Positions 1-64,000 of a stretch of 64,000 nucleotides of DNA are shown here, piece after piece. The stretch lies in the NCBI GenBank assembly GCA_026415135.1, contig JAOAHS010000037.1, positions 62,001 through 126,000 of the forward strand. The letters are read 5' to 3'. Every line of letters begins with the position of its first letter. Positions within the stretch are counted from its first letter, which is position 1. Below the pieces are notes generated by a model that was not told where the DNA came from, did no database searches, and saw only the letters and a list, made by a program, of their open reading frames with translations. This stretch comes from Calditerrivibrio sp. Lineage in GTDB: Bacteria > Chrysiogenota > Deferribacteres > Deferribacterales > Calditerrivibrionaceae. Position numbers and translations under genes: made by a program.

Positions 1-917
1 CCAAAAGCAAACCCCTTATACCGCTCAGAGTCATAACCTACTGATTCTAAAACCTTAGGATGAACCATCCCAGATCCCAATATCTCCAGCCAGCCAGTTC
101 CTTTGCAAACCCTACAGCCATTTCCGTTACAGATAACACATCCCATATCTACCTCAGCAGAAGGTTCGGTAAATGGGAAGAAACTAGGCCTAAACCTAAC
201 AGGTATATCCTTTCCAAAAAGTCTGTGAATAAATGTAACCAAAGCCCCTTTAAGATCGCCAAATGTAACATACTCATCTATCAAAAGCCCCTCCACCTGA
301 TGAAACATCGGTGTATGGGTCACATCGCTATCGCATCTATAAACCTTGCCAGGAGCTATGATCTTTATAGGTGGATTTTTTTTCTCCATTGTTCTTATCT
401 GAACTGGGGATGTGTGCGTTCTAAGGAGCACCTCACCCTCAATATAAAAAGTATCCTGCATATCCCTTGCCGGGTGTTCTTTAGGGATGTTTAGTGCTTC
501 GAAGTTGTAAAAATCAAGTTCTATTTCTGGACCGGTAGCAAGCTCATACCCCATAGACTTAAATATGTCAACGATCTCGTAATAGACCTGTGTGATTGGG
601 TGCAAACTGCCATACTCAAGGGGAAAAGCTGGTAACGTAATATCTAACTTCTCTTTTGATAATTTCAACGCTATCTCTTCTTTCTTTAATTGGCTCTCTT
701 TTTCAGCATACCTTTGTTCAAAATCCTCTCTTATTTTAACAAGGTTTTTACCAACCTCTGCCCTCTTGCTCTCTTCCACATTTCTCAACTCTTTGTTCAG
801 CAGCGAAATTATACCTTTTTTACCAAGATACTTTACCCAAACTTGATATAGCTCCTCTACATTTTTTGATTTTTCTATCTCCTCAATATACCTATAGATT
901 TCTTCCTTTATCTCCAT
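1..917 (-). CDS. pheS: Phenylalanine--tRNA ligase alpha subunit (partial, runs off left edge)
   Basis: About 305 codons of the N-terminal and catalytic parts are present and the 3' end lies outside the window. PheS charges tRNA-Phe as an alpha2beta2 enzyme with PheT. The start ATG (917-915) follows a GGGAG ribosome binding site. An N-terminal coiled-coil arm of about 90 residues is followed by class II aminoacyl-tRNA synthetase motifs: HPARDMQDTFY and LLRTHTSPVQIRTM, then the CDSDVTHTPMFHQVEG segment and FRPSFFPFTEPSAE. The four-Cys cluster CVICNGNGCRVCKGTGW near residues 268-284 is typical of many bacterial PheS proteins. pheT is presumably just outside the window. Confidence 0.95.
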   Translation of the reverse strand, partial: MEIKEEIYRYIEEIEKSKNVEELYQVWVKYLGKKGIISLLNKELRNVEESKRAEVGKNLVKIREDFEQRYAEKESQLKKEEIALKLSKEKLDITLPAFPLEYGSLHPITQVYYEIVDIFKSMGYELATGPEIELDFYNFEALNIPKEHPARDMQDTFYIEGEVLLRTHTSPVQIRTMEKKNPPIKIIAPGKVYRCDSDVTHTPMFHQVEGLLIDEYVTFGDLKGALVTFIHRLFGKDIPVRFRPSFFPFTEPSAEVDMGCVICNGNGCRVCKGTGWLEILGSGMVHPKVLESVGYDSERYKGFAF

Positions 918-961
918 CAGCTACTCCCACTTTTTTTTAATCTTATATAATAAAATTAGAT

Positions 962-989
962 AAAAAAAAAGGGGCAAAAGCCCCTCTTT
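962..989. terminator. Bidirectional intrinsic terminator behind the nuo operon
   Basis: A GGGGC-AAAA-GCCCC hairpin (971-984) is flanked by nine A on its left and TCTTTTT on its right, so a U-tract follows the stem on both strands. On the minus strand it ends the nuo/ferritin-like transcript 22 bases after its last stop codon and separates it from pheS. Confidence 0.85.
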
Positions 990-1006
990 TTGATTTTAAT
1001 GATCAA

Positions 1007-1468
1007 TTAATTTTCGGTCAGCACAATGTCATCATACATCTTTTGAATGTTATTCCTATGGCAAGCTTCCTCTATAGCTAACTTCTTGAAAAGCTCTTCC
1101 ACTTCCTGACCCTTAAACTTCTCTGCAAGCTTTTCATAAAATATTCTTGAATTATCTTCATGCTTCATAGCAATTCTCAGTACATCCTGAACAGACATAT
1201 CTTCTGTTATCACTTTAGGTAGCACCATATTAGTAATCCCAAGATCTGTATAATAACATTTTGAATCCAATCCTACAATACTTATATCACCAGACTGTAT
1301 GATCCTTTCTATAAGATCTCTGTGCTTTATCTCTTCTTCAGCAAGTTCCCTGATAATAGCTTTGGCTCCCAGATCCTTTACAAAGTTTAGAAGCTTCTGG
1401 TAAAACTCATATGCAAGCACTTCTTTTTCTTTAGCATCTTCTAATGCTTCTCTAATAGTTATTTCCAT
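1007..1468 (-). CDS. Ferritin-like / rubrerythrin-family diiron protein
   Basis: 153 residues, nearly all helical. It carries the repeated carboxylate/His pattern of the ferritin-like diiron fold: an EVLAYEFY helix, EEEIKHRDL, KHEDNSRIFYEKL, and IEEACHRNNI. No C-terminal rubredoxin (CxxC) domain is present, so it is an erythrin-type rather than a classical rubrerythrin. Proteins of this family detoxify peroxide or oxidise/store iron; which applies here cannot be read from sequence. The start follows AAGGTG. It begins 8 bases after the nuoN stop and ends just before the terminator, so it is the last gene of the complex I operon. Confidence 0.8.
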   Translation of the reverse strand: MEITIREALEDAKEKEVLAYEFYQKLLNFVKDLGAKAIIRELAEEEIKHRDLIERIIQSGDISIVGLDSKCYYTDLGITNMVLPKVITEDMSVQDVLRIAMKHEDNSRIFYEKLAEKFKGQEVEELFKKLAIEEACHRNNIQKMYDDIVLTEN

Positions 1469-1476
1469 ACATCACC

Positions 1477-2904
1477 TTAAACGATCATATATTTAACTAT
1501 ATTTATAAAGAATGTTGGAAACACACCTATTACTAACACGAATATCACCGCAAGTAGCGAAGCTATAAAGCTCGCTGGCTTCATCTCCAAGGACACCTCA
1601 TACTCCGGCTCCCTGAAGTACATGAAAATTGTCACCCTCATGTAGTAGTAACATGCTATTACACTGTTTATTACACCAATTATAGCAAGCCATATCAGTC
1701 CACTTTTTAAAGCTGCCGTAAATATATAAAATTTACCCATAAATCCAGCAAGGGGTGGAATACCTGCAAGGGAGAACATAAATATAAGCATCGCAAGGGC
1801 AGCCATTGGATATTTCTTACCTATCCCTGCAAAGCTCTCAATCCTTTCATCTTCTATCATACCTTTATTCTTAAGGAGAGAAAGTATCGTAAAAGCTCCA
1901 ATATTCATAAAGCCATAAACCATAGCATAAAAGGCTATAGCCTGATAACCAAGCTCATTTAGTGATACAACGCCTATGAGCATGTAACCTGCATGGGAGA
2001 TAGCAGAATAAGCCAACATCCTTTTGACATTGTTTTGAGCTAATGCCACTAAATTACCATAGGTCATTGTAATAACAGCTAAAATCGAGAAAAACATCTG
2101 CCATTGGGCAGCAGCTGGCTCCAGGGCAATCCATACGAATCTTACAATTGCACCCATCGCAGCAGCCTTTGGTGCAACTGTCATAAAGCCGGTAGCTGGT
2201 GTAGGTGCCCCTGTGTAAACATCTGGAGCCCACATATGGAATGGTACAGCAGATATCTTAAATGCTAACCCCGCAAGCATCATAATCATGCCAAGCTTGA
2301 TATTAAAATTAGCTGCTCCATTTGCTTTGATCATATTTGCAATATCCACATACTTTGTAGATCCTGTATAACCATATATGTAGGACAATCCAAAAAGGAA
2401 AATCGCTGATGAAAAAGCACCTATAATGAAATATTTTAACCCTGATTCGTTAGACTTAAGATTCCTCTTCTCAAAACCAGCTAAGATGTACATGGATATC
2501 GCCATTGTCTCCATACCAGCATAGAGTACCGATAGATCAGTAGCGCTTACCATAAACATCATGCCAACAATACTAAAGAACATGATGGTAAAAAATTCTC
2601 CTTTAAGTATATCCCTATCCCTGAGATAATCCACTGACCCCAATGTACTCATAATATATGCGATAGCAAATACACAGAAGAACGCAAAGGAGTACATATC
2701 CCATACCAATGTCTGACCAAACCCAAAAATCTTAAATCCACCCACCGGTATAGAGGCAAGAACAGCTACTATGATAAAAAATATTCCAAAATAACCAACA
2801 CCAGATTTACTATTTTTACCTGCAATTATATCTATGACAATCAGTATCAGACCAAAAATCGTCATCAGAAGTTCAGGCATTATTGAAACTAAGTTACTTA
2901 TCAT
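1477..2904 (-). CDS. nuoN: NADH-quinone oxidoreductase subunit N
   Basis: 475 residues with about 14 membrane helices, an antiporter-like proton-pumping subunit of complex I in the inner membrane. Family hallmarks seen are the conserved Glu on TM5 (VLYAGMETMAISMYIL), the Lys-bearing core helix (GLAFKISAVPFHMWAPDVYTG) and VKRMLAYSAISHAGYM. The length matches NuoN (about 480). The start follows GGAGG with good spacing. It lies 12 bases after nuoM and 8 bases before the ferritin-like gene. Confidence 0.96.
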   Translation of the reverse strand: MISNLVSIMPELLMTIFGLILIVIDIIAGKNSKSGVGYFGIFFIIVAVLASIPVGGFKIFGFGQTLVWDMYSFAFFCVFAIAYIMSTLGSVDYLRDRDILKGEFFTIMFFSIVGMMFMVSATDLSVLYAGMETMAISMYILAGFEKRNLKSNESGLKYFIIGAFSSAIFLFGLSYIYGYTGSTKYVDIANMIKANGAANFNIKLGMIMMLAGLAFKISAVPFHMWAPDVYTGAPTPATGFMTVAPKAAAMGAIVRFVWIALEPAAAQWQMFFSILAVITMTYGNLVALAQNNVKRMLAYSAISHAGYMLIGVVSLNELGYQAIAFYAMVYGFMNIGAFTILSLLKNKGMIEDERIESFAGIGKKYPMAALAMLIFMFSLAGIPPLAGFMGKFYIFTAALKSGLIWLAIIGVINSVIACYYYMRVTIFMYFREPEYEVSLEMKPASFIASLLAVIFVLVIGVFPTFFINIVKYMIV

Positions 2905-2916
2905 ATCTGCCCTCCT

Positions 2917-4416
2917 CTACTTCATTGATACACTTACTGCATTAATCTGTTCCACAAGAGCTTTAACAGATTCATGCATGTACGATGTAAACGTCTCTGG
3001 GTATAAACCTGTCCAGAATACCACAATTATCAGCGGCATCATGTAAAATACCTCTCTTACATTCATGTCTTCAAGGTCATGTAGATTGGGATTGACGGTC
3101 TGGAAAAACACCCTTTGATACATCCAGAGCATATAAACGGCCGAAACAATCACACCCAAAGCTGCAAGACCAGCATAAGTGGGAAACGCTTTAAATGCAC
3201 CCACCAATACCAAAAATTCACCCACGAAACCGCCCATACTTGGCAACGCCACAGAAGCCATAGTAAATATCAAAAATACTGTGGCATACACAGGGACTTT
3301 AACTGCTATACCACCATAATCTGCGATTAACCTTGTATGTGTCCTTTCATAGATAAGGCCTATCAGCAAGAAGAGAGCTCCTGTTATGATACCATGGTTA
3401 AACATCTGTAATATGCCACCCTCTATACCAGACTGATTAAAGGCATATATACCCAACGTAACAAAACCCATATGACTTACTGAGGAATACGCAACCAGTT
3501 TTTTCACATCTTCCTGAACCATCGCTACAAGTCCACCATAAATAATAGCAATGACAGATAGTATAGCAATCAGTGGAACAAACTTTATCGATGCAATCGG
3601 TGTAATAGGTAAACAGAATCTTAAAAATCCATAAGTACCCATCTTAAGCAACACACCAGCAAGGATCACAGAACCCGCTGTCGGAGCTTCCACGTGGGCA
3701 TCTGGCAACCATGTATGGAATGGGAACATCGGAACCTTTATGGCAAAACCAAAGAAAAAGGCAAGGAACACAATTATCTGGAACTCTATTGGGAACTTAG
3801 CACCCAAAGCAGATATCTTTAATATATCAAACGTATACTCCCCTGTCATGCTTCCATACTTAAAGTACAGTGCGATAATGGCAAGTAGCATGAACACAGA
3901 GCCAGCAAGTGTATAAAGAAAGAATTTCACAGCAGCATAAACCCTTCTCTGACCACCCCAAACTCCTATTATAAGGTACATTGGGATCAGCATAGCCTCC
4001 CAGAATATGTAAAATAGGAAGAAATCAAGGGCACAGAATACACCCACCATCGCAGCTTCCAGTATCAACATCGACACATAGAACTCTTTCTGCCTCTTTT
4101 CAATATATGTAAATGAAGCCAATATTGAAATAGCTGACAAAAACGTCGTGAGAAACACCATTAAAATAGATATACCATCTACACCAAGGTAGTAGTCTAT
4201 ATTCAATGATCTGATCCAATAGTATCTTTCTACAAATTGCATACCTGCTTCACTTTTGTTAAAGTTTGTCATAAGTGGAATAGTAAGAATAAACTCTATC
4301 ACACTTGCAACAAAGGCACTCCACATTGCAAATTTACCGCTTTTACTAAATATCAGTATAAATACGGCTGCAACAACCGGGAAGAAAATCAGTATCGATA
4401 ATATATTATCCATCAT
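2917..4416 (-). CDS. nuoM: NADH-quinone oxidoreductase subunit M
   Basis: 499 residues with about 14 membrane helices, the middle antiporter-like proton-translocating subunit of complex I. Diagnostic segments are FYIFWEAMLIPMYLIIG (the conserved Glu), FAIKVPMFPFHTWLPDAHVE and VKKLVAYSSVSHMGFVTLG. The ATG at 4416 is preceded by AGGAGG. A second Met follows directly, so the start is uncertain by one codon. It sits 10 bases downstream of nuoL. Confidence 0.96.
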   Translation of the reverse strand: MMDNILSILIFFPVVAAVFILIFSKSGKFAMWSAFVASVIEFILTIPLMTNFNKSEAGMQFVERYYWIRSLNIDYYLGVDGISILMVFLTTFLSAISILASFTYIEKRQKEFYVSMLILEAAMVGVFCALDFFLFYIFWEAMLIPMYLIIGVWGGQRRVYAAVKFFLYTLAGSVFMLLAIIALYFKYGSMTGEYTFDILKISALGAKFPIEFQIIVFLAFFFGFAIKVPMFPFHTWLPDAHVEAPTAGSVILAGVLLKMGTYGFLRFCLPITPIASIKFVPLIAILSVIAIIYGGLVAMVQEDVKKLVAYSSVSHMGFVTLGIYAFNQSGIEGGILQMFNHGIITGALFLLIGLIYERTHTRLIADYGGIAVKVPVYATVFLIFTMASVALPSMGGFVGEFLVLVGAFKAFPTYAGLAALGVIVSAVYMLWMYQRVFFQTVNPNLHDLEDMNVREVFYMMPLIIVVFWTGLYPETFTSYMHESVKALVEQINAVSVSMK

Positions 4417-4426
4417 TGTCAGCCTC

Positions 4427-6337
4427 CTAACCTACATAAAATATTGCAACAAGGATGACAACCCCAACCACCATTGTAAAGATATACGTTTGTATCCTTC
4501 CAGTCTGGATCATCCTTAGTATACTACCTAAAAATTGTGATACTTTTCCAAAAGCATTCACTATAAAATCTATGAAGTTGGCATCAAAACCTTTCCACAG
4601 GAAGTTTGAGATAGTTACACATGGCTGAACAATCAATGCGTCATAAATTTCATCAAAATACCATTTGTTGTAAAAGAGCTTATGTATTGGTCTAAATGTT
4701 TTGATTGTTTTCTCAGGAAGATCAGGTGACTTCATATAGTATAGATATGAAAGTGCAATTCCAGCCACCGCAACCACTATAGAAAGCACCATCAATGCAA
4801 CTGCTGTACCATGAGATAAATGATGAGGTTTTAACCCCGGTGGAGTTAACACTGGTCCTAAGAATTTATGAATATACCCATTTTCCAAAGGATAGCCAAA
4901 GAGCATACCCACCAGCACAGACAATATAGCAAGTAGCACCAAAGGTAAAGTCATTTGCCATGGTGACTCATGGGCATGATCGTATAAGTGATGATCCCTT
5001 GGCTCACCCATAAACACCATCCACCATAACCTAAACATGTAGAATGCCGTCATAAAAGCCACCACCGTACCTATAAACCATGCCAATTTATGATCAGTGG
5101 CAAAAGCCATAGCCAAAATCTCATCCTTACTCCAGAAACCTGCAAGAGGAGGGATACCTGCTATTGCAATACAACCTATTAAAAATGTCCATGCAGTTAT
5201 AGGCATCTTTTTCCTCAATCCGCCCATAACCCTTATATCGAGATTATCCTGCATAGCATGCATAACACTACCAGAACAAAGAAACAACAGCGCCTTGAAA
5301 AATGCATGGGTGAAAAGATGGAATATCCCCGCAATATAAGCCCCTGTACCTGTAGCCATGATCATGTACCCCAGCTGACTCACAGTTGAGTATGCTAATA
5401 CCCTTTTGAAGTCAAACTGTGTTAAACCTATTGTAGCACCTAAAAATGCAGTAACAGCACCCACATAAACAACTATTTCACTTGTAATATGGGCCTCAGA
5501 GAAAAGTGGGTTACATCTTGCTACCATGTAAACCCCAGCTGTAACCATTGTAGCAGCATGGATAAGAGCAGAAACAGGAGTAGGACCTTCCATCGCATCT
5601 GGCAACCACACATGAAGTGGGAACTGTGCCGATTTACCAATGGCACCACAGAACAGACCAAATGTCATAAGATCTATTAAACTAAAGTCAATGCCAAAGA
5701 GATTAAAACCAACACCTTTAATAGCCTTTATGGCTTCATAGTTAAAGGCATCTGAGTAGTTTAAGCTTTTAAATGTTACAATCACAAGTAACAAGCCGAT
5801 ATAAAAACCGAAATCCCCAACTCTGTTTACAACAAATGCTTTCTTGTTTGCATCAGCTGCACTCTTTTTGTGGAACCAGAAACCGATCAAAAGGTATGAG
5901 GATAAGCCCACAAGCTCCCATCCCACGAATAACATGAGGAAGTTATTACCCATTACCAAAATAAGCATAGAAAGGGTAAAGACTGATAAATAGGTAAAGA
6001 ACCTCCAGTACCCCTTATCATGATGCATATATCCGATGGAGTAGATATGAACCATCGAACTAACAAAGGTTACAACAACAAGCATAATTGCCGTAAGAGG
6101 GTCTATAAGTATACCAAAGGGTATAACAATGTCATCAGCTAACACCCATTTATAGACTACAGCATCTAACCTATAACCGTTCATTACCTTAAAGAAAGTG
6201 ATGATTGATATAGCCAAAGATATAAGCACACCTGTGACAGCCACATAGTGAGCCTTATCCTTTATATATAGTCTGCCAAAGATCCCATTTATCAACAGCG
6301 CCACCAAAGGTGCAATTAGAATTCCTAACTCAATCAT
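4427..6337 (-). CDS. nuoL: NADH-quinone oxidoreductase subunit L
   Basis: 636 residues, the distal proton-pumping subunit with the long lateral amphipathic helix expected at its C-terminus. Seen are the conserved Glu helix (MLFVGWELVGLSSYLLIGFW), GKSAQFPLHVWLPDAMEGPTP and FKRVLAYSTVSQLGYM. I place the start at 6337 because AAGGAG lies six bases upstream. An in-frame ATG 18 bases earlier would overlap the end of nuoK and has no ribosome binding site. Confidence 0.96.
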   Translation of the reverse strand: MIELGILIAPLVALLINGIFGRLYIKDKAHYVAVTGVLISLAISIITFFKVMNGYRLDAVVYKWVLADDIVIPFGILIDPLTAIMLVVVTFVSSMVHIYSIGYMHHDKGYWRFFTYLSVFTLSMLILVMGNNFLMLFVGWELVGLSSYLLIGFWFHKKSAADANKKAFVVNRVGDFGFYIGLLLVIVTFKSLNYSDAFNYEAIKAIKGVGFNLFGIDFSLIDLMTFGLFCGAIGKSAQFPLHVWLPDAMEGPTPVSALIHAATMVTAGVYMVARCNPLFSEAHITSEIVVYVGAVTAFLGATIGLTQFDFKRVLAYSTVSQLGYMIMATGTGAYIAGIFHLFTHAFFKALLFLCSGSVMHAMQDNLDIRVMGGLRKKMPITAWTFLIGCIAIAGIPPLAGFWSKDEILAMAFATDHKLAWFIGTVVAFMTAFYMFRLWWMVFMGEPRDHHLYDHAHESPWQMTLPLVLLAILSVLVGMLFGYPLENGYIHKFLGPVLTPPGLKPHHLSHGTAVALMVLSIVVAVAGIALSYLYYMKSPDLPEKTIKTFRPIHKLFYNKWYFDEIYDALIVQPCVTISNFLWKGFDANFIDFIVNAFGKVSQFLGSILRMIQTGRIQTYIFTMVVGVVILVAIFYVG

Positions 6338-6347
6338 TGGCAACTCC

Positions 6348-6647
6348 TTACCCATTCATTGTATTAAGTTCATCAGCGTTGACAGTAGGTTTGTTCTTAA
6401 AAAGTGCAATGATCAAAGCAAGCCCTACCGCTGCCTCAGCTGCCGCCACAGCCATCACAAACACTATAAACACTTGCCCACCTAAAGCATTTAGATACTT
6501 TGAGAATGCAGCAAGATTTATATTTACAGCATTTAACATCAATTCCACTGACATAAACATAACTATTAGATTTCGCCTAACAAGTACTCCAGTCATCCCA
6601 ATTGTAAATATAATTGCACTTAGTGCTAAGTAATGTTGAAGTGTCAT
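6348..6647 (-). CDS. nuoK: NADH-quinone oxidoreductase subunit K
   Basis: 99 residues and three membrane helices, the small MrpC-like proton-channel subunit of complex I. The two buried glutamates used in proton transfer are visible in [14 protein letters not shown] and [14 protein letters not shown]. The length is exactly usual for NuoK. AGGAGG precedes the ATG. It ends 10 bases before the chosen nuoL start. Confidence 0.96.
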
Positions 6648-6655
6648 AGTTCCTC

Positions 6656-7156
6656 CTAATCCTTCTTAGCGAGCACAATTGCCCCTATCATAGCCACCAA
6701 CAGCATGACTGAGACAATCTCAAATGGCACCAAGTAGTTATTAAAGAGTTCATAACCAAAAATCTTAACATTGCCATACTGTTTATAGATTTCAGGTGTG
6801 TAAGGTCCGCTTTTTCCAATAACATTTGCACTTTGTAGCGTAATCAGTATCTGTATAAACACTACAAAAGATGCAACTATGCCCAGAGCATATCTAAAAG
6901 GGATTTTTATAAAACCCTTACTCTTTGGATTAAGCAGCATAACAACAAAGAGGTACAATACCAATATAGCTCCTGCATACACAAGTACCTGAATCGCGGC
7001 GATGAACTCGGCATTGAGCTGAACAAATATACCAGCCACAGCAAAGAACGTGAGCAGCATCCATAGTGCTGAATGAACAGGGTTTTCCCTTGTTATCATG
7101 AATAACGAGGAGATGATCGCCACAAAAGCCAAAACATAAAATCCCAGCTGCTCCAT
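6656..7156 (-). CDS. nuoJ: NADH-quinone oxidoreductase subunit J
   Basis: 166 residues with five membrane helices. It carries the family segment [20 protein letters not shown] followed by [12 protein letters not shown], the TM3 region that forms a pi-bulge and gates the proton path in complex I. AAGGAG lies upstream of the ATG. The gene sits between nuoI (3-base gap) and nuoK (8-base gap). Confidence 0.95.
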
Positions 7157-7159
7157 AAT

Positions 7160-7597
7160 CTATTCTCCTTTGTTATAATTTTTTACTAAGTAGTTCATAT
7201 TTACGACATATTTTTCTCTATTTGCTTCAACTATGTCATATTTTTTACCCATATGAATAGCATCTTTAGGGCATGCCTCCTCGCAGAATCCACAGTAAAT
7301 ACATCTGTCGAGTTCGATGACAAACTTCCTTATAAGTCTTTCACCGTTTGGTCCTGCATCTGTCTCTATATAGATACATTCAGATGGGCATACTTTTTGA
7401 CAAAGGTAACAACCCACACACTTTGGATTCCCTTTTTCATCTGTTTTTATATAATGAACACCTCTAAACCTGTCAAATATTACCGGCTTTTCAAAAGGGT
7501 ATTTAAGGGTAACAGGCTTTTTAAAGAGATGTTTAAGAGTAATCCCAAGACCTTGAAGAATCTCTGTAAAAAATAGTGTATCTACAATATTTCTCAT
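7160..7597 (-). CDS. nuoI: NADH-quinone oxidoreductase subunit I (2x[4Fe-4S] ferredoxin)
   Basis: 145 residues. Two classical ferredoxin motifs, CVGCYLCQKVCP and CIYCGFCEEACP, bind clusters N6a and N6b, which pass electrons from NuoG to NuoB. An amphipathic N-terminal helix of about 30 residues places the protein on the membrane face. The family length is 140-180 residues. GAGGTGG precedes the start. It lies between nuoH and nuoJ as in most bacteria. Confidence 0.97.
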   Translation of the reverse strand: MRNIVDTLFFTEILQGLGITLKHLFKKPVTLKYPFEKPVIFDRFRGVHYIKTDEKGNPKCVGCYLCQKVCPSECIYIETDAGPNGERLIRKFVIELDRCIYCGFCEEACPKDAIHMGKKYDIVEANREKYVVNMNYLVKNYNKGE

Positions 7598-7606
7598 CTT
7601 CCACCT

Positions 7607-8596
7607 CTAACTCATAGCATACACAACTATGGACGTAACAACTACGTTCAAAAGAGCAATAGGAATAAGGATCTTCCACCCTAACGTCATAAGTTGATCA
7701 AAACGAAGTCTCGGTAGTGTTGCCCTCAGCCAAAGATAAAAAAACATCAAAAACAGTACCTTAGCTGCAAACCATATAAAGCTCGGTCCAAAAGGTCCAT
7801 TCCATCCACCTAAGAAAACAATCGTAGCAATAGCAGAAACCACATACATATTTGCATATTCAGCAAGGAAAAACATGGCAAACTTCATACTGGAATATTC
7901 CACATGGAAACCAGCCACAAGCTCTGTTTCTGCTTCTGGCAGGTCAAATGGCGCCCTATTAGTCTCAGCAACAGCAGATATTATATAGATAACAAATGCA
8001 ACAAACTGCGGTATAAAAAACCACAATCCATTAGCCTGGGCCTCTGTAATTCCTTTTAAGCTCAATGTACCCGCTAAAAGGATCGGCCCAACAAGGGATA
8101 AAGCCATTGCAGTTTCATAGCTGATCACTTGGGCTGAAGATCTTAAAGATCCCAAGAGTGCATATTTAGAATTAGACGCCCAACCAGACATGATAATCCC
8201 ATAAGTACCCACTGACGATAGAGCAAGAATATAGAGAAGACCTATGTTAACGTCAGCGATATAGAGATTATACTCTTTTCCAAAAAGGTTGATGGTAGCA
8301 TTTGTAAAAGGGATAACGGCAAAAGCACTTAGTGCAGGTATCAAACTTAAAAGTGGCGCAATAATATACACCGGCTTATCAACCATTGTAGGAACAATGT
8401 CCTCTTTTGCCACGAGTTTTAACCCATCGGCTATAGGCTGCAGGAGACCTTTCCAACCAACATGTGTCGGTCCAAGCCTCACCTGCATATGACCAATGAC
8501 TTTTCTTTCAAGCCAGGTCATGTAAGCTACGCCCAAGAGCAGAACCGTGATTACAACAAGAATCTTGATAACCACAAAAATTAGTTCAACTAACAT
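7607..8596 (-). CDS. nuoH: NADH-quinone oxidoreductase subunit H
   Basis: 329 residues with about eight membrane helices, forming the floor of the quinone pocket. Family segments are [19 protein letters not shown] at the N-terminus, [20 protein letters not shown] and the C-terminal [16 protein letters not shown] start at the ATG at 8596, which has GAGG six bases upstream. A start 30 bases earlier (8626) would add ten polar residues and lie inside the TPR gene. The chosen start still overlaps the TPR gene by 11 bases, so the two are translationally coupled. Confidence 0.96.
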
Positions 8597-9374
8597 AACC
8601 AACCTCTTTAATTTTTTTTGTATCATTTAAAACTTCAATGATCTTGTTTAAAAATTGGATGTCCGTAACAGCATTAGAAACCAGATCTATAAAACCACTC
8701 TTATCAATAATACCTTTTTCTACAAGCATTTCATACACCCTGATAGAGAAATCTACACTTTTTATACTATTTTTAAGACTGAGTATGAATATCTCTTTAG
8801 CATCATCAAAAGCTGAGTTTCTGATATATATATCAATTAGTTTGATATACGCATCCACAAACATGGGGTTTATACTTATGATCTCCTTAAGAATAGACAC
8901 CGCCTCATCTTGTTTTCCGAGGTAATAACAGCTAAGAGCATAATAATACTTTGCTGAGGTATGTGATTTATTTGTTTTTATGATATTTTTAAAAATCTCT
9001 GAAGCCTTTGAGATCTCTCCAATTTCAAAATATAAAGTGCCTAATAGAAACTTAGCTCTCGTGTTTTTATTGTTCATCTTGATAGCTTTCTCAAGGGCTT
9101 TTATCCCTTCGTTGTGTTGAAACATCCTTGAATAAGCCATCCCTAATCGAAAATAATATTGGGAATAGTTAGGATTAATCTCGATAGCCCGTTTTATGTC
9201 ACTTACAGCTTCTGGGAAATCCCCAAGATCATAATGGGCCAGGCCTCTGTAAAAATAGGCCTGACCTGTCGTATCATCATTATTACTTAAATATTCACTT
9301 AGAACCTCAATCGCCATCTCTGGTTCGCCCTTAAGATATTCCTGTATCCCTCTTTTAAGATCGTTATCCTTCAT
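8586..9374 (-). CDS. TPR-repeat protein inside the complex I operon
   Basis: 262 residues made almost entirely of tetratricopeptide repeats, for example [20 protein letters not shown] and [20 protein letters not shown], with further repeats to about residue 200. There is no signal peptide or membrane helix, so it is probably cytoplasmic. TPR proteins are scaffolds; the partner is not readable from sequence. The gene overlaps nuoG by 11 bases and nuoH by 11 bases, so it is translated as part of the nuo transcript, exactly between peripheral-arm and membrane-arm genes. An assembly role is inference. Confidence 0.85.
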
Positions 9375-11655
9375 GCTTTACAAGATCAACCCGCAAATAT
9401 TCACCTTTAGCAAATATCGACTCTACCCCAATATAATTCTTAGGTAGAGCAACTACACCCTTTGGCATATATTTTTCGAATTCCACTCTAAACCTTTTCA
9501 TGATATCACCACATTTTACAGAAACATAATCCCCTTCGGATAAATTTAACCCTTTTGCATCCTCTGGATTAATCTCCAACAACGTATCACTATAAGCTTT
9601 CGATAAATCAGGGGACCAAGTGGTATAGGTACCTGAGTGGAATCTTAAGCTACTTTGATACAACTCAAAAGCACCTTCTCCTGACATTTTAAACCCACAG
9701 TCGTCTGTTCTATCGATTACGTATGGATATTTAACCAAACCACCATCAAAATCCACATCTCTATAAAGTTCAACATCTTTTTTGATAAGTTTCTGTAACT
9801 CTTCAATATCAGATGGAAGCACAACCCCCATACATCTTGAAACCTGGGAGAATACCTCTGCATCAGAAACAACCCCTTTATCAACAGCCTTTTGCAATCT
9901 CTGCACTCTACCTTCGAGGTTTGTGAAAGTTCCCTCTTTTTCAACAAAAGAAGAGACCGGTATATACACATTAGCCAATTTTGCTGTTTCAGTAAAATAG
10001 GGATCAGTAACCATTATAAAATCTGTTTTTGACAAGAAACCCAAAACTCTGTAATAATCAGGATTATGGACTATATTCTCCCCAACTATCACTAAAGCTT
10101 TTATCTTATTGTTACTCATTAGATCTTCGAGTTTTGGAACAACTGTTCTCTTTATACCGGGTAAAACACCCTCAGCACAACCCATATCCACAATCCCCTG
10201 AGAGTTATTTTTAAGCTTACAGGGGATAAGTTTTATCTTGGGTAGAGCTTTCTTTATCCTGCTAACCAAACTTACATCAACAACACTATAGGGATTGTAG
10301 ATCAGTACAGGTGCATTAGCAAAGATCAATTTTTGCGCTACAGAAGAACATCTATTCGATTCACCTTCTATAGCCTTAACAAAATCCTCCATGAGCTGAT
10401 AAAGCTCAGAGGGCTTACCAGTATAGAACTCTGACGCCACTCTTTTTAAAGCAGTATATTTTGGATAAAAGACCCTAAGACCACCCTCATTCTTCCTAGC
10501 AGTCATTCTTACGAAAAGACCTAATATCGGATTAGACTCTGTTAAATCGATATTCAATACCGTGATATCATCAGCAGATTCCACATCAGAATAAGTACCT
10601 TCTGGTAGACAATTTGCCGATTCTGATGAATATATATAGTTTGTACCTAAGACTTCTCTTGCAAATTTCTGCAATAGATATGCTTCTTCATTCGTGATCC
10701 TGGGCGAAACAATAAAAGCTATGGAATCTCCACCAAATTTATCCTTGATTTCCTTAAGTTTTTCCGAAGTTATCTTGTATGCCTCTTCATTCGATATATC
10801 TTTATAATCATCTCCTGACTTTATCTTAGCTACTTTTTCCCTCTTTACGCTATTAAAAGCCTCAAAACCGAATCTGCCTTTCACACACAACAAACCTTTA
10901 TTAACACCAAGTTCATACTTTTCCGTAATCCTAAATACCTCATTATCCTCACTATCCACCACGATAGAACAGCCACAAGAACAGAAACCACATATAGTTT
11001 CAGTTTTTTCAAGATTCCACGGTCTATTCTTAAACAAATATACCCTGTTGTTTAAAGATCCAACGGGACAAACACTCATACACTGACCGCAAAATTCACA
11101 GTTCCATGGTTGATTAAAAGCTGTCCCTATTATGGTATCTGTACCCCTGTTCTGGAAGCTAATAGCTTGAATATTCACAACCTCGTCACATATTCTTACA
11201 CATCTACCACACAAGACACATCTGTCTATATCCCTTTCTATAAATGGGTTAGTATGGTCAACTGGAGTGTCATTTGGCTTTGGATCAAACCTAACCTGGT
11301 TTACACCAAACTCATAGGTAAGATCCTGCAACATACACTCCCCCCCTTTATCACAAACAGGGCATTCAAGGGGATGGTTAATCAGAAGCAGTTCTATAAG
11401 TGTCTTTCTTATTTTGGCAAGCTTTTCACTGGTGGTAATAACCTCCATACCGTTTGCTACAGGTGTGGTACATGCAGTCATCAGCTTAGGATTGTTTTTG
11501 ACCTCCACTAAGCAGACTCTGCAAGCACCAAATGGCTTTAAAATCTTATCATGGCATAGCACCGGTATATGGACACCAGCTTTTTCTGCTGCATCAAGTA
11601 TTGTTGAATTTGGTTCTACTTGAACTTCTATTCCATCTATCTTTAACGTAACCAT
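9364..11655 (-). CDS. nuoG: NADH-quinone oxidoreductase subunit G
   Basis: 763 residues. The N-terminus carries a [2Fe-2S] domain (Cys in GACRVCLVEV and MTACTTPV), then the His/Cys cluster HPLECPVCDKGGEC, then two ferredoxin motifs (CVLCGRCVRICDE and CEFCGQCMSVCPVGSL). A further four-Cys motif CGFCSCGC opens the molybdopterin-oxidoreductase-like domain. The protein relays electrons from NuoF to NuoI. I favour the ATG at 11655, because the GGGG element is seven bases from it and only one base from the ATG at 11661. It overlaps the TPR gene. Confidence 0.95.
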   Translation of the reverse strand: MVTLKIDGIEVQVEPNSTILDAAEKAGVHIPVLCHDKILKPFGACRVCLVEVKNNPKLMTACTTPVANGMEVITTSEKLAKIRKTLIELLLINHPLECPVCDKGGECMLQDLTYEFGVNQVRFDPKPNDTPVDHTNPFIERDIDRCVLCGRCVRICDEVVNIQAISFQNRGTDTIIGTAFNQPWNCEFCGQCMSVCPVGSLNNRVYLFKNRPWNLEKTETICGFCSCGCSIVVDSEDNEVFRITEKYELGVNKGLLCVKGRFGFEAFNSVKREKVAKIKSGDDYKDISNEEAYKITSEKLKEIKDKFGGDSIAFIVSPRITNEEAYLLQKFAREVLGTNYIYSSESANCLPEGTYSDVESADDITVLNIDLTESNPILGLFVRMTARKNEGGLRVFYPKYTALKRVASEFYTGKPSELYQLMEDFVKAIEGESNRCSSVAQKLIFANAPVLIYNPYSVVDVSLVSRIKKALPKIKLIPCKLKNNSQGIVDMGCAEGVLPGIKRTVVPKLEDLMSNNKIKALVIVGENIVHNPDYYRVLGFLSKTDFIMVTDPYFTETAKLANVYIPVSSFVEKEGTFTNLEGRVQRLQKAVDKGVVSDAEVFSQVSRCMGVVLPSDIEELQKLIKKDVELYRDVDFDGGLVKYPYVIDRTDDCGFKMSGEGAFELYQSSLRFHSGTYTTWSPDLSKAYSDTLLEINPEDAKGLNLSEGDYVSVKCGDIMKRFRVEFEKYMPKGVVALPKNYIGVESIFAKGEYLRVDLVKHEG

Positions 11656-11670
11656 ATTCATTCCCCTTCG

Positions 11671-13461
11671 TTAATCTATTGCGTTAAATGGGCAGTTGAC
11701 GATACATTCCCTGCACTTAACACACTTAGATCTATCAATATATGCAACCTTCCCTTTTTCCCATGTAATAGCATTGACTGGACACACTTTAAAACAGATC
11801 CCGCACTTTTTACATCTCACATCATCCACAATAAACTCTATAAGTGGAGCACATTCCCTCGCCGGACACTTCTTTTGTTTGATATGTATCTCATACTCCT
11901 CTCTAAAATATTTTATTGTTGTAAGTACAGGATTAGGAGCAGTCTGGCCAAGACCGCAAAGCGATGCAGTTTTAATATCATTTGCTAAATCTATCAGATT
12001 CTCTATATCACCTTCTCTACCCTGCCCACTTGTAATTCTATCGAGGATATCAAGCATCGTTTTAGTACCTATTCTGCATGGTATACACTTACCACAAGAC
12101 TCCCTCTGGGTAAACGTTAGGAAGAATTGAGCAACATTCACCATACAGTTGGTTTCATCCATAACAACCACACCACCAGAACCCATCATAGCTCCAGCAG
12201 CAATAAGGGAATCGTAGTCAATAGGGGTATCAAGCAACGATTCTGGTAGACAGCCACCAGATGGTCCACCCAACTGTACAGCTTTAAATTTTCTTTTCTT
12301 AGGTATACCACCACCCACATCATATATGAGCTGCCTTACAGTTATACCCATAGGAACTTCAACAAGCCCAGTGGACTTTACTTTACCACTAAGGGCAAAT
12401 ATCTTTGTACCTTTGGACTTCTCAGTACCCATGGATGCATAAAAATCTGCACCATCAAGAATTATCAATGGAAGATTTGCAAATGTTTCGACATTATTAA
12501 CATTTGTAGGCTTGCCCCACAAACCCCTAACAGCAGGAAATGGTGGTCTAGGCCTTGGCATCCCCCTTTCCCCTTCAATGGATGCTATAAGAGCAGTTTC
12601 TTCACCACAGACAAAGGCACCAGCACCCTCTTTGAGGTGGAGATGAAACTCAAAGTCCTTACCTAATATATTTTTACCTAAAAAACCTCTTTCCTCCGCA
12701 ACTTTTAAAGCTTTTTTAACCCTTTTAATGGCCAAAGGATACTCAGCTCTACAGTAGATATAACCCTCTTTACAACCGATCGCATAGGCTGCAATGAGCA
12801 TACCTTCTATAACCACATGGGGATTACCTTCTATTATACTTCTATCCATGAAGGCACCAGGGTCACCCTCATCGGCATTACATATGAGGTATTTAAGTTC
12901 CCCCTTAGACGCCCTACAAAACTCCCATTTGAGACCAGTCGGGAAACCTCCACCACCTCTGCCCCTTAGACCTGACTTTTTAACTTCTGCTATCACCTGC
13001 TCAGGTGTCATCTCATTTAATACCTTTTTGATGGCTTCATACCCACCCATAGATAGATAATCATCTATATCTTCAGGATCCACCTTACCACAGTCTTTCA
13101 AAACATATCTCTTCTGGAATTTATAAAAATCGTAATAATCTTTCTTAGCTGCCCACTTATCCACTATATGTCCATTTATAATATGCTCCTGGACTATGGC
13201 AGGTACCATTTCAGCAGTTACATGTTCATAGGTTACCGGTTCAGCACCAGGAATATGTATATCCACCAAAACATCCCTAGCACACAACCCCCTACAGCCT
13301 GTAGCTTTGACCTTACAATTTCTCTCTTTTAAAACCGCCTGAATACCCTCTTTTTCAAACTCCGCAGCAAAGGCATCCATTACCTCGTAGCCACCAGAGG
13401 CAACACCTGCTGTACCCATACACACATGGACTTCTATAATATTAGAACCAACACTCATCAT
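11671..13461 (-). CDS. nuoF: NADH-quinone oxidoreductase subunit F, extended with thioredoxin-like and ferredoxin domains
   Basis: 596 residues, longer than the 420-450 of a minimal NuoF. Residues 1-110 form a thioredoxin-like [2Fe-2S]-type domain. The core holds the NADH/FMN site (GLRGRGGGGFPTGLKW, NADEGDPGAFMDR, GAGAFVCGEETALI) and the N3 cluster ligands (ESCGKCIPCR plus a later CGLG). The C-terminal 60 residues add a 2x[4Fe-4S] ferredoxin (CKKCGICFKVCP, CVKCRECIVNCP). This architecture resembles NADH-linked hydrogenase and anaerobe-type NuoF. In the first domain Cys14 is followed by Gly19 where a Cys is expected; Cys56 and Cys60 are present. It is in line with nuoE and nuoG. Confidence 0.94.
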   Translation of the reverse strand: MMSVGSNIIEVHVCMGTAGVASGGYEVMDAFAAEFEKEGIQAVLKERNCKVKATGCRGLCARDVLVDIHIPGAEPVTYEHVTAEMVPAIVQEHIINGHIVDKWAAKKDYYDFYKFQKRYVLKDCGKVDPEDIDDYLSMGGYEAIKKVLNEMTPEQVIAEVKKSGLRGRGGGGFPTGLKWEFCRASKGELKYLICNADEGDPGAFMDRSIIEGNPHVVIEGMLIAAYAIGCKEGYIYCRAEYPLAIKRVKKALKVAEERGFLGKNILGKDFEFHLHLKEGAGAFVCGEETALIASIEGERGMPRPRPPFPAVRGLWGKPTNVNNVETFANLPLIILDGADFYASMGTEKSKGTKIFALSGKVKSTGLVEVPMGITVRQLIYDVGGGIPKKRKFKAVQLGGPSGGCLPESLLDTPIDYDSLIAAGAMMGSGGVVVMDETNCMVNVAQFFLTFTQRESCGKCIPCRIGTKTMLDILDRITSGQGREGDIENLIDLANDIKTASLCGLGQTAPNPVLTTIKYFREEYEIHIKQKKCPARECAPLIEFIVDDVRCKKCGICFKVCPVNAITWEKGKVAYIDRSKCVKCRECIVNCPFNAID

Positions 13462-13468
13462 TTACCCC

Positions 13469-13960
13469 CTAATCCTGTTTTTGAGCATATTCCCTAAATA
13501 TGCTCCTTGACTGTTCCGGGGTCAAGTTTCCATAGGTTTTATCATTTATCATTATAACCGGAGCCATACCACAGGCACCAATACATGATACCTCTTCTAA
13601 GGTAAACTTGATATCAGGTGTAGTCTCACCATTTTTGATACCAAACTCCTCATAGACAACTTCTGAAATCCTACCAGATCCCTTAACGTGACAAGCAGTA
13701 CCACGACAAACTCTGATCACGTATTTACCCCTCGGAGTCGTATAAAACTGCGCATAAAATGTCAAAACACCATATAACGTATGGGGGGACATATTGAGAT
13801 TTTCGCCAATCCTTTCGATCATCTCCTTAGACAAATAACCATAGTGCTCCTGCACTTGCTGAAGAACAGGAATCGTTGCCCCTTTCTTCCCTTTATATTT
13901 TTCACATATATGATCTAACTCTGTAAAATCCAACTCTTTATCAATAGCAACTGCTTCCAT
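13469..13960 (-). CDS. nuoE: NADH-quinone oxidoreductase subunit E
   Basis: 163 residues with the thioredoxin-like fold that binds cluster N1a. All four [2Fe-2S] ligands are visible as CRGTAC and CIGAC. The N-terminal helical part carries IPVLQQVQEHYGYLS, typical of the family. Length is normal. It sits 10 bases after nuoD and 7 bases before nuoF. Confidence 0.96.
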   Translation of the reverse strand: MEAVAIDKELDFTELDHICEKYKGKKGATIPVLQQVQEHYGYLSKEMIERIGENLNMSPHTLYGVLTFYAQFYTTPRGKYVIRVCRGTACHVKGSGRISEVVYEEFGIKNGETTPDIKFTLEEVSCIGACGMAPVIMINDKTYGNLTPEQSRSIFREYAQKQD

Positions 13961-13970
13961 CGCCTTCCCC

Positions 13971-15164
13971 TTATCTGTCTATTTCGCCAAGGACTATATC
14001 TATGCTACCTATAATACCAACAAGGTCAGCAACCATATGCCCTTTGGCCATAGCTTCTATTGCCCCCAAATTCACAAAGGAAGGAGCCCTAATCTTCAAT
14101 CTGTATGGCTTTGTATCACCATCACTAACAATATAAAATCCTAATTCACCTTTAGGAGCCTCTACACACGCATAAGCCTCACCCTTAGGTGTAGTGAAGC
14201 CTTTGGTAATTATGTAGAACCTACGTATCAAGGCTTCCATCTTTTCATACACATCCTGATGGGACGGAATCTCCAATCTTGGATCATCTGTCATCACTGG
14301 ACCTTCTGGAATCTGATCGAGAGCCTGTTTTAATATTTTATTGGCTTCCCTCATCTCCTTTATTCTAACAAGGTATCTGGCGTAGATATCACAACCATCC
14401 TGCACAGCGACCTCAAACTTGAATCTACTATAAATACCATAAGGTTCATCTCTTCTTAGATCAAAATCTATACCTGAACCCCTCATAATTGGACCACTTA
14501 CTCCATAATCAAGGGCATCTTCTTTGGACAACTTACCCACCCCAACAGTCCTGGCTAACCAGATTCTATTTTTAGTAAGCAACCCCTCATAGGTATCAAC
14601 CCTTTCATCAAATACTTCAACAAACTCCCTCAATTTTTCAAAAAACAAAGGCGGAACATCTTCTCTAATACCACCCACCCTTATCCAGGACGATGTCATC
14701 CTCTGACCTGTGGCAATTTCAAACATATCAAGGATAAGTTCCCTCTCCCTGAAGGCATAAAGGAAAACTGTCATGGCACCTATATCTAATGCATGGGTAG
14801 CAACCCAAACAAGGTGACTTGCAATCCTTGCTAGCTCTGCAAAAATAACCCTTAGATACTCAGCCCTCTCAGGGATCTTAACATCAAAAAATTTTTCCAC
14901 AGCCAAACAGAAAGCCAAATTATTAGAAAGTGGCGAAAGATAATCCAATCTATCTGTAAGCGGTATAAACTGATGATATGTTCTATGCTCAGCCAACTTT
15001 TCCACACCCCTGTGCAAAAAACCCACATCAGGGCGAACACCAACAATGGTTTCCCCATCAAGATCCACAACAAGCCTCAAAACACCATGGGTACTTGGGT
15101 GCTGAGGCCCCATATTGACCGTTATAATTTCACTAAGGTTGTCTTTTTCACTGATTACGCTCAT
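13971..15164 (-). CDS. nuoD: NADH-quinone oxidoreductase subunit D
   Basis: 397 residues. The N-terminus has NMGPQHPSTHGVLRL, whose His and Tyr line the quinone site, followed by YLSPLSNNLAF and RGSGIDFDLRRDEPY. The C-terminus ends in VLGEIDR, as in most NuoD proteins. It is separate from NuoC, unlike the fused nuoCD of enterobacteria. GGGGTGG precedes the ATG. Confidence 0.97.
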   Translation of the reverse strand: MSVISEKDNLSEIITVNMGPQHPSTHGVLRLVVDLDGETIVGVRPDVGFLHRGVEKLAEHRTYHQFIPLTDRLDYLSPLSNNLAFCLAVEKFFDVKIPERAEYLRVIFAELARIASHLVWVATHALDIGAMTVFLYAFRERELILDMFEIATGQRMTSSWIRVGGIREDVPPLFFEKLREFVEVFDERVDTYEGLLTKNRIWLARTVGVGKLSKEDALDYGVSGPIMRGSGIDFDLRRDEPYGIYSRFKFEVAVQDGCDIYARYLVRIKEMREANKILKQALDQIPEGPVMTDDPRLEIPSHQDVYEKMEALIRRFYIITKGFTTPKGEAYACVEAPKGELGFYIVSDGDTKPYRLKIRAPSFVNLGAIEAMAKGHMVADLVGIIGSIDIVLGEIDR

Positions 15165-15176
15165 CTGCCACCCCTA

Positions 15177-15671
15177 CTATCTGCTAAACTTAAGACCTAA
15201 GCCTTGTTCATCGGCATTATTAAACCACTTTCTACCCTTGAGCGGGTAATCCTTTCTAAGTGGATGCCCATCAAAGAAATCAGGAAGCAGAATCCTTCTT
15301 AGATCAGGATGCCCCTCAAAAAAAACTCCCACAAGATCATACTGCTCCCTTTCAAGGAAATTAGCCCCTTTCCATATATCCACAACAGTAAATGTCCTAT
15401 CATTTTCTATTGAGTACTTCACAAAAACCCTAAGCTTTTTATCTATATTAAAAAGGTTATATACAAGATCAAATTTCTCTTTCCTCTTAGGCCAATGTGT
15501 TGCAACAATATCCACAAGATAAGTAAATCCAAACTCAACCTTAAGAGACTTCAACAGCTCTTTGGCAACAGATCTATCAACAACAATATTTTTATTACCA
15601 AATTTCTCAAAGCAATTTATTTTACCCGGAAACTTTTCATTAAGCTTTGCAACAAGATCAGCAAATGTCAT
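15177..15671 (-). CDS. nuoC: NADH-quinone oxidoreductase subunit C
   Basis: 164 residues, the 30-kDa-type subunit of the peripheral arm. The signature EREQYDLVGVFFEGHPDLRR and the following LLPDFFDGHPLRKDYPL are clear. I start at the ATG at 15671, which has GAGG six bases upstream. A GTG four codons earlier overlaps the nuoB stop and lacks a site. The gap to nuoB is then 8 bases. Confidence 0.95.
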   Translation of the reverse strand: MTFADLVAKLNEKFPGKINCFEKFGNKNIVVDRSVAKELLKSLKVEFGFTYLVDIVATHWPKRKEKFDLVYNLFNIDKKLRVFVKYSIENDRTFTVVDIWKGANFLEREQYDLVGVFFEGHPDLRRILLPDFFDGHPLRKDYPLKGRKWFNNADEQGLGLKFSR

Positions 15672-15679
15672 AATCCACC

Positions 15680-16156
15680 TCACTTCCTCAATATTTTATC
15701 GCCCTTAATCTTCTCCTGAAGGGCGACAATCGCATCCAACAACGCTTCTGGCCTTGGAGGACATCCGGGTATATAAAAATCCACTGGAACTATCTCATCA
15801 ACACCCTGTACCGTGGAATATGTATTAAAAATCCCACCACTTGTGGCACAACTACCCATAGCAATCACCCACTTCGGCTCCGGCATCTGATCATAAACCT
15901 TTCTAACCACAGGAGCCATCTTTCTAGTCACAGTACCTGCAACTATCATAAGATCAGCTTGCCTTGGAGTAGCCCTAAATATAATACCAAGCCTGTCAAG
16001 GTCATACTTAGATGCACCTGCGGCCATCATCTCAATAGCACAACAAGCAAGACCAAAGGTAACCGGCCAAAGGGATGAACGCCTTGCCCAGTTTATAACA
16101 CCATCAATGGTAGTAGTAATAATATTGTCTGAGAACCTATGCTCCATCAAGCCCAT
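15680..16156 (-). CDS. nuoB: NADH-quinone oxidoreductase subunit B
   Basis: 158 residues from the chosen start. It binds cluster N2, the direct donor to quinone. The tandem Cys in [10 protein letters not shown], the Cys in GSCATSGG and GCPPRPEAL supply the ligands. AGGAG lies seven bases before the ATG at 16156; the in-frame ATG at 16177 has no such site. The start overlaps the end of nuoA by 10 bases. Confidence 0.96.
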
Positions 16157-16500
16157 TCTAACGCTCCTTTTTTCCATGCATAAAAATAGCCAAATACTAA
16201 AATTATGATGAAAATAATCATTTCAATAAGCCCAAATAACCCGAGAACATCAAAGGCAACTGCCCACGGAAACAGGAAAACAGTTTCCACATCGAATATA
16301 ACAAACAACATCGCTATAACATAAAACCTTACATTATACCTTTGCCTCGCATCGCTAAACTCTGGCATACCACATTCATAAACACTCAATTTAACTTTTT
16401 CTGGCTTTTTAGGTCTTATAAGGAATCCCACCGATATACTGATTATTCCTATAAGCGCTGCTATTACTAACATTACAACAATTGGTAAATATCCGCTCAT
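16147..16500 (-). CDS. nuoA: NADH-quinone oxidoreductase subunit A
   Basis: 117 residues and three membrane helices, first gene of the complex I operon. The family segments [20 protein letters not shown] and [16 protein letters not shown] are present; the Cys-bearing loop reports on the active/resting transition in other species. AGAGGTGAT precedes the ATG. The nuo promoter is 36 bases upstream. Confidence 0.96.
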
Positions 16501-16535
16501 ATCATCACCTCTGTATTTTGTATACAGTATTCATC

Positions 16536-16564
16536 TATTTAACACATGAATTTAAAACTGTCAA
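16536..16564 (-). promoter_or_regulatory. Sigma-70-type promoter of the nuo operon
   Basis: On the minus strand TTGACA (16564-16559) is followed after exactly 17 bases by TAAATA (16541-16536), giving a predicted start near 16529 and a 5' leader of about 30 bases before nuoA. A CTGTAT-N5-ATACAG inverted repeat (16511-16527) lies right at or after the predicted start and could be an operator. Confidence 0.7.
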
Positions 16565-16666
16565 CAATAAACATCGTTTTAATAGAATGTATCAAAAAGA
16601 CTTAAGCCATATGAGTTAGACCTTAAATTGTTGCTATTGACTTTTTCTATAAATATTAACAGAATT

Positions 16667-17629
16667 TTAAATTCTTACAGCCTCAATCGGATTTAAATAA
16701 TCCCTTCCAGAATCAAAACCGTATTTTAATAAAAGAGACATCATATCAAGGGGTAAATCACTTTTATAAAAGACATCTTTTTCAAGATAGGGATCAAAAA
16801 ACTTTAAATAGTAAGAGTGGAGTGCCTGTCTTTCAATGCCATATTTCATTACTTTACTGCCCCCATATACACTATCACCTATTATAGGGTAGCCTAAATG
16901 AGAAAGATGCACTCTAATTTGATGGGTTCTACCTGTATAGATTCGAATAGCAGCTAAAAAAATCTCTTTAAACCTTTTTAACACATAAACTTCTGAAACA
17001 GCAAGTTTTCCGTTTTTATCGACTACTGCCATCCTTTTTCTGTCAGAAGGGGACCTGCCTATAAAGTTTTCCACCCTAATATAATCCTTCTTAGGTTTAC
17101 CTAAACAGATCGCCAGATAAACCTTTACTATCTCCCTTTGCTGAAAGATTTCGGATAATCTTTGCCTTACATCTCTATTTTTAGCAACCAAAATAAGACC
17201 AGAAGTATCTTTATCAAGTCTATGAACAATGCCAGGTCTCAAAACTTCATCATCCTTTATCTCAAATCTTGCCAATATACCATTCACCAAAGTATCTGTG
17301 GTATTACCAGGAGCAGGATGCACAACAACACCAGCTGGCTTATCAACAACCGCATACCATTTGCTGTCATAAACAATTGAAAAGTCTATCTCTTTTGGCG
17401 TAAGATCGATGGACTCGTCGGGGATAGAAACAGATATAACATCACTTGTTTTAACACTATATGAAGCCTTACAAACCTTCCCATTAACAGTAACAAGGCC
17501 ATCGGCTATTAGGTTTTTAAAATATGATCTCGACCTACCCAAACGCTCAAACAAAAACAGATCCAGTCTTTTACCATAGATATCAGCGACAATCTCTATT
17601 TTTTCTAAGATCCTAACCCTGTCTTCCAC
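16667..17629 (-). CDS. rluD: RluA/RluD-family pseudouridine synthase
   Basis: 320 residues. An S4 RNA-binding domain (about residues 15-80, RLDLFLFERLGRSRSYFKNL) precedes the catalytic domain with the motif HRLDKDTSGL, whose Asp is the nucleophile. TGRTHQIRVHLSHLGYPIIGD follows, as expected for the RluD branch, which modifies helix 69 of 23S rRNA. The rluD symbol rests on family resemblance; paralogues RluA and RluC are alternatives. The start is GTG, 5 bases after the DUF1015 gene. Confidence 0.88.
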   Translation of the reverse strand: MEDRVRILEKIEIVADIYGKRLDLFLFERLGRSRSYFKNLIADGLVTVNGKVCKASYSVKTSDVISVSIPDESIDLTPKEIDFSIVYDSKWYAVVDKPAGVVVHPAPGNTTDTLVNGILARFEIKDDEVLRPGIVHRLDKDTSGLILVAKNRDVRQRLSEIFQQREIVKVYLAICLGKPKKDYIRVENFIGRSPSDRKRMAVVDKNGKLAVSEVYVLKRFKEIFLAAIRIYTGRTHQIRVHLSHLGYPIIGDSVYGGSKVMKYGIERQALHSYYLKFFDPYLEKDVFYKSDLPLDMMSLLLKYGFDSGRDYLNPIEAVRI

Positions 17630-17634
17630 GTCTC

Positions 17635-18882
17635 TTAAAGATCGTTTATTACAAGTCCAGTCTGCAGCTTAGGATAGAAATATGTGGATTTTTGGGGCAT
17701 AACTAAGCCGCTCTCAGATACCTCCCTAACAACTTCGATATCTATGCCATTTAACATAAATGCAATTCTATTGCCACTTGCTAATAATTCCCTTATCTCC
17801 TCCTCAGTCTGAACAAAACAAATCCCCTGTTTTTTTAGCAGTTTTTCATCGGTAAACTCCAAAAGAGGTTTTAGAACCGACTCTTGTAATATGTACGGAT
17901 CAATCCTTCTAAAAACTGGATCATACCTATCTAAAACTGAATCTTTTACCCTCAAACCAAAATAAGAGTCCCTGGTGACAAGAAGCATTCTTATCTCCCC
18001 TGGTACATCCATAAATCTCCACTTTTTATCTTCTGTTAACTCTGTAATACTAAACTCCTCTTCAAGTCTACCCATAAACTCAGAATAATTGAAACCTTCT
18101 GGGAGATCTACAACTCTATGAGTGGGGAATATCTTTAACCCTTCATCATAAAAGTTGACAAACATCATCATTACATACTCATACCCTTCCTCTCCCTTAC
18201 CAGTAGGGTTTTTCTCCCTCATATAGTTTCTAAAGTTAATAGCGGTTTCATACCTATGATGACCGTCAGCTATGTAGACAGCTTTATCTTTCATAAAATT
18301 TATAATCTTTTCTATGCTTTCTGGATCATCTACCACCCATATACTGTTTTTAACTCCATACACGTCCACAGCTGAAGCAGATGCCATATTCTTTTTTGCT
18401 AAAGAAAATATCCTTTCCAGTTTATTTTCACTATCTAAGTACAATCCAAATATCTGACTTAGATTGGCATTTGTAGCTTTCATTAATTCAAACCTATCCT
18501 GCTTAGGTCCTGGCAAGGTCTTTTCATGGGGAAAAACGCTACCTTTTCCAAGTTCCTCAATCTTTAAAAGTCCAATAAAACCTGTTCTAACGTAGTTTTT
18601 TCCACCATACTCATATTCCTGTTCATAGACATAAAAAGCTGGACTTGGATCTTTGATCAAAATTTTATCCTCTCTCCATTTTCGATAAAGCTCCCCCGCA
18701 ATTCTATAGCGGTTATCCCCACCTACAGGCAAGTCTATCTGGACTATATTATATGGTGATTTCCCTATGAGTGTTTCTCGCATCCCCTCATCGATAACAT
18801 CATAAGGAGGGGCTATAACCTGCTTTAATAGAGTTTTTTCAAGATTATATCTAATACCTTTAAAAGGTTTTACACATACCAT
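17635..18882 (-). CDS. DUF1015-family protein
   Basis: 415 residues of the conserved but functionally uncharacterised DUF1015 family. Recognised from the N-terminal PFKGIRYN and APPYDVIDEG, the central FPHEKTLPGPKQDR and YIADGHHRYETAI. The histidine-rich ADGHHRYE segment looks like a catalytic or metal site but no reaction is known to me. I start at the ATG at 18882 because GGAGG lies five bases upstream; an upstream GTG overlaps the tyrS stop. Cotranscribed with tyrS. Confidence 0.85.
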   Translation of the reverse strand: MVCVKPFKGIRYNLEKTLLKQVIAPPYDVIDEGMRETLIGKSPYNIVQIDLPVGGDNRYRIAGELYRKWREDKILIKDPSPAFYVYEQEYEYGGKNYVRTGFIGLLKIEELGKGSVFPHEKTLPGPKQDRFELMKATNANLSQIFGLYLDSENKLERIFSLAKKNMASASAVDVYGVKNSIWVVDDPESIEKIINFMKDKAVYIADGHHRYETAINFRNYMREKNPTGKGEEGYEYVMMMFVNFYDEGLKIFPTHRVVDLPEGFNYSEFMGRLEEEFSITELTEDKKWRFMDVPGEIRMLLVTRDSYFGLRVKDSVLDRYDPVFRRIDPYILQESVLKPLLEFTDEKLLKKQGICFVQTEEEIRELLASGNRIAFMLNGIDIEVVREVSESGLVMPQKSTYFYPKLQTGLVINDL

Positions 18883-18893
18883 GACATCCTCCA

Positions 18894-20096
18894 TCACTTC
18901 ACAATTAGTTTTGCAAAATTTCTTTTACCTACCTTCAAAACATACTCCCCTGTATCCAAACAGATATCTACATTCTCCACCTTTTCACCATTCAGAGTAA
19001 TAGCACCAGATACAGCCAATCTCCTTACCTCACTGTTTGATGGAGCAAAACCCAATTTTTTAATTATATCTATAAGCTTATCAAATGTTGACATCTCCAA
19101 CTCTTTAATATCTTCAGGGATCTCCTTTTTAGAAAAAACCTGCTCAAACCACTCCCTTGCATTTTTAGCTTCAGCATATCCATGAAATCTTTTCACTATC
19201 TCCTCTGCTAGATCTTTTTTGGCCTGCATTGGATGAAGGGAACCATCCTTTATGGCATTTTTGATCCGTTCAATTTCATCCAGAGATCTATCACTAAGTA
19301 ACAAGTAGTATCGAAGCATAAGTTCATCGGAGATGGACATTATCTTTCCAAACATATCAGTGGGTTTTTCAGTTATACCCACGTAGTTACCCAACGATTT
19401 ACTCATCTTTTGAACACCATCTAATCCCTCTAAAATGGGCACAGTTAAAGCAATCTGTGGGCTCTGCCCATTCATCCTCTGTAGATCCCTACCAACCAGC
19501 AGGTTAAACTTTTGATCTGTACCGCCAAGCTCTACATCCGCTCTAAGGGCCACAGAATCATAACCCTGCACCAAAGGGTATAAAAACTCATGAATACTTA
19601 TAGGTCTGCCACTATTATACCTTTTTGAGAAATCATCCCTTTCCAACATCCTTGCCACTGTATAACAAGAAGCAAGCTTAATCATGTCATAGGACGACAT
19701 CTTATCCATCCAATGGCTATTAAATGCAATCTCTGTTTTTTCTGGATCTAAAATTTTAAAAACCTGTTCTTTATAGGTTTCTGCATTTTTTAGGACCTCT
19801 TCCCTTGTAAGTGGCTTCCGTGTTTCAGATTTACCTGTAGGATCACCAATCAGTCCCGTAAAATCCCCTATTAGAAAGATAACATGATGACCTAAATCTT
19901 GAAAGTGTTTCATCTTTTGGATTAAGACCGTATGGCCTAAATGTAGATCTGGAGCTGTTGGATCAAACCCAGCTTTCACTCTAAGGGGGATGTTATTTCT
20001 TATGGAGTATGCCAGCTTTTCCTTTAATTCCTCTTCGGATATTATCTCTTCAGCACCCCTTTTTATTACTTTAAGTTGATCTTCAATGCCTAACAA
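18894..20096 (-). CDS. tyrS: Tyrosine--tRNA ligase
   Basis: 400 residues. The class I motifs HLGH (in [15 protein letters not shown]) and KMSKS ([11 protein letters not shown]) are present, with a C-terminal S4 domain that binds the tRNA. Tyrosine recognition segments FEFLYPL-like ([17 protein letters not shown]) and [15 protein letters not shown] match the TyrRS branch with the longer helical linker (TyrZ-like). The start codon is TTG with AGGAGG six bases upstream. Confidence 0.95.
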
Positions 20097-20105
20097 AATG
20101 ACCTC

Positions 20106-20885
20106 CTATCTCACCATTCCGATGTATAAATCTATAATTTTTTCCCCATAAAACATATAAAACAGAGAACCAAAAGCTATAAAAGGCCCAAAAGGTATTG
20201 GAAAGCTATTATCCTTCAAATACCTGATGATAATAATCCCAACTATAGCTCCTAAAAAAGATGAAATTAAAATTACCGGCAAAACAGATTTAAAACCCAA
20301 AAAAGAACCTGTCATGGCCATAAGATACATATCCCCATCCCCCATACCTTCCCTTTTTTTAAACAGCTTATAAAGAAATGCAGGCAAAAAAAGGGATAAA
20401 AACCCCAGCACCATCCCTAAAAGACTATTTAAAACACCTACCCCATTAAAGTAAGATGTTACAACTCCAAGAACAATACCCATATATAATATTACAGCGG
20501 GTATAACGCCACACTCAAACTCATCTTTTTCAAATGCAGTATAAAGATCTGTAAAACCAGAGGTTAACATAAAAAAAGAGAATACCAGATAACTTATACC
20601 CTGCATATTGATACCAAACCGGTAGCAAATCAATAAAAAAATTAAAGCTACAGTAAATTCTACAACAAGGTATCTAAAAGGGATTTTTTTCCCACAATCC
20701 CTACAGACACCTTTTAAAAAGATATAACTAATTATTGGTATGTTATTATACCACCTAATAGGTGCCTTACAATTAGGGCAAGATGAAGCAGGAGCAATTA
20801 TCGATACCCCCCTGGGCAATCTATAAATCAAAACATTCATAAAACTGCCAAATATCGATCCTAAAACAAAAAAGAGAAAACACAT
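20106..20885 (-). CDS. pilD: Type IV prepilin peptidase / N-methyltransferase (A24)
   Basis: 259 residues with about eight membrane helices. The N-terminal cytoplasmic loop carries the zinc pair CPNC...CRDC of bifunctional enzymes. Both catalytic aspartates of the A24 family are visible: one in SGFTDLYTAFE and the other in GMGDGDMYLM. It cleaves and N-methylates type IV pilin-like proteins at the inner membrane. No pilin genes lie in this window. Predicted start ATG has no strong ribosome binding site; the gene starts 6 bases after cheX. Confidence 0.93.
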   Translation of the reverse strand: MCFLFFVLGSIFGSFMNVLIYRLPRGVSIIAPASSCPNCKAPIRWYNNIPIISYIFLKGVCRDCGKKIPFRYLVVEFTVALIFLLICYRFGINMQGISYLVFSFFMLTSGFTDLYTAFEKDEFECGVIPAVILYMGIVLGVVTSYFNGVGVLNSLLGMVLGFLSLFLPAFLYKLFKKREGMGDGDMYLMAMTGSFLGFKSVLPVILISSFLGAIVGIIIIRYLKDNSFPIPFGPFIAFGSLFYMFYGEKIIDLYIGMVR

Positions 20886-20891
20886 CTGTAT

Positions 20892-21356
20892 CTATTCTTC
20901 TTTTAAAGCTACTTCCACTACAAAAAATCTACTCCCCACATCAAATTTTACCCCCAAACAAGGAACATTGCTAGGACGATTGATCTTGTGACCTTTCCCA
21001 ACTATTACATTAGGTATAGAGATTTTGAACTTAAGCCCCTTTTCAGAAAAGACCTTCTTGGTACTTCCAGCAATCATATTTATAAATTCCCCAACTGCAT
21101 CAACAACATCGTCATCAACTTTCTTTTTATCTTCCCCTAAGAATTTGCTCACAACCTCAAGGGCAAGATCTTCAGGTAAGCTGATAACAACAGACCCCGT
21201 GGCCTGCCCAGCAAGACCTATAACACCTGAGATATCAAAAGATGGCTCATCACCCTGCTTTATATAAATATTATTCTTTTTTGGTTCTATACCGATCATA
21301 GTTTTGAAAACAGATAAAGTGGATTCTATAAATGGATTAATATACTCAGCTTTCAT
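20892..21356 (-). CDS. cheX: CheX-family chemotaxis phosphatase-like protein
   Basis: 154 residues. The single CheC/CheX active-site helix is readable as DAVGEFINMIAGSTKK, with the acidic and amide residues (E, N) that dephosphorylate CheY-P. PNVIVGKGH follows, typical of CheX. CheX works as a dimer in the cytoplasm. No other chemotaxis gene is nearby; it is cotranscribed with pilD and overlaps lpxI by 11 bases. GGGAG precedes the ATG. Confidence 0.85.
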   Translation of the reverse strand: MKAEYINPFIESTLSVFKTMIGIEPKKNNIYIKQGDEPSFDISGVIGLAGQATGSVVISLPEDLALEVVSKFLGEDKKKVDDDVVDAVGEFINMIAGSTKKVFSEKGLKFKISIPNVIVGKGHKINRPSNVPCLGVKFDVGSRFFVVEVALKEE

Positions 21357-22164
21357 AATCTTCTCCCTTGTAAGATATCATAATTAGATTATTATCATCA
21401 CAAAATCTTCTTACTTCATCATAATCTACAACAATAGTAGCATCTGCTTCTATTGCAAGACATATACCTTTATTATCTAATATTTTTTTCAAAGTGTCAA
21501 TACCTACTGTTGGAATATCGAACCTTTCATCCTGATTAGGCTTTGCAACCTTAACCACCACAGCATCCCTTTTCGCTAAACCACATCCCCTTTCAATAGC
21601 TGCATCAGTTCCCTCTATGGCTTCCAATGCCATAACTGCCTTATTTTTTACTACCACTGTTTGACCCACATCAATACTTCCCAACAGCTTTGCAGCTTTA
21701 TAACCAAAAGCTACATCTTCAAGAATCTTTTTAGTGGGTTTCCGTTTTGAAATTACACCTTTAGATACGAAAAGATCCCTCAAAATGTCACTCTGCTTTA
21801 AAACCTCTATACCATTTTTTCTGAATTCATCAACGATTTTCAGCATAATGGTATCATCATTTCTATCTTTAAGTTCCAAAAGAAGTCGCATTGCTGTCAA
21901 ATCAAGCCTTAGATTTTTATACAAAAGAGTTTTATTTACTTTCCCTGCAAAAAGGATCTTGTCCACATTATTTTTCTTTAACGTTTTTATAATCTTCCCA
22001 ACTTGACCTGCACTGAATTGATATACACTGCTGTGAATTTTATTAAAATCAACTGTAACTTCCTCTAAGAGGGATATCACTACTACATCTTTATATAGAG
22101 TTATGAGCTTTTCATAGGCAATAAGAGGTAATTTTCCATAACCAGCAATAAGACCTACGGTCAC
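21346..22164 (-). CDS. lpxI: UDP-2,3-diacylglucosamine pyrophosphatase LpxI
   Basis: 272 residues of the LpxI (DUF1009) family, the alternative to LpxH for hydrolysing UDP-2,3-diacylglucosamine to lipid X in lipid A synthesis. The N-terminal GLIAGYGKLPLIAYE and the C-terminal RGCGLAKRDAVVVKVAKP with DIPTVGIDTL are characteristic. The start is GTG. It lies one base after the Gfo/Idh gene within the lpxD-fabZ-lpxA cluster, which supports the assignment. Confidence 0.93.
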   Translation of the reverse strand: MTVGLIAGYGKLPLIAYEKLITLYKDVVVISLLEEVTVDFNKIHSSVYQFSAGQVGKIIKTLKKNNVDKILFAGKVNKTLLYKNLRLDLTAMRLLLELKDRNDDTIMLKIVDEFRKNGIEVLKQSDILRDLFVSKGVISKRKPTKKILEDVAFGYKAAKLLGSIDVGQTVVVKNKAVMALEAIEGTDAAIERGCGLAKRDAVVVKVAKPNQDERFDIPTVGIDTLKKILDNKGICLAIEADATIVVDYDEVRRFCDDNNLIMISYKGEDYES

Positions 22165-22165
22165 T

Positions 22166-23134
22166 TTACACCCTGACCCTACCTATCTTGGTCTTAAGTA
22201 TACTATCCACTTTAAGGGCTACTTTGAGGGAGTTAAGCTCATGCTCCACTGTCACTATCCTACTGGTCTCTTTTTTTATACAACTTAAAAAATGTTTTAT
22301 CTCCATTTTTAATGGGTTATCCTTATATACAAACACCCTTTCTAATACATACTCGTTTATATATTTTAGTTCTTTATTCCCAAATACATGCTGGGAAGCT
22401 CCTTTTCTATAGATGTTTATATCTTGATTTGTATAATCTATATATATAAAAGCATCTTGTTGACTGATGCTCATAGTTCTATCTTTTTTTTGAGTTACTC
22501 TGCTTACAAGGATATTAGCAATAGCATTGTTATCAAACACAAGGGTTACGGAAGCAAAATCTGGTAGATCTGAGTAAACAAGACTACCTTTTGCCTCTAT
22601 ATCAATTACATCCCTACCTATAAGATTCAGTATGATATCTATATCATGAATCATTAAGTCCAAAACTATACTGTCATCCTTCATCCTCTCAACAAATGGT
22701 CCTACCCTTCTGGACTCAATTAGAAAAGGGTTATTTATAAGCTTCTTCAACTCTTGAACAGCAGCATTAAATCTCTCCACATGACCAATATGTAATACCA
22801 AATCCTTCTTTTGGGCAATATTAAAAAGCTCCACCGCTTGCTCATAATCTGTGGTAATAGGCTTTTCCACTAAAACATGCTTACCTGCGTTTAGACAGTC
22901 TTTTGCTATCTGATAATGGAATTTTGTAGGGGCAGCAATGGTTACTGCATCTACCTTGTCCAAAATCTCTTTATAATTTGTCGTAACAATTGTATCTGGA
23001 TTTAACGGTAATGTATCAAATATATCCGCATCAATATCACAAACTGCAGCCTTTTGAATATCACTGATCTCATCATAGAGGTTCAAATGGTATCTACCCA
23101 TTCTACCGACACCGATAAGCCCCATCCTTATCAT
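22166..23134 (-). CDS. Gfo/Idh/MocA-family oxidoreductase in the lipid A cluster
   Basis: 322 residues. An N-terminal NAD(P)-binding fold opens with GLIGVGRMGRYH and carries HVLVEKPITTD, whose Lys is the usual catalytic residue. The C-terminal Gfo/Idh/MocA domain starts at GHVERFNAAV. The start overlaps the lpxA stop (ATGA), so the enzyme is coupled to lipid A synthesis. GnnA of Acidithiobacillus and Leptospira, which oxidises UDP-GlcNAc before transamination by GnnB, belongs to this family and lies near lpxA. A GnnA role here is inference, since no aminotransferase gene is in the window. Confidence 0.85.
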   Translation of the reverse strand: MIRMGLIGVGRMGRYHLNLYDEISDIQKAAVCDIDADIFDTLPLNPDTIVTTNYKEILDKVDAVTIAAPTKFHYQIAKDCLNAGKHVLVEKPITTDYEQAVELFNIAQKKDLVLHIGHVERFNAAVQELKKLINNPFLIESRRVGPFVERMKDDSIVLDLMIHDIDIILNLIGRDVIDIEAKGSLVYSDLPDFASVTLVFDNNAIANILVSRVTQKKDRTMSISQQDAFIYIDYTNQDINIYRKGASQHVFGNKELKYINEYVLERVFVYKDNPLKMEIKHFLSCIKKETSRIVTVEHELNSLKVALKVDSILKTKIGRVRV

Positions 23135-23907
23135 TCTCCCCTCCTCATCAAACCTCTTTTCGATTTGCGGATGAACTCCAAAAAGACCTTTACCTCGTCG
23201 TATTGATTAAGCTTCGAGATCTCCTTTATGACATCTTCCAAAACGTAATCCATATTTACAAGAATATCATAAGCCTTTTTCAACTCACTCCTAACCTCTG
23301 CTGGTACTCCTCTACGTTTTAAACCTATCATATTAAGTCCATATAACTTAGCTGGGTTTCCATCCACAAGACAGAAAGGGGGAACATCTTTTGTTATTTT
23401 AGCACAGCCCCCCACCATCGCTTGTCGACCTATTCTGGTAAACTGATGTACTGCAGCCTGACCACCTAAAATTACACCATCATCGATATGTACATGCCCT
23501 GCTAAAGCAACATAGGAAGTGATTATAACATTATTACCTATTCTACAATCATGGGCCACATGACTTGCTGCCATTATAAAACAGTTATCACCTATGGTAG
23601 TAACCCATTCCTCTTTTGTACTTCCCCTATGTAAAAAAGAAAACTCCCTTATAACACAGTTTTTGCCTATAACAAGCCTTGTATCTTCCCCTCTATAACT
23701 GATATCCTGTGGAGCACCACCCAAATTTACATTTGGAGATACAACAGTCCCGTCACCTATTTCGGTATTACATTCGATCACAGTTCCAAAACCTATCTTT
23801 ACATTTTCCCCTATTTTACAATTTTTACCGATATATACATTCGCTGCAATCTCAGCCGAAGGAGCTACCTCTGCAGTTTTGTCAATAAATGCTGACTTAT
23901 CTATCAT
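23131..23907 (-). CDS. lpxA: Acyl-ACP--UDP-N-acetylglucosamine O-acyltransferase
   Basis: 258 residues. Hexapeptide repeats of a left-handed beta-helix fill residues 1-190 (VYIGKNCKIGENVKIG). The catalytic His lies in ASHVAHDCRIGNN, and GLKRRGVP begins the C-terminal helical part. It performs the first step of lipid A synthesis as a cytoplasmic trimer. GGAGATT precedes the ATG. Neighbours fabZ, lpxD and lpxI fit. Confidence 0.95.
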   Translation of the reverse strand: MIDKSAFIDKTAEVAPSAEIAANVYIGKNCKIGENVKIGFGTVIECNTEIGDGTVVSPNVNLGGAPQDISYRGEDTRLVIGKNCVIREFSFLHRGSTKEEWVTTIGDNCFIMAASHVAHDCRIGNNVIITSYVALAGHVHIDDGVILGGQAAVHQFTRIGRQAMVGGCAKITKDVPPFCLVDGNPAKLYGLNMIGLKRRGVPAEVRSELKKAYDILVNMDYVLEDVIKEISKLNQYDEVKVFLEFIRKSKRGLMRRGE

Positions 23908-23919
23908 GTAATCTCCATC

Positions 23920-24351
23920 TTATCTTTTTCTCATCATTGCCATAAATTCAGCTTCGGTGGTTATATATCCATCAACTGTAATTTCACCCTTTAACTTAAA
24001 CACATTCCCTTTCTTTTTTACCATTTCAACTTTAAGTATCATCACATCCCCCGGAACCACCGGTCTTCTAAACTTTGCGTTCTCTATACTCATAAAAAAA
24101 ATCTCACAATTAGTAGCATCAGCATCTTCCACATAGTCATGACATAAAATCCCCCCAGTCTGTGCCAACGCTTCTATCTGTAAAACTCCAGGCATGATCG
24201 GATCCCCAGGGAAATGCCCCATAAAAAAGTGCTCATTTATTGTCACATTCTTTTGGGCAATGATACACCCGTCCCCTTTTTCAATAACCTTATCTACCAG
24301 TAAAAAGGGATACCTATGCGGGATTAATGACATTATCTTTTTTATGTCCAT
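23920..24351 (-). CDS. fabZ: 3-hydroxyacyl-ACP dehydratase FabZ
   Basis: 143 residues, one hot-dog domain. The catalytic His (IPHRYPFLLVDKV) and Glu (GVLQIEALAQTGG) are both present, with GHFPGDPIMPGV between them. It dehydrates 3-hydroxyacyl-ACP, the same pool LpxA and LpxD draw on. Its ATG shares one base with the lpxD stop codon and follows GGGAG. Confidence 0.96.
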   Translation of the reverse strand: MDIKKIMSLIPHRYPFLLVDKVIEKGDGCIIAQKNVTINEHFFMGHFPGDPIMPGVLQIEALAQTGGILCHDYVEDADATNCEIFFMSIENAKFRRPVVPGDVMILKVEMVKKKGNVFKLKGEITVDGYITTEAEFMAMMRKR

Positions 24352-25367
24352 CAGTTACTCCCTTTAAGTTTATCGATATCTTTTTTAAGGCTATATAGCT
24401 CTTTAAAAACAGCGTAGTTTTTCATAAACTGTTTGGACTCTATAATAGGAGACCCAAGATAAACACCCTTTGACTCAATATCAGACATAACACCAGATTG
24501 AGCCATTACAATTGTACCATCAGCAATACTAACATGATCCCCAACACCCACTTGACCAGCAAGGATAACATAATTACCGATATTACATGAGCCAGCAATA
24601 CCAACCTGGGCAACAATAATACAATTCTTCCCTATCTTGACATTATGGCCAATCTGAACCAGATTGTCTATTTTAGTACCTTCCCCTATCACTGTGGCTG
24701 ATAAGGTAGCTCTATCAATACAACAGTTTGCACCTATCTCCACATTATCTTCTATTATAACGTTACCCACCTGCCTTATCTTTACATGCTTATCAGAAAG
24801 ATTAACATAACCAAACCCATCAGAGCCGATTACTGTACCAGCGTGTATTATCACATTACTGCCTATAACAGTATCGTTATATATAACAACGTTGGGGTAT
24901 ATTTTCACATTATTACCTATAGTTACATTTTTACCTATTTTAACCCCAGCACCCAAAAAACAGTTATCACCAATAGTAACTCCGTCAGAAATCACTACAA
25001 AATCATCTATATAACAATTATCCCCAATCTTAGCACTCTTAGATATCGATGCTCTGAAAGATAGATAAGGAGAAAATTGTTCTTCCGGATAAAAAATCTC
25101 AAGCATTTTCACAATAGTTAGCTTGTCATCATCAACTACCACATGAGGCTTTTCCAATGATATATTTAGCGAACTAAAAACAACAACAGCTAATATATTA
25201 GAATTACTTACCAAATCTAAAAACTTTTTATGGGTAAGCAAAACCACACTATCAGGTTTTGGTTGTTCTATGGAAGAAAAGTTTTTTACTGGGATATCTT
25301 CCCCAACTAATCTACCACCCAACTTTTTAGCAAGCTCAGATAATCTTATTTTTTCTTGCTGTTCCAT
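24351..25367 (-). CDS. lpxD: UDP-3-O-acylglucosamine N-acyltransferase
   Basis: 338 residues. An N-terminal uridine-binding domain of about 100 residues is followed by many hexapeptide repeats and a C-terminal helix. The catalytic His is in [26 protein letters not shown] and [11 protein letters not shown] are family segments. It adds the second acyl chain in lipid A synthesis. The start overlaps the skp-like gene by 22 bases and has only a weak ribosome site. Confidence 0.95.
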
Positions 25368-25867
25368 TCTTTATTATACCTTTCAATAACAAGCTTGGTT
25401 ATGTCGGTTGTATCAGAGTTATAAAGTACTCCAGACTCCCTTTTTTCAAATATTATACCATAACCCAATTCTTTACCTAATTTTTCCACAACATCCCGGA
25501 GTTCATTAGCTATCTTATTAACTAACATCTGCTCCTTTTTCTTAAACTCTTCATTGGCATCCTTTATTATTCTCTGTAGATCCTTGAGCTTCTTTTGATA
25601 CTCATCCATCTTAAGTTGCTTTGCATCCTCGCTTAGTACAGCACTTTGAGCATTTATCTCATCCTGCATCTTTTTAAGCTCCATGCTCTTTGTATCTATC
25701 TCCTTTTGAAGATCCTGATACTCCTTTTTCATACTCTCCACTGCTGCCTTACCAGCGTTACTCTCATCCAGGGCTTTTTGCATATCAAAAACAGCAATTT
25801 TAGTGTTTGCAAAAGCTAAACTAAACATAAACGTAAACATCACTACAGACAAAAACAACTTCCTCAT
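25346..25867 (-). CDS. Skp/OmpH-family periplasmic chaperone
   Basis: 173 residues from the ATG at 25867, which has GGAGG four bases upstream. A signal peptide with a cleavage site after LAFA is followed by the Skp motif [14 protein letters not shown] and a long coiled coil to about residue 130 (tentacles). It should hold unfolded outer-membrane proteins in the periplasm for BamA, its upstream neighbour. An in-frame ATG further upstream would overlap bamA and hide the signal peptide, so I reject it. Confidence 0.92.
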
Positions 25868-25886
25868 AAATCCTCCAGATAATTTA

Positions 25887-28121
25887 TTAAAATAGTCCAC
25901 CTATGGAGAAATCCCACCTGCCAGGTGCTTCTCCCGGTTTTCTATCAAGCTTGTGACCATACTCTATCCTAAGTGGCCCAATTGGTGAAAACCACCTAAA
26001 ACCATAACCCACCGTCTTCACAAAATCCTTTGACAGGTATGCTTCCCCTTTATCATATACCTGTCCAGCGTCAAAAAAGAAAACACCTTTAAACTTGTTC
26101 TCCTTAGATATATCGAAAGAGAGTTCAGCATTAAAGAGCAAATATTTGTCACCACCGTAAGCATATCCATCTTTATCCCTCGGAGATATATCTCCATATT
26201 TGTACCCTCTCACACTATACATACCACCAAGTCTATATCGTTCATCAATAGGTAGTTCTTTACCACCTAAGGGTGTCAAGTACCCCAGTTCACCTCTGAC
26301 CATTCCCACGAAGGACCAGAAAAGTGGGAAATACTGATTACTCTCTAAACCTGTTTTCACAAACTCATTATCCCCGCCAAGTAACCCACCAGCATATTTT
26401 ATATATAAACTCGATTTGTTACCCTTTGATGGATCAAAAGGATGATTTAAAGTATTCCAAACAATGCTTGGTGTAAAACTAACTGTTACAGTATCACCCT
26501 CTTGTGCCTTTATATATTCAGAAGCATTTACATCTATATCGTATATCTTTATCTTATCGTAAGCAAGTCTATAATTTATATAAAGCTTACGTTTAATTAT
26601 TGGATGCCCCAACCTAAAAGCTATACCCTCAGATTTCTTTGTATACTCATAGTAGCTTCGTTTAAGATTGTAAAGATCAACCCCAGCAGTAATAGGTCTA
26701 TCAAAAAGCCATGGATCAGTAAAGCTTAAGGTATAATCTGTTCTCTTCTCAGAAAACTCTGCCTTCAAACCAAGGTTATACCCCAATCCAAAAAGATTGG
26801 CCTGATTCACCGATGCCATTGCCGTAAAACCATCAAGACTTGAATAACCTGCTCCAACAGTAAACATGCCTGTAGGTTTTTCCTTTACACTTAGCTTTAG
26901 ATCTATCAGACCATCAGCTACCACATCCTCTTTTAAATTAACCTCTTCAAAATAATTGGTAAACTCCACATGTCTCTTAGAGTCGCGTATCTTTATTGAA
27001 TTATACTTCTCCCCTTCAACTATATCAAACTCTCTTCTTATAACCCTATCTCTTGTTTTGTTGTTACCAGATATTATTATCCTATTTATATGATAAAGAA
27101 TGTTCTCCTCTATATTGTAGGTTATATTTACAATCTTCTCATCATCCTTGATATCATTGACAGGATCCACATTAGCAAAGGCATATCCAATCTCCGTAAA
27201 CGCATCTGTTAGAGCGGCTATATCCTTTTGAAACTTTTCAGCACTAAAGAGATCCCCTTTTTTTAGACTCAATTTATCCATCAATGTTTTATTATCAATA
27301 TGAACATTGCCTTTAAAAGAGATCTCACCAATCTTGTATTTTTCACCCTCCTCTATCCTGAAGTTTAGGGTAACTTTCTTCTTATCCTCAGAATAAATTA
27401 GCTCTGGTTCACCCACCTTTACCCTCATAAAACCATTGTTAAGATAATGCTGTCTTATGCGTTCCCTATCAATTTCCAGATTTTCCCGTTTAATTTTACC
27501 ACTACCGGTAAGCCATGAGAAAAAGCCTTTCTCGTTTGTTTCAATAAGTTTCCTTAGCTCTTTTTCCTTAAACGCCTTATTACCATAGAAATTTATGGTA
27601 TATATCTTCGACTCAACGCCTTCATCAATGGTAAATACAATATCTACAGCATTGTTACCCCTCTCTTCAATATCATAACTAATCTTCACATTAAAAAAAT
27701 TGTTATCCTCATATTTCTTACGGATCTGCTTAACACTATCCTCTATAAGTTTTTTATCGAAAGGGGAGTTATCCTTTATTTTAAGCTCTTCTTTTAATTT
27801 ATCTTCCTTAATCTCCTTATTCCCTTCAAAATACACCTTATTAACAAAAGGCTTTTCTTTTACCACATATATGAGTACCATCTTGTCTTCATCAAATCGA
27901 AGATCGACCTTAATATCCAAAAATAAACCAGATTCATACATTTTCTTAATGGAGTCATCGATCTTTTTAAGATCCAGTTCTTCACCTGCTTTGGGCAAAA
28001 ACGTCTGAATCTTAGACTCGGATACCCTCTTGTTACCTTGAATCAATACCTTATCAATAGTCCCAGCATGAACACTACCAAGAAACAACAGCAATCCTAA
28101 AACAGCCAAAAACCTTTTCAT
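25887..28121 (-). CDS. bamA: Outer membrane protein assembly factor BamA
   Basis: 744 residues. A signal peptide ending in SVHA is followed by five POTRA domains (to about residue 410) and the C-terminal 16-stranded beta-barrel. The barrel lid motif is seen as YSVRGYKYGD and the chain ends in an aromatic residue (SIGGLF), as outer membrane proteins do. It inserts beta-barrel proteins into the outer membrane. Its start overlaps the hisG stop (ATGA). Confidence 0.95.
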   Translation of the reverse strand: MKRFLAVLGLLLFLGSVHAGTIDKVLIQGNKRVSESKIQTFLPKAGEELDLKKIDDSIKKMYESGLFLDIKVDLRFDEDKMVLIYVVKEKPFVNKVYFEGNKEIKEDKLKEELKIKDNSPFDKKLIEDSVKQIRKKYEDNNFFNVKISYDIEERGNNAVDIVFTIDEGVESKIYTINFYGNKAFKEKELRKLIETNEKGFFSWLTGSGKIKRENLEIDRERIRQHYLNNGFMRVKVGEPELIYSEDKKKVTLNFRIEEGEKYKIGEISFKGNVHIDNKTLMDKLSLKKGDLFSAEKFQKDIAALTDAFTEIGYAFANVDPVNDIKDDEKIVNITYNIEENILYHINRIIISGNNKTRDRVIRREFDIVEGEKYNSIKIRDSKRHVEFTNYFEEVNLKEDVVADGLIDLKLSVKEKPTGMFTVGAGYSSLDGFTAMASVNQANLFGLGYNLGLKAEFSEKRTDYTLSFTDPWLFDRPITAGVDLYNLKRSYYEYTKKSEGIAFRLGHPIIKRKLYINYRLAYDKIKIYDIDVNASEYIKAQEGDTVTVSFTPSIVWNTLNHPFDPSKGNKSSLYIKYAGGLLGGDNEFVKTGLESNQYFPLFWSFVGMVRGELGYLTPLGGKELPIDERYRLGGMYSVRGYKYGDISPRDKDGYAYGGDKYLLFNAELSFDISKENKFKGVFFFDAGQVYDKGEAYLSKDFVKTVGYGFRWFSPIGPLRIEYGHKLDRKPGEAPGRWDFSIGGLF

Positions 28122-28738
28122 CCTCTCAACATCTCCAATATCTTTTTTATTTTTACATATTTTACTCTTGTAAGATTCTTATTGCCAATGAGCCTTGCTG
28201 TAGAATCCATTATCTTATCAATTACATGAAGCCCATTTTTCCTCAAGGTCTCGCCTGTGGAAACAAGATCAACAATAATATCTGACAATCCCAACAAAGG
28301 CGCTATCTCTATCGAACCATAAAGTTTTATAGTTTCAATAAAAAAACCTTTTTTAATAAAGAAATCTTTCGTTACATTAACAAACTTAGTAGCCACCTTT
28401 ATATCGTGTTTGTATTTAAAATTTGGATCGGTGGATGCTACACACATGCTACAAAATCCGAAATTCAGATCTAAAAACTCATACACATCCGCCTTTGTTT
28501 CGCATATAATATCTTTACCAACAACTCCAAGATCACATGCCCCATATTCTACATACGTGGGTACATCCATATTTCTAACGATTAAAAACCTGAACCCCTT
28601 ATCCAGATCTTCAAATATGAGCTTTCTTGAATCAAAATCAATACAGTTCTCATCGAGTATCTTCTTATTTATAAAAAGTTCTATAGTTTCTTCCGCAAGC
28701 CTACCCTTTGGTAGCGCGACAGTTATTATATCATTCAT
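28118..28738 (-). CDS. hisG: ATP phosphoribosyltransferase, short form
   Basis: 206 residues. First enzyme of histidine synthesis. VALPKGRLAEETIELF, the GACDLGVVGKDII segment and IVDLVSTGETLRKNGL (PRPP-binding) are present. The length shows the short form, which lacks the C-terminal regulatory domain and in other bacteria needs the HisRS-like partner HisZ. No hisZ or other his gene is in the window. Start overlaps the murA stop by 8 bases. Confidence 0.94.
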   Translation of the reverse strand: MNDIITVALPKGRLAEETIELFINKKILDENCIDFDSRKLIFEDLDKGFRFLIVRNMDVPTYVEYGACDLGVVGKDIICETKADVYEFLDLNFGFCSMCVASTDPNFKYKHDIKVATKFVNVTKDFFIKKGFFIETIKLYGSIEIAPLLGLSDIIVDLVSTGETLRKNGLHVIDKIMDSTARLIGNKNLTRVKYVKIKKILEMLRG

Positions 28739-29993
28739 CCTTTTCCCTTACTATTTGGGCACCCAAAGCATTCATCTTTTTATCAAAATCTTCATAGCCC
28801 CTGTCGAGGTGATAGATTCTGTGGATATTAGACTCACCTTCCGCCATCATGGCGGCGATCACAAGCCCAGCACTTGCTCTTAGATCTGAAGCCATAATAT
28901 CAGCCCCAGTAAGCCGTTCCACCCCTTTTATAACCGCTGATCTATCCTTGAGTCTTATGTCAGCCCCCATTCTCTTCATCTCCGACACATGCATGAACCT
29001 GTTTTCAAAGATATTTTCGGTAATAACCGATAGCCCTTTGGCCTTTGTCATAATTGCCATAAACTGGGCCTGCATATCCGTTGCAAAACCGGGGTAAGGC
29101 TGAGTAACAACATCTGCAGATTTTAAAACACCACTAGATGAAATTTTTAAAGTATTTTTATTTACTATCTTTATTTGACAACCAGTTTCTATCAATTTAT
29201 CAATAGTAGCCTTCATCGCCTCAACGGGCGCATCTTCTATTAAAACTTCCCCACCCACTCCAGCTACAGCACACATAATAGTTCCTGCTTCAATTCTATC
29301 TGGCATTACAGAGTAGTCTGTAGGAGATAGTTCAGAGACTCCCCTAATCTTGATTACATTTGTACCTTCGCCGGTGATATCTGCCCCCATCTTTTTTAGA
29401 AACCTGGCCAAATCCACCACCTCAGGTTCCTGGGCAGCATTGTAAAGTATCGTCTCCCCTTCAGCGAGGGTAGCAGCCATCATAATATTTTCTGTACCAG
29501 TAACAGTAACAAGATCAAAATATATTTCTGTCCCTTTAAGTCTATCGGCCTCTGCAATAATATAACCATGCTCAATATCCACCCTTGCACCCATTTGGAC
29601 CAAAGCTTTTATATGTTGATCCACAGGCCTTTCCCCTATGGCACAACCACCGGGCAACGAAACCTTTGCCCTCCCCTTTTTTGCTACTAAGGGCCCCAAA
29701 ACCAAGACACTAGCTCTCATCGTCTTAACCAACTCATAAGGAGCTGTCCAGAGATCTACCACATCATGATTTTTTATATACACCCTATTTTCTGAAAAAT
29801 CATAATCCATTCCCAAAACTTTTAAAAGCTTGAGCATGGTCTTCACATCCATCAGATGAGGTACATTATCTATAACATACTCACCAGATGTCAAAATGGT
29901 TGCGGCAAGAATAGGTAATGAGGAGTTTTTCGCACCACTTATCTTAATCCTACCGTTTAAAGAATGACCACCTGTTACCCTGAATTTGTCCAT
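28731..29993 (-). CDS. murA: UDP-N-acetylglucosamine 1-carboxyvinyltransferase
   Basis: 420 residues. First committed step of peptidoglycan synthesis, transferring enolpyruvate from PEP to UDP-GlcNAc. GAKNSSLPILAATIL starts the fold. The active-site Cys117 is retained in PGGCAIGERPVDQHI, so the enzyme should be fosfomycin-sensitive in principle. It overlaps prmC by 19 bases. Confidence 0.96.
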   Translation of the reverse strand: MDKFRVTGGHSLNGRIKISGAKNSSLPILAATILTSGEYVIDNVPHLMDVKTMLKLLKVLGMDYDFSENRVYIKNHDVVDLWTAPYELVKTMRASVLVLGPLVAKKGRAKVSLPGGCAIGERPVDQHIKALVQMGARVDIEHGYIIAEADRLKGTEIYFDLVTVTGTENIMMAATLAEGETILYNAAQEPEVVDLARFLKKMGADITGEGTNVIKIRGVSELSPTDYSVMPDRIEAGTIMCAVAGVGGEVLIEDAPVEAMKATIDKLIETGCQIKIVNKNTLKISSSGVLKSADVVTQPYPGFATDMQAQFMAIMTKAKGLSVITENIFENRFMHVSEMKRMGADIRLKDRSAVIKGVERLTGADIMASDLRASAGLVIAAMMAEGESNIHRIYHLDRGYEDFDKKMNALGAQIVREKDE

Positions 29994-30799
29994 ACCATAA
30001 CCCTATCTATACCAGCGTAATCTTTTATAAAATATATATCTTCCTCCTGAAAGATCTCTTCCAAACCAGATTTCATCCCAATACCTATTTCAAAAAATAC
30101 AACAGTATTTTTCTTACATGATTTGGATAATATTCTCAATAGTTTTTTATAGAACAAAAATCTATCTTCACCCGCAAATATAGCTATAGATGGCTCATAA
30201 TACAAAGACCTGTCTAATTTTTCATAGTTAGCAACATAAGGGGGATTACATAATACTACATCAAATTTAGACAAATCAAGGGCATCCAAACTACTCAGAA
30301 CATCCATGCACACAAGATCAGCCCTCTCAGTCAAGACAAACATATCCCTGTTTATTTTACTTACGTCCAGCGCAGGTAAACTGATATCCACTCCTACACC
30401 TTTAGCATTAGTCTTCTCTAAAAGGTAAGCAAGTAAAAGTACCCCAGAACCTGTACAAATATCTAAAACCTTTTCATTAACCAATCCCAACTTTAAAGCA
30501 CTCTCTACCAATATCTCACTCTCATGTCTGGGGATTAGAACCCGTTCATCCACATAAAAATCATACCCATAAAAATTTCTCTTTTTTGTTACATAAGCAA
30601 CAGGATACCCATCAAATACCTTTTGTAAAATATATTTTCTATATCCGTTTAAAGATATTGTATCATTTAAGTGTTCAAAGACTTTGTCATAATCCACATG
30701 CAAAAGAAAAGATAAAAATTCTTTCGCCTGATAAGATGGTAGTAATGATAAAAGTTCAGTATATAGTGCCGATACTTTTATACGATCCCAATCAAACAA
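29975..30799 (-). CDS. prmC: Release factor glutamine methyltransferase
   Basis: 274 residues. It methylates the Gln of the GGQ motif in release factors. An N-terminal helical domain precedes a Rossmann methyltransferase domain with DICTGSGVLLLAYLL (SAM binding) and the catalytic NPPY motif in VLCNPPYVANY. The start is TTG with AAGGGTG upstream. It lies directly behind its substrate's gene prfA. Confidence 0.94.
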   Translation of the reverse strand: MFDWDRIKVSALYTELLSLLPSYQAKEFLSFLLHVDYDKVFEHLNDTISLNGYRKYILQKVFDGYPVAYVTKKRNFYGYDFYVDERVLIPRHESEILVESALKLGLVNEKVLDICTGSGVLLLAYLLEKTNAKGVGVDISLPALDVSKINRDMFVLTERADLVCMDVLSSLDALDLSKFDVVLCNPPYVANYEKLDRSLYYEPSIAIFAGEDRFLFYKKLLRILSKSCKKNTVVFFEIGIGMKSGLEEIFQEEDIYFIKDYAGIDRVMVWTNSG

Positions 30800-30808
30800 A
30801 ACACACCC

Positions 30809-31879
30809 TTACAAACCGATATTTTTTAGTCTCTCAGCCTGATCATGGGTTATAAGGGCATCAATTATCTCATCCAACTCACCTTCCATCACCATATCAA
30901 GGTTGTAAACAGTCAGATTAACTCTGTGATCGGTAAGCCTATTTTGGGGGAAATTATACGTCCTGATCCTTTCACTTCGATCCCCTGAACCCACCTGCTG
31001 TTTTCTACTTTCAGCCAGTTCACTTTTCTGTTTTTCTATCTCCATTTCCAATATCTTTGATTTCAAAAGCTTCATAGCTTTTTCTTTATTTTTTATCTGA
31101 CTTCTTTCATCTTGACAAGCCACAACAACACCTGTAGGTATATGGGTTATCCTCACAGCTGAGTCGGTAGTATTCACGTGCTGTCCGCCTGCACCAGACG
31201 ATCTATAAACATCTATCCTTAAATCTTTGGGATCTATGTGAACATCCACATCATCAGCCTCAGGTAAAACCGCCACAGTACATGCAGATGTGTGAATTCT
31301 TCCACTGGCCTCAGTCTCGGGTATCCTCTGAACCCTATGCCCACCAGCTTCAAATTTAAGCTTACTATAAGCATTTTTCCCTTTTACCAATAACACTACC
31401 TCTTTGTACCCACCCATACCAGTCTCATTGGCATCGATAATCTCAGTTTTCCATCCGCACTTTTCAGCGTATCTCATATACATCCTTAAAAGATCTGCTG
31501 CAAAAAGGGAAGCCTCTTCCCCACCTGTACCAGCTCTTATCTCAATATAGATATTCTTTTCGTCAAAAGGGTCCTTTGGCAATAGTAAAAGTTTTAACTC
31601 TTCCTCAATCTTTTCCAGTTTTTTTCGGCCTTCTTCCACCTCAATCTCAGCTAATTCGATGAGATCTTTGTCCCCACCATCCCGGAGAATAGCCTCAGCC
31701 TCTTCGACAGCTTTTTTCACATCTTTATATTCCACATACTTTTCCACAACAGGCTTAAGCTCAGAATGTTCTTTACTAAGCTGCTGATAAAGCTTTATAT
31801 CGCTTATCACATTTGGATCAGAAAGCTTTTCTGTAAGCTCATTGTATTTTTGATATACCTCTTCTAATTTATCAAACAT
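30809..31879 (-). CDS. prfA: Peptide chain release factor 1
   Basis: 356 residues. The GGQ motif that triggers peptidyl-tRNA hydrolysis is in [16 protein letters not shown]; the stop-codon recognition region reads [15 protein letters not shown]. The N-terminal helical domain and C-terminal [14 protein letters not shown] complete the fold. The PxT tripeptide is PET here instead of the usual PAT/PVT, still in the class I RF1 pattern. Overlaps the DUF1385 gene by 8 bases. Confidence 0.95.
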
Positions 31880-32777
31880 ATATCAACCCTTCCTTTCTTT
31901 CATTTTTATCGAGTGCTTCTTTGATAGATATGAGAGCCACTTCCAATTGACTATCATCAGGCTCCTGTGTGGTGATTTTCTGCAACCACAAACCAGGTGC
32001 TATAAGCATTTTGACAAAGGTATTATCCTGATATTTTGCACTAAGCTTTAAAATCTCATAGGATACCCCTGCAATTACTGGCACAAAAACAATCCTGGCT
32101 AAAAACTTTACTATGAAATGGGAATCCTTTGGAATGAGGGTAAAAACGAATATAGATACAATCATTACGATCAGCAAGAAACTCGTCCCGCATCTCGGAT
32201 GAAACCTACTCATCTGCCTTGCATTTTCCACTGTCAACTCTTTACCACTTTCAAAAGTGTATATAGATTTGTGTTCCGCACCATGATATTGAAAAACCCT
32301 TTTTATATCCTTAAAAAAAGAAATAAAGTAAATATACAACACGAAGAACACCACCCTTATCACCCCATCCACGAGGTTATAAACAAGAAAGGAGCGCTCA
32401 ATTATTGGAAAAACATACTTTAATAAATCAGTAATCAATAATGGTAAGAACAAAAAAAGTAAAATCCCCAAACCAAAACCGATAACCATTGTGATAAAAA
32501 CCTCTTTAAAAGAAAGTTTCTCTTCACCCTCTCCCAACGCGTGATGAGCACTGAAATTTAGTGCCTGTATACCTAAAACAAGGGCATCATACAACCCTAT
32601 TAACCCTCTAATAAAAGGCTTTTTAAAAAAACTGTTGGAATCGATCTTTATATCCTTTTTTTGAATAACTATAGTGTTATCTGGCCTCCTCACAGCTATA
32701 ACAAATTTAGAAGGAGCTCTCATCATAACCCCCTCAATGACCGCCTGGCCACCTATATTCACTTTACACTCACTCAT
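31872..32777 (-). CDS. DUF1385-family membrane protein
   Basis: 301 residues with about five membrane helices. The N-terminal [17 protein letters not shown] and the central [13 protein letters not shown] with [14 protein letters not shown] mark the DUF1385 (YqhQ-like) family, of unknown function. The neighbourhood rpmE-thyX-DUF1385-prfA-prmC is a recurring bacterial arrangement. I start at ATG 32777 with an AGGTG element upstream; a GTG three codons earlier is possible. Confidence 0.88.
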
Positions 32778-32800
32778 TTTTTTCACCTGATAAAGATTTT

Positions 32801-33526
32801 TTAATTAAGACGGTTATACTTCTTAAGAAGTTCAAGGTATTTTTTTCGAACGTCTGCAGCCTGACCACAAGTCATCTCACCTTCCGGGCATTTTTCAGTT
32901 ACACACCCAGGGCCAGCAAATTTAAAAACAGCAGGAGCCACCTCCATACACAACTTTAACATCTCTTCAGCCATTTGCCTTATCTCCCACTGTGCTCTGT
33001 TGCAACATCTCAATTTGAAAAAATGTAATAACTCCCTTGCATTCATGGTAACTATAATTTTTGTCTCGCAAGCATTTGGTAAGATATACCTTGCATCCTC
33101 AGCTGGAATATCTTGGGATATCATCTCTGAATAAAGCAACGCCAACTCCTTCATAAGGGCGGCATATCTAACGTAATATCGCTCATGATGCTTTATAGAC
33201 GGAGGAACTATATAATCAATATCCTCCCTATGCTTAACATATCGCTGGGACTTTTGGGAATAGCTCGCAATCCTGTGTCTAACCAACTGGTGCGTCAAAG
33301 CCCTCGAGACCCCTTCAATACCAAAAGTAAAAGATATATGCTCCAATACAGAATGATGACCTATTTTGACAATCTTCTCTATAAAAAGGGTTTGTTCTTT
33401 CTCGGAAATCTTGTCCAGTAGCTCCCCAATAGATGCATCTGAGTAACACAATTTTGCAGATAAAGCCACAACCCTTTCTGGATCAGGGGTGTGGCTTAGC
33501 AATCTAACCGATAGACCTGTTTCCAT
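32801..33526 (-). CDS. thyX: Flavin-dependent thymidylate synthase ThyX
   Basis: 241 residues. The ThyX signature is RHRIASYSQKSQRY (residues 83-96), which binds dUMP and FAD. EHISFTFGIEGVSRALTHQL lies just before it. It makes dTMP using FADH2, without the dihydrofolate by-product of ThyA. The ATG lacks a clear ribosome binding site. It follows rpmE after 12 bases. Confidence 0.95.
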   Translation of the reverse strand: METGLSVRLLSHTPDPERVVALSAKLCYSDASIGELLDKISEKEQTLFIEKIVKIGHHSVLEHISFTFGIEGVSRALTHQLVRHRIASYSQKSQRYVKHREDIDYIVPPSIKHHERYYVRYAALMKELALLYSEMISQDIPAEDARYILPNACETKIIVTMNARELLHFFKLRCCNRAQWEIRQMAEEMLKLCMEVAPAVFKFAGPGCVTEKCPEGEMTCGQAADVRKKYLELLKKYNRLN

Positions 33527-33538
33527 AAAGATGGGGCA

Positions 33539-33751
33539 CTACTTTTTCTTTGCAGAAGCCTCGTATTTTTTCATAAACTTTTCCACTCTACCAGCAGCGT
33601 CAACAAATTTCTGTTTACCAGTAAAAAATGGATGGCAATTAGAACAGATAGCAATACCTGTCTTTTTAGCAGTAGATATTGTCTTTATCTCATTTCCACA
33701 TGCACAATTGAAAACAACCTCTTTTACATTTGGATGAATACCTTTTTTCAT
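33539..33751 (-). CDS. rpmE: 50S ribosomal protein L31 (zinc-binding type)
   Basis: 70 residues: MKKGIHP at the start, then CACG and [12 protein letters not shown]. Four Cys supply a C+ type zinc site. It ends in a lysine-rich tail. The ATG at 33751 follows GAGGTG; a GTG five codons earlier is rejected. It is the first gene of the long minus-strand cluster and lies about 25 bases behind a predicted transcription start. Confidence 0.95.
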
Positions 33752-33783
33752 TACCGCACACCTCACAAAATATTAAGACTACA

Positions 33784-33811
33784 TGTATAGCACAAATATA
33801 TTTTTTTTCAA
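33784..33811 (-). promoter_or_regulatory. Predicted promoter of the rpmE-thyX-... cluster
   Basis: On the minus strand TTGAAA (33811-33806) and TATACA (33789-33784) are separated by 16 bases. Transcription would start near 33777, giving a leader of about 26 bases before rpmE. The sequence between 33767 and 33896 otherwise holds only AT-rich DNA. Confidence 0.5.
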
Positions 33812-33896
33812 CAAAAATTTCTACACAATCTAATTTATGATTTTTCTTACAAACAAAAACATTAAAACAAAGCGGAACTGCTGTTAATATAACATT

Positions 33897-34611
33897 ATGA
33901 AAAAAAGATTACCCATAGGTGAGTTCAACATCGCAAACCTCATCAATGATGGTTTTTTATACGTGGATAAGACGCAATTTGTATATAAGCTATTAACATC
34001 TTCCAAGTATTACTTCCTTTCTTGCCTCCACCGGTTTGGAAAATCTTTGTTTGTATCCACACTGGAGCAGGTCTTTAAAGGGAACAAAGATCTTTTTAAG
34101 GGGCTATGGATATATGAGTCAGGTTATGATTGGGGATTTTATCCAGTTGTAAAAATAGACTTTAATCAGATTTAAGAGTTTTTCTAAGGATGAGTACAAT
34201 GTTTATACGAAGATATATGATAAGTTATCGGTGGGTGATGTGGCTGGATTTATTTCTGTTGTAAGTTCGATATTTGCATTTATCCCTTATGAGGAAGGTA
34301 TTAGGTTGAATGAGGGGAGTTTCCATACGTTGTTTTACCTTATGTTATCAGCAGGTGGTTTACCAGCAAGGAGTGAGGTGCTAAACTACAGTGGTAGGAT
34401 AGATATGGTATTGGAGATGAGGGATAAGGTATATATCTTTGAGTTTAAGTGTAATCAGAGTGCAGAGGTTGCTCTAAACCAGATAAAAGAAAGAGACTGC
34501 CATAGACAGTATCTACATAGTGGTAAGAATATCTATCTTGTGGGTATAAATTTTGTTGTTCAGAAAAGAAATATAGAGGACTATAAAGTTACTTTTATAT
34601 ATCCAAGTTAG
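33897..34611 (+). pseudogene. Remnant of an AAA-ATPase-like / PD-(D/E)XK nuclease-like gene
   Basis: Two fragments of one family lie in different frames. The first (33897-34175) has the N-terminal PIGEFNIANLINDGFLYVDK and a P-loop variant, LHRFGKSLF, and stops after IDFNQI. The second is open from about 34168 and ends at 34611. It carries EGSFHTLFYLML and the C-terminal nuclease-like motif GRIDMVLEMRDKVYIFEFK, with the Asp and Glu-x-Lys retained. Intact members are about 500-560 residues; some 270-300 central codons are missing and the frame shifts at the joint. A short GTG-started product (34231-34611) is possible but no ribosome site is obvious. Confidence 0.8.
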
Positions 34612-34647
34612 GGTAAAGTTTAAGCCACTAAACTTATTGTTCTGACT

Positions 34648-34681
34648 AAAAAACACTGCCCCTATGCTTATAGAGGCAGTG
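34648..34681 (-). terminator. Intrinsic terminator of the mgtA-mgtC operon
   Basis: A 12-bp stem with one mismatch (34654-34665 against 34670-34681; outer arms CACTGCC and GGCAGTG) and a four-base loop is followed on the minus strand by six T (34653-34648). It lies 20 bases after the mgtC stop codon. Confidence 0.85.
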
Positions 34682-34700
34682 ATGAGTCTAATAAGTAATA

Positions 34701-35399
34701 TTATTCTTGATTAGTTTGTATTTCCCAGCTAACAGAAGATACACTCGATTCAAGACTTAGTCTCGATACTACATCTTCCAAAATTGTTTGAGCATGAATA
34801 TTTGCTATAACCTCTGCCTTTATACATACCTTTTTACCTTCATCTATATCTTCACTGTGAAGACTTCTTAGTAGTAAATGACTTGGAGCCAACATTTGAA
34901 CCAACAGTGTTCGTAAGTGTAATTCACCCTCTGGCAAACATTTTAGTTTTACAATGTATATCTGTTCTAATTCATTAGCGCCTTTTCCGAAACGATCTAT
35001 ATAAATTGCAATAGGCCTAAGTAGTATGTTACTCAATAAAACCAGAATTGTTGTTGCCACTGCTGCATATGTGTGTCCTGAACCAGCTAATACACCTACA
35101 GATGCTGAGCACCAAAGGGTTGCTGCTGTATTTAACCCACGAATTCCAGAACTTTCCCGAATAATTAAGCCAGCACCTAGAAAGCCTATTCCAGAAACAA
35201 CCTGTGCTGCAATACGTGTTGGGCTATTTTCACCTTCTACCAAAGTAGTTAGTATTACGAAGGCAGCAGAACCAAGTGAAACCAAGGTATTGGTTCTTAA
35301 CCCTGCAGCTCTCTGTCTTATTTGGCGTTCCAAGCCTATCAGAATACCAAGTCCTAATGCAGTTAAAAGGTTTGTAAGAACATTTAGATTAAAAAACAT
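34701..35399 (-). CDS. mgtC: MgtC/SapB-family protein
   Basis: 232 residues. The N-terminal hydrophobic domain of about five helices carries LGILIGLERQIRQRAAGLRT and GIGFLGAGLIIRESSGIRGL, the MgtC signature. The C-terminal part of about 90 residues is a soluble ACT-like domain. MgtC proteins are linked to growth in low Mg2+ and to modulation of the F-type ATPase in pathogens. It follows mgtA by 24 bases with AAGGGG upstream and is followed by a terminator, so the two form one unit. Confidence 0.92.
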   Translation of the reverse strand: MFFNLNVLTNLLTALGLGILIGLERQIRQRAAGLRTNTLVSLGSAAFVILTTLVEGENSPTRIAAQVVSGIGFLGAGLIIRESSGIRGLNTAATLWCSASVGVLAGSGHTYAAVATTILVLLSNILLRPIAIYIDRFGKGANELEQIYIVKLKCLPEGELHLRTLLVQMLAPSHLLLRSLHSEDIDEGKKVCIKAEVIANIHAQTILEDVVSRLSLESSVSSVSWEIQTNQE

Positions 35400-35423
35400 A
35401 ATTTTTACCCCTTAGAAGAAGTG

Positions 35424-38069
35424 TTAAAGCCAAGTTTTAAATCTTTTAATATAAATAGTTTTTACCGTTTGAGTTAGGAGCATGTAAGAGCCAAGTATCA
35501 AAACAAGCCAGATGAAATATGTTGGTGGAAGAGGCTGTAAACCTATGGAAGCGCCAAAGTGGGAAAAAGGTATGATTATACCTGTGAAAACTATTAAGCT
35601 AGTCATTATCATTACAGGGGTAGAGGCCCGGCTTTGAATGAAGGGTATCTTTTCAGTCCTTATCATGTGTACAATAAGTGTTTGAGAAAGTAATCCTTCG
35701 ATAAACCACCCTGACTGGAAAAGTGACTGTACTTCTGGGGAATTAGCTTTAAAGACATACCACATTACCAAATAGGTAACAATATCAAAAATGGAACTAA
35801 TAGGGCCTATCCAAATCATAAATCTAGCTATATCATCTGCTATCCATTGACGTGGTTTTTTAAGGTACTCTTCATCCATTGTATCCCATGGGATAGATGT
35901 TTGAGAGATATCATAACATAAATTCTGTACTAATAGGTGCACTGGCAACATGGGCAAAAATGGTAAAAACGCACTTGCTGTAAGTACGCTAAAGACATTG
36001 CCAAAATTTGAACTAGCGGTCATCTTTATATATTTAATAATATTACCAAAAACTTTACGTCCCTCAACTACACCTTCTTCTAATACCAATAGACTTTTTT
36101 CCAAAAGGATAATATCAGCTGATTCTTTTGCAATATCTACTGCAGAATCAACTGAGATACCAACATCTGCGTCTCTTAAGGCAATTGCATCATTGATACC
36201 ATCACCGAGAAAACCCACTGTGTGACCTTTTTGCTGTAGTGCCCTAATGATTCTAGATTTGTGATATGGGGTAAGTTTTGCAAAAACTGTTGTATTCTCA
36301 GCTCGTTGGGCAAGCTCTTCGTCACTTAGCATATCTATTTCATGACCCAACATGATATTATCTACAGTTAGCCCAACATCTTTGCAAACTTTTTTTGTTA
36401 CAATTTCGTTGTCACCTGTAAGTATTTTTACACTTACTCCATATTCCCTTAAAGCTTTGATTGCGGGAAATGCTGATTCTTTAGGGGGATCGAAAAATCC
36501 TATAAATCCCATTAAAACGAGGTTACTTTCATCAGCTATACTGAAGATATTTTCGTTAGGTACATCATTTTTCTGGGCAACAGCTATTACACGTAGTCCA
36601 TCTTTATTGAGTTCTTTTACTTTTTTTAAGGCTTCTTCTTTTATACTTTCCGTCAAAGGTATAACTTCCCCCTGATATTCCACAAGGGTACAAACAGATA
36701 GCATTTCTTCCACTGCACCTTTTGTGACAAGTTGACGTTTTCCAGCTCCATTTTCAAGTACAACGGACATTCTTTTGCGTGTAAAATCAAATGGTATTTC
36801 ATCTACTTTTTTATATATATGTTCTATACCTTCAAGCCCTTCCTCTCTCCCTTTTTGTAAAATGGCTACATCAAGAAGGTTTTTAAGTCCAGTTTGATAA
36901 TAGCTATTAAGCCATGCGTGTCGTAATACCCTTTTTTCCTCGTTACCATGAACATCCAGGTATTTCATCAATACCACTTTGTCTAAAGTAAGGGTACCAG
37001 TTTTATCGGTGCAGAGGATATCCATAGCTCCAAAGTTTTGAATGGAATTTAGTCTTTTAACAATAGTCTTTTTTTTAGACATTGTTACTGCACCTTTTGC
37101 AAGATTGGTGGTTACAACCATTGGAAGCATCTCTGGGGTTAAACCTACTGCTATGGCAAGAGCAAAAAGTATAGCTTCAAACCAGTCTCCTTTTGTAAGA
37201 CCGTTTATGAAAAAAACAATAGGAACCATAAAGGCCATGAATTTGATTAAGAGCCAACTGACACTGTTCACTCCTTTGTCAAAACTTGTAATAGCACGTC
37301 TGCCAATTATTGATTGGGCTACAGAACCGAAATAAGTGTTACTACCTGTTGCCACAACTACACCAATAGCTGTGCCGCTTACTACATTTGTTCCTAATAA
37401 GCAGATGTTTTCTAATTCTGTTATGTTAATTTTTGAAGTAGGATATATTTTTGCTTCAGTTCGTTTTTCTACAGGTTCGGATTCTCCTGTTAATGTTGAT
37501 TGACTCACAAATAAGTCTTTTGATGAAATCAGACGCATATCTGCTGGTATCATATCTCCAGCGGAAAGATATATTATATCACCAGGTACTATATCCTTCA
37601 TCAAAATCTCTTTTTTCCCAGAATCTCTGCGAAGTACGGTGGTGGTTACTCTAACCATCTCTTTTAGTTTTTCTGCTGATTTATTGGATTTATATTCCTG
37701 AAAAAAGCGTAAAAAACCACTGATTGTAACCATTAAAGAAATAACTATTAAAGTCTTGTAGCTTCTATCTTCAGGGTGTGCAAATATGATATCTGTGAAA
37801 AGAGAAACGGTAGCAATGGCTAACAAAATTATGTTAAAAGGGTTTATAAATGATTTTATCAGGTGAATGTACCATGGAGTAGGTTTTTCTTGGGTGATTA
37901 CGTTATCACCATATTGCTCGAGTCTTTTTAAGGCTTCTTCATCAGATAAACCTGTTACGTCTGTTTGTAGTTTTTTTAGAACATCTTCTAAAGATTGTTG
38001 GCTATAAAAGACAAGCTTATCTTTTAGGTTATTGCTCTCGTTAATTGGGTTTAAGAATCTATTTTTCAT
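35424..38069 (-). CDS. mgtA: Magnesium-translocating P-type ATPase
   Basis: 881 residues. Type IIIB P-type ATPase importing Mg2+ through the inner membrane. The phosphorylated Asp lies in CTDKTGTLTLDKV (about residue 353); TGES (LTGESEPVEKR), KGAVEEML and GDGINDAIALRDADVGIS mark the actuator, nucleotide and hinge segments. An N-terminal cytoplasmic region precedes about ten membrane helices. AGGAGG is nine bases before the ATG. Its leader is long and structured (38070-38398), and mgtC lies downstream. The symbol mgtA versus mgtB is a matter of convention. Confidence 0.94.
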   Translation of the reverse strand: MKNRFLNPINESNNLKDKLVFYSQQSLEDVLKKLQTDVTGLSDEEALKRLEQYGDNVITQEKPTPWYIHLIKSFINPFNIILLAIATVSLFTDIIFAHPEDRSYKTLIVISLMVTISGFLRFFQEYKSNKSAEKLKEMVRVTTTVLRRDSGKKEILMKDIVPGDIIYLSAGDMIPADMRLISSKDLFVSQSTLTGESEPVEKRTEAKIYPTSKINITELENICLLGTNVVSGTAIGVVVATGSNTYFGSVAQSIIGRRAITSFDKGVNSVSWLLIKFMAFMVPIVFFINGLTKGDWFEAILFALAIAVGLTPEMLPMVVTTNLAKGAVTMSKKKTIVKRLNSIQNFGAMDILCTDKTGTLTLDKVVLMKYLDVHGNEEKRVLRHAWLNSYYQTGLKNLLDVAILQKGREEGLEGIEHIYKKVDEIPFDFTRKRMSVVLENGAGKRQLVTKGAVEEMLSVCTLVEYQGEVIPLTESIKEEALKKVKELNKDGLRVIAVAQKNDVPNENIFSIADESNLVLMGFIGFFDPPKESAFPAIKALREYGVSVKILTGDNEIVTKKVCKDVGLTVDNIMLGHEIDMLSDEELAQRAENTTVFAKLTPYHKSRIIRALQQKGHTVGFLGDGINDAIALRDADVGISVDSAVDIAKESADIILLEKSLLVLEEGVVEGRKVFGNIIKYIKMTASSNFGNVFSVLTASAFLPFLPMLPVHLLVQNLCYDISQTSIPWDTMDEEYLKKPRQWIADDIARFMIWIGPISSIFDIVTYLVMWYVFKANSPEVQSLFQSGWFIEGLLSQTLIVHMIRTEKIPFIQSRASTPVMIMTSLIVFTGIIIPFSHFGASIGLQPLPPTYFIWLVLILGSYMLLTQTVKTIYIKRFKTWL

Positions 38070-38132
38070 TTTTATGAACCTCCTTTTGTAAGTATTTGAG
38101 TGATCGATTGTTTACACTTTTAAGCTTTAACG

Positions 38133-38155
38133 AAAAAAGTACGCATAACTTTTTT
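38133..38155 (-). promoter_or_regulatory. Perfect 8-bp AT-rich hairpin in the mgtA leader
   Basis: AAAAAAGT-N7-ACTTTTTT forms an uninterrupted inverted repeat whose 3' arm ends in six T on either strand, so on the minus strand it could act as a weak intrinsic terminator 64 bases before mgtA. A second stem (AATTTCCCTT against the complementary AAAGGAAATT, 38192-38214) lies just upstream on the transcript, followed by only four T. Confidence 0.45.
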
Positions 38156-38262
38156 ACAAAAAGACAAAAAAATACTTCTTGTTGTTTCTAAAATTTCCCT
38201 TATTAAAGGAAATTGTTAAATGACCAGCAGTTTGTTCGGTTGATTTTTTTGCTTAGGCGGGG

Positions 38263-38367
38263 TTAGATTGACATCTTCAGTGATGCCAAATGGTAACCGG
38301 AATTGATATTTACCGAACACCTACTGGAATGTTTTGTGCTATAACTATCGTAAGGTCCCGATTCCAT
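38263..38367 (-). CDS. Putative 34-residue leader peptide upstream of mgtA
   Basis: An ATG at 38367 with GAGGTG nine bases upstream opens a 34-codon frame ending in TAA at 38263. The peptide begins MESGPYDSYSTKH and ends ASLKMSI; it is Ser/Tyr-rich with one Pro and one Cys, and has no membrane segment. It lies between the mgtA promoter and mgtA, in the position of the enterobacterial MgtL peptide, but shows no proline run like MgtL. Whether it is translated or merely falls within a structured RNA is open. Confidence 0.45.
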   Translation of the reverse strand: MESGPYDSYSTKHSSRCSVNINSGYHLASLKMSI

Positions 38368-38385
38368 TGACATCACCTCATTTTT
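38263..38385 (-). ncRNA. Candidate structured regulatory leader RNA of mgtA
   Basis: In minus-strand sense, GTGATGTCAATGG (38376-38364) is complementary to CCATTTGGCATCAC (38293-38280): 13 pairs with one G-U and one bulge, enclosing about 70 bases. The 9-mer GATGTCAAT recurs at 38275-38267, exactly 100 bases downstream, and its GATGTC can instead pair with the same GGCATC in a local hairpin with an ACTGAA loop. Inside the large stem, GGACCTTAC and GTAGGTGTTC can pair with one bulge and two wobbles. The first arm overlaps the ribosome site and start of the embedded ORF. I do not recognise the M-box core. The layout is seen; the regulatory role is inference. Confidence 0.5.
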
Positions 38386-38397
38386 AAAAGGTTTTAC

Positions 38398-38426
38398 TTC
38401 TTATATTTTAATTAATCAAATGTCAA
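38398..38426 (-). promoter_or_regulatory. Predicted promoter of mgtA-mgtC
   Basis: TTGACA (38426-38421) on the minus strand is followed by an AT-rich spacer and overlapping -10 candidates: TAAGAA at 17 bases or TATAAG at 15 bases. Transcription would begin near 38390, about 320 bases before mgtA, which leaves room for the leader element. Confidence 0.6.
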
Positions 38427-38528
38427 TATAAAATGTATCAAGGTTGTGTTTATACTCCCTGGCAACTAAAATTCCCTGATATTTAAGGTTTATTTTTATG
38501 TTATATTAAAGATGAATAACAAAATCAT

Positions 38529-38556
38529 TTGGATATTGTTATTTGTCTACTATTAT
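38529..38556 (+). promoter_or_regulatory. Tentative promoter for the PEP-utilising-like gene
   Basis: TTGGAT (38529-38534) and TATTAT (38551-38556) are 16 bases apart, with a predicted start near 38563 and a leader of about 60 bases. The surrounding sequence is very AT-rich, so chance matches are likely. Confidence 0.3.
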
Positions 38557-38622
38557 GTGTGAATCTTTTTAATTTCGGTAAATGAGATTGATTTTTAATA
38601 CGATTGGATTTATAGAAAAGTT

Positions 38623-40329
38623 ATGGAGAGATATAAGAGTTTAATTGAAAGTCTAAATTTAAAGTACGATCCGAGTGTTGATGGGATTACCTATGTGGCA
38701 AAATTCCATTACAAAGGTAACAGGGGATTTTTTCATATTTTTTGTGATACTTTTAATATACTTTTAATAAAGAGTATTCACAAAGATTTTGTCAGAGTTT
38801 TGTCTGGTGTAGTCGATTTAGATGACAGGATATTATCCAGAATATCTGATTTTCTATCAAATATCGAACGAAACCACTCTTTTGATCTGATGGTAGAGTT
38901 TTCGATCTTTGGGGATGATTTTATAATAAAGGGGTTAAAAGATGATTTAGCTACTAAAGATATGATACCTTTTGGGGAGATAAAAAGTCCTTTAACAGGT
39001 GTGGAATATAGTCTTTTTAAAGATTCATCCATCGAAAAAAATCTCTATTCGAACACGATCTTTTCGGGTTTTTTCCCTGATACGCTGACATATTTTACTT
39101 CAAGTTTGTTGAAGAAACATTCTGAGATTTTTTCTCCACTTTTTGTACATGCAAACTTTAAAACATATACCCCTTCAATAAAAATTATATTTAATAAGCC
39201 CTATTTTAATATGAGAAATGCTTCTATATGGGGTGCTACACTGAATGTTGGAGATTATTTTTATGATATAAATTTTGCACAACATCTTTTTGTAAAAAAA
39301 GATTATAAAAAAATCCCAAAACTTGATTCGTATGAGTTGAATATCACTTTTGATGAAATTAAAAGTATTCTTGATGAGATCAGAGAATACTTGGTGAGTT
39401 TTGATGATGAAAAGATATTTTCCGAACACTATACACAGCTATTGTCGCTTATTGTTATGTGCGAGGAGATGAATTTTCTACTTTTGATGGGAAGATTATG
39501 TTTTCTTCTTGATACATTTAGAGACCTGGATAACACATTGATGTTTATTTATAAAACGAGAAGGCACAACCCTTTGTCCAATTCAAAAATAAAAGTTTGT
39601 GAATACTTTGATCTCAACACTGAAGTTAGATTCGTCGAAATACCATCATTCGAGCCTGTAGATGTAGAAGATTTTCTAAAAGAGATCTCATCTATTAAGA
39701 GAGTTTTTTATAAGAAAAAGATCTTGGAAGCAGTGGAACATTTGCATAATGGATTGGATGTCAGGGATGAATTATTTGTAATAAGAAACAATCTAATGAT
39801 AAAAACAAAGGAGATAGTTGATAAGATTGCTTCCAGATTGATGGAAAATATGCAAATAAAGAAAAAAGATGATATCTACTATCTTGAGCTGGATGAAATA
39901 AAACAGATTCTTGATAACAATTTTTACGGGAATGTAGCTTTTAATATCTATTTTAGAAAGGCCCAGATGGATCGATTTAAGATACAGTTTGTACCACCTG
40001 AGATCTATGAAGGGGATATAGACAGGGTAGAGGAGATTGCTGATAATCTTGTAAAGAGGTTATTTGCTTTGAATACCCATAAGACGGTGACTTTTTTCTA
40101 TAAGGATGATGTGAAAAACTATAAGATATTACCATCTTCTTCAATAAGTTATGTAGATGAAATAATAAGTTTTGACGGTGTCATAGTAAACAATGTCCCT
40201 TTGTTTTCCCATTTTATGGAATTTTGTGCGCTTCAAGGGAAAGCTATCTGGTCTGGGATAAGAATACCTGATAAGGTTTTTAGTGGTAGAGATTTGATAC
40301 TAAAAAAGGGGGAGATCATTGTTAAGTAA
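38623..40329 (+). CDS. PEP-utilising-enzyme-like protein with swivelling domain, lacking ATP-grasp
   Basis: 568 residues, no signal peptide. I recognise only faint family features. Residues about 370-460 resemble the linker of rifampicin phosphotransferase/PEP synthase proteins, with a helical part then DDIYYLELDEIKQIL and VPPEIYEGD. The last 70 residues resemble the PEP-utilising mobile domain (DGVIVNN, then LFSHFMEFCALQGKA, ending LKKGEIIVK), where His530 of the SH pair would be the phospho-accepting His. The N-terminal ATP-grasp nucleotide-binding domain of such enzymes is not visible. It overlaps the ADP-ribosylglycohydrolase gene by 11 bases, so the two are coupled. The function is unknown and the domain assignment is inference. 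Confidence 0.6.
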   Translation: MERYKSLIESLNLKYDPSVDGITYVAKFHYKGNRGFFHIFCDTFNILLIKSIHKDFVRVLSGVVDLDDRILSRISDFLSNIERNHSFDLMVEFSIFGDDFIIKGLKDDLATKDMIPFGEIKSPLTGVEYSLFKDSSIEKNLYSNTIFSGFFPDTLTYFTSSLLKKHSEIFSPLFVHANFKTYTPSIKIIFNKPYFNMRNASIWGATLNVGDYFYDINFAQHLFVKKDYKKIPKLDSYELNITFDEIKSILDEIREYLVSFDDEKIFSEHYTQLLSLIVMCEEMNFLLLMGRLCFLLDTFRDLDNTLMFIYKTRRHNPLSNSKIKVCEYFDLNTEVRFVEIPSFEPVDVEDFLKEISSIKRVFYKKKILEAVEHLHNGLDVRDELFVIRNNLMIKTKEIVDKIASRLMENMQIKKKDDIYYLELDEIKQILDNNFYGNVAFNIYFRKAQMDRFKIQFVPPEIYEGDIDRVEEIADNLVKRLFALNTHKTVTFFYKDDVKNYKILPSSSISYVDEIISFDGVIVNNVPLFSHFMEFCALQGKAIWSGIRIPDKVFSGRDLILKKGEIIVK

Positions 40330-41272
40330 CAGTGACGCTGTCTCTGATTGCTTGCATTCAAAAAAAGTGACAGAAGTATTAGGTGAGGTAATTAGAGAAA
40401 CCTCCGATAGGGTTAAGGGGGTTATTGCTGGTAATATAATTGGTGATATGCTTGGTTTGCCCTTTGAAGGTAAAAGTATAGGTGATTGTAAAAGGCCTAT
40501 CCTGCTACCACGTGCCCCAGATATATTACTCAAGGAGCATTTACAAAACTATAAATGCGATCTCTATTCCGATGATACCTCTATGTTACTTGCTCTTACT
40601 GAATCCCTTTTGGAGAAAGGTTGTGTAGACAAGAAGAACGAATTGATCAAATATCGTCAATGGTTATTTGAGGGTAAATATACTCCTGAAGGTAGAGCTT
40701 TTGGGTACGGGAAAACAACTTATAAGGCTGTAGTTGAAGGTGTACCCGCTGGTACAAGAAAAGATAATGGCAATGGTGCTTTGATGAGATCTTCGATTTT
40801 ATCATGTTTTTTTTATAATAGATCCAATGAGTTTTTGGAAAGAGTTTCCGCTGAGTCCACATCTGTGACCCATGGCCATCCTGTATCTATATTTACCAAT
40901 ATCATTTACAATATCCTTTTAAAGGATCTTATCTTAGGTAAAAACCTTTTAGACGCAATAGAAGATGTTTATAAAAGGTATTACAATTTGATCGAAGATA
41001 TAAATGAGATATTTTTTGAGCCTCTGTTCTATAAAAATACGGCGTATGTTGTGACTACATTGCAGACTGCTATATGGCTAAATTTGGAATCCCATAGTTT
41101 TATGGAGGCTATTTTAAAGGCGGTATATCTTGGCGGAGACGCAGACACAATAGCCGCAGTAACAGGTGCAATTGCTGGGGCTATTTATGGATTTTGTGCT
41201 ATACCTGAGGAACTCAGGGTTCTTATCAAGCCCGTGTATGAGAAATACAGTTTTCTCACGGAGATATGTTAG
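40319..41272 (+). CDS. ADP-ribosylglycohydrolase (DraG/ARH) family protein
   Basis: 317 residues. Family metal-binding motifs are present: GNIIGDMLGLPFEGKSIGD at the N-terminus, YSDDTSMLLAL, the central DNGNGALMRSS and the C-terminal LGGDADTIAAVTGAIAGA. These residues hold two Mg2+ that activate water for removal of ADP-ribose from protein or another acceptor. The start is TTG at 40319, with GGGGGAG about four bases upstream. It overlaps the preceding gene by 11 bases and its stop overlaps the convergent larA stop by 4. The substrate is unknown; no ADP-ribosyltransferase is seen nearby. Confidence 0.88.
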   Translation: MLSNSDAVSDCLHSKKVTEVLGEVIRETSDRVKGVIAGNIIGDMLGLPFEGKSIGDCKRPILLPRAPDILLKEHLQNYKCDLYSDDTSMLLALTESLLEKGCVDKKNELIKYRQWLFEGKYTPEGRAFGYGKTTYKAVVEGVPAGTRKDNGNGALMRSSILSCFFYNRSNEFLERVSAESTSVTHGHPVSIFTNIIYNILLKDLILGKNLLDAIEDVYKRYYNLIEDINEIFFEPLFYKNTAYVVTTLQTAIWLNLESHSFMEAILKAVYLGGDADTIAAVTGAIAGAIYGFCAIPEELRVLIKPVYEKYSFLTEIC

Positions 41273-42519
41273 TCTATCACAAAGAGATAGTTGTAGCTGG
41301 TAGGAACGATGGCCAGACTTTGATTTTTGATTAAGTTTTTTATCTCGTCTATGGATTTGAGCTTTATAAAACCCATTCTTTTTGTATCTTCTTCATTGAA
41401 ACCTGAAAAAAGGTAACAATTAAAGCGTTCAGTGATACTTCTTAGGTTATAGGCGGTTTGTCTGTTTATCTGATAGTCAAATAAAAGCCTATTAAACATC
41501 TCCTTTGAAGATGGAAGATCAAAAAAGTTTTTAAAGTGTTCGTTACCGTATCCGTCTTTACATTCGGCAAAAAAGAATATATTACCACCATCTTTCACAA
41601 TGTTTGTGATGCGATCCAAAGATTTTTGAGCCTGTACCATATTTATATCTTTTGGGAAGCCACCTGCTGATACAATTACGTTATTATATTTTTCACCTAC
41701 CCGGATGGAGGTGTATTGTTTTAACTTTTCACAAGCCTCTATATGAGCAGTAAAGAGATCTCCACATGTTAGATCTATTATTTCGTTGTTATCATTTAGG
41801 ATGGTGTTTATGGAAAAAAAGGTTTTTCCCCTTCTGGCTATCATGATTGCTTCTACTAAATCGTTGTGGACAGGGTTGTTTTTAAGGTTTGCGGTAGTAG
41901 CAAAGCGATTTTTACATCTGTTTTCCTCATCTAAGACAAGCTTATGGTTGTGAAGTGCTGTTTTTCGTGCTGCAATGCCGGGGATAATAAGCTTTCTACC
42001 TCCACCAAAACCTGCAAAGTAATGGTAACTAACTGATCCTATAGGTATAATGGTGTCTGCTTTTAAATAAGCATTATTTATAAGGATGGGGGTATTATTT
42101 CTCGTTTTACCAAAATAAAAGTGTGAGTCTACATCGTCGGGGTTGTGATCTATGATTTTGTGGGAGTACTTTTCATAGATCTGTTCAGTAAGAATCAGTT
42201 TTTTTTCATCTTCAGTTAGGCTTCGGTGGGTGCCAATAGCAAAAATAATATTAAAACTTTTATTGTACTGTTCAAAGATATTAAAGAGATACGGTATAAA
42301 AATCTCCGCACCAGATTTCCTTGTGATATCTGGTAATATTATAAGGGTATGGTTAGAGTGAGCTATAACCTCTTCTATACCCTCCATTAAAATTGATTCG
42401 TTGTTTAGAATGTTCACAATTTTTTCTAAGCTTAAAGGTGATTTTGAGTAGTCTAATGAAAGTATATCAGCGGTATCTATGCCCAGATTTAAAATATCTT
42501 TTCCATACCTAATCTGCAT
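41269..42519 (-). CDS. larA: LarA-family (lactate racemase-like) nickel-pincer enzyme
   Basis: 416 residues. Family landmarks are DITRKSGAEIF, GTHRSLTEDE, DHNPDDVDSH, SYHYFAGFGGGRKLIIPGIA with the Lys that anchors the nickel-pincer nucleotide, and HNHKLVLDE. LarA racemises lactate; homologues act on other 2-hydroxyacids, so the substrate is uncertain. Cofactor genes larB, larC and larE are not in the window. I start at ATG 42519 because AGGTGG is seven to eight bases upstream; a GTG at 42528 overlaps moaA. Cotranscribed with moaA and tatBC. Confidence 0.85.
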   Translation of the reverse strand: MQIRYGKDILNLGIDTADILSLDYSKSPLSLEKIVNILNNESILMEGIEEVIAHSNHTLIILPDITRKSGAEIFIPYLFNIFEQYNKSFNIIFAIGTHRSLTEDEKKLILTEQIYEKYSHKIIDHNPDDVDSHFYFGKTRNNTPILINNAYLKADTIIPIGSVSYHYFAGFGGGRKLIIPGIAARKTALHNHKLVLDEENRCKNRFATTANLKNNPVHNDLVEAIMIARRGKTFFSINTILNDNNEIIDLTCGDLFTAHIEACEKLKQYTSIRVGEKYNNVIVSAGGFPKDINMVQAQKSLDRITNIVKDGGNIFFFAECKDGYGNEHFKNFFDLPSSKEMFNRLLFDYQINRQTAYNLRSITERFNCYLFSGFNEEDTKRMGFIKLKSIDEIKNLIKNQSLAIVPTSYNYLFVID

Positions 42520-42520
42520 T

Positions 42521-43501
42521 TTAGCCACCTATCTTTGACATGGTTCTTTTAAAGCTTCTGTGGGAACAGTCATCCAAATGGTGCGACCAGTCTTTAAATT
42601 CAAGGGATTGTTTTAGTTTTTCTATGAGTGATCCTTCATCCTTTGTTTTGATTGCATCATTTAAATCGATCTCTTTATCGGAGAGTAAGCATGGGCGTAA
42701 TTTCCCATCTGAAGTAAGCCTTAGTTTATCGCAATCTCCACAAAAATGGTTGGATACTGGAGTGATTATCCCTATCTTGGCACCGTTTGACAACCTGTAG
42801 TTAAGTGCTGGTCCTTCGTATTTATGTTTTTCTATCTTCTTTAGCTCAAAATATTTGGCGATCTCATCTATAACTTCTTTACCTTTGATGATGGAATCTT
42901 TTGACCATTCACTAAAATTTCCTATCGGCATAAATTCTATAAATCTCACAGTGACGTTGTGTTCGGATGCAAAATCACAAAAATCTATGATTTCATCATC
43001 ATTAAACCCTTTTATCAGCACGGTGTTTATCTTGATGTTTAGAAAGCCAGCATCCTGAGCTGTTTTTATACCATTTATAATCTCTACTAGGTCAAACCCA
43101 CCGGTTATTTGCTGGTACCTTTCTGGTCTTAAAGAATCGATACTTACATTTATTCTGTCAAGACCAGCTTTTTTTAGACCATGGGCAAATCTTGATAAAA
43201 GTGCCCCATTTGTAGTCAGTGTGAGATCGTCTACGCTCGTATTTTCCCTGAGCATCTTTACAAAATCTACAAGCCCCTTTCTAACAAGAGGCTCCCCTCC
43301 GGTGATCCTAACCTTTTTTACGCCCATATTAGTCAATAGCTTTAAAACAAAGAGGATATCTTCGTATCTTAAAATATTTGAGTGATCAGCAAATTTAAAA
43401 CCATCATGGGGGACACAGTATTTGCATCTGAAATTACATCTATCTGTGATGGATACACGTATATATTTGTATTTTCTTCCGTACTTGTCTGCAAGCTCAT
43501 T
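42521..43501 (-). CDS. moaA: GTP 3',8-cyclase MoaA
   Basis: 326 residues. Radical-SAM cluster motif CNFRCKYC near the N-terminus, the second [4Fe-4S] set CGDCDKLRLTSDGKLRPC near the C-terminus, and the terminal Gly-Gly needed for activation by its partner. It makes the first molybdopterin intermediate with MoaC. I start at ATG 43501, which overlaps the tatC stop; a TTG 36 bases upstream lies inside tatC. Linkage to the Tat genes fits, because Tat exports folded molybdoenzymes. Confidence 0.94.
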   Translation of the reverse strand, partial: NELADKYGRKYKYIRVSITDRCNFRCKYCVPHDGFKFADHSNILRYEDILFVLKLLTNMGVKKVRITGGEPLVRKGLVDFVKMLRENTSVDDLTLTTNGALLSRFAHGLKKAGLDRINVSIDSLRPERYQQITGGFDLVEIINGIKTAQDAGFLNIKINTVLIKGFNDDEIIDFCDFASEHNVTVRFIEFMPIGNFSEWSKDSIIKGKEVIDEIAKYFELKKIEKHKYEGPALNYRLSNGAKIGIITPVSNHFCGDCDKLRLTSDGKLRPCLLSDKEIDLNDAIKTKDEGSLIEKLKQSLEFKDWSHHLDDCSHRSFKRTMSKIGG

Positions 43502-44246
43502 CATAAATGTTAACTTGGTTAGTATCTTTTTTACCAAAGATTTTAGCTATGAATATGCTTATTTCATATAAAAAAAGTAGTGGAATAGCCATCATTATCT
43601 GACTGACCACATCCGGTGGAGTAAGGATAGCTGCAATTATGAAGATTCCTACTATGGAATAACCCCTATATTTTTTTAACATTTTATCTGTCACAAGACC
43701 TATATTGGCCAGGAAAAAAACAACTACTGGTAGCTCAAAAACTATACCAAATCCCAACATCAGCTTAACTACAAAGGATAGGTACCATGACAATGAAAGG
43801 TTTGCACTTATCCCTTCTGATGCGTAAGAAAGGAAAAATTTAAAAGCTATGGGTAACACATATTCATAGCAGAAAAAAGCTCCAGCAAAAAACAATATTG
43901 ATGCTGAAATTACAAACCCTGAGACATATTTTTTCTCATGGGCATATAGACCTGGTGCTATAAATTTCCATAATTCGTATAGGATATAGGGCATTGAAAA
44001 AAAAACGGCAGCCATGAAAGATATCTTTAATTCTGTGATAAAACCCTCAGTTAGTTTTAGCATGGATAATGTTGAGTTTGGGGGCAGGTATATATCCAAA
44101 GGTTTTTTTATAAAGGCGAAAAAATAGCTACTTTTCCAGTAGCAGAGGGAAAAGGCTATTGTTAGGGCTACAAGTATCCTGATGAGCCTTTTTCTAAGTT
44201 CTTCAAGGTGAGCCATCAAGGGCTGTTCCGTATCTACATGTCTCAT
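43497..44246 (-). CDS. tatC: Sec-independent protein translocase TatC
   Basis: 249 residues and six membrane helices. QPLMAHLEELRKRLIRI is the signal-binding N-terminus, followed by MPYILYELWKFIAPGLYAHEKK (conserved Glu) and FGIVFELPVVVFFLA. It is the receptor of the Tat pathway for folded proteins. The start overlaps the tatB stop (ATGA). Confidence 0.95.
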   Translation of the reverse strand: MRHVDTEQPLMAHLEELRKRLIRILVALTIAFSLCYWKSSYFFAFIKKPLDIYLPPNSTLSMLKLTEGFITELKISFMAAVFFSMPYILYELWKFIAPGLYAHEKKYVSGFVISASILFFAGAFFCYEYVLPIAFKFFLSYASEGISANLSLSWYLSFVVKLMLGFGIVFELPVVVFFLANIGLVTDKMLKKYRGYSIVGIFIIAAILTPPDVVSQIMMAIPLLFLYEISIFIAKIFGKKDTNQVNIYE

Positions 44247-44530
44247 TGATCAACCTTTTTCTCTTGCGTATTTTTCTGGGATGACGAATTGCTTTCTTCT
44301 GAGGTTTGTTTCCATTTCTCTTCATAAACGGTTTTTAGGTCTTTCTCTTTGGGTTTATCTTCTAAAACATCATCTATTTTAACTGCTTCCTTAAACCCAT
44401 CCATAGCTCTTCTGAACTCTGCATACCCTTTGCCCAAGGCTTTTGCCACCTCAGGTAGTCTTTTAGGGCCAATTACCACTATAGCTACAACTGCTATTAA
44501 TAATATTTCTGACAATCCCAAACCGAACAT
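44243..44530 (-). CDS. tatB: Twin-arginine translocase subunit TatB
   Basis: 95 residues. One N-terminal membrane helix (LSEILLIAVVAIVVIGPKRL), the hinge proline and an amphipathic helix (EVAKALGKGYAEFRRAMDGF), then a charged tail. The Glu in the helix and the extended tail favour TatB over TatA, but a dual-function subunit is possible. GAGG lies upstream of the ATG. Directly coupled to tatC. Confidence 0.85.
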   Translation of the reverse strand: MFGLGLSEILLIAVVAIVVIGPKRLPEVAKALGKGYAEFRRAMDGFKEAVKIDDVLEDKPKEKDLKTVYEEKWKQTSEESNSSSQKNTQEKKVDQ

Positions 44531-44587
44531 AGTTAACCTCGTATTTTTACCTTTTGAATATGTATCATTTTTTATTCAAAATCAATA

Positions 44588-45604
44588 CTAAAGAACTGGT
44601 ATTATCCTGGTAGCACCTCTTTCTATTCTATCTTCCAGACTCGACCATAGCCCTTTATATTCTGGTAAAGGTAATACTACAATTTCATCTACAAGAACTT
44701 CGACTTTTCTTAAAGTACTAAAAAAAAGTTTCATCGCTTTTTGGGGTTTGTTGCTTAAATTGAATAACAGGATATTTTCCTGATTGTAGGTTATATCATG
44801 ATCAAAATGTATAATGGCTAAGCGTTTTTCTTTAGAAAGTGTGCTTAATAAGTTATTAAAGTTAGTATGAGAATCGATTTTTTTTATAAAACACAGAGGT
44901 AACTTAGGAGCGTAATGTTTATATTTTGTGCCTGGAGAGAGGACTTTGTCTGTTTCCTTGAAAAACGTTGTATCACCAATCACTTTTTCTATCTCTTCCT
45001 TTGAGATGGAACCTTTGCGCAGTATAGATGGTGGCATTGTTAAAGGGTTTATTACAGTGGATTCAAGACCCATTTCTGTGAGACCTTCATCTATGATAAT
45101 GTCCACCTTACCTAAAAGCTCCTGTTTAATATCTTCTACACAGGTACCAGATGGTCTACCGGAGATATTGGCTGATGGTGCCGCGAGGGGTCCTGTTTTT
45201 TCTATGAGTTTCAGAGTGAAAAGGTTATTAGGCATTCTCACTGCTATTGTATTCAGTCCTGCGGTAATTATTCTGTTTATATCTCCTTTAGCTTTAAATA
45301 TGATTGTAAGCGGCCCAGGCCAAAAATGATTTATAAGTTTGACAGAAGGTTCGTTTATTTCCTCTGTTAGTTCTTTGAGCTGTTCCACATTGGCGATATG
45401 TACTATGAGGGGGTTATCCTTAGGGCGATCTTTGGCCAAAAAAATCTTTTTTAGTCCCTTTGAGCTGTAGATGGAAGCTGCAATTCCGTATACTGTTTCT
45501 GTGGGGATAACAGCTATACCATCGTTTTTTATAACCGATGCCGTTAAGTCTAACGCGGGAAAAAAATTGCTATCTGTAAGTTTTACAATCTCTGTTTCTG
45601 ACAT
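44588..45604 (-). CDS. Threonylcarbamoyl-AMP synthase (Sua5 type)
   Basis: 338 residues. The N-terminal YrdC domain (residues 1-205) shows GIAVIPTETVYGIAASI, KDRPKDNPLIVHI and SANISGRPSGT. A linker leads to the C-terminal Sua5 domain (LSPGTKYKHYAPKLPL). It makes TC-AMP for the t6A37 tRNA modification. No ribosome binding site precedes the ATG, and the predicted promoter ends only a few bases before it, so the message may be leaderless. First gene of a unit with tatBC-moaA-larA. Confidence 0.93.
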   Translation of the reverse strand: MSETEIVKLTDSNFFPALDLTASVIKNDGIAVIPTETVYGIAASIYSSKGLKKIFLAKDRPKDNPLIVHIANVEQLKELTEEINEPSVKLINHFWPGPLTIIFKAKGDINRIITAGLNTIAVRMPNNLFTLKLIEKTGPLAAPSANISGRPSGTCVEDIKQELLGKVDIIIDEGLTEMGLESTVINPLTMPPSILRKGSISKEEIEKVIGDTTFFKETDKVLSPGTKYKHYAPKLPLCFIKKIDSHTNFNNLLSTLSKEKRLAIIHFDHDITYNQENILLFNLSNKPQKAMKLFFSTLRKVEVLVDEIVVLPLPEYKGLWSSLEDRIERGATRIIPVL

Positions 45605-45612
45605 GATGGGTG

Positions 45613-45641
45613 AGATTACATCAAAAAATTCCCATCGTCAA
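45613..45641 (-). promoter_or_regulatory. Sigma-70-type promoter of sua5-tatBC-moaA-larA
   Basis: TTGACG (45641-45636) and TAATCT (45618-45613) on the minus strand are exactly 17 bases apart. The predicted start, near 45606, is about two bases before the sua5 ATG. Confidence 0.6.
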
Positions 45642-45642
45642 G

Positions 45643-45657
45643 TGGCATAAAATTTGA
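45643..45657 (+). promoter_or_regulatory. Candidate sigma-54 promoter of the flgB operon
   Basis: TGGCAT-N5-TTTGA: the GG of the -24 element and the G of the -12 element have the correct spacing, but the -12 reads TTGA instead of TTGC. It lies 27 bases before the flgB start, back to back with the sua5 promoter. Flagellar basal-body genes are sigma-54-dependent in many groups. Confidence 0.4.
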
Positions 45658-45683
45658 TTAATTATTGTTACAGGAGGCAGATT

Positions 45684-46088
45684 ATGGATATTTTTAATAA
45701 AAGTTTGGTGAACGATCTAAGTTATGCATTGAGGGTAAATAGTGTCAAGAATAGTATTTTGGCTAATAATATAGCCAATGTGGATACACCTAAATATAAA
45801 GCTAAAAAACTTGAGTTTACTGAGGTTATGCAGGAATATTTTTCCGGTGGATCGAGATTGCCCCTTAAAACAACTAACCATAAGCATATAAAAGGGGGTA
45901 TAAATATAGATGATCCATCAAGTTTTGTAAGATTACAGAACAATCCATCCCTTCGAAACGATGGTAATGACGTAAATCTTGACTATGAAATGAGTGAAAT
46001 GGCTAAAAACAGTATCCAATACTCCATGTTTTCCCAGATCATCTCAGGTAAGTTTACTGGTCTTAAATCTGCAATTCAAGGTAGATAG
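45684..46088 (+). CDS. flgB: Flagellar basal-body rod protein FlgB
   Basis: 134 residues. The N-terminal rod motif SILANNIANVDTPKYKAKKL is characteristic, followed by a conserved C-terminal helical region (EMSEMAKNSIQYSMFSQII). It is the proximal rod protein. GGAGG precedes the ATG at 45684; an upstream TTG is rejected. First gene of the flgBC-fliEFGHIJ-motE operon. Confidence 0.95.
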   Translation: MDIFNKSLVNDLSYALRVNSVKNSILANNIANVDTPKYKAKKLEFTEVMQEYFSGGSRLPLKTTNHKHIKGGINIDDPSSFVRLQNNPSLRNDGNDVNLDYEMSEMAKNSIQYSMFSQIISGKFTGLKSAIQGR

Positions 46089-46098
46089 GAGGTAGTTT

Positions 46099-46503
46099 AT
46101 GGGCTTTTTTAATATTCTAAATACTGCAGCAACTGGGTTGTCAGCACAAAGGATTAGGGTAAATGTGATCTCTTCAAACCTTGCAAATGTAAATACCACA
46201 AAAACAGAAACTGGTGAGCCCTATAGGAGGAAGGATCTTATTTTTAAAGAGGTGTTAGAGGGTAAGTATAAGGGTGGTGTTGTGGTGGAAAAAATTGTGG
46301 AAGATAAAAAACCTTTTGTGCTGAAATATGATCCGGGGCATCCTGATGCCAATGAAGAGGGCTATGTTCAGTACCCAAATGTAAATCCCATAGAAGAGAT
46401 GGTAAATATGATCGAAGCTAGTAGAAGTTATGAGGCAAACGTTACGGTTCTTAATACTGCTAAACAGCTTGCCATGAGGGCCCTTGAGATAGGAAGAGGA
46501 TAA
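46099..46503 (+). CDS. flgC: Flagellar basal-body rod protein FlgC
   Basis: 134 residues. FFNILNTAATGLSAQRIRVN and SSNLANVNTTKTETGEPYRR at the N-terminus and EEMVNMIEASRSYEANVTVL at the C-terminus are the FlgC signatures. It forms the proximal rod with FlgB and FliE. It follows flgB by 10 bases with a GGAGG site. Confidence 0.96.
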   Translation: MGFFNILNTAATGLSAQRIRVNVISSNLANVNTTKTETGEPYRRKDLIFKEVLEGKYKGGVVVEKIVEDKKPFVLKYDPGHPDANEEGYVQYPNVNPIEEMVNMIEASRSYEANVTVLNTAKQLAMRALEIGRG

Positions 46504-46558
46504 AAATTTTTGTTGTAAAATAGTAAAAAAATAAATATAATAGTTAGTAAGGTGTGCT

Positions 46559-46861
46559 ATGTCCGAGATAAAGAATATAAGTTTACTACTACCAAACAAA
46601 TTGACTGAGTCTAAGAATAAAGCAAGTGAAAGTGGTAGTGAAGTCTCTTTTTCTGACATACTTAAAAAAAGTATCGAGCAGGTTAACAACGCCCAATTGG
46701 AAGCCAATGAAGCTATAAAAAAAGCGATGTCTGGAGAAAATACTGATATACATGATACCATGATTGCGATTCAGAAAGCGGATGTCTCTTTAAAGCTAAT
46801 GATGGAGGTAAGAAATAAATTACTTGAAGCTTATCAGGATATAATGAGGACACAGGTGTAG
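46559..46861 (+). CDS. fliE: Flagellar hook-basal body complex protein FliE
   Basis: 100 residues. FSDILKKSIEQVNNAQLEAN and DIHDTMIAIQKADVSLKLMM, ending in EVRNKLLEAYQDIMRTQV, match FliE, the adaptor between MS-ring and rod. A 55-base AT-rich gap separates it from flgC; AAGG precedes the ATG. Confidence 0.95.
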   Translation: MSEIKNISLLLPNKLTESKNKASESGSEVSFSDILKKSIEQVNNAQLEANEAIKKAMSGENTDIHDTMIAIQKADVSLKLMMEVRNKLLEAYQDIMRTQV

Positions 46862-46868
46862 TGTTTAG

Positions 46869-48533
46869 ATGAATCTGAGGGATGTTGCCGAACAGTTTAA
46901 GACGGTATTTCAGAAGTTCTCGAGGATACAGCAGATCACAATAATTACGGCTGCTGTAGCTATTTTGCTTTCCATTGTTGTTTTAGTTTATTGGGCTAAT
47001 AAGCCTGTTTATAAAGTCTTGTTTGCAAACCTGACTCAGGAGGATGCTGCTGAGGTTGTTTCCCGGCTGAAGGCTAAAAAAATCCCATATAACCTCAAGG
47101 ACGGTGGTAAGACGATAGAGGTGCCAGCGAAAAATGTTTACGAAACAAGGATAGAGTTGGCACAGGAAGGTATCCCAAAAGGTGGTGGTGTAGGATTTGA
47201 GCTTTTTGACAAAGCGTCTTTTGGCATTACTGAGTTTGCTCAAAATGTGAATTATCAGAGGGCGCTTCAAGGTGAGCTCTCGAGGACTATTGGTACCTTA
47301 GAAGAGGTGGAGGCTGCAAGGGTTCATCTGACGATACCTAAGGATCGTTTGTTCCTCTCTGAAGATACTGAGGCAAAAGCTGCGGTTGTATTAAAATTGA
47401 AAAAGGGTGAAACCCTTTCCCGGGAAAAGGTAAAAGCCATTGCTTCCCTTGTTGCTGGTTCTGTTAAAGGGCTAAAAATACAGAATGTGCAGATTGTAGA
47501 TACTGCTGGAAATCTTTTAAGTGAATCGTTAAGTGAGGAAAATCTTCCCTATGTCAAAACTCAGACTCAGCTTGAGTATCAGAAGAAAGTTGAAAAACTG
47601 ATAGCTTCTAAAATAAATACTCTTTTGGCTACTACGCTTGGTGAAAATAATGCTGTTGCTCAGGTGACTGCAGAGATAGATTTTGATAAAAAAGAGATCA
47701 ATAAAGAGGAGTTTGATCAAAACCCTGTGCTCAGGTCCTCCCAAACCATTGAGATTGAGAGCAAGAATACCCCAAATACTCCCCAGGGTCAACCAGGAGT
47801 GGAGCCTAATTTGGCTGAACCCAATATTCAGCAACAGGGGACCAATTCCCAGTATACTAAAAATGAGGAAACCCAGAACTTTGAGGTGGGTAGAACTGTT
47901 ACAAAAGAGGAAAAGTCCATCGGAAGCGTTAAAAGGCTTACGATAGCTGTGGTGGTAAATGATAAGGCTGAGATTGTCAAAGATGGTAAAAAAGAGACAA
48001 CAAAGTATGTGCCCAGAACAAAAGAGGAGCTGGAAAAGATAAAAGCTTTAGTTGCTAAGGCTGCAGGGTTTGATGAAAAAAGAGGTGATCAGATAGAGGT
48101 GACAAATGTCTCTTTTGATACCTCACAAACAACTGAAAGTAAATTAATAGAGAAGGAAAAGATGAATGAGCTCATAATTCAGATTTCAAAATATGTTATG
48201 GCTCTCATTATGTTTTTGCTGTTTTATTTCCTTGTGATACGCCCAATCTTGAAAAAGTTGGGAGATATCAAGGAAACTAAAACGGGTGAATTAGCTGCTG
48301 TAGGTGATATCCCTATTAAAGGGAGCCAGTTGGATTTGAAATTGGATGACAGTGTAAAGTTTCCTAAGACATTGGAAGAACTGGAGCGGGAGATAGAGTC
48401 AGAATTAGAGGAAAAGGTAAATGTGGATGTGGGCTCTGTAAAGACAAAGGTTATGATCAAGAAGATAGAAGAGGCTGTAAAGGAGGACCCAGAGATGTTA
48501 GCAAATTTGATAAAAACTTGGATAAAGGATTAG
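46869..48533 (+). CDS. fliF: Flagellar MS-ring protein FliF
   Basis: 554 residues. Two membrane helices (about residues 28-46 and 438-458) flank a large periplasmic part with the ring-building motifs (NVNYQRALQGELSRTIGTLE, ARVHLTIPKDRLF). The C-terminal cytoplasmic tail is acidic and binds FliG. It is the base of the flagellum in the inner membrane. Length and domain order are normal. Confidence 0.96.
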   Translation: MNLRDVAEQFKTVFQKFSRIQQITIITAAVAILLSIVVLVYWANKPVYKVLFANLTQEDAAEVVSRLKAKKIPYNLKDGGKTIEVPAKNVYETRIELAQEGIPKGGGVGFELFDKASFGITEFAQNVNYQRALQGELSRTIGTLEEVEAARVHLTIPKDRLFLSEDTEAKAAVVLKLKKGETLSREKVKAIASLVAGSVKGLKIQNVQIVDTAGNLLSESLSEENLPYVKTQTQLEYQKKVEKLIASKINTLLATTLGENNAVAQVTAEIDFDKKEINKEEFDQNPVLRSSQTIEIESKNTPNTPQGQPGVEPNLAEPNIQQQGTNSQYTKNEETQNFEVGRTVTKEEKSIGSVKRLTIAVVVNDKAEIVKDGKKETTKYVPRTKEELEKIKALVAKAAGFDEKRGDQIEVTNVSFDTSQTTESKLIEKEKMNELIIQISKYVMALIMFLLFYFLVIRPILKKLGDIKETKTGELAAVGDIPIKGSQLDLKLDDSVKFPKTLEELEREIESELEEKVNVDVGSVKTKVMIKKIEEAVKEDPEMLANLIKTWIKD

Positions 48534-48537
48534 GGCT

Positions 48538-49542
48538 ATGTCAGAGTCTAATATCACTGGTATTCAAAAAGCAGCTATGCTTTTGATCACATTGGGCGAT
48601 GATCTTTCTGCACAGATAATGAGCCATCTCGATGATGAGGAGGTTCAGGAGATTTCCAAAGAGATAGCTGTGACAAAAGTGGTTCCGCCTGAGGTGGCTG
48701 ATGCGGTTGTCGAAGAGTTTTACAATATGATGCTTGCTAAAAAGTTTATCGCTAAAGGTGGTTTGGAGTATGCTAAAACTATCCTTACAAAATCTTTGGG
48801 GCCTGATAGGGCACGTAAGATCATCGATCGTCTTACTAAGATGCTGGAACAGACGAGTGGTTTTGAGTTTTTGTCAAGGGTCGAGCCCAAACAGCTTGCC
48901 AAGTTTATAGCTAATGAACATCCCCAGACCATTGCATTGGTTCTTGCTCATCTTGATCCTTCTCATGCTGCCGAGTCTTTGGCTGAGTTACCTGATGATT
49001 TAAAAGCTGAGGTAACGATGAGAATAGCCAACCTTCAAGATATATCTCCATCGGTTGTTAGAACATTGGCAAAAGTCTTGGAAGAAAGGTTTGAATCTAT
49101 CAGTTCATACAATGTAGAAGTTGGTGGAACGAAAGCTGTTGCGGAAATATTTAATAGATTGGATAAGAATACAAGTAAGGTTATCATGGAGCGTTTGGAG
49201 AAGGATGCACCAACACTTGTTTCAAACATTAGGGATATGATGTTTGTATTTGATGATATAAAAAGGCTTAGTAACACTGCAATTCAAGAAATACTCAAAA
49301 GAGCAGATAAAAAAGCTCTTACACTTGCTTTAAAGGGTGCTGATGATGAATTGAAAGAAAAGTTTTTTGCTAATATGTCAAAGCGTGGTGTTGAGGCAAT
49401 GAAAGAGGAGATGGAGTTTATGGGGCCTGTGAAGCTCAAAGATGTTGAGAAGGCTCAGCATGAGATTGTTGAGATAGTAAGGGAGCTTGATAGTGAAGGT
49501 CTAGTGAGTATTTCTGGTGGTGAAGAGGATCAGTATGTATAA
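48538..49542 (+). CDS. fliG: Flagellar motor switch protein FliG
   Basis: 334 residues. The middle domain motif EHPQTIALVLAHLDP and the C-terminal torque helix with charged residues (LKDVEKAQHEIVEIVREL) are seen. It links the MS-ring (FliF) to the switch and stator. It starts 4 bases after the fliF stop. Confidence 0.96.
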   Translation: MSESNITGIQKAAMLLITLGDDLSAQIMSHLDDEEVQEISKEIAVTKVVPPEVADAVVEEFYNMMLAKKFIAKGGLEYAKTILTKSLGPDRARKIIDRLTKMLEQTSGFEFLSRVEPKQLAKFIANEHPQTIALVLAHLDPSHAAESLAELPDDLKAEVTMRIANLQDISPSVVRTLAKVLEERFESISSYNVEVGGTKAVAEIFNRLDKNTSKVIMERLEKDAPTLVSNIRDMMFVFDDIKRLSNTAIQEILKRADKKALTLALKGADDELKEKFFANMSKRGVEAMKEEMEFMGPVKLKDVEKAQHEIVEIVRELDSEGLVSISGGEEDQYV

Positions 49543-49554
49543 TGAGGGGATCCT

Positions 49555-50319
49555 GTGGCCAATAGGATTTTAAAATCAGGTGAAAAACGGGTGATAACTC
49601 CTTTTGACATGAAGGTTTTTACCCATGCCGAGCGGGGCATATCATCATTTGTATTTAAACCTTTTGAACTAAAAAAGGAGGAACCCCCTAAAAATATTCT
49701 AAAGGATACCCTTGAGGAGGAGCTTCGCCCACACTTAAATATTACGGAGGAGGAGTTTGAAGAACAGATAAAAAACGAGTATGAAAGAGGGCTTAAAGAA
49801 GGCATCGAAAAAGGGTTTACGGCTGGAAAAGAGGAAGGATTAGCTGAAGGGTATCAAAAGGGATTTTCCGATGCAGAACAACAGCTAACTAAAGAGTACA
49901 ATGCTAAAAAAGAAGATTATATTAAACTCCTCCAATCAGAACTTCAACATGTTCAGGAATATATAAACAGGCTTCATACATTTATGGATAGTATAGACAA
50001 GGATATACCAGATATAATTATCAATTTCATAAATGAAATCATTGGGGTAGAACGAAAAATAAACGATACCCTTATCGTCAATATGATTAAGAAAGCTTTG
50101 GGTAAGCTGAAGGATATAGAGATTTCTGATTTTATTGTAAATCCGCGAGATGTAGAGATAGTTAAGGAATATTTTCCTGGTTATAATGTCTTAGGCGATC
50201 CTTCGATACTTCAAGGTAGTCTTAAGGTAAAAACAAAGATAGGTGAAGCCGATTTCTCTTTAGAATCTATCTTGAATGACCTTTCAAAAAGTATCCATGA
50301 AGAGCTTGGAATCGATTAA
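49555..50319 (+). CDS. fliH: Flagellar assembly protein FliH
   Basis: 254 residues. A glycine-spaced helix typical of FliH (GLKEGIEKGFTAGKEEGLAE, GYQKGFSDA) is followed by a C-terminal domain that binds the export ATPase FliI. The start is GTG, with GAGGGG upstream. It ends within the fliI gene. Confidence 0.9.
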   Translation: MANRILKSGEKRVITPFDMKVFTHAERGISSFVFKPFELKKEEPPKNILKDTLEEELRPHLNITEEEFEEQIKNEYERGLKEGIEKGFTAGKEEGLAEGYQKGFSDAEQQLTKEYNAKKEDYIKLLQSELQHVQEYINRLHTFMDSIDKDIPDIIINFINEIIGVERKINDTLIVNMIKKALGKLKDIEISDFIVNPRDVEIVKEYFPGYNVLGDPSILQGSLKVKTKIGEADFSLESILNDLSKSIHEELGID

Positions 50320-51601
50320 GAGGGTTAAACTCTCAAAGGAACTGACGATTTTTGGGAAGGTTACAAAGATCGTTGGTCTTACAATAGAGGCCGATGGCCC
50401 CTTGATGGGTATTGGTACCAGATGCCTTATCGAAAATGGATCTAAAAATGGTGTTTTAGCAGAGATTATAGGTTTTAAAGATGATAGAATTGTTCTTATG
50501 CCTTATGGCGAAAGTGAAGGTATTGCTCCTGGAAGTAGGGTAAGAAATGTCTCCTATGGTAACAGTGTTAAGGTGACAGAAAAGCTTTTGGGTAGAATCC
50601 TTGATGGTTTGGGTAATCCCATAGATGATAAAGGTCCCATAACAGATTTTGAGCTGATGCCGGTTTATAACGAACCTCCAAGACCATTGGACAGGGAGAT
50701 AATCAAAACAGTTATACCAACTGGTGTGAAGGCAATCGATGGGCTTATTACTGTTGGTAATGGTCAAAGGGTAGGTATTTTTGCTGGTAGCGGTGTAGGT
50801 AAGTCTGTTCTTTTGGGGATGATTGCCAGAAATACCACAGCTGAGGTTAATGTAATTGCACTAATAGGGGAGAGGGGTAGAGAAGTAAGGGAGTTTATCG
50901 AAAGAGATTTAAGTGAAGAGGGGCTCAAAAGGAGTGTGGTGGTGGTTGCTACAAGTGATCAGTCTCCACTTGTGAGGAAATTGGGTGCGTTTGTTGCTGC
51001 GACCATTGCAGAGTATTTTAGAGCTCTTGGAAAAAATGTCATGTTTATGATGGATTCGGTTACAAGATTTGCTATGGCTCAGAGGGAGATTGGGCTTACC
51101 GTTGGGGAACCGCCCACGTCAAAAGGTTATACTCCATCTGTGTTCGCACTTTTACCCAAGCTTTTGGAAAGAGCTGGAACAAAAAAGGGTGAAGGTGCGA
51201 TTACGGGGCTTTATACAGTGCTTGTAGAGGGTGATGATTTAAATGACCCAATAGCTGACAGTGTTAGATCCATTATAGATGGTCATATCGTTCTTAGTAG
51301 GCTACTTGCTGCAAGAAACCATTTTCCTGCAATTGATGTACTCATGAGTGCCAGTAGGCTTATGAAGGAGATTGTCAGTGATGAGCATTTCAAAATTGCT
51401 GGCATTATGCGGGATCTTATGGCTGCCTATAATGAAGCAGAGGATCTCATAAACATAGGTGCTTATGCAAAAGGGAGTAACAAAAGGATAGATACTGCTA
51501 TCGCTAAGATAGATGCAATAAACGGTTTTTTAAGGCAGTCGATGGATGAAAGGTATGATTTTGAGACGACGTATGCCCAAATGAAAAAGATAGTGGGTTA
51601 A
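50297..51601 (+). CDS. fliI: Flagellum-specific ATP synthase FliI
   Basis: 434 residues. Walker A is GIFAGSGVGKSVLLG and Walker B lies in GKNVMFMMDSVTRFAMAQRE; VGEPPTSKGYTPSVFALLP is typical of the FliI/SctN ATPases that energise flagellar export. The start is uncertain: the ATG at 50297 overlaps fliH by 23 bases, and another at 50276 would add seven residues; neither has a clear ribosome site, as expected under translational coupling. Confidence 0.95.
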   Translation: MKSLESIKRVKLSKELTIFGKVTKIVGLTIEADGPLMGIGTRCLIENGSKNGVLAEIIGFKDDRIVLMPYGESEGIAPGSRVRNVSYGNSVKVTEKLLGRILDGLGNPIDDKGPITDFELMPVYNEPPRPLDREIIKTVIPTGVKAIDGLITVGNGQRVGIFAGSGVGKSVLLGMIARNTTAEVNVIALIGERGREVREFIERDLSEEGLKRSVVVVATSDQSPLVRKLGAFVAATIAEYFRALGKNVMFMMDSVTRFAMAQREIGLTVGEPPTSKGYTPSVFALLPKLLERAGTKKGEGAITGLYTVLVEGDDLNDPIADSVRSIIDGHIVLSRLLAARNHFPAIDVLMSASRLMKEIVSDEHFKIAGIMRDLMAAYNEAEDLINIGAYAKGSNKRIDTAIAKIDAINGFLRQSMDERYDFETTYAQMKKIVG

Positions 51602-51605
51602 GGTT

Positions 51606-52043
51606 TTGGATAGAAAGTTTAAATTACAGAAGATCCTTGAATATAGAGAGAAGGTTTTTGAATTAGAAAAACAGAAACTTATCGAACTTCAGAATAGACT
51701 GAAGGACTACCGTTTTAAAAGAGAATCTTTATCTAAGGAGATAGAGATAAAAAGGAAAGATGTGGATCTGTTTAGTACTGAAGGTAACTTTGATATGATA
51801 GTAATGGCTAACAGATATCTCGATAGATTATATGGGATGTTGCAAAATCTCAATAATATGATAGAATCTTTGAAGAAAGATATAGAAAAGCAAAAAGAAA
51901 AGGTTATATCAGCAATGAATGATGTGAAAATCATGGAAAAATTAAAGGAGAAACACAATATAAACTATATTGCTTATCTAAAGAAAGAGGAGATGAAGTT
52001 GATAGATGATCTGGTGATTACAAGGAGTGGTAATGAGAGTTAA
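51606..52043 (+). CDS. fliJ: Flagellar export protein FliJ
   Basis: 145 residues, almost wholly coiled coil (FKLQKILEYREKVFELEKQK at the start). Position directly behind fliI and before motE and its length support FliJ, the stalk of the export ATPase. The start is TTG with AAGG upstream. It overlaps the motE gene by 11 bases. Confidence 0.85.
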   Translation: MDRKFKLQKILEYREKVFELEKQKLIELQNRLKDYRFKRESLSKEIEIKRKDVDLFSTEGNFDMIVMANRYLDRLYGMLQNLNNMIESLKKDIEKQKEKVISAMNDVKIMEKLKEKHNINYIAYLKKEEMKLIDDLVITRSGNES

Positions 52044-52503
52044 TTTTCTGATATTTTTCTTAGTTTTGATTGCTTTTAGTGTATATGCAGAAGATCAATT
52101 GATCAATATCCAAAATCTTCAGAAATCTTTGCAGGCTAAGGAGAAGCAGCTTGCAGAAAAGGAGAAACAACTGAACGAAAAGGAGAAAAAGTTAAAGCTA
52201 CTGGAGGATGATTTGAAAGCAAAGCAGAAAGAGCTTGAGGATATAAGGGCTTCCTTGCAGAAATTGTATGATGATATTAAGGGTGTGGATGACGAAAATA
52301 TAGATAAACTTGTGAAAACATTATCAAATACAAAACCTAAGTCTGCAGCTGCTATTTTAGAAAAGATGGAGGAAGGGCAGGCTGTAAAAGTTTTAAAAAA
52401 GATGGATAGTAAAAAAGCTGGTAATATAATGACTGCAATGGGTAAAACAAACCCAGAAAAAGCTGCAAAGATCTCAGAGCAATTACTCCCTCCAAAAAAG
52501 TAG
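52033..52503 (+). CDS. MotE-family flagellar protein
   Basis: 156 residues. A signal-like/membrane N-terminus (FLIFFLVLIAFSVYA), a long coiled coil rich in Lys/Glu (residues 25-80), then an MgtE_N-like helical domain (PKSAAAILEKMEEGQAVKVL). This is the domain order of MotE, described as a periplasmic chaperone for the stator protein MotB/MotC in rhizobia; related proteins follow fliJ in many bacteria. AGGAG is five bases before the ATG at 52033. The function in this organism is inferred. Confidence 0.8.
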   Translation: MRVNFLIFFLVLIAFSVYAEDQLINIQNLQKSLQAKEKQLAEKEKQLNEKEKKLKLLEDDLKAKQKELEDIRASLQKLYDDIKGVDDENIDKLVKTLSNTKPKSAAAILEKMEEGQAVKVLKKMDSKKAGNIMTAMGKTNPEKAAKISEQLLPPKK

Positions 52504-52506
52504 AAT

Positions 52507-53125
52507 ATGAAGACCCAACTTTTACTGCCCTATGTATATAATTTTCTTGAAAATAGTTTCTTCGAAGGTTATGACCCTTTTTATGATTATGCTGCTAAAA
52601 GGGATGTTCCTGTTGTGGCCAAATCTGTGGGGATTCTTCTGAGATTTTTTAGTTCATTATTGAAGCCTTCGAATATATTGGAACTGGGTTGTGGCATTGG
52701 TACTGCAGCCAAGTATATGCTGGACGGACATTTGACAAATTATACAGGTGTGGATAACAATAAAGAGCGTCTGGAGGTAGCTCAAAGATTTTTGATGAAT
52801 TATTCCGGTGTCAGATTTGTTCACACAAGGGTAGAAGAATTTTTGAAAAGTGATAGCGGTAAGTACGATTTTGTATTTGTGGATTCCATAAAAAAAGATT
52901 ATGAAAAGGTTTGGTATCTATTGAAACCTCTTCTTACAAGAGGTTCGGTGGTGATTTTTGATGATCTCTTCTTATATGGCTATGTGTTTCAAGAGGAGTC
53001 AGAGACACCTTATAAATATAGGGAAGGTGTGAGATTGCTAAGAAGATTTATAAATAACATAAAGTATGAAAAGGGTATATCATCTATGTTTGTACCAATA
53101 GAAAACGGTTTGGTGGTGTTACATT

Positions 53126-53136
<11 letters not shown>
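52507..53136 (+). CDS. Class I SAM-dependent methyltransferase (O-methyltransferase-like)
   Basis: 209 residues. SAM-binding motif I is ILELGCGIGTAAKYML and the acidic end of strand 2 is YTGVDNNKERLEVA. FVFVDSIKKDYEKV and the strand VVIFDDLFLYG match the O-methyltransferase type (YrrM/CaiE3-like). The substrate is unknown. It begins 3 bases after motE and overlaps the U32 gene by 11 bases; the flagellar operon may simply read through. Confidence 0.8.
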
Positions 53137-56289
<3,153 letters not shown>

Positions 56290-56291
56290 AT

Positions 56292-57137
56292 ATGGAAATC
56301 CATACTATAGGTGAAGATAGTGGCTCGGATGTAAAAAAAGTTTATATACTGTCGGATGGGACTGGTCAAAGTGCTATTAATGTGGTGAGGGCATGTCTGA
56401 TTCAATTTGATAACGTCAATATAAAACTTATAGTATATTCAAAGATGGACAATGAGGAGAAGATTAAAGTCGCCCTTCAGCAGGCAAAAGAGGATCATGC
56501 TTTTGTCGCTTTTACTATAGCTCGTAAATCTCTACGAAGACTTATCCATACCATCTGTCATGAGGATAATATTCTTCATCATGATATTCTTGGTCCTCCA
56601 GTGGAAAAGTTTAAGATTTTTCTTGATCGGGAACCCCGAGAGGATCCAAACCTTTTAAGAAGACTTGATAGTAAATATTTCAAACGTATAGAAGCCATCG
56701 ATTTTGCTATAGAACATGATGATGGAAAGAGCATGAAGGGGATCAAGGATGCTGATATTGTAATACTGGGATTATCCCGTACTTCAAAAACACCTACAAG
56801 TTTTTATCTCGCTCAGTTGGGATATAAGGTGGTAAACATACCTTTGATATACGGTATGAAAGTACCTGATGAGGTATATACTGTGGATCCTAACAAGGTG
56901 GTTTGCCTTATAATGGATCCGGAGACCCTTCAAAAAGTAAGGCAGGAACGACTGAGGCACTACAAAACCAATTCAGATTATACAAATCTGAAGAAGATTC
57001 TTGAGGAAGTGGAATTTATCTATGAGCTTGTGGGGAAAAATAGAAGATGGCATCTTGTGGACACCACAAACAAATCTGTGGAAGAGACAGCAAGGGAGAT
57101 CATTGTCAAGGTTTATGGAAGGGAGTTGGAGCTTTAG
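56292..57137 (+). CDS. PEP synthase / PPDK regulatory protein (kinase-pyrophosphorylase)
   Basis: 281 residues of the DUF299/PpsR family. YILSDGTGQSAINVVRACL at the N-terminus and the P-loop-like GLSRTSKTPTSFYLAQLGY are typical. The enzyme phosphorylates a Thr next to the catalytic His of PEP synthase or PPDK, using ADP, and reverses this with phosphate. No target PPS/PPDK is in the window. It starts 2 bases after ligA. Confidence 0.92.
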   Translation: MEIHTIGEDSGSDVKKVYILSDGTGQSAINVVRACLIQFDNVNIKLIVYSKMDNEEKIKVALQQAKEDHAFVAFTIARKSLRRLIHTICHEDNILHHDILGPPVEKFKIFLDREPREDPNLLRRLDSKYFKRIEAIDFAIEHDDGKSMKGIKDADIVILGLSRTSKTPTSFYLAQLGYKVVNIPLIYGMKVPDEVYTVDPNKVVCLIMDPETLQKVRQERLRHYKTNSDYTNLKKILEEVEFIYELVGKNRRWHLVDTTNKSVEETAREIIVKVYGRELEL

Positions 57138-57166
57138 GTTTTAAAATACACATAGGGAAGAACTGA

Positions 57167-57748
57167 TTGGAAGAATTATTGCTTAAACTAATTGTGGAGT
57201 ATGGATATCTGATACTCTTTGTGTGGAGTGTTATGGAAGGTGAGCTTGGTCTCGTGATGGCTGGGATCTTGTCTCATACGGGAGATATGAATATCTATAC
57301 AGCTATTTTAGTTGCTGGGTTAGGTGGTTTTACTGGGGATCAGATATTTTTCTTAATAGGTAGATTTAATAGGAATTATGTTCAGAAAAAATTTGTAAAA
57401 CACAGAAGGAAGTTTGCACTGGCTACAATCCTATTAAACAAGTACGGCTGGTATATCATATTTATTCAGAGGTATATGTATGGGTTGAGGACTATAATAC
57501 CTATTACTATTGGAACAACAAGGCTTTGCTGGCGCAAATTCGCTTTGATAAACTTGGTAAGTGCCTTTATCTGGGCAGCTATTACAATTGTGTTAGCTTA
57601 TTGGTTCGGGGAATTTCTTTTAAAAGTACTTCATATTGCTAAACAAAACTGGTATATTGCTTTACCAATGGCTGTACTCGTTTTTATATTTGTGGTAAAA
57701 TATATGCAGTATCTTGCTAATAAGCGTTCATCCCGTTACAAGAAGTAA
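57167..57748 (+). CDS. DedA-family membrane protein
   Basis: 193 residues with about five membrane helices. FVWSVMEGELGLVMAGILSH, GDQIFFLIGRF and QRYMYGLRTIIPITIGTTRL match the SNARE-associated/DedA family, which includes lipid scramblases (undecaprenyl phosphate). The start is TTG with AGGGAAGA upstream. Its stop overlaps the convergent TSUP gene by 21 bases. Confidence 0.88.
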   Translation: MEELLLKLIVEYGYLILFVWSVMEGELGLVMAGILSHTGDMNIYTAILVAGLGGFTGDQIFFLIGRFNRNYVQKKFVKHRRKFALATILLNKYGWYIIFIQRYMYGLRTIIPITIGTTRLCWRKFALINLVSAFIWAAITIVLAYWFGEFLLKVLHIAKQNWYIALPMAVLVFIFVVKYMQYLANKRSSRYKK

Positions 57749-58462
57749 TATAGAAAATATTATGATGGAAGCAGTTACAAAATTCTTGATAAACTTCTCA
57801 CCTTTTTTAATACTAACACTGGCTGCGATCATACCGCCCACAAGATTACCAGTACCCAAAGCCAAACCCATACCATAGTCTATTTTTTTAGAAAGGATAA
57901 ATACCGGTAGTGCAGCTATAGTTAGGATAAAAACTATAAAAACTTTTACTGCATTGCCTTTTAAAAGATCATAACCTAAAAGTGTTGTTCCTGCTAATAG
58001 TAAAAAACCTACACCTGCCTGAATAAAACCACCATAAATACCAATGAGAAAAAAGATAACCAAAGCAGCTAAACCCTGTAGGTATCTGTTTTTGAAATCT
58101 AATCTTTTAGTGGGGTTAAATATGGTTAGGATAGTGATGACAAACATAAATATGGCTAAATACTTAGTGAAGCTTTTATCACTTATGACTACTGCAATTT
58201 TGGCACCGGTTACACTACCTAATACCACTGGTAGGGATATGGCAAGAGCAAATTTGAGTGGAAAGTGCCCTGATGATATGTATTTGTAAATGGCTGAAAT
58301 ATTTTGCAGTAAAATACCCAGTCTATTTGTGCCATTAGCTATGGTTGCAGGTAAGCCTAAAAAAATCAGTATTGGCAATGTTAAAAATGATCCACCACCA
58401 CCCAATACGTTTATAAAGCCTGTTATTACTCCAACAACAAAGAGAATAAAAATCTTTATCAT
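57728..58462 (-). CDS. TSUP (TauE/SafE) family permease
   Basis: 244 residues with about eight membrane helices in two repeats. FVVGVITGFINVLGGGGSFLTLP and the second-half YGGFIQAGVGFLLLAG are the family segments. Such proteins export sulfite or other small anions; the substrate is unknown here. I start at ATG 58462, which has GGAGAA upstream; a longer frame upstream would add 44 unlikely residues. An AT-rich hairpin lies immediately before its ribosome site. Confidence 0.87.
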   Translation of the reverse strand: MIKIFILFVVGVITGFINVLGGGGSFLTLPILIFLGLPATIANGTNRLGILLQNISAIYKYISSGHFPLKFALAISLPVVLGSVTGAKIAVVISDKSFTKYLAIFMFVITILTIFNPTKRLDFKNRYLQGLAALVIFFLIGIYGGFIQAGVGFLLLAGTTLLGYDLLKGNAVKVFIVFILTIAALPVFILSKKIDYGMGLALGTGNLVGGMIAASVSIKKGEKFIKNFVTASIIIFSILLLVTG

Positions 58463-58472
58463 AATGTTCTCC

Positions 58473-58500
58473 AAAAAAAGTATTTCTTTTTTAAGAAATA
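58473..58500 (-). promoter_or_regulatory. Hairpin plus U-tract directly upstream of the TSUP gene
   Basis: On the minus strand a perfect 8-bp stem (58481-58488 against 58493-58500, four-base loop) is followed by CTTTTTTT and then at once by the GGAGAAC ribosome site. It looks like a weak terminator or attenuator, though its stem is almost all A-U. Confidence 0.35.
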
Positions 58501-58538
58501 GATACCTTGTTAGTTTAATATTACCAAAAAAATTACTA

Positions 58539-58566
58539 TTGCATAATAGAATTTTTAATGTAAAAT
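58539..58566 (+). promoter_or_regulatory. Predicted promoter of accD-folC-lptD
   Basis: TTGCAT (58539-58544) and TAAAAT (58561-58566) are 16 bases apart; transcription would begin near 58573, about 34 bases before accD. Confidence 0.4.
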
Positions 58567-58606
58567 GCAAGAAAAATGTCAAAAACATCAACATGGAGGC
58601 TCAGAT

Positions 58607-59452
58607 ATGGGTCTTAGGGCTTTTTTACTTGAGAAGATTCATAAGGTTACAGAAGGGAAGAAAAAAGATATTCAGAAGGATATTTGGGTTAAGTGCGACA
58701 AATGTGGTGAAGTAAGCTATAAAGATGATGTTGCTAAAAACTTCCATGCTTGTCCCGCTTGTGGTTATCATTTTAAAGTTTCTGCTATAGAAAAGATAAA
58801 TATGATCATCGATGCAGGATCATTTGTGGAGATAGATACTAATCTTAAGTCACTGGACCCTCTGCAGTTTAAAGATACTAAAAAATATACAGATAGAATA
58901 AAGGAAACAATGAAAAAAACCAATATAAATGAAGCGTTTATCTCTGGTTATGGTACTGTTTACAAAAAACCTGTGCATATTGGTGCCTTTGAATTTTCCT
59001 TTTTGGGTGGTAGTATGGGTAGTGTGGTGGGTGAAAAAATAACAAGGCTTATTGAATCTGCCATTGCTAATAGAAATCATGTAATAACCATCAGTTGTTC
59101 TGGTGGGGCTAGGATGCAAGAGAGTATTTTATCGTTGATGCAGATGGCAAAGACCTCTGCTGCTTTGAAGAAACTTGCAAATAACGGGCTTGCACACATA
59201 TCAATATTGACAGATCCTACCACTGGAGGAGTTACAGCAAGTTTTGCCATGTTAGGTGATATCCATATTGCCGAACCTGGTGCTTTGATAGGTTTTGCAG
59301 GGCCCAGAGTAATTGAGCAGACAATAAGGCAAAAGTTGCCTGAAGGGTTTCAGACCTCTGAGTTTCTTCTACAGCATGGTATGGTGGATATGGTGTTAGC
59401 AAGAAAAGAATGGAAGGATACCATATATAAGCTTTTGGAGTTTTTTGGCTAA
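58607..59452 (+). CDS. accD: Acetyl-CoA carboxylase carboxyltransferase beta subunit
   Basis: 281 residues. The N-terminal zinc finger CDKCGEV...CPACGYH (near residue 28) is followed by the crotonase-like carboxyltransferase domain with [18 protein letters not shown] and [15 protein letters not shown]. It makes malonyl-CoA with AccA. I start at ATG 58607, with GGAGG seven bases upstream. Confidence 0.96.
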
Positions 59453-59461
59453 AAGCATTAC

Positions 59462-60598
59462 ATGACTCTGAACGATTACTTTTTTGATTTCTTTTTTCAG
59501 GATAATAGAGAATTTGTTACCATAGATTTTGGGCTGGATAGGATTTCTAAGGCGGTATCTGACATAGGTATCGATTTTAATACCCTTGGAAGAGTCATCC
59601 ATGTAGCTGGTACTAATGGTAAGGGGAGTACATCCTATTTCATAGCCCAATTTTTGCATAATCTGGGTTATAAAACTGCCCTTTTTACATCTCCCCATAT
59701 CGAGGTTATCACCGAAAGATTTAAGCTTCAGCTAAAGGATATATCTGATGATTGTTTTAGGCAATACTTTGAAAGCCTGAAGGCTATTATTGTAGAGAAC
59801 AAACTCACGTTTTTTGAAGCTTTGACACTTATTGCTTACAAAATGTTCAGTGATTTTAAGCCAGATGTTACTATATTAGAGACTGGAATGGGTGGAAGAC
59901 TTGATGCTACAAATGTTGTAGATGAAAAGATCCCTGTTATCACTACTATATCTCAGGATCATATAAATTTTCTGGGCAAAGACATTTACGGTATCGTTGA
60001 CGAGAAGATTGCTATTGTAAAGGGTAATCCAGTATTTTTTGTGGGTAAAAATAAGCAGTTTATAATCGATTATATATTAAAGAAGATGTATGACAAAAAG
60101 ATATATATTATTCAGGATAGACCAAAGGTGGATTTTTATGTAGACCCCTATTGTTATAATTACAGTTTGGCTAAAAGTGTTGTTGAATATTTGTTGGGTG
60201 TTGAGATTGAAGATCAAAGACTTGCTCTTCCACCATGTAGGCTTGAAAGGGTAGGTAGGTTTATTCTTGATGGTTCCCACAATCCAAATGGTCTTTTATC
60301 AACTTTAAAAGTTTTGGATGTAGATACAGCTATCTTTTCTTGCACAAGGGATAGACCTGTTTATAAAATGATAGAGATCTTAAAAAAACGGGTAAAGCAT
60401 ATTATACTCACCGAGATTCCGGGTAATGATAGAAGTATTGATGTGGAAGGTATCAAGGGGGATAATTTGTTTAGAATAAAAGACCCTTTGGATGCTATTT
60501 ATAAATCGATTTACATTTCTTCCAAATCTGATATACTCATCACAGGGTCTTTATATCTGTGTGGTTTTTTGAGAAAAATAGTGGCGGATGTTAGGTGA
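59462..60598 (+). CDS. folC: Folylpolyglutamate / dihydrofolate synthase FolC
   Basis: 378 residues, shorter than the usual 420-430. The P-loop is VAGTNGKGSTSYFIAQF, and LETGMGGRLDATNVV and ISQDHINFLG follow, as in the Mur-ligase fold. The C-terminal domain starts at LPPCRLERVGRFILDGSHNP and is compact, ending in ITGSLYLCGFLRKI. It adds glutamate to folates. Coupled to accD (9-base gap) and lptD (4-base overlap), a common arrangement for accD-folC. Confidence 0.93.
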   Translation: MTLNDYFFDFFFQDNREFVTIDFGLDRISKAVSDIGIDFNTLGRVIHVAGTNGKGSTSYFIAQFLHNLGYKTALFTSPHIEVITERFKLQLKDISDDCFRQYFESLKAIIVENKLTFFEALTLIAYKMFSDFKPDVTILETGMGGRLDATNVVDEKIPVITTISQDHINFLGKDIYGIVDEKIAIVKGNPVFFVGKNKQFIIDYILKKMYDKKIYIIQDRPKVDFYVDPYCYNYSLAKSVVEYLLGVEIEDQRLALPPCRLERVGRFILDGSHNPNGLLSTLKVLDVDTAIFSCTRDRPVYKMIEILKKRVKHIILTEIPGNDRSIDVEGIKGDNLFRIKDPLDAIYKSIYISSKSDILITGSLYLCGFLRKIVADVR

Positions 60599-62724
60599 TT
60601 AGAGTTTTTTATGTATTGTTGTTACTGTTATTGTTGTCTTTTGATGTTTTGGCCGAAAAGGTCACTATCGAGGCAGATAGCCTAAGTACAAAAGATAATT
60701 TGACTACTGCAACCGGTTCTGTATTGATTATATATAACGATATGGTTGTGTCCTCTGATAAAGCTATGCTGGATAGAACAACAAACCTTGTAGAGCTCGA
60801 GGGCAATGTGGTTTTTAAGGACAAGGATAATATCATTAGAGCTGAATACGCTAAGATCTACTTAGATAATAAAACAGGTTTTTTTAGGAAGGGGAAAGGG
60901 TTTTATGCCCCATGGAGCTATTTTGCTGCGGATAGATTGGAGAAACTGGAGGGTAATAGTTTTTTGTTGGATAATGCTTCTTTAACCACCTGTTCGGGTG
61001 ATAACCCAGACTGGTCTTTTTCTGCCAACAATGCAAGAATAGATGTTGGTCAGTATTTCAAGGCAAAACATTCTTTCGCAAATATAAAGGATGTTCCTGT
61101 TTTGTATTTTCCATACTTTGTTTGGCCTATAAAGAAAGAGAGACAAAGTGGGTTTCTGGTTCCTCAGTTTGGATTTAGTAGTAGTAAGGGTTTTTTTATT
61201 ACACCTAAATACTTTTGGGCTATAGATGTGGACAAAGATATGACCACTGGGTTAAACGTCTTTTCAAACAATGGTCTCATGGTTTTAAACGAATTTCGTT
61301 ATGCTGTTAGTAAGAAGGAGAGGATACATATTATTGGTGAGTTTATTGATGATAAAGACTCTGATGCTGACAAGGAATCCAGGTGGAGATTGTATGGAGT
61401 GGGTAACAAGTTTATTGCGGATAATTTAGAGTTCAGATTTAACGTGAACTATGCCTCAGATTTTAGGTACAAAAGGGATTTTAAAGATTACAATATGGTG
61501 GATAAACTTCCGGGTATGGACCCCAACAAAAATGAATATATCGCAGAATTTAGGTTAAATTATTACAATAAGTATGGTGATCTAACTATTCGTTATAAGG
61601 ATAGTATGCAGTTTTATGACAATGTAAACAGTTATACTAAAGATAATCTCTATCAAAAGCCAAATATACAACTTGAAAAGCACTCCTTAGGGGCAAGTTA
61701 TTTAAAGTTTGACTACCTTATAGACTATAATTTTGTGGAAAAGAGATCGCTTACCTACTACAATGAAAATAATGAAGTGGTTTCGGTTTATAACTATGAA
61801 AGGCTCAATAGCAGGATTAAGCTTTATAAACCTTTTGATCTCAAGATTGCTACTTTCACCCCTTTTTATACCCAGTACGCCACCTATTGGTATAATTTTA
61901 GTAAGGGATTATCACCCTTTGAAGAGAAAGAAAGTAGTTTTGCAAGCCTAAAAACTGATGAAGACGCCGCAGCAAGGTATATCTATACATTGGGATATTC
62001 TATAAATTTAAATGAAATATATAAAAATTATGACAATTTTAGACATTCGTTTTACAACACGCTGGAATATTTTCAAACACCAGAGATAAATCAAAGTGTA
62101 TTACCCAACAGTATAGAATATGATAGAATCGAAAGACAAAACCTTTATAGATATACTATGACCAATTATATTAAGAGTGTTAACTATATATTAAAATTAG
62201 AGTTTGTTCAAGGATATAATCAATCGTTGGTGGAGAATAAATGGACACCGCTACAGTCAAAGTTAAGCTTTAATTATCTAAAAACACTTTTCTTTGATTT
62301 TGAAAAAAGGTATAACTATTATACAGGTCAGATTGAATATTATAAAAACTCAATAACCTTATCCCACCTTAATTTATATCTTACCTACACCCAATCCTTT
62401 GATAAAAATATAGTAAATGGTGATAATGCAAATGCTGGCCTCAAAATAGGCGGGAGGTTTGATAAATTTGATTTGGAATTTTACAAAAAAGTTGGTAAAA
62501 TCGATAATAGATTTAGGTTAAATCCAGCTACGCTTGATAACAGAGAGTTTTATAGTAAGCTGTTATACAAGTCTGAGTGCTGGAGTTTAGGTCTTTTATA
62601 CAAAGAGGATTCATACATGGATCTAACAAAAACCGGTTCTGATAAAAAAAGAGAGCGTGTAGTTTTTGTTCTAATAGAGTTAAAAGGTATTGGAGCCACC
62701 CAACGGGAGATATACAGAAATTAA
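60595..62724 (+). CDS. lptD: LPS-assembly protein LptD
   Basis: 709 residues. A signal peptide ending near VLA precedes an OstA/LptA-like jellyroll with EADSLSTKDNLTTATGSVLI, then the large outer-membrane beta-barrel (from about residue 190, PYFVWPIKKERQSGFLVPQF). It inserts LPS into the outer leaflet with LptE. The chain has just two cysteines, Cys133 and Cys662, which fits one disulfide. The start is GTG, overlapping folC by 4 bases. Lipid A genes in this window confirm an LPS-bearing cell. Confidence 0.93.
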   Translation: MIRVFYVLLLLLLLSFDVLAEKVTIEADSLSTKDNLTTATGSVLIIYNDMVVSSDKAMLDRTTNLVELEGNVVFKDKDNIIRAEYAKIYLDNKTGFFRKGKGFYAPWSYFAADRLEKLEGNSFLLDNASLTTCSGDNPDWSFSANNARIDVGQYFKAKHSFANIKDVPVLYFPYFVWPIKKERQSGFLVPQFGFSSSKGFFITPKYFWAIDVDKDMTTGLNVFSNNGLMVLNEFRYAVSKKERIHIIGEFIDDKDSDADKESRWRLYGVGNKFIADNLEFRFNVNYASDFRYKRDFKDYNMVDKLPGMDPNKNEYIAEFRLNYYNKYGDLTIRYKDSMQFYDNVNSYTKDNLYQKPNIQLEKHSLGASYLKFDYLIDYNFVEKRSLTYYNENNEVVSVYNYERLNSRIKLYKPFDLKIATFTPFYTQYATYWYNFSKGLSPFEEKESSFASLKTDEDAAARYIYTLGYSINLNEIYKNYDNFRHSFYNTLEYFQTPEINQSVLPNSIEYDRIERQNLYRYTMTNYIKSVNYILKLEFVQGYNQSLVENKWTPLQSKLSFNYLKTLFFDFEKRYNYYTGQIEYYKNSITLSHLNLYLTYTQSFDKNIVNGDNANAGLKIGGRFDKFDLEFYKKVGKIDNRFRLNPATLDNREFYSKLLYKSECWSLGLLYKEDSYMDLTKTGSDKKRERVVFVLIELKGIGATQREIYRN

Positions 62725-63731
62725 TGGGAAGAAATATTTTGATCACAGGTACTCTTGGTTTTTTGGGATTCAATTTGGCAAGATTACTTGCCGAAAACTT
62801 CCCCATGTATAATGTTGTAGGTATTGATAACGAAAAAGACCAAAAATATATTAATCATAAGGAGATTTTAGAGAATTTGCCAAATTTTTGGTATATTAAA
62901 GGGGATGTCTTAAACAAAAAGTTGATTAGAGAGATCTTTTTGTTAAATCATACTGCCTTGAGTAATTTGTCAGAAATACATGGGATTGATATAGTCTATA
63001 CAACTGCCTTTGAATCTTTGCTCCATGATATCTCTACAGATGGTCTTGAGTATTACCAAAACAATCTTTTAGGACCTTTGAATATAGCTATTGAATACAT
63101 ATTAGCTAAAAATGAACATAAGCGGTTTGTCTATACCAGTTCCTGTTATGTGTACGGTTTTTCTGATGATGATAAACCTTTTGATGAGTCTTATCCCACA
63201 AAACCATTAAGTAAAAATGCTTCCATAAAACTATCTGTAGAGCAGCTTTTAAGATCTATACATATGAACTTTGGACTACCTATAACCATTTTGAGGATAC
63301 CATCTCTCTATGGTTATGGACTAAAAGGGGATCATCTCCTTATGAATATCATAAATGCAGTCTTAAATGATGAGCAGATAAGTGTAGATTTTTCAGACAA
63401 GACTTGTGTGAATGCTATTCTTTTTGAAGATCTGTTAGTGGGATATGAGAGGTTGATCAGTTTTAATTCAAAAGGGTACGATATCTTCAATATGGGTGGG
63501 GTAAATATTATGTTGAGGGATTTTTACATGCAGGTAAAAGAAGTTTTCTATAAACTTACAGGTGAAAGGCGAAGAGATGATTTGGTTATATTTAAAAATA
63601 AGATAGATAAAAACTGTTGTATTTCATCAGATTATGCATATAAAGTATTGGGGTGGAAGAATTGGACAGAAGTATACTGGGGTTTGGAAAAAACGTTAAA
63701 GGCAATGTTAGATGATAAGAAGACTTCTTAG
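62724..63731 (+). CDS. NAD-dependent epimerase/dehydratase-like SDR protein lacking the active-site Tyr
   Basis: 335 residues. The N-terminal NAD motif is LITGTLGFLGFNLARLLAE; YTSSCYVYGF retains the Ser of the extended SDR family. The position of the catalytic Tyr in YxxxK reads Asn165 (NASIK), with Lys169 kept. The family makes sugar nucleotide changes, so a role in cell-surface sugar synthesis is plausible. The start ATG shares one base with the lptD stop. Its stop overlaps the next gene by 20 bases. Confidence 0.82.
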   Translation: MGRNILITGTLGFLGFNLARLLAENFPMYNVVGIDNEKDQKYINHKEILENLPNFWYIKGDVLNKKLIREIFLLNHTALSNLSEIHGIDIVYTTAFESLLHDISTDGLEYYQNNLLGPLNIAIEYILAKNEHKRFVYTSSCYVYGFSDDDKPFDESYPTKPLSKNASIKLSVEQLLRSIHMNFGLPITILRIPSLYGYGLKGDHLLMNIINAVLNDEQISVDFSDKTCVNAILFEDLLVGYERLISFNSKGYDIFNMGGVNIMLRDFYMQVKEVFYKLTGERRRDDLVIFKNKIDKNCCISSDYAYKVLGWKNWTEVYWGLEKTLKAMLDDKKTS

Positions 63732-64000
63732 TGTTCTAATTATTTTTTTATTATATACGATCTCTTATGCTGCTGTGTCCACAGGTACCGGCACATCTTC
63801 GATGGATGGTGGCATAAAAGCTGCAGATAAGCGTGCTCTTAACAATGCCCTTATAAATGCCATTGCAAATTATTATTCAGAGAAAAATCCTGATCTTGCC
63901 GAAAGTATAACTGCCGAACATATCAAGCTTATTAAAAACTATCGCATTATAGAGCGAGGAGTAAAACAATATACCGTTTATTATACTGTGGAAGCTGAAT
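63712..64000 (+). CDS. Exported protein of unknown function (partial, runs off right edge)
   Basis: About 96 residues are visible. A signal peptide (charged IRR, then LLSVLIIFLLYTISYA with a likely AxA-type site) is followed by a Gly/Ser-rich start and an Ala-rich helix, ADKRALNNALINAIANYY. This resembles the N-terminal domain of FlgT-like and other secreted proteins (the LPP20/FlgT_N type), but the resemblance is weak. It overlaps the SDR gene by 20 bases and continues the same transcript. Confidence 0.55.
   Translation, partial: MIRRLLSVLIIFLLYTISYAAVSTGTGTSSMDGGIKAADKRALNNALINAIANYYSEKNPDLAESITAEHIKLIKNYRIIERGVKQYTVYYTVEAE

Follow-up and report, generated by a model that had tools for sequence, protein, structure and literature searches.

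Two mutually exclusive RNA folds around a leader ORF suggest translation-controlled expression of mgtA in Calditerrivibrio sp.

What could control a magnesium transporter gene whose leader is highly structured and lacks an M-box? This question is raised by the mgtA locus of Calditerrivibrio sp., located in a window of 64,000 nucleotides, the whole stretch of DNA that was analysed. An initial annotation had proposed that positions 38263-38385 form a two-state regulatory leader of mgtA. The observation as a whole was confirmed by our analysis, and its interpretation is partly supported. The operon consists of the following genes.

35424-38069, minus strand: mgtA, encoding an 881-aa Mg2+-translocating P-type ATPase (TIGR01524 / NF011702; TIGR01524 score of 1325 bits)
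34701-35399, minus strand: mgtC-family gene directly behind mgtA (PF02308 and PF21770)

Several neighbouring genes were recorded in passing. The rpmE gene (ribosomal protein L31, NF000612; 33539-33766, minus strand) lies about 0.9 kb behind mgtC on the same strand, possibly by coincidence; L31 has been reported to offset the destabilisation of ribosomes by acidic residues (PMC8092293). Between mgtC and rpmE, two short plus-strand ORFs (33897-34611) resemble pieces of one broken gene and had no NCBIfam match. Upstream, a 568-aa protein without Pfam match (38623-40329, plus strand) adjoins an ADP-ribosylglycohydrolase (PF03747), and in congeners a similar ORF follows a homologue of this enzyme.

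The leader of mgtA contains the elements listed below.

38421-38426, minus strand: TTGACA, a possible, weakly supported -35 element, with TATAAG at 38405-38400 after a spacer of 15 bases
38372-38379, minus strand: Shine-Dalgarno sequence (SD) of the leader ORF, GAGGTGAT, with a spacing of 8 bases from GAGG to ATG
38263-38367, minus strand: leader ORF (uORF), recognised by its frame, SD-matched ATG and an N-terminal pattern common to leader ORFs of other mgtA genes
38366-38374, minus strand: 9-mer GATGTCAAT, copy 1
38267-38275, minus strand: 9-mer GATGTCAAT, copy 2, 99 bases downstream of copy 1 and in the same frame (33 codons)
38190-38214, minus strand: A+U-rich hairpin between the uORF and mgtA, found by folding; not a canonical intrinsic terminator
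38079-38084, minus strand: SD of mgtA, AGGAGG

The uORF, overlooked in the initial annotation, spans the whole element: the interval 38263-38385 is the uORF together with its ribosome site. Assigned from the ORF list and the ATG fitting the SD, it starts with MESGPYDSYSTKHSSRCSV, comprises 34 codons and ends with a TAA stop codon (38265-38263). The encoded peptide, MESGPYDSYSTKHSSRCSVNINSGYHLASLKMSI, had no match in Pfam or NCBIfam. It contains 9 serine residues in 34 and begins with Met-Glu-Ser-Gly-Pro-Tyr-Asp-Ser(AGU), which places acidic residues at positions 2 and 7 and a proline at position 5. The stop codon is separated from the mgtA start by about 195 bases, in which terminator scans detected no intrinsic terminator. 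The element had been placed between a promoter and a Mg2+ transporter; the identity of the transporter stands, whereas the promoter is weakly supported, and a promoter consensus scan of the leader found sites no more common than in shuffled sequences. The G+C content of the element (0.39) exceeds that of its flanks (0.22-0.26), as had been noticed. The uORF is likely translated.

Folding of the leader RNA revealed three helices.

38358-38377, minus strand: 5' arm of H1, covering the SD, the start codon and codons 2-4 (duplex and fold)
38279-38300, minus strand: 3' arm of H1 in the distal uORF, CCGGTTACCATTTGGCATCACT (duplex and fold)
38311-38328, minus strand: 5' arm of H2 in the middle of the uORF, TCCAGTAGGTGTTCGGTA (duplex versus shuffles, ensemble probability)
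38223-38241, minus strand: 3' arm of H2 behind the uORF stop, AACCGAACAAACTGCTGGT (duplex, ensemble)
38268-38289, minus strand: H3, a small hairpin with copy 2 of the 9-mer (fold)

The 13-pair interaction described initially, between GTGATGTCAATGG (38376-38364) and CCATTTGGCATCAC (38293-38280), exists and forms the core of the longer helix H1, which has 20 pairs. The 123-nt element folds at -34.8 kcal/mol, versus -23.0 +/- 3.2 kcal/mol for shuffled sequences (z = -3.74; 1 of 200 shuffles equally stable), and the duplex energy of the start region with the downstream segment is also lower than expected (z = -3.25; 1 of 100 shuffles). The accessibility of the uORF AUG is 0.01 as long as H1 stands, in agreement with the claim that one of the folds sequesters the upstream ribosome site. 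The 9-mer does recur, at a distance of 99 rather than 100 bases, and its second copy participates in the predicted short hairpin, TTGGCATC-ACTGAA-GATGTCAA (H3), which excludes H1. The main competitor of H1 is, however, not this hairpin but H2, inside which H3 sits. H2 was more stable than all of 100 shuffles (duplex z = -3.2) and reached an ensemble probability of 0.82 once both arms were made.

The behaviour of the helices was followed by calculations that represent equilibria, not kinetics, on a growing transcript and with ribosomes placed along the uORF. H1 had a probability of 0.93 until the RNA reached 38241; by 38221, H2 had displaced it (0.82 versus 0.01), with H3 inside H2. A ribosome modelled at the middle of the uORF or at its stop codon abolished H2, and H1 returned. 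H2 stood when the ribosome was placed at the start or on codon 6. Computationally, the leader has two exclusive folds that form in a defined order, one closing the uORF start and the other joining the middle of the uORF to the sequence behind its stop. Regulation of mgtA by uORF translation through H1 and H2 is likely.

Relatives of the leader were sought in other genomes. Comparison of the leader DNA with 60 related genomes returned just chance matches of 29-44 bases, and blastn and tblastn searches of the leader and its peptide against 87 loci gave nothing significant, although weak peptide matches (MDTGPS...) led to the pattern described below. No close homologue of the window leader was found, so the evidence for compensatory changes comes from alignments of other leaders. 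Helix H1, pairing the SD and start codon with the distal uORF, had z < -1.4 in every one of 15 leaders from clostridia and related Bacillota (Stouffer -12.0), versus a mean z of -0.19 for the equivalent control at mgtA's own start. This recurrence in clostridial mgtA leaders supports the proposal of a two-state leader with a sequestered ribosome site. H1 was sought in Bacteroidota leaders and rejected (mean z about 0). H2 was strong in leaders L011, L144, L153, L027, L015 and L057, with z values of -5.5, -6.1, -7.0 and -5.1 in several leaders, and absent by z-score in the clostridial leaders L017, L018, L022, L033 and L154; the pairing between the middle of the uORF and the post-stop segment, present in the window (z = -3.2), is therefore not universal in Bacillota leaders. 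Compensatory changes, named as a check in the initial annotation, were observed for H2 in alignment A2, where 96% of the cells are paired and both sides have changed in 4 pairs, versus 0.8 in shuffles (3 of 500). H1 is almost invariant in this alignment and showed none.

Leaders of the Bacilli indicate the probable sign of the regulation. A canonical intrinsic terminator follows the uORF in all seven of these leaders, and the middle of the uORF can pair with the 5' arm of the terminator (Stouffer -5.7 over 6); gaps in the Bacilli alignment, A3, were too uneven for pair counting. H2 would therefore be the antiterminating, ON state in these bacteria, and a ribosome leaving early would free the antiterminator, so that abortion of translation probably means ON, as in mgtL. 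In the Bacteroidota alignment A1 (L029, L032, L051, L053, L060 and others), codons 3-5 (CxGGT) look by eye complementary to an ACCxG motif that immediately follows the uORF stop. The two segments seem to change together, and a hairpin can enclose the start of mgtA.

The M-box core is absent, as first reported: the covariance model of the M-box (RF00380) had no match at gathering score in the window or in the whole genome, and a search of the window with Rfam 15 gave 0 matches at gathering score among 4227 families. An M-box is present at 11 of the 17 MgtA loci nearest to that of the window, and most of the nearest relatives have an M-box with a similar leader ORF right behind it; the window has the ORF without the M-box. 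Bacteroidota leaders also lack the M-box. Tandem leaders were seen in Bacilli, in the order M-box, its terminator, SD-led leader ORF, second intrinsic terminator and mgtA (L021 1432-1989, with a match to the M-box model; L057 2722-3001, L088 2755-3001 and L105-L107, with an M-box recognised by eye only).

Leader ORFs starting with M-[DE]-x-[GS]-[P/S/G]-S were found before mgtA in Bacillota, Bacteroidota and Alphaproteobacteria, and before mgtC in Bacteroidota. ORFs behind Bacillota M-boxes have a strong SD and encode MDDGGNS, MEVDGSS, MEAGSSS, MDGGGSS, MDTGSST, MEGSPSS, MDSSPSR and others. The Bacteroidota ORFs begin with MDTGPS, MDSGPS or MDAGPS, and those of two alphaproteobacterial loci with MDSYPS. 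The window shares the Bacillota features: a MESGP start, a strong SD, and H1 between the SD/start region and the distal uORF. Distinct SD-led short ORFs upstream of Bacillota mgtA were chosen by no criteria other than SD and length; D or E stood at codon 2 in 25 of 45 of them, versus 9 of 106 control ORFs (Fisher 1.5e-9), for a pattern noticed before being tested on partly the same loci. Residues 3-8 were G, S or P at 65% in these 25 ORFs and at 15% in controls. Counting near-copies, M[DE]xxP ORFs occurred upstream of 38 of 141 mgtA loci, versus 5 in all across three control regions per locus (5e-16). Counted by ORF, the pattern was present in 38 of 1249 upstream ORFs and 5 of 3047 control ORFs. 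These p-values overstate the significance, as related sequences are not independent; a stronger argument is the distribution of the pattern across phyla. ORFs of this kind are missing from some mgtA leaders.

Additional ORFs were observed at some of these loci. Leader ORFs of the same kind precede mgtC-family genes at three Bacteroidota loci (MDTGPS, MDTGPA or MDSGPE; L053 1242, L074 2057, L075 1353). An extra MDAGPSYSY ORF at L053 6549 (the same stretch is in L128) is followed, 0.8 kb on, by a long ORF of 400 aa that is not an obvious Mg2+ gene. In the alphaproteobacterial loci L084 (about 2346-3001) and L026 (2338-3001), the MDSYPS ORF is separated from mgtA by a second small ORF with a good SD, and additional small ORFs occupy the same interval in the Bacteroidota loci L050 and L052. 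A search for more MgtA in the order of the Bradyrhizobium seed genome returned the seed genome alone.

These comparisons bear on the possibility that the leader is an RNA switch proper, in which Mg2+ itself shifts the balance between H1 and H2 and the ORF is incidental. Two exclusive and stable folds do exist, but they belong to no M-box or other Rfam family, and no conserved RNA core was found across the leaders. What is conserved across phyla is the first codons of the ORF, even in Bacteroidota, which lack H1, and the D, G and P codons vary synonymously. Such a switch is thus unlikely. The initial annotation had left open Mg2+- or translation-dependent control: translation-dependent sensing is favoured, and direct sensing of Mg2+ by the RNA has no support here.

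The serine codons of the leader ORFs do not vary freely. Serine at codons 4-8 is encoded by AGT in 71 of 83 cases, versus 22% in mgtA of the same loci, and in 46 of 52 cases outside Bacteroidota. Serine at codon 6 is AGT in 35 of 37 cases, whereas serine at codon 3 lacks this bias. AGT at codon 6 is common but not universal, being found in 16 of 27 non-Bacteroidota leaders; in the window, codon 6 is TAC (Tyr) and AGT is at codon 8. The strong AGU bias across phyla would fit an attenuator whose Ser-rich peptide responds not to Mg2+ but to seryl-tRNA or some other translational stress; Salmonella mgtP, which senses charged tRNA in a Mg2+ operon, provides a precedent (PMC8092293). This explanation is slightly less probable still than the RNA switch: the leaders stand before Mg2+ genes, Ser is less constant than the Asp or Glu of codon 2, and codon 6 does not specify Ser in the window, L052 and L136.

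The phylogeny of MgtA raises the possibility of a relic, namely a leader transferred together with mgtA from a Bacillota donor, which then lost its M-box and its regulatory function. The window MgtA falls inside a Bacillota-dominated clade (support of 98), its nearest relative (71% identity) comes from a Thermoanaerobacteraceae bin, and MgtA is rare in the window's phylum (2 of 51 genomes); the leader has neither an M-box nor a terminator left. A clean empty site in congeners was considered and rejected: mgtA is not beside this neighbour there, but the flanks differ. Loss of function is improbable, since the SD, the ORF and all three helices (H1, H2, H3) are preserved, and the fold of the RNA is far more stable than those of shuffled sequences. 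Least probable is a small working protein encoded by the uORF, such as a regulator of MgtA, with the RNA folds of secondary importance, as proposed by the authors for the conserved and highly expressed uORF2 peptides of mycobacterial M-box leaders (PMC12810186), because the leader-ORF families share their first 5-8 residues only, range from 9 to 60 codons and differ in their C-termini.

The best explanation, to which we assign a probability of roughly 0.65, is that the element is a translation-controlled leader, or attenuator, of the mgtA-mgtC operon that works like enterobacterial mgtL and mgtQ. The ribosome would start the uORF at 38367. With enough Mg2+, it would read on and cover the middle of the uORF and then the stop codon, blocking H2; H1 would re-form behind it, the post-stop stretch would stay open, and mgtA expression would be reduced, the candidate steps being Rho, RNA decay or hindered translation of mgtA. 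At low Mg2+, the first residues, from Met-Glu to Ser(AGU), would destabilise the young nascent chain; early abortion would free the middle of the uORF, H2 would form with H3 inside, and mgtA would be expressed. Glu2/Asp4 of mgtL and Asp2/Glu5 of mgtQ make ribosomes abort, which increases expression of mgtA or mgtB (PMC11282234, PMC8092293), and on this analogy the signal is somewhat more probably Mg2+, acting through early instability of the ribosome, than another cue. The leader-ORF pattern, the AGT bias, the recurrence of H1 and H2, the Bacilli terminators, the occurrence of a leader before mgtC, and the grouping of MgtA with Bacillota argue for this attenuator. Against it stand the absence of an intrinsic terminator in the window leader, the rarity of MgtA in the phylum, the lack of H2 in some clostridial leaders, mgtA leaders devoid of such an ORF, the lack of a close homologue of the window leader, the invariance of H1 in alignment A2, and an early destabiliser milder than EPDP (codons 1-8 specify a single Pro and two acidic residues).

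Related leaders before magnesium genes in several phyla suggest that reading Mg2+ through a faltering ribosome is widespread among bacteria. More tentatively, and at less than even odds, the M-[DE]-x-[GS]-[PSG]-Ser(AGU) ORFs before mgtA or mgtC of Bacillota, Bacteroidota, Alphaproteobacteria and this genome may form one multi-phylum class, in which the ribosome, not the RNA, would read Mg2+, AGU codon identity and not only the amino acids would be part of the sensor, and the Bacillota tandem behind an M-box would provide two independent Mg2+ checks per leader. If the pattern holds, this would be a general bacterial device that has escaped notice: its ORFs are short and frequently left unannotated, and the neighbouring M-box seemed explanation enough. 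It makes testable the question of why distant phyla have the same first codons, down to AGU serine, before their Mg2+ genes, and the further question of whether they gauge Mg2+ by a common mechanism, early instability of the nascent chain. The window offers a natural case of the device alone, without M-box.

Among the closest known systems is mgtL of Escherichia coli and Salmonella: a short ORF between promoter and mgtA, with an acidic codon 2 and a proline codon 5, within mutually exclusive RNA folds (PMC11282234, PMC11552253). Glu2, Pro3, Asp4 and Pro5 of E. coli MgtL (EPDP; PMC11282234) fit the acidic-2 and Pro-5 positions. The window has several traits of a MgtL-type leader ORF, namely a short ORF that is preceded by a GAGG ribosome site and lies in the 5' leader of mgtA, a Mg2+ transporter gene, acidic residues and a proline in its first codons, and, computationally, overlap with exclusive structures (H1 versus H2 plus H3). 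Unlike mgtL, it has 34 codons, one early Pro rather than several, and AGU serine codons; H1 hides the SD of the uORF itself, a Rho or terminator step is only putative, and sequence homology is undetectable beyond the pattern. The mgtQ ORF of Salmonella, between mgtC and mgtB, is likewise an Asp2/Glu5-type abortive short ORF over alternative stem-loops controlling a Mg2+ transporter (PMC8092293), but it has 8 codons, lies inside the operon and acts on mgtB translation, whereas the window ORF is in the 5' leader of mgtA. Exclusive folds are described for both mgtA and corA leaders (PMC11552253); enterobacterial corL also combines a uORF with two such structures before a Mg2+ transporter, together with Rho, but it serves a different gene, has a UUG start and a single proline, and is likened by layout, not by sequence. 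The M-box (ykoK, RF00380) also regulates Mg2+ genes and directly precedes such leader ORFs in Bacillota; the window leader lacks it. A conserved M-box-linked uORF has been described in mycobacteria, where uORF2 has a conserved N-terminus and an invariant proline (PMC12810186), a likeness by description only. In the open-licence literature, where absence is weak evidence, we found such a family described in enterobacteria only and never behind the M-box of Bacillota, and nothing on leaders of this kind in Bacillota or Bacteroidota, on an M-box in tandem with a leader ORF that has a terminator of its own, or on the AGU bias. The initial annotation had called the leader an undescribed type, and no Rfam family indeed matches it; its working principle is nevertheless most like that of mgtL, mgtQ and corL. 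Since the ribosome-based Mg2+ leader-ORF principle is already known in enterobacteria, the window leader fits better as a variant of it than as a new type.
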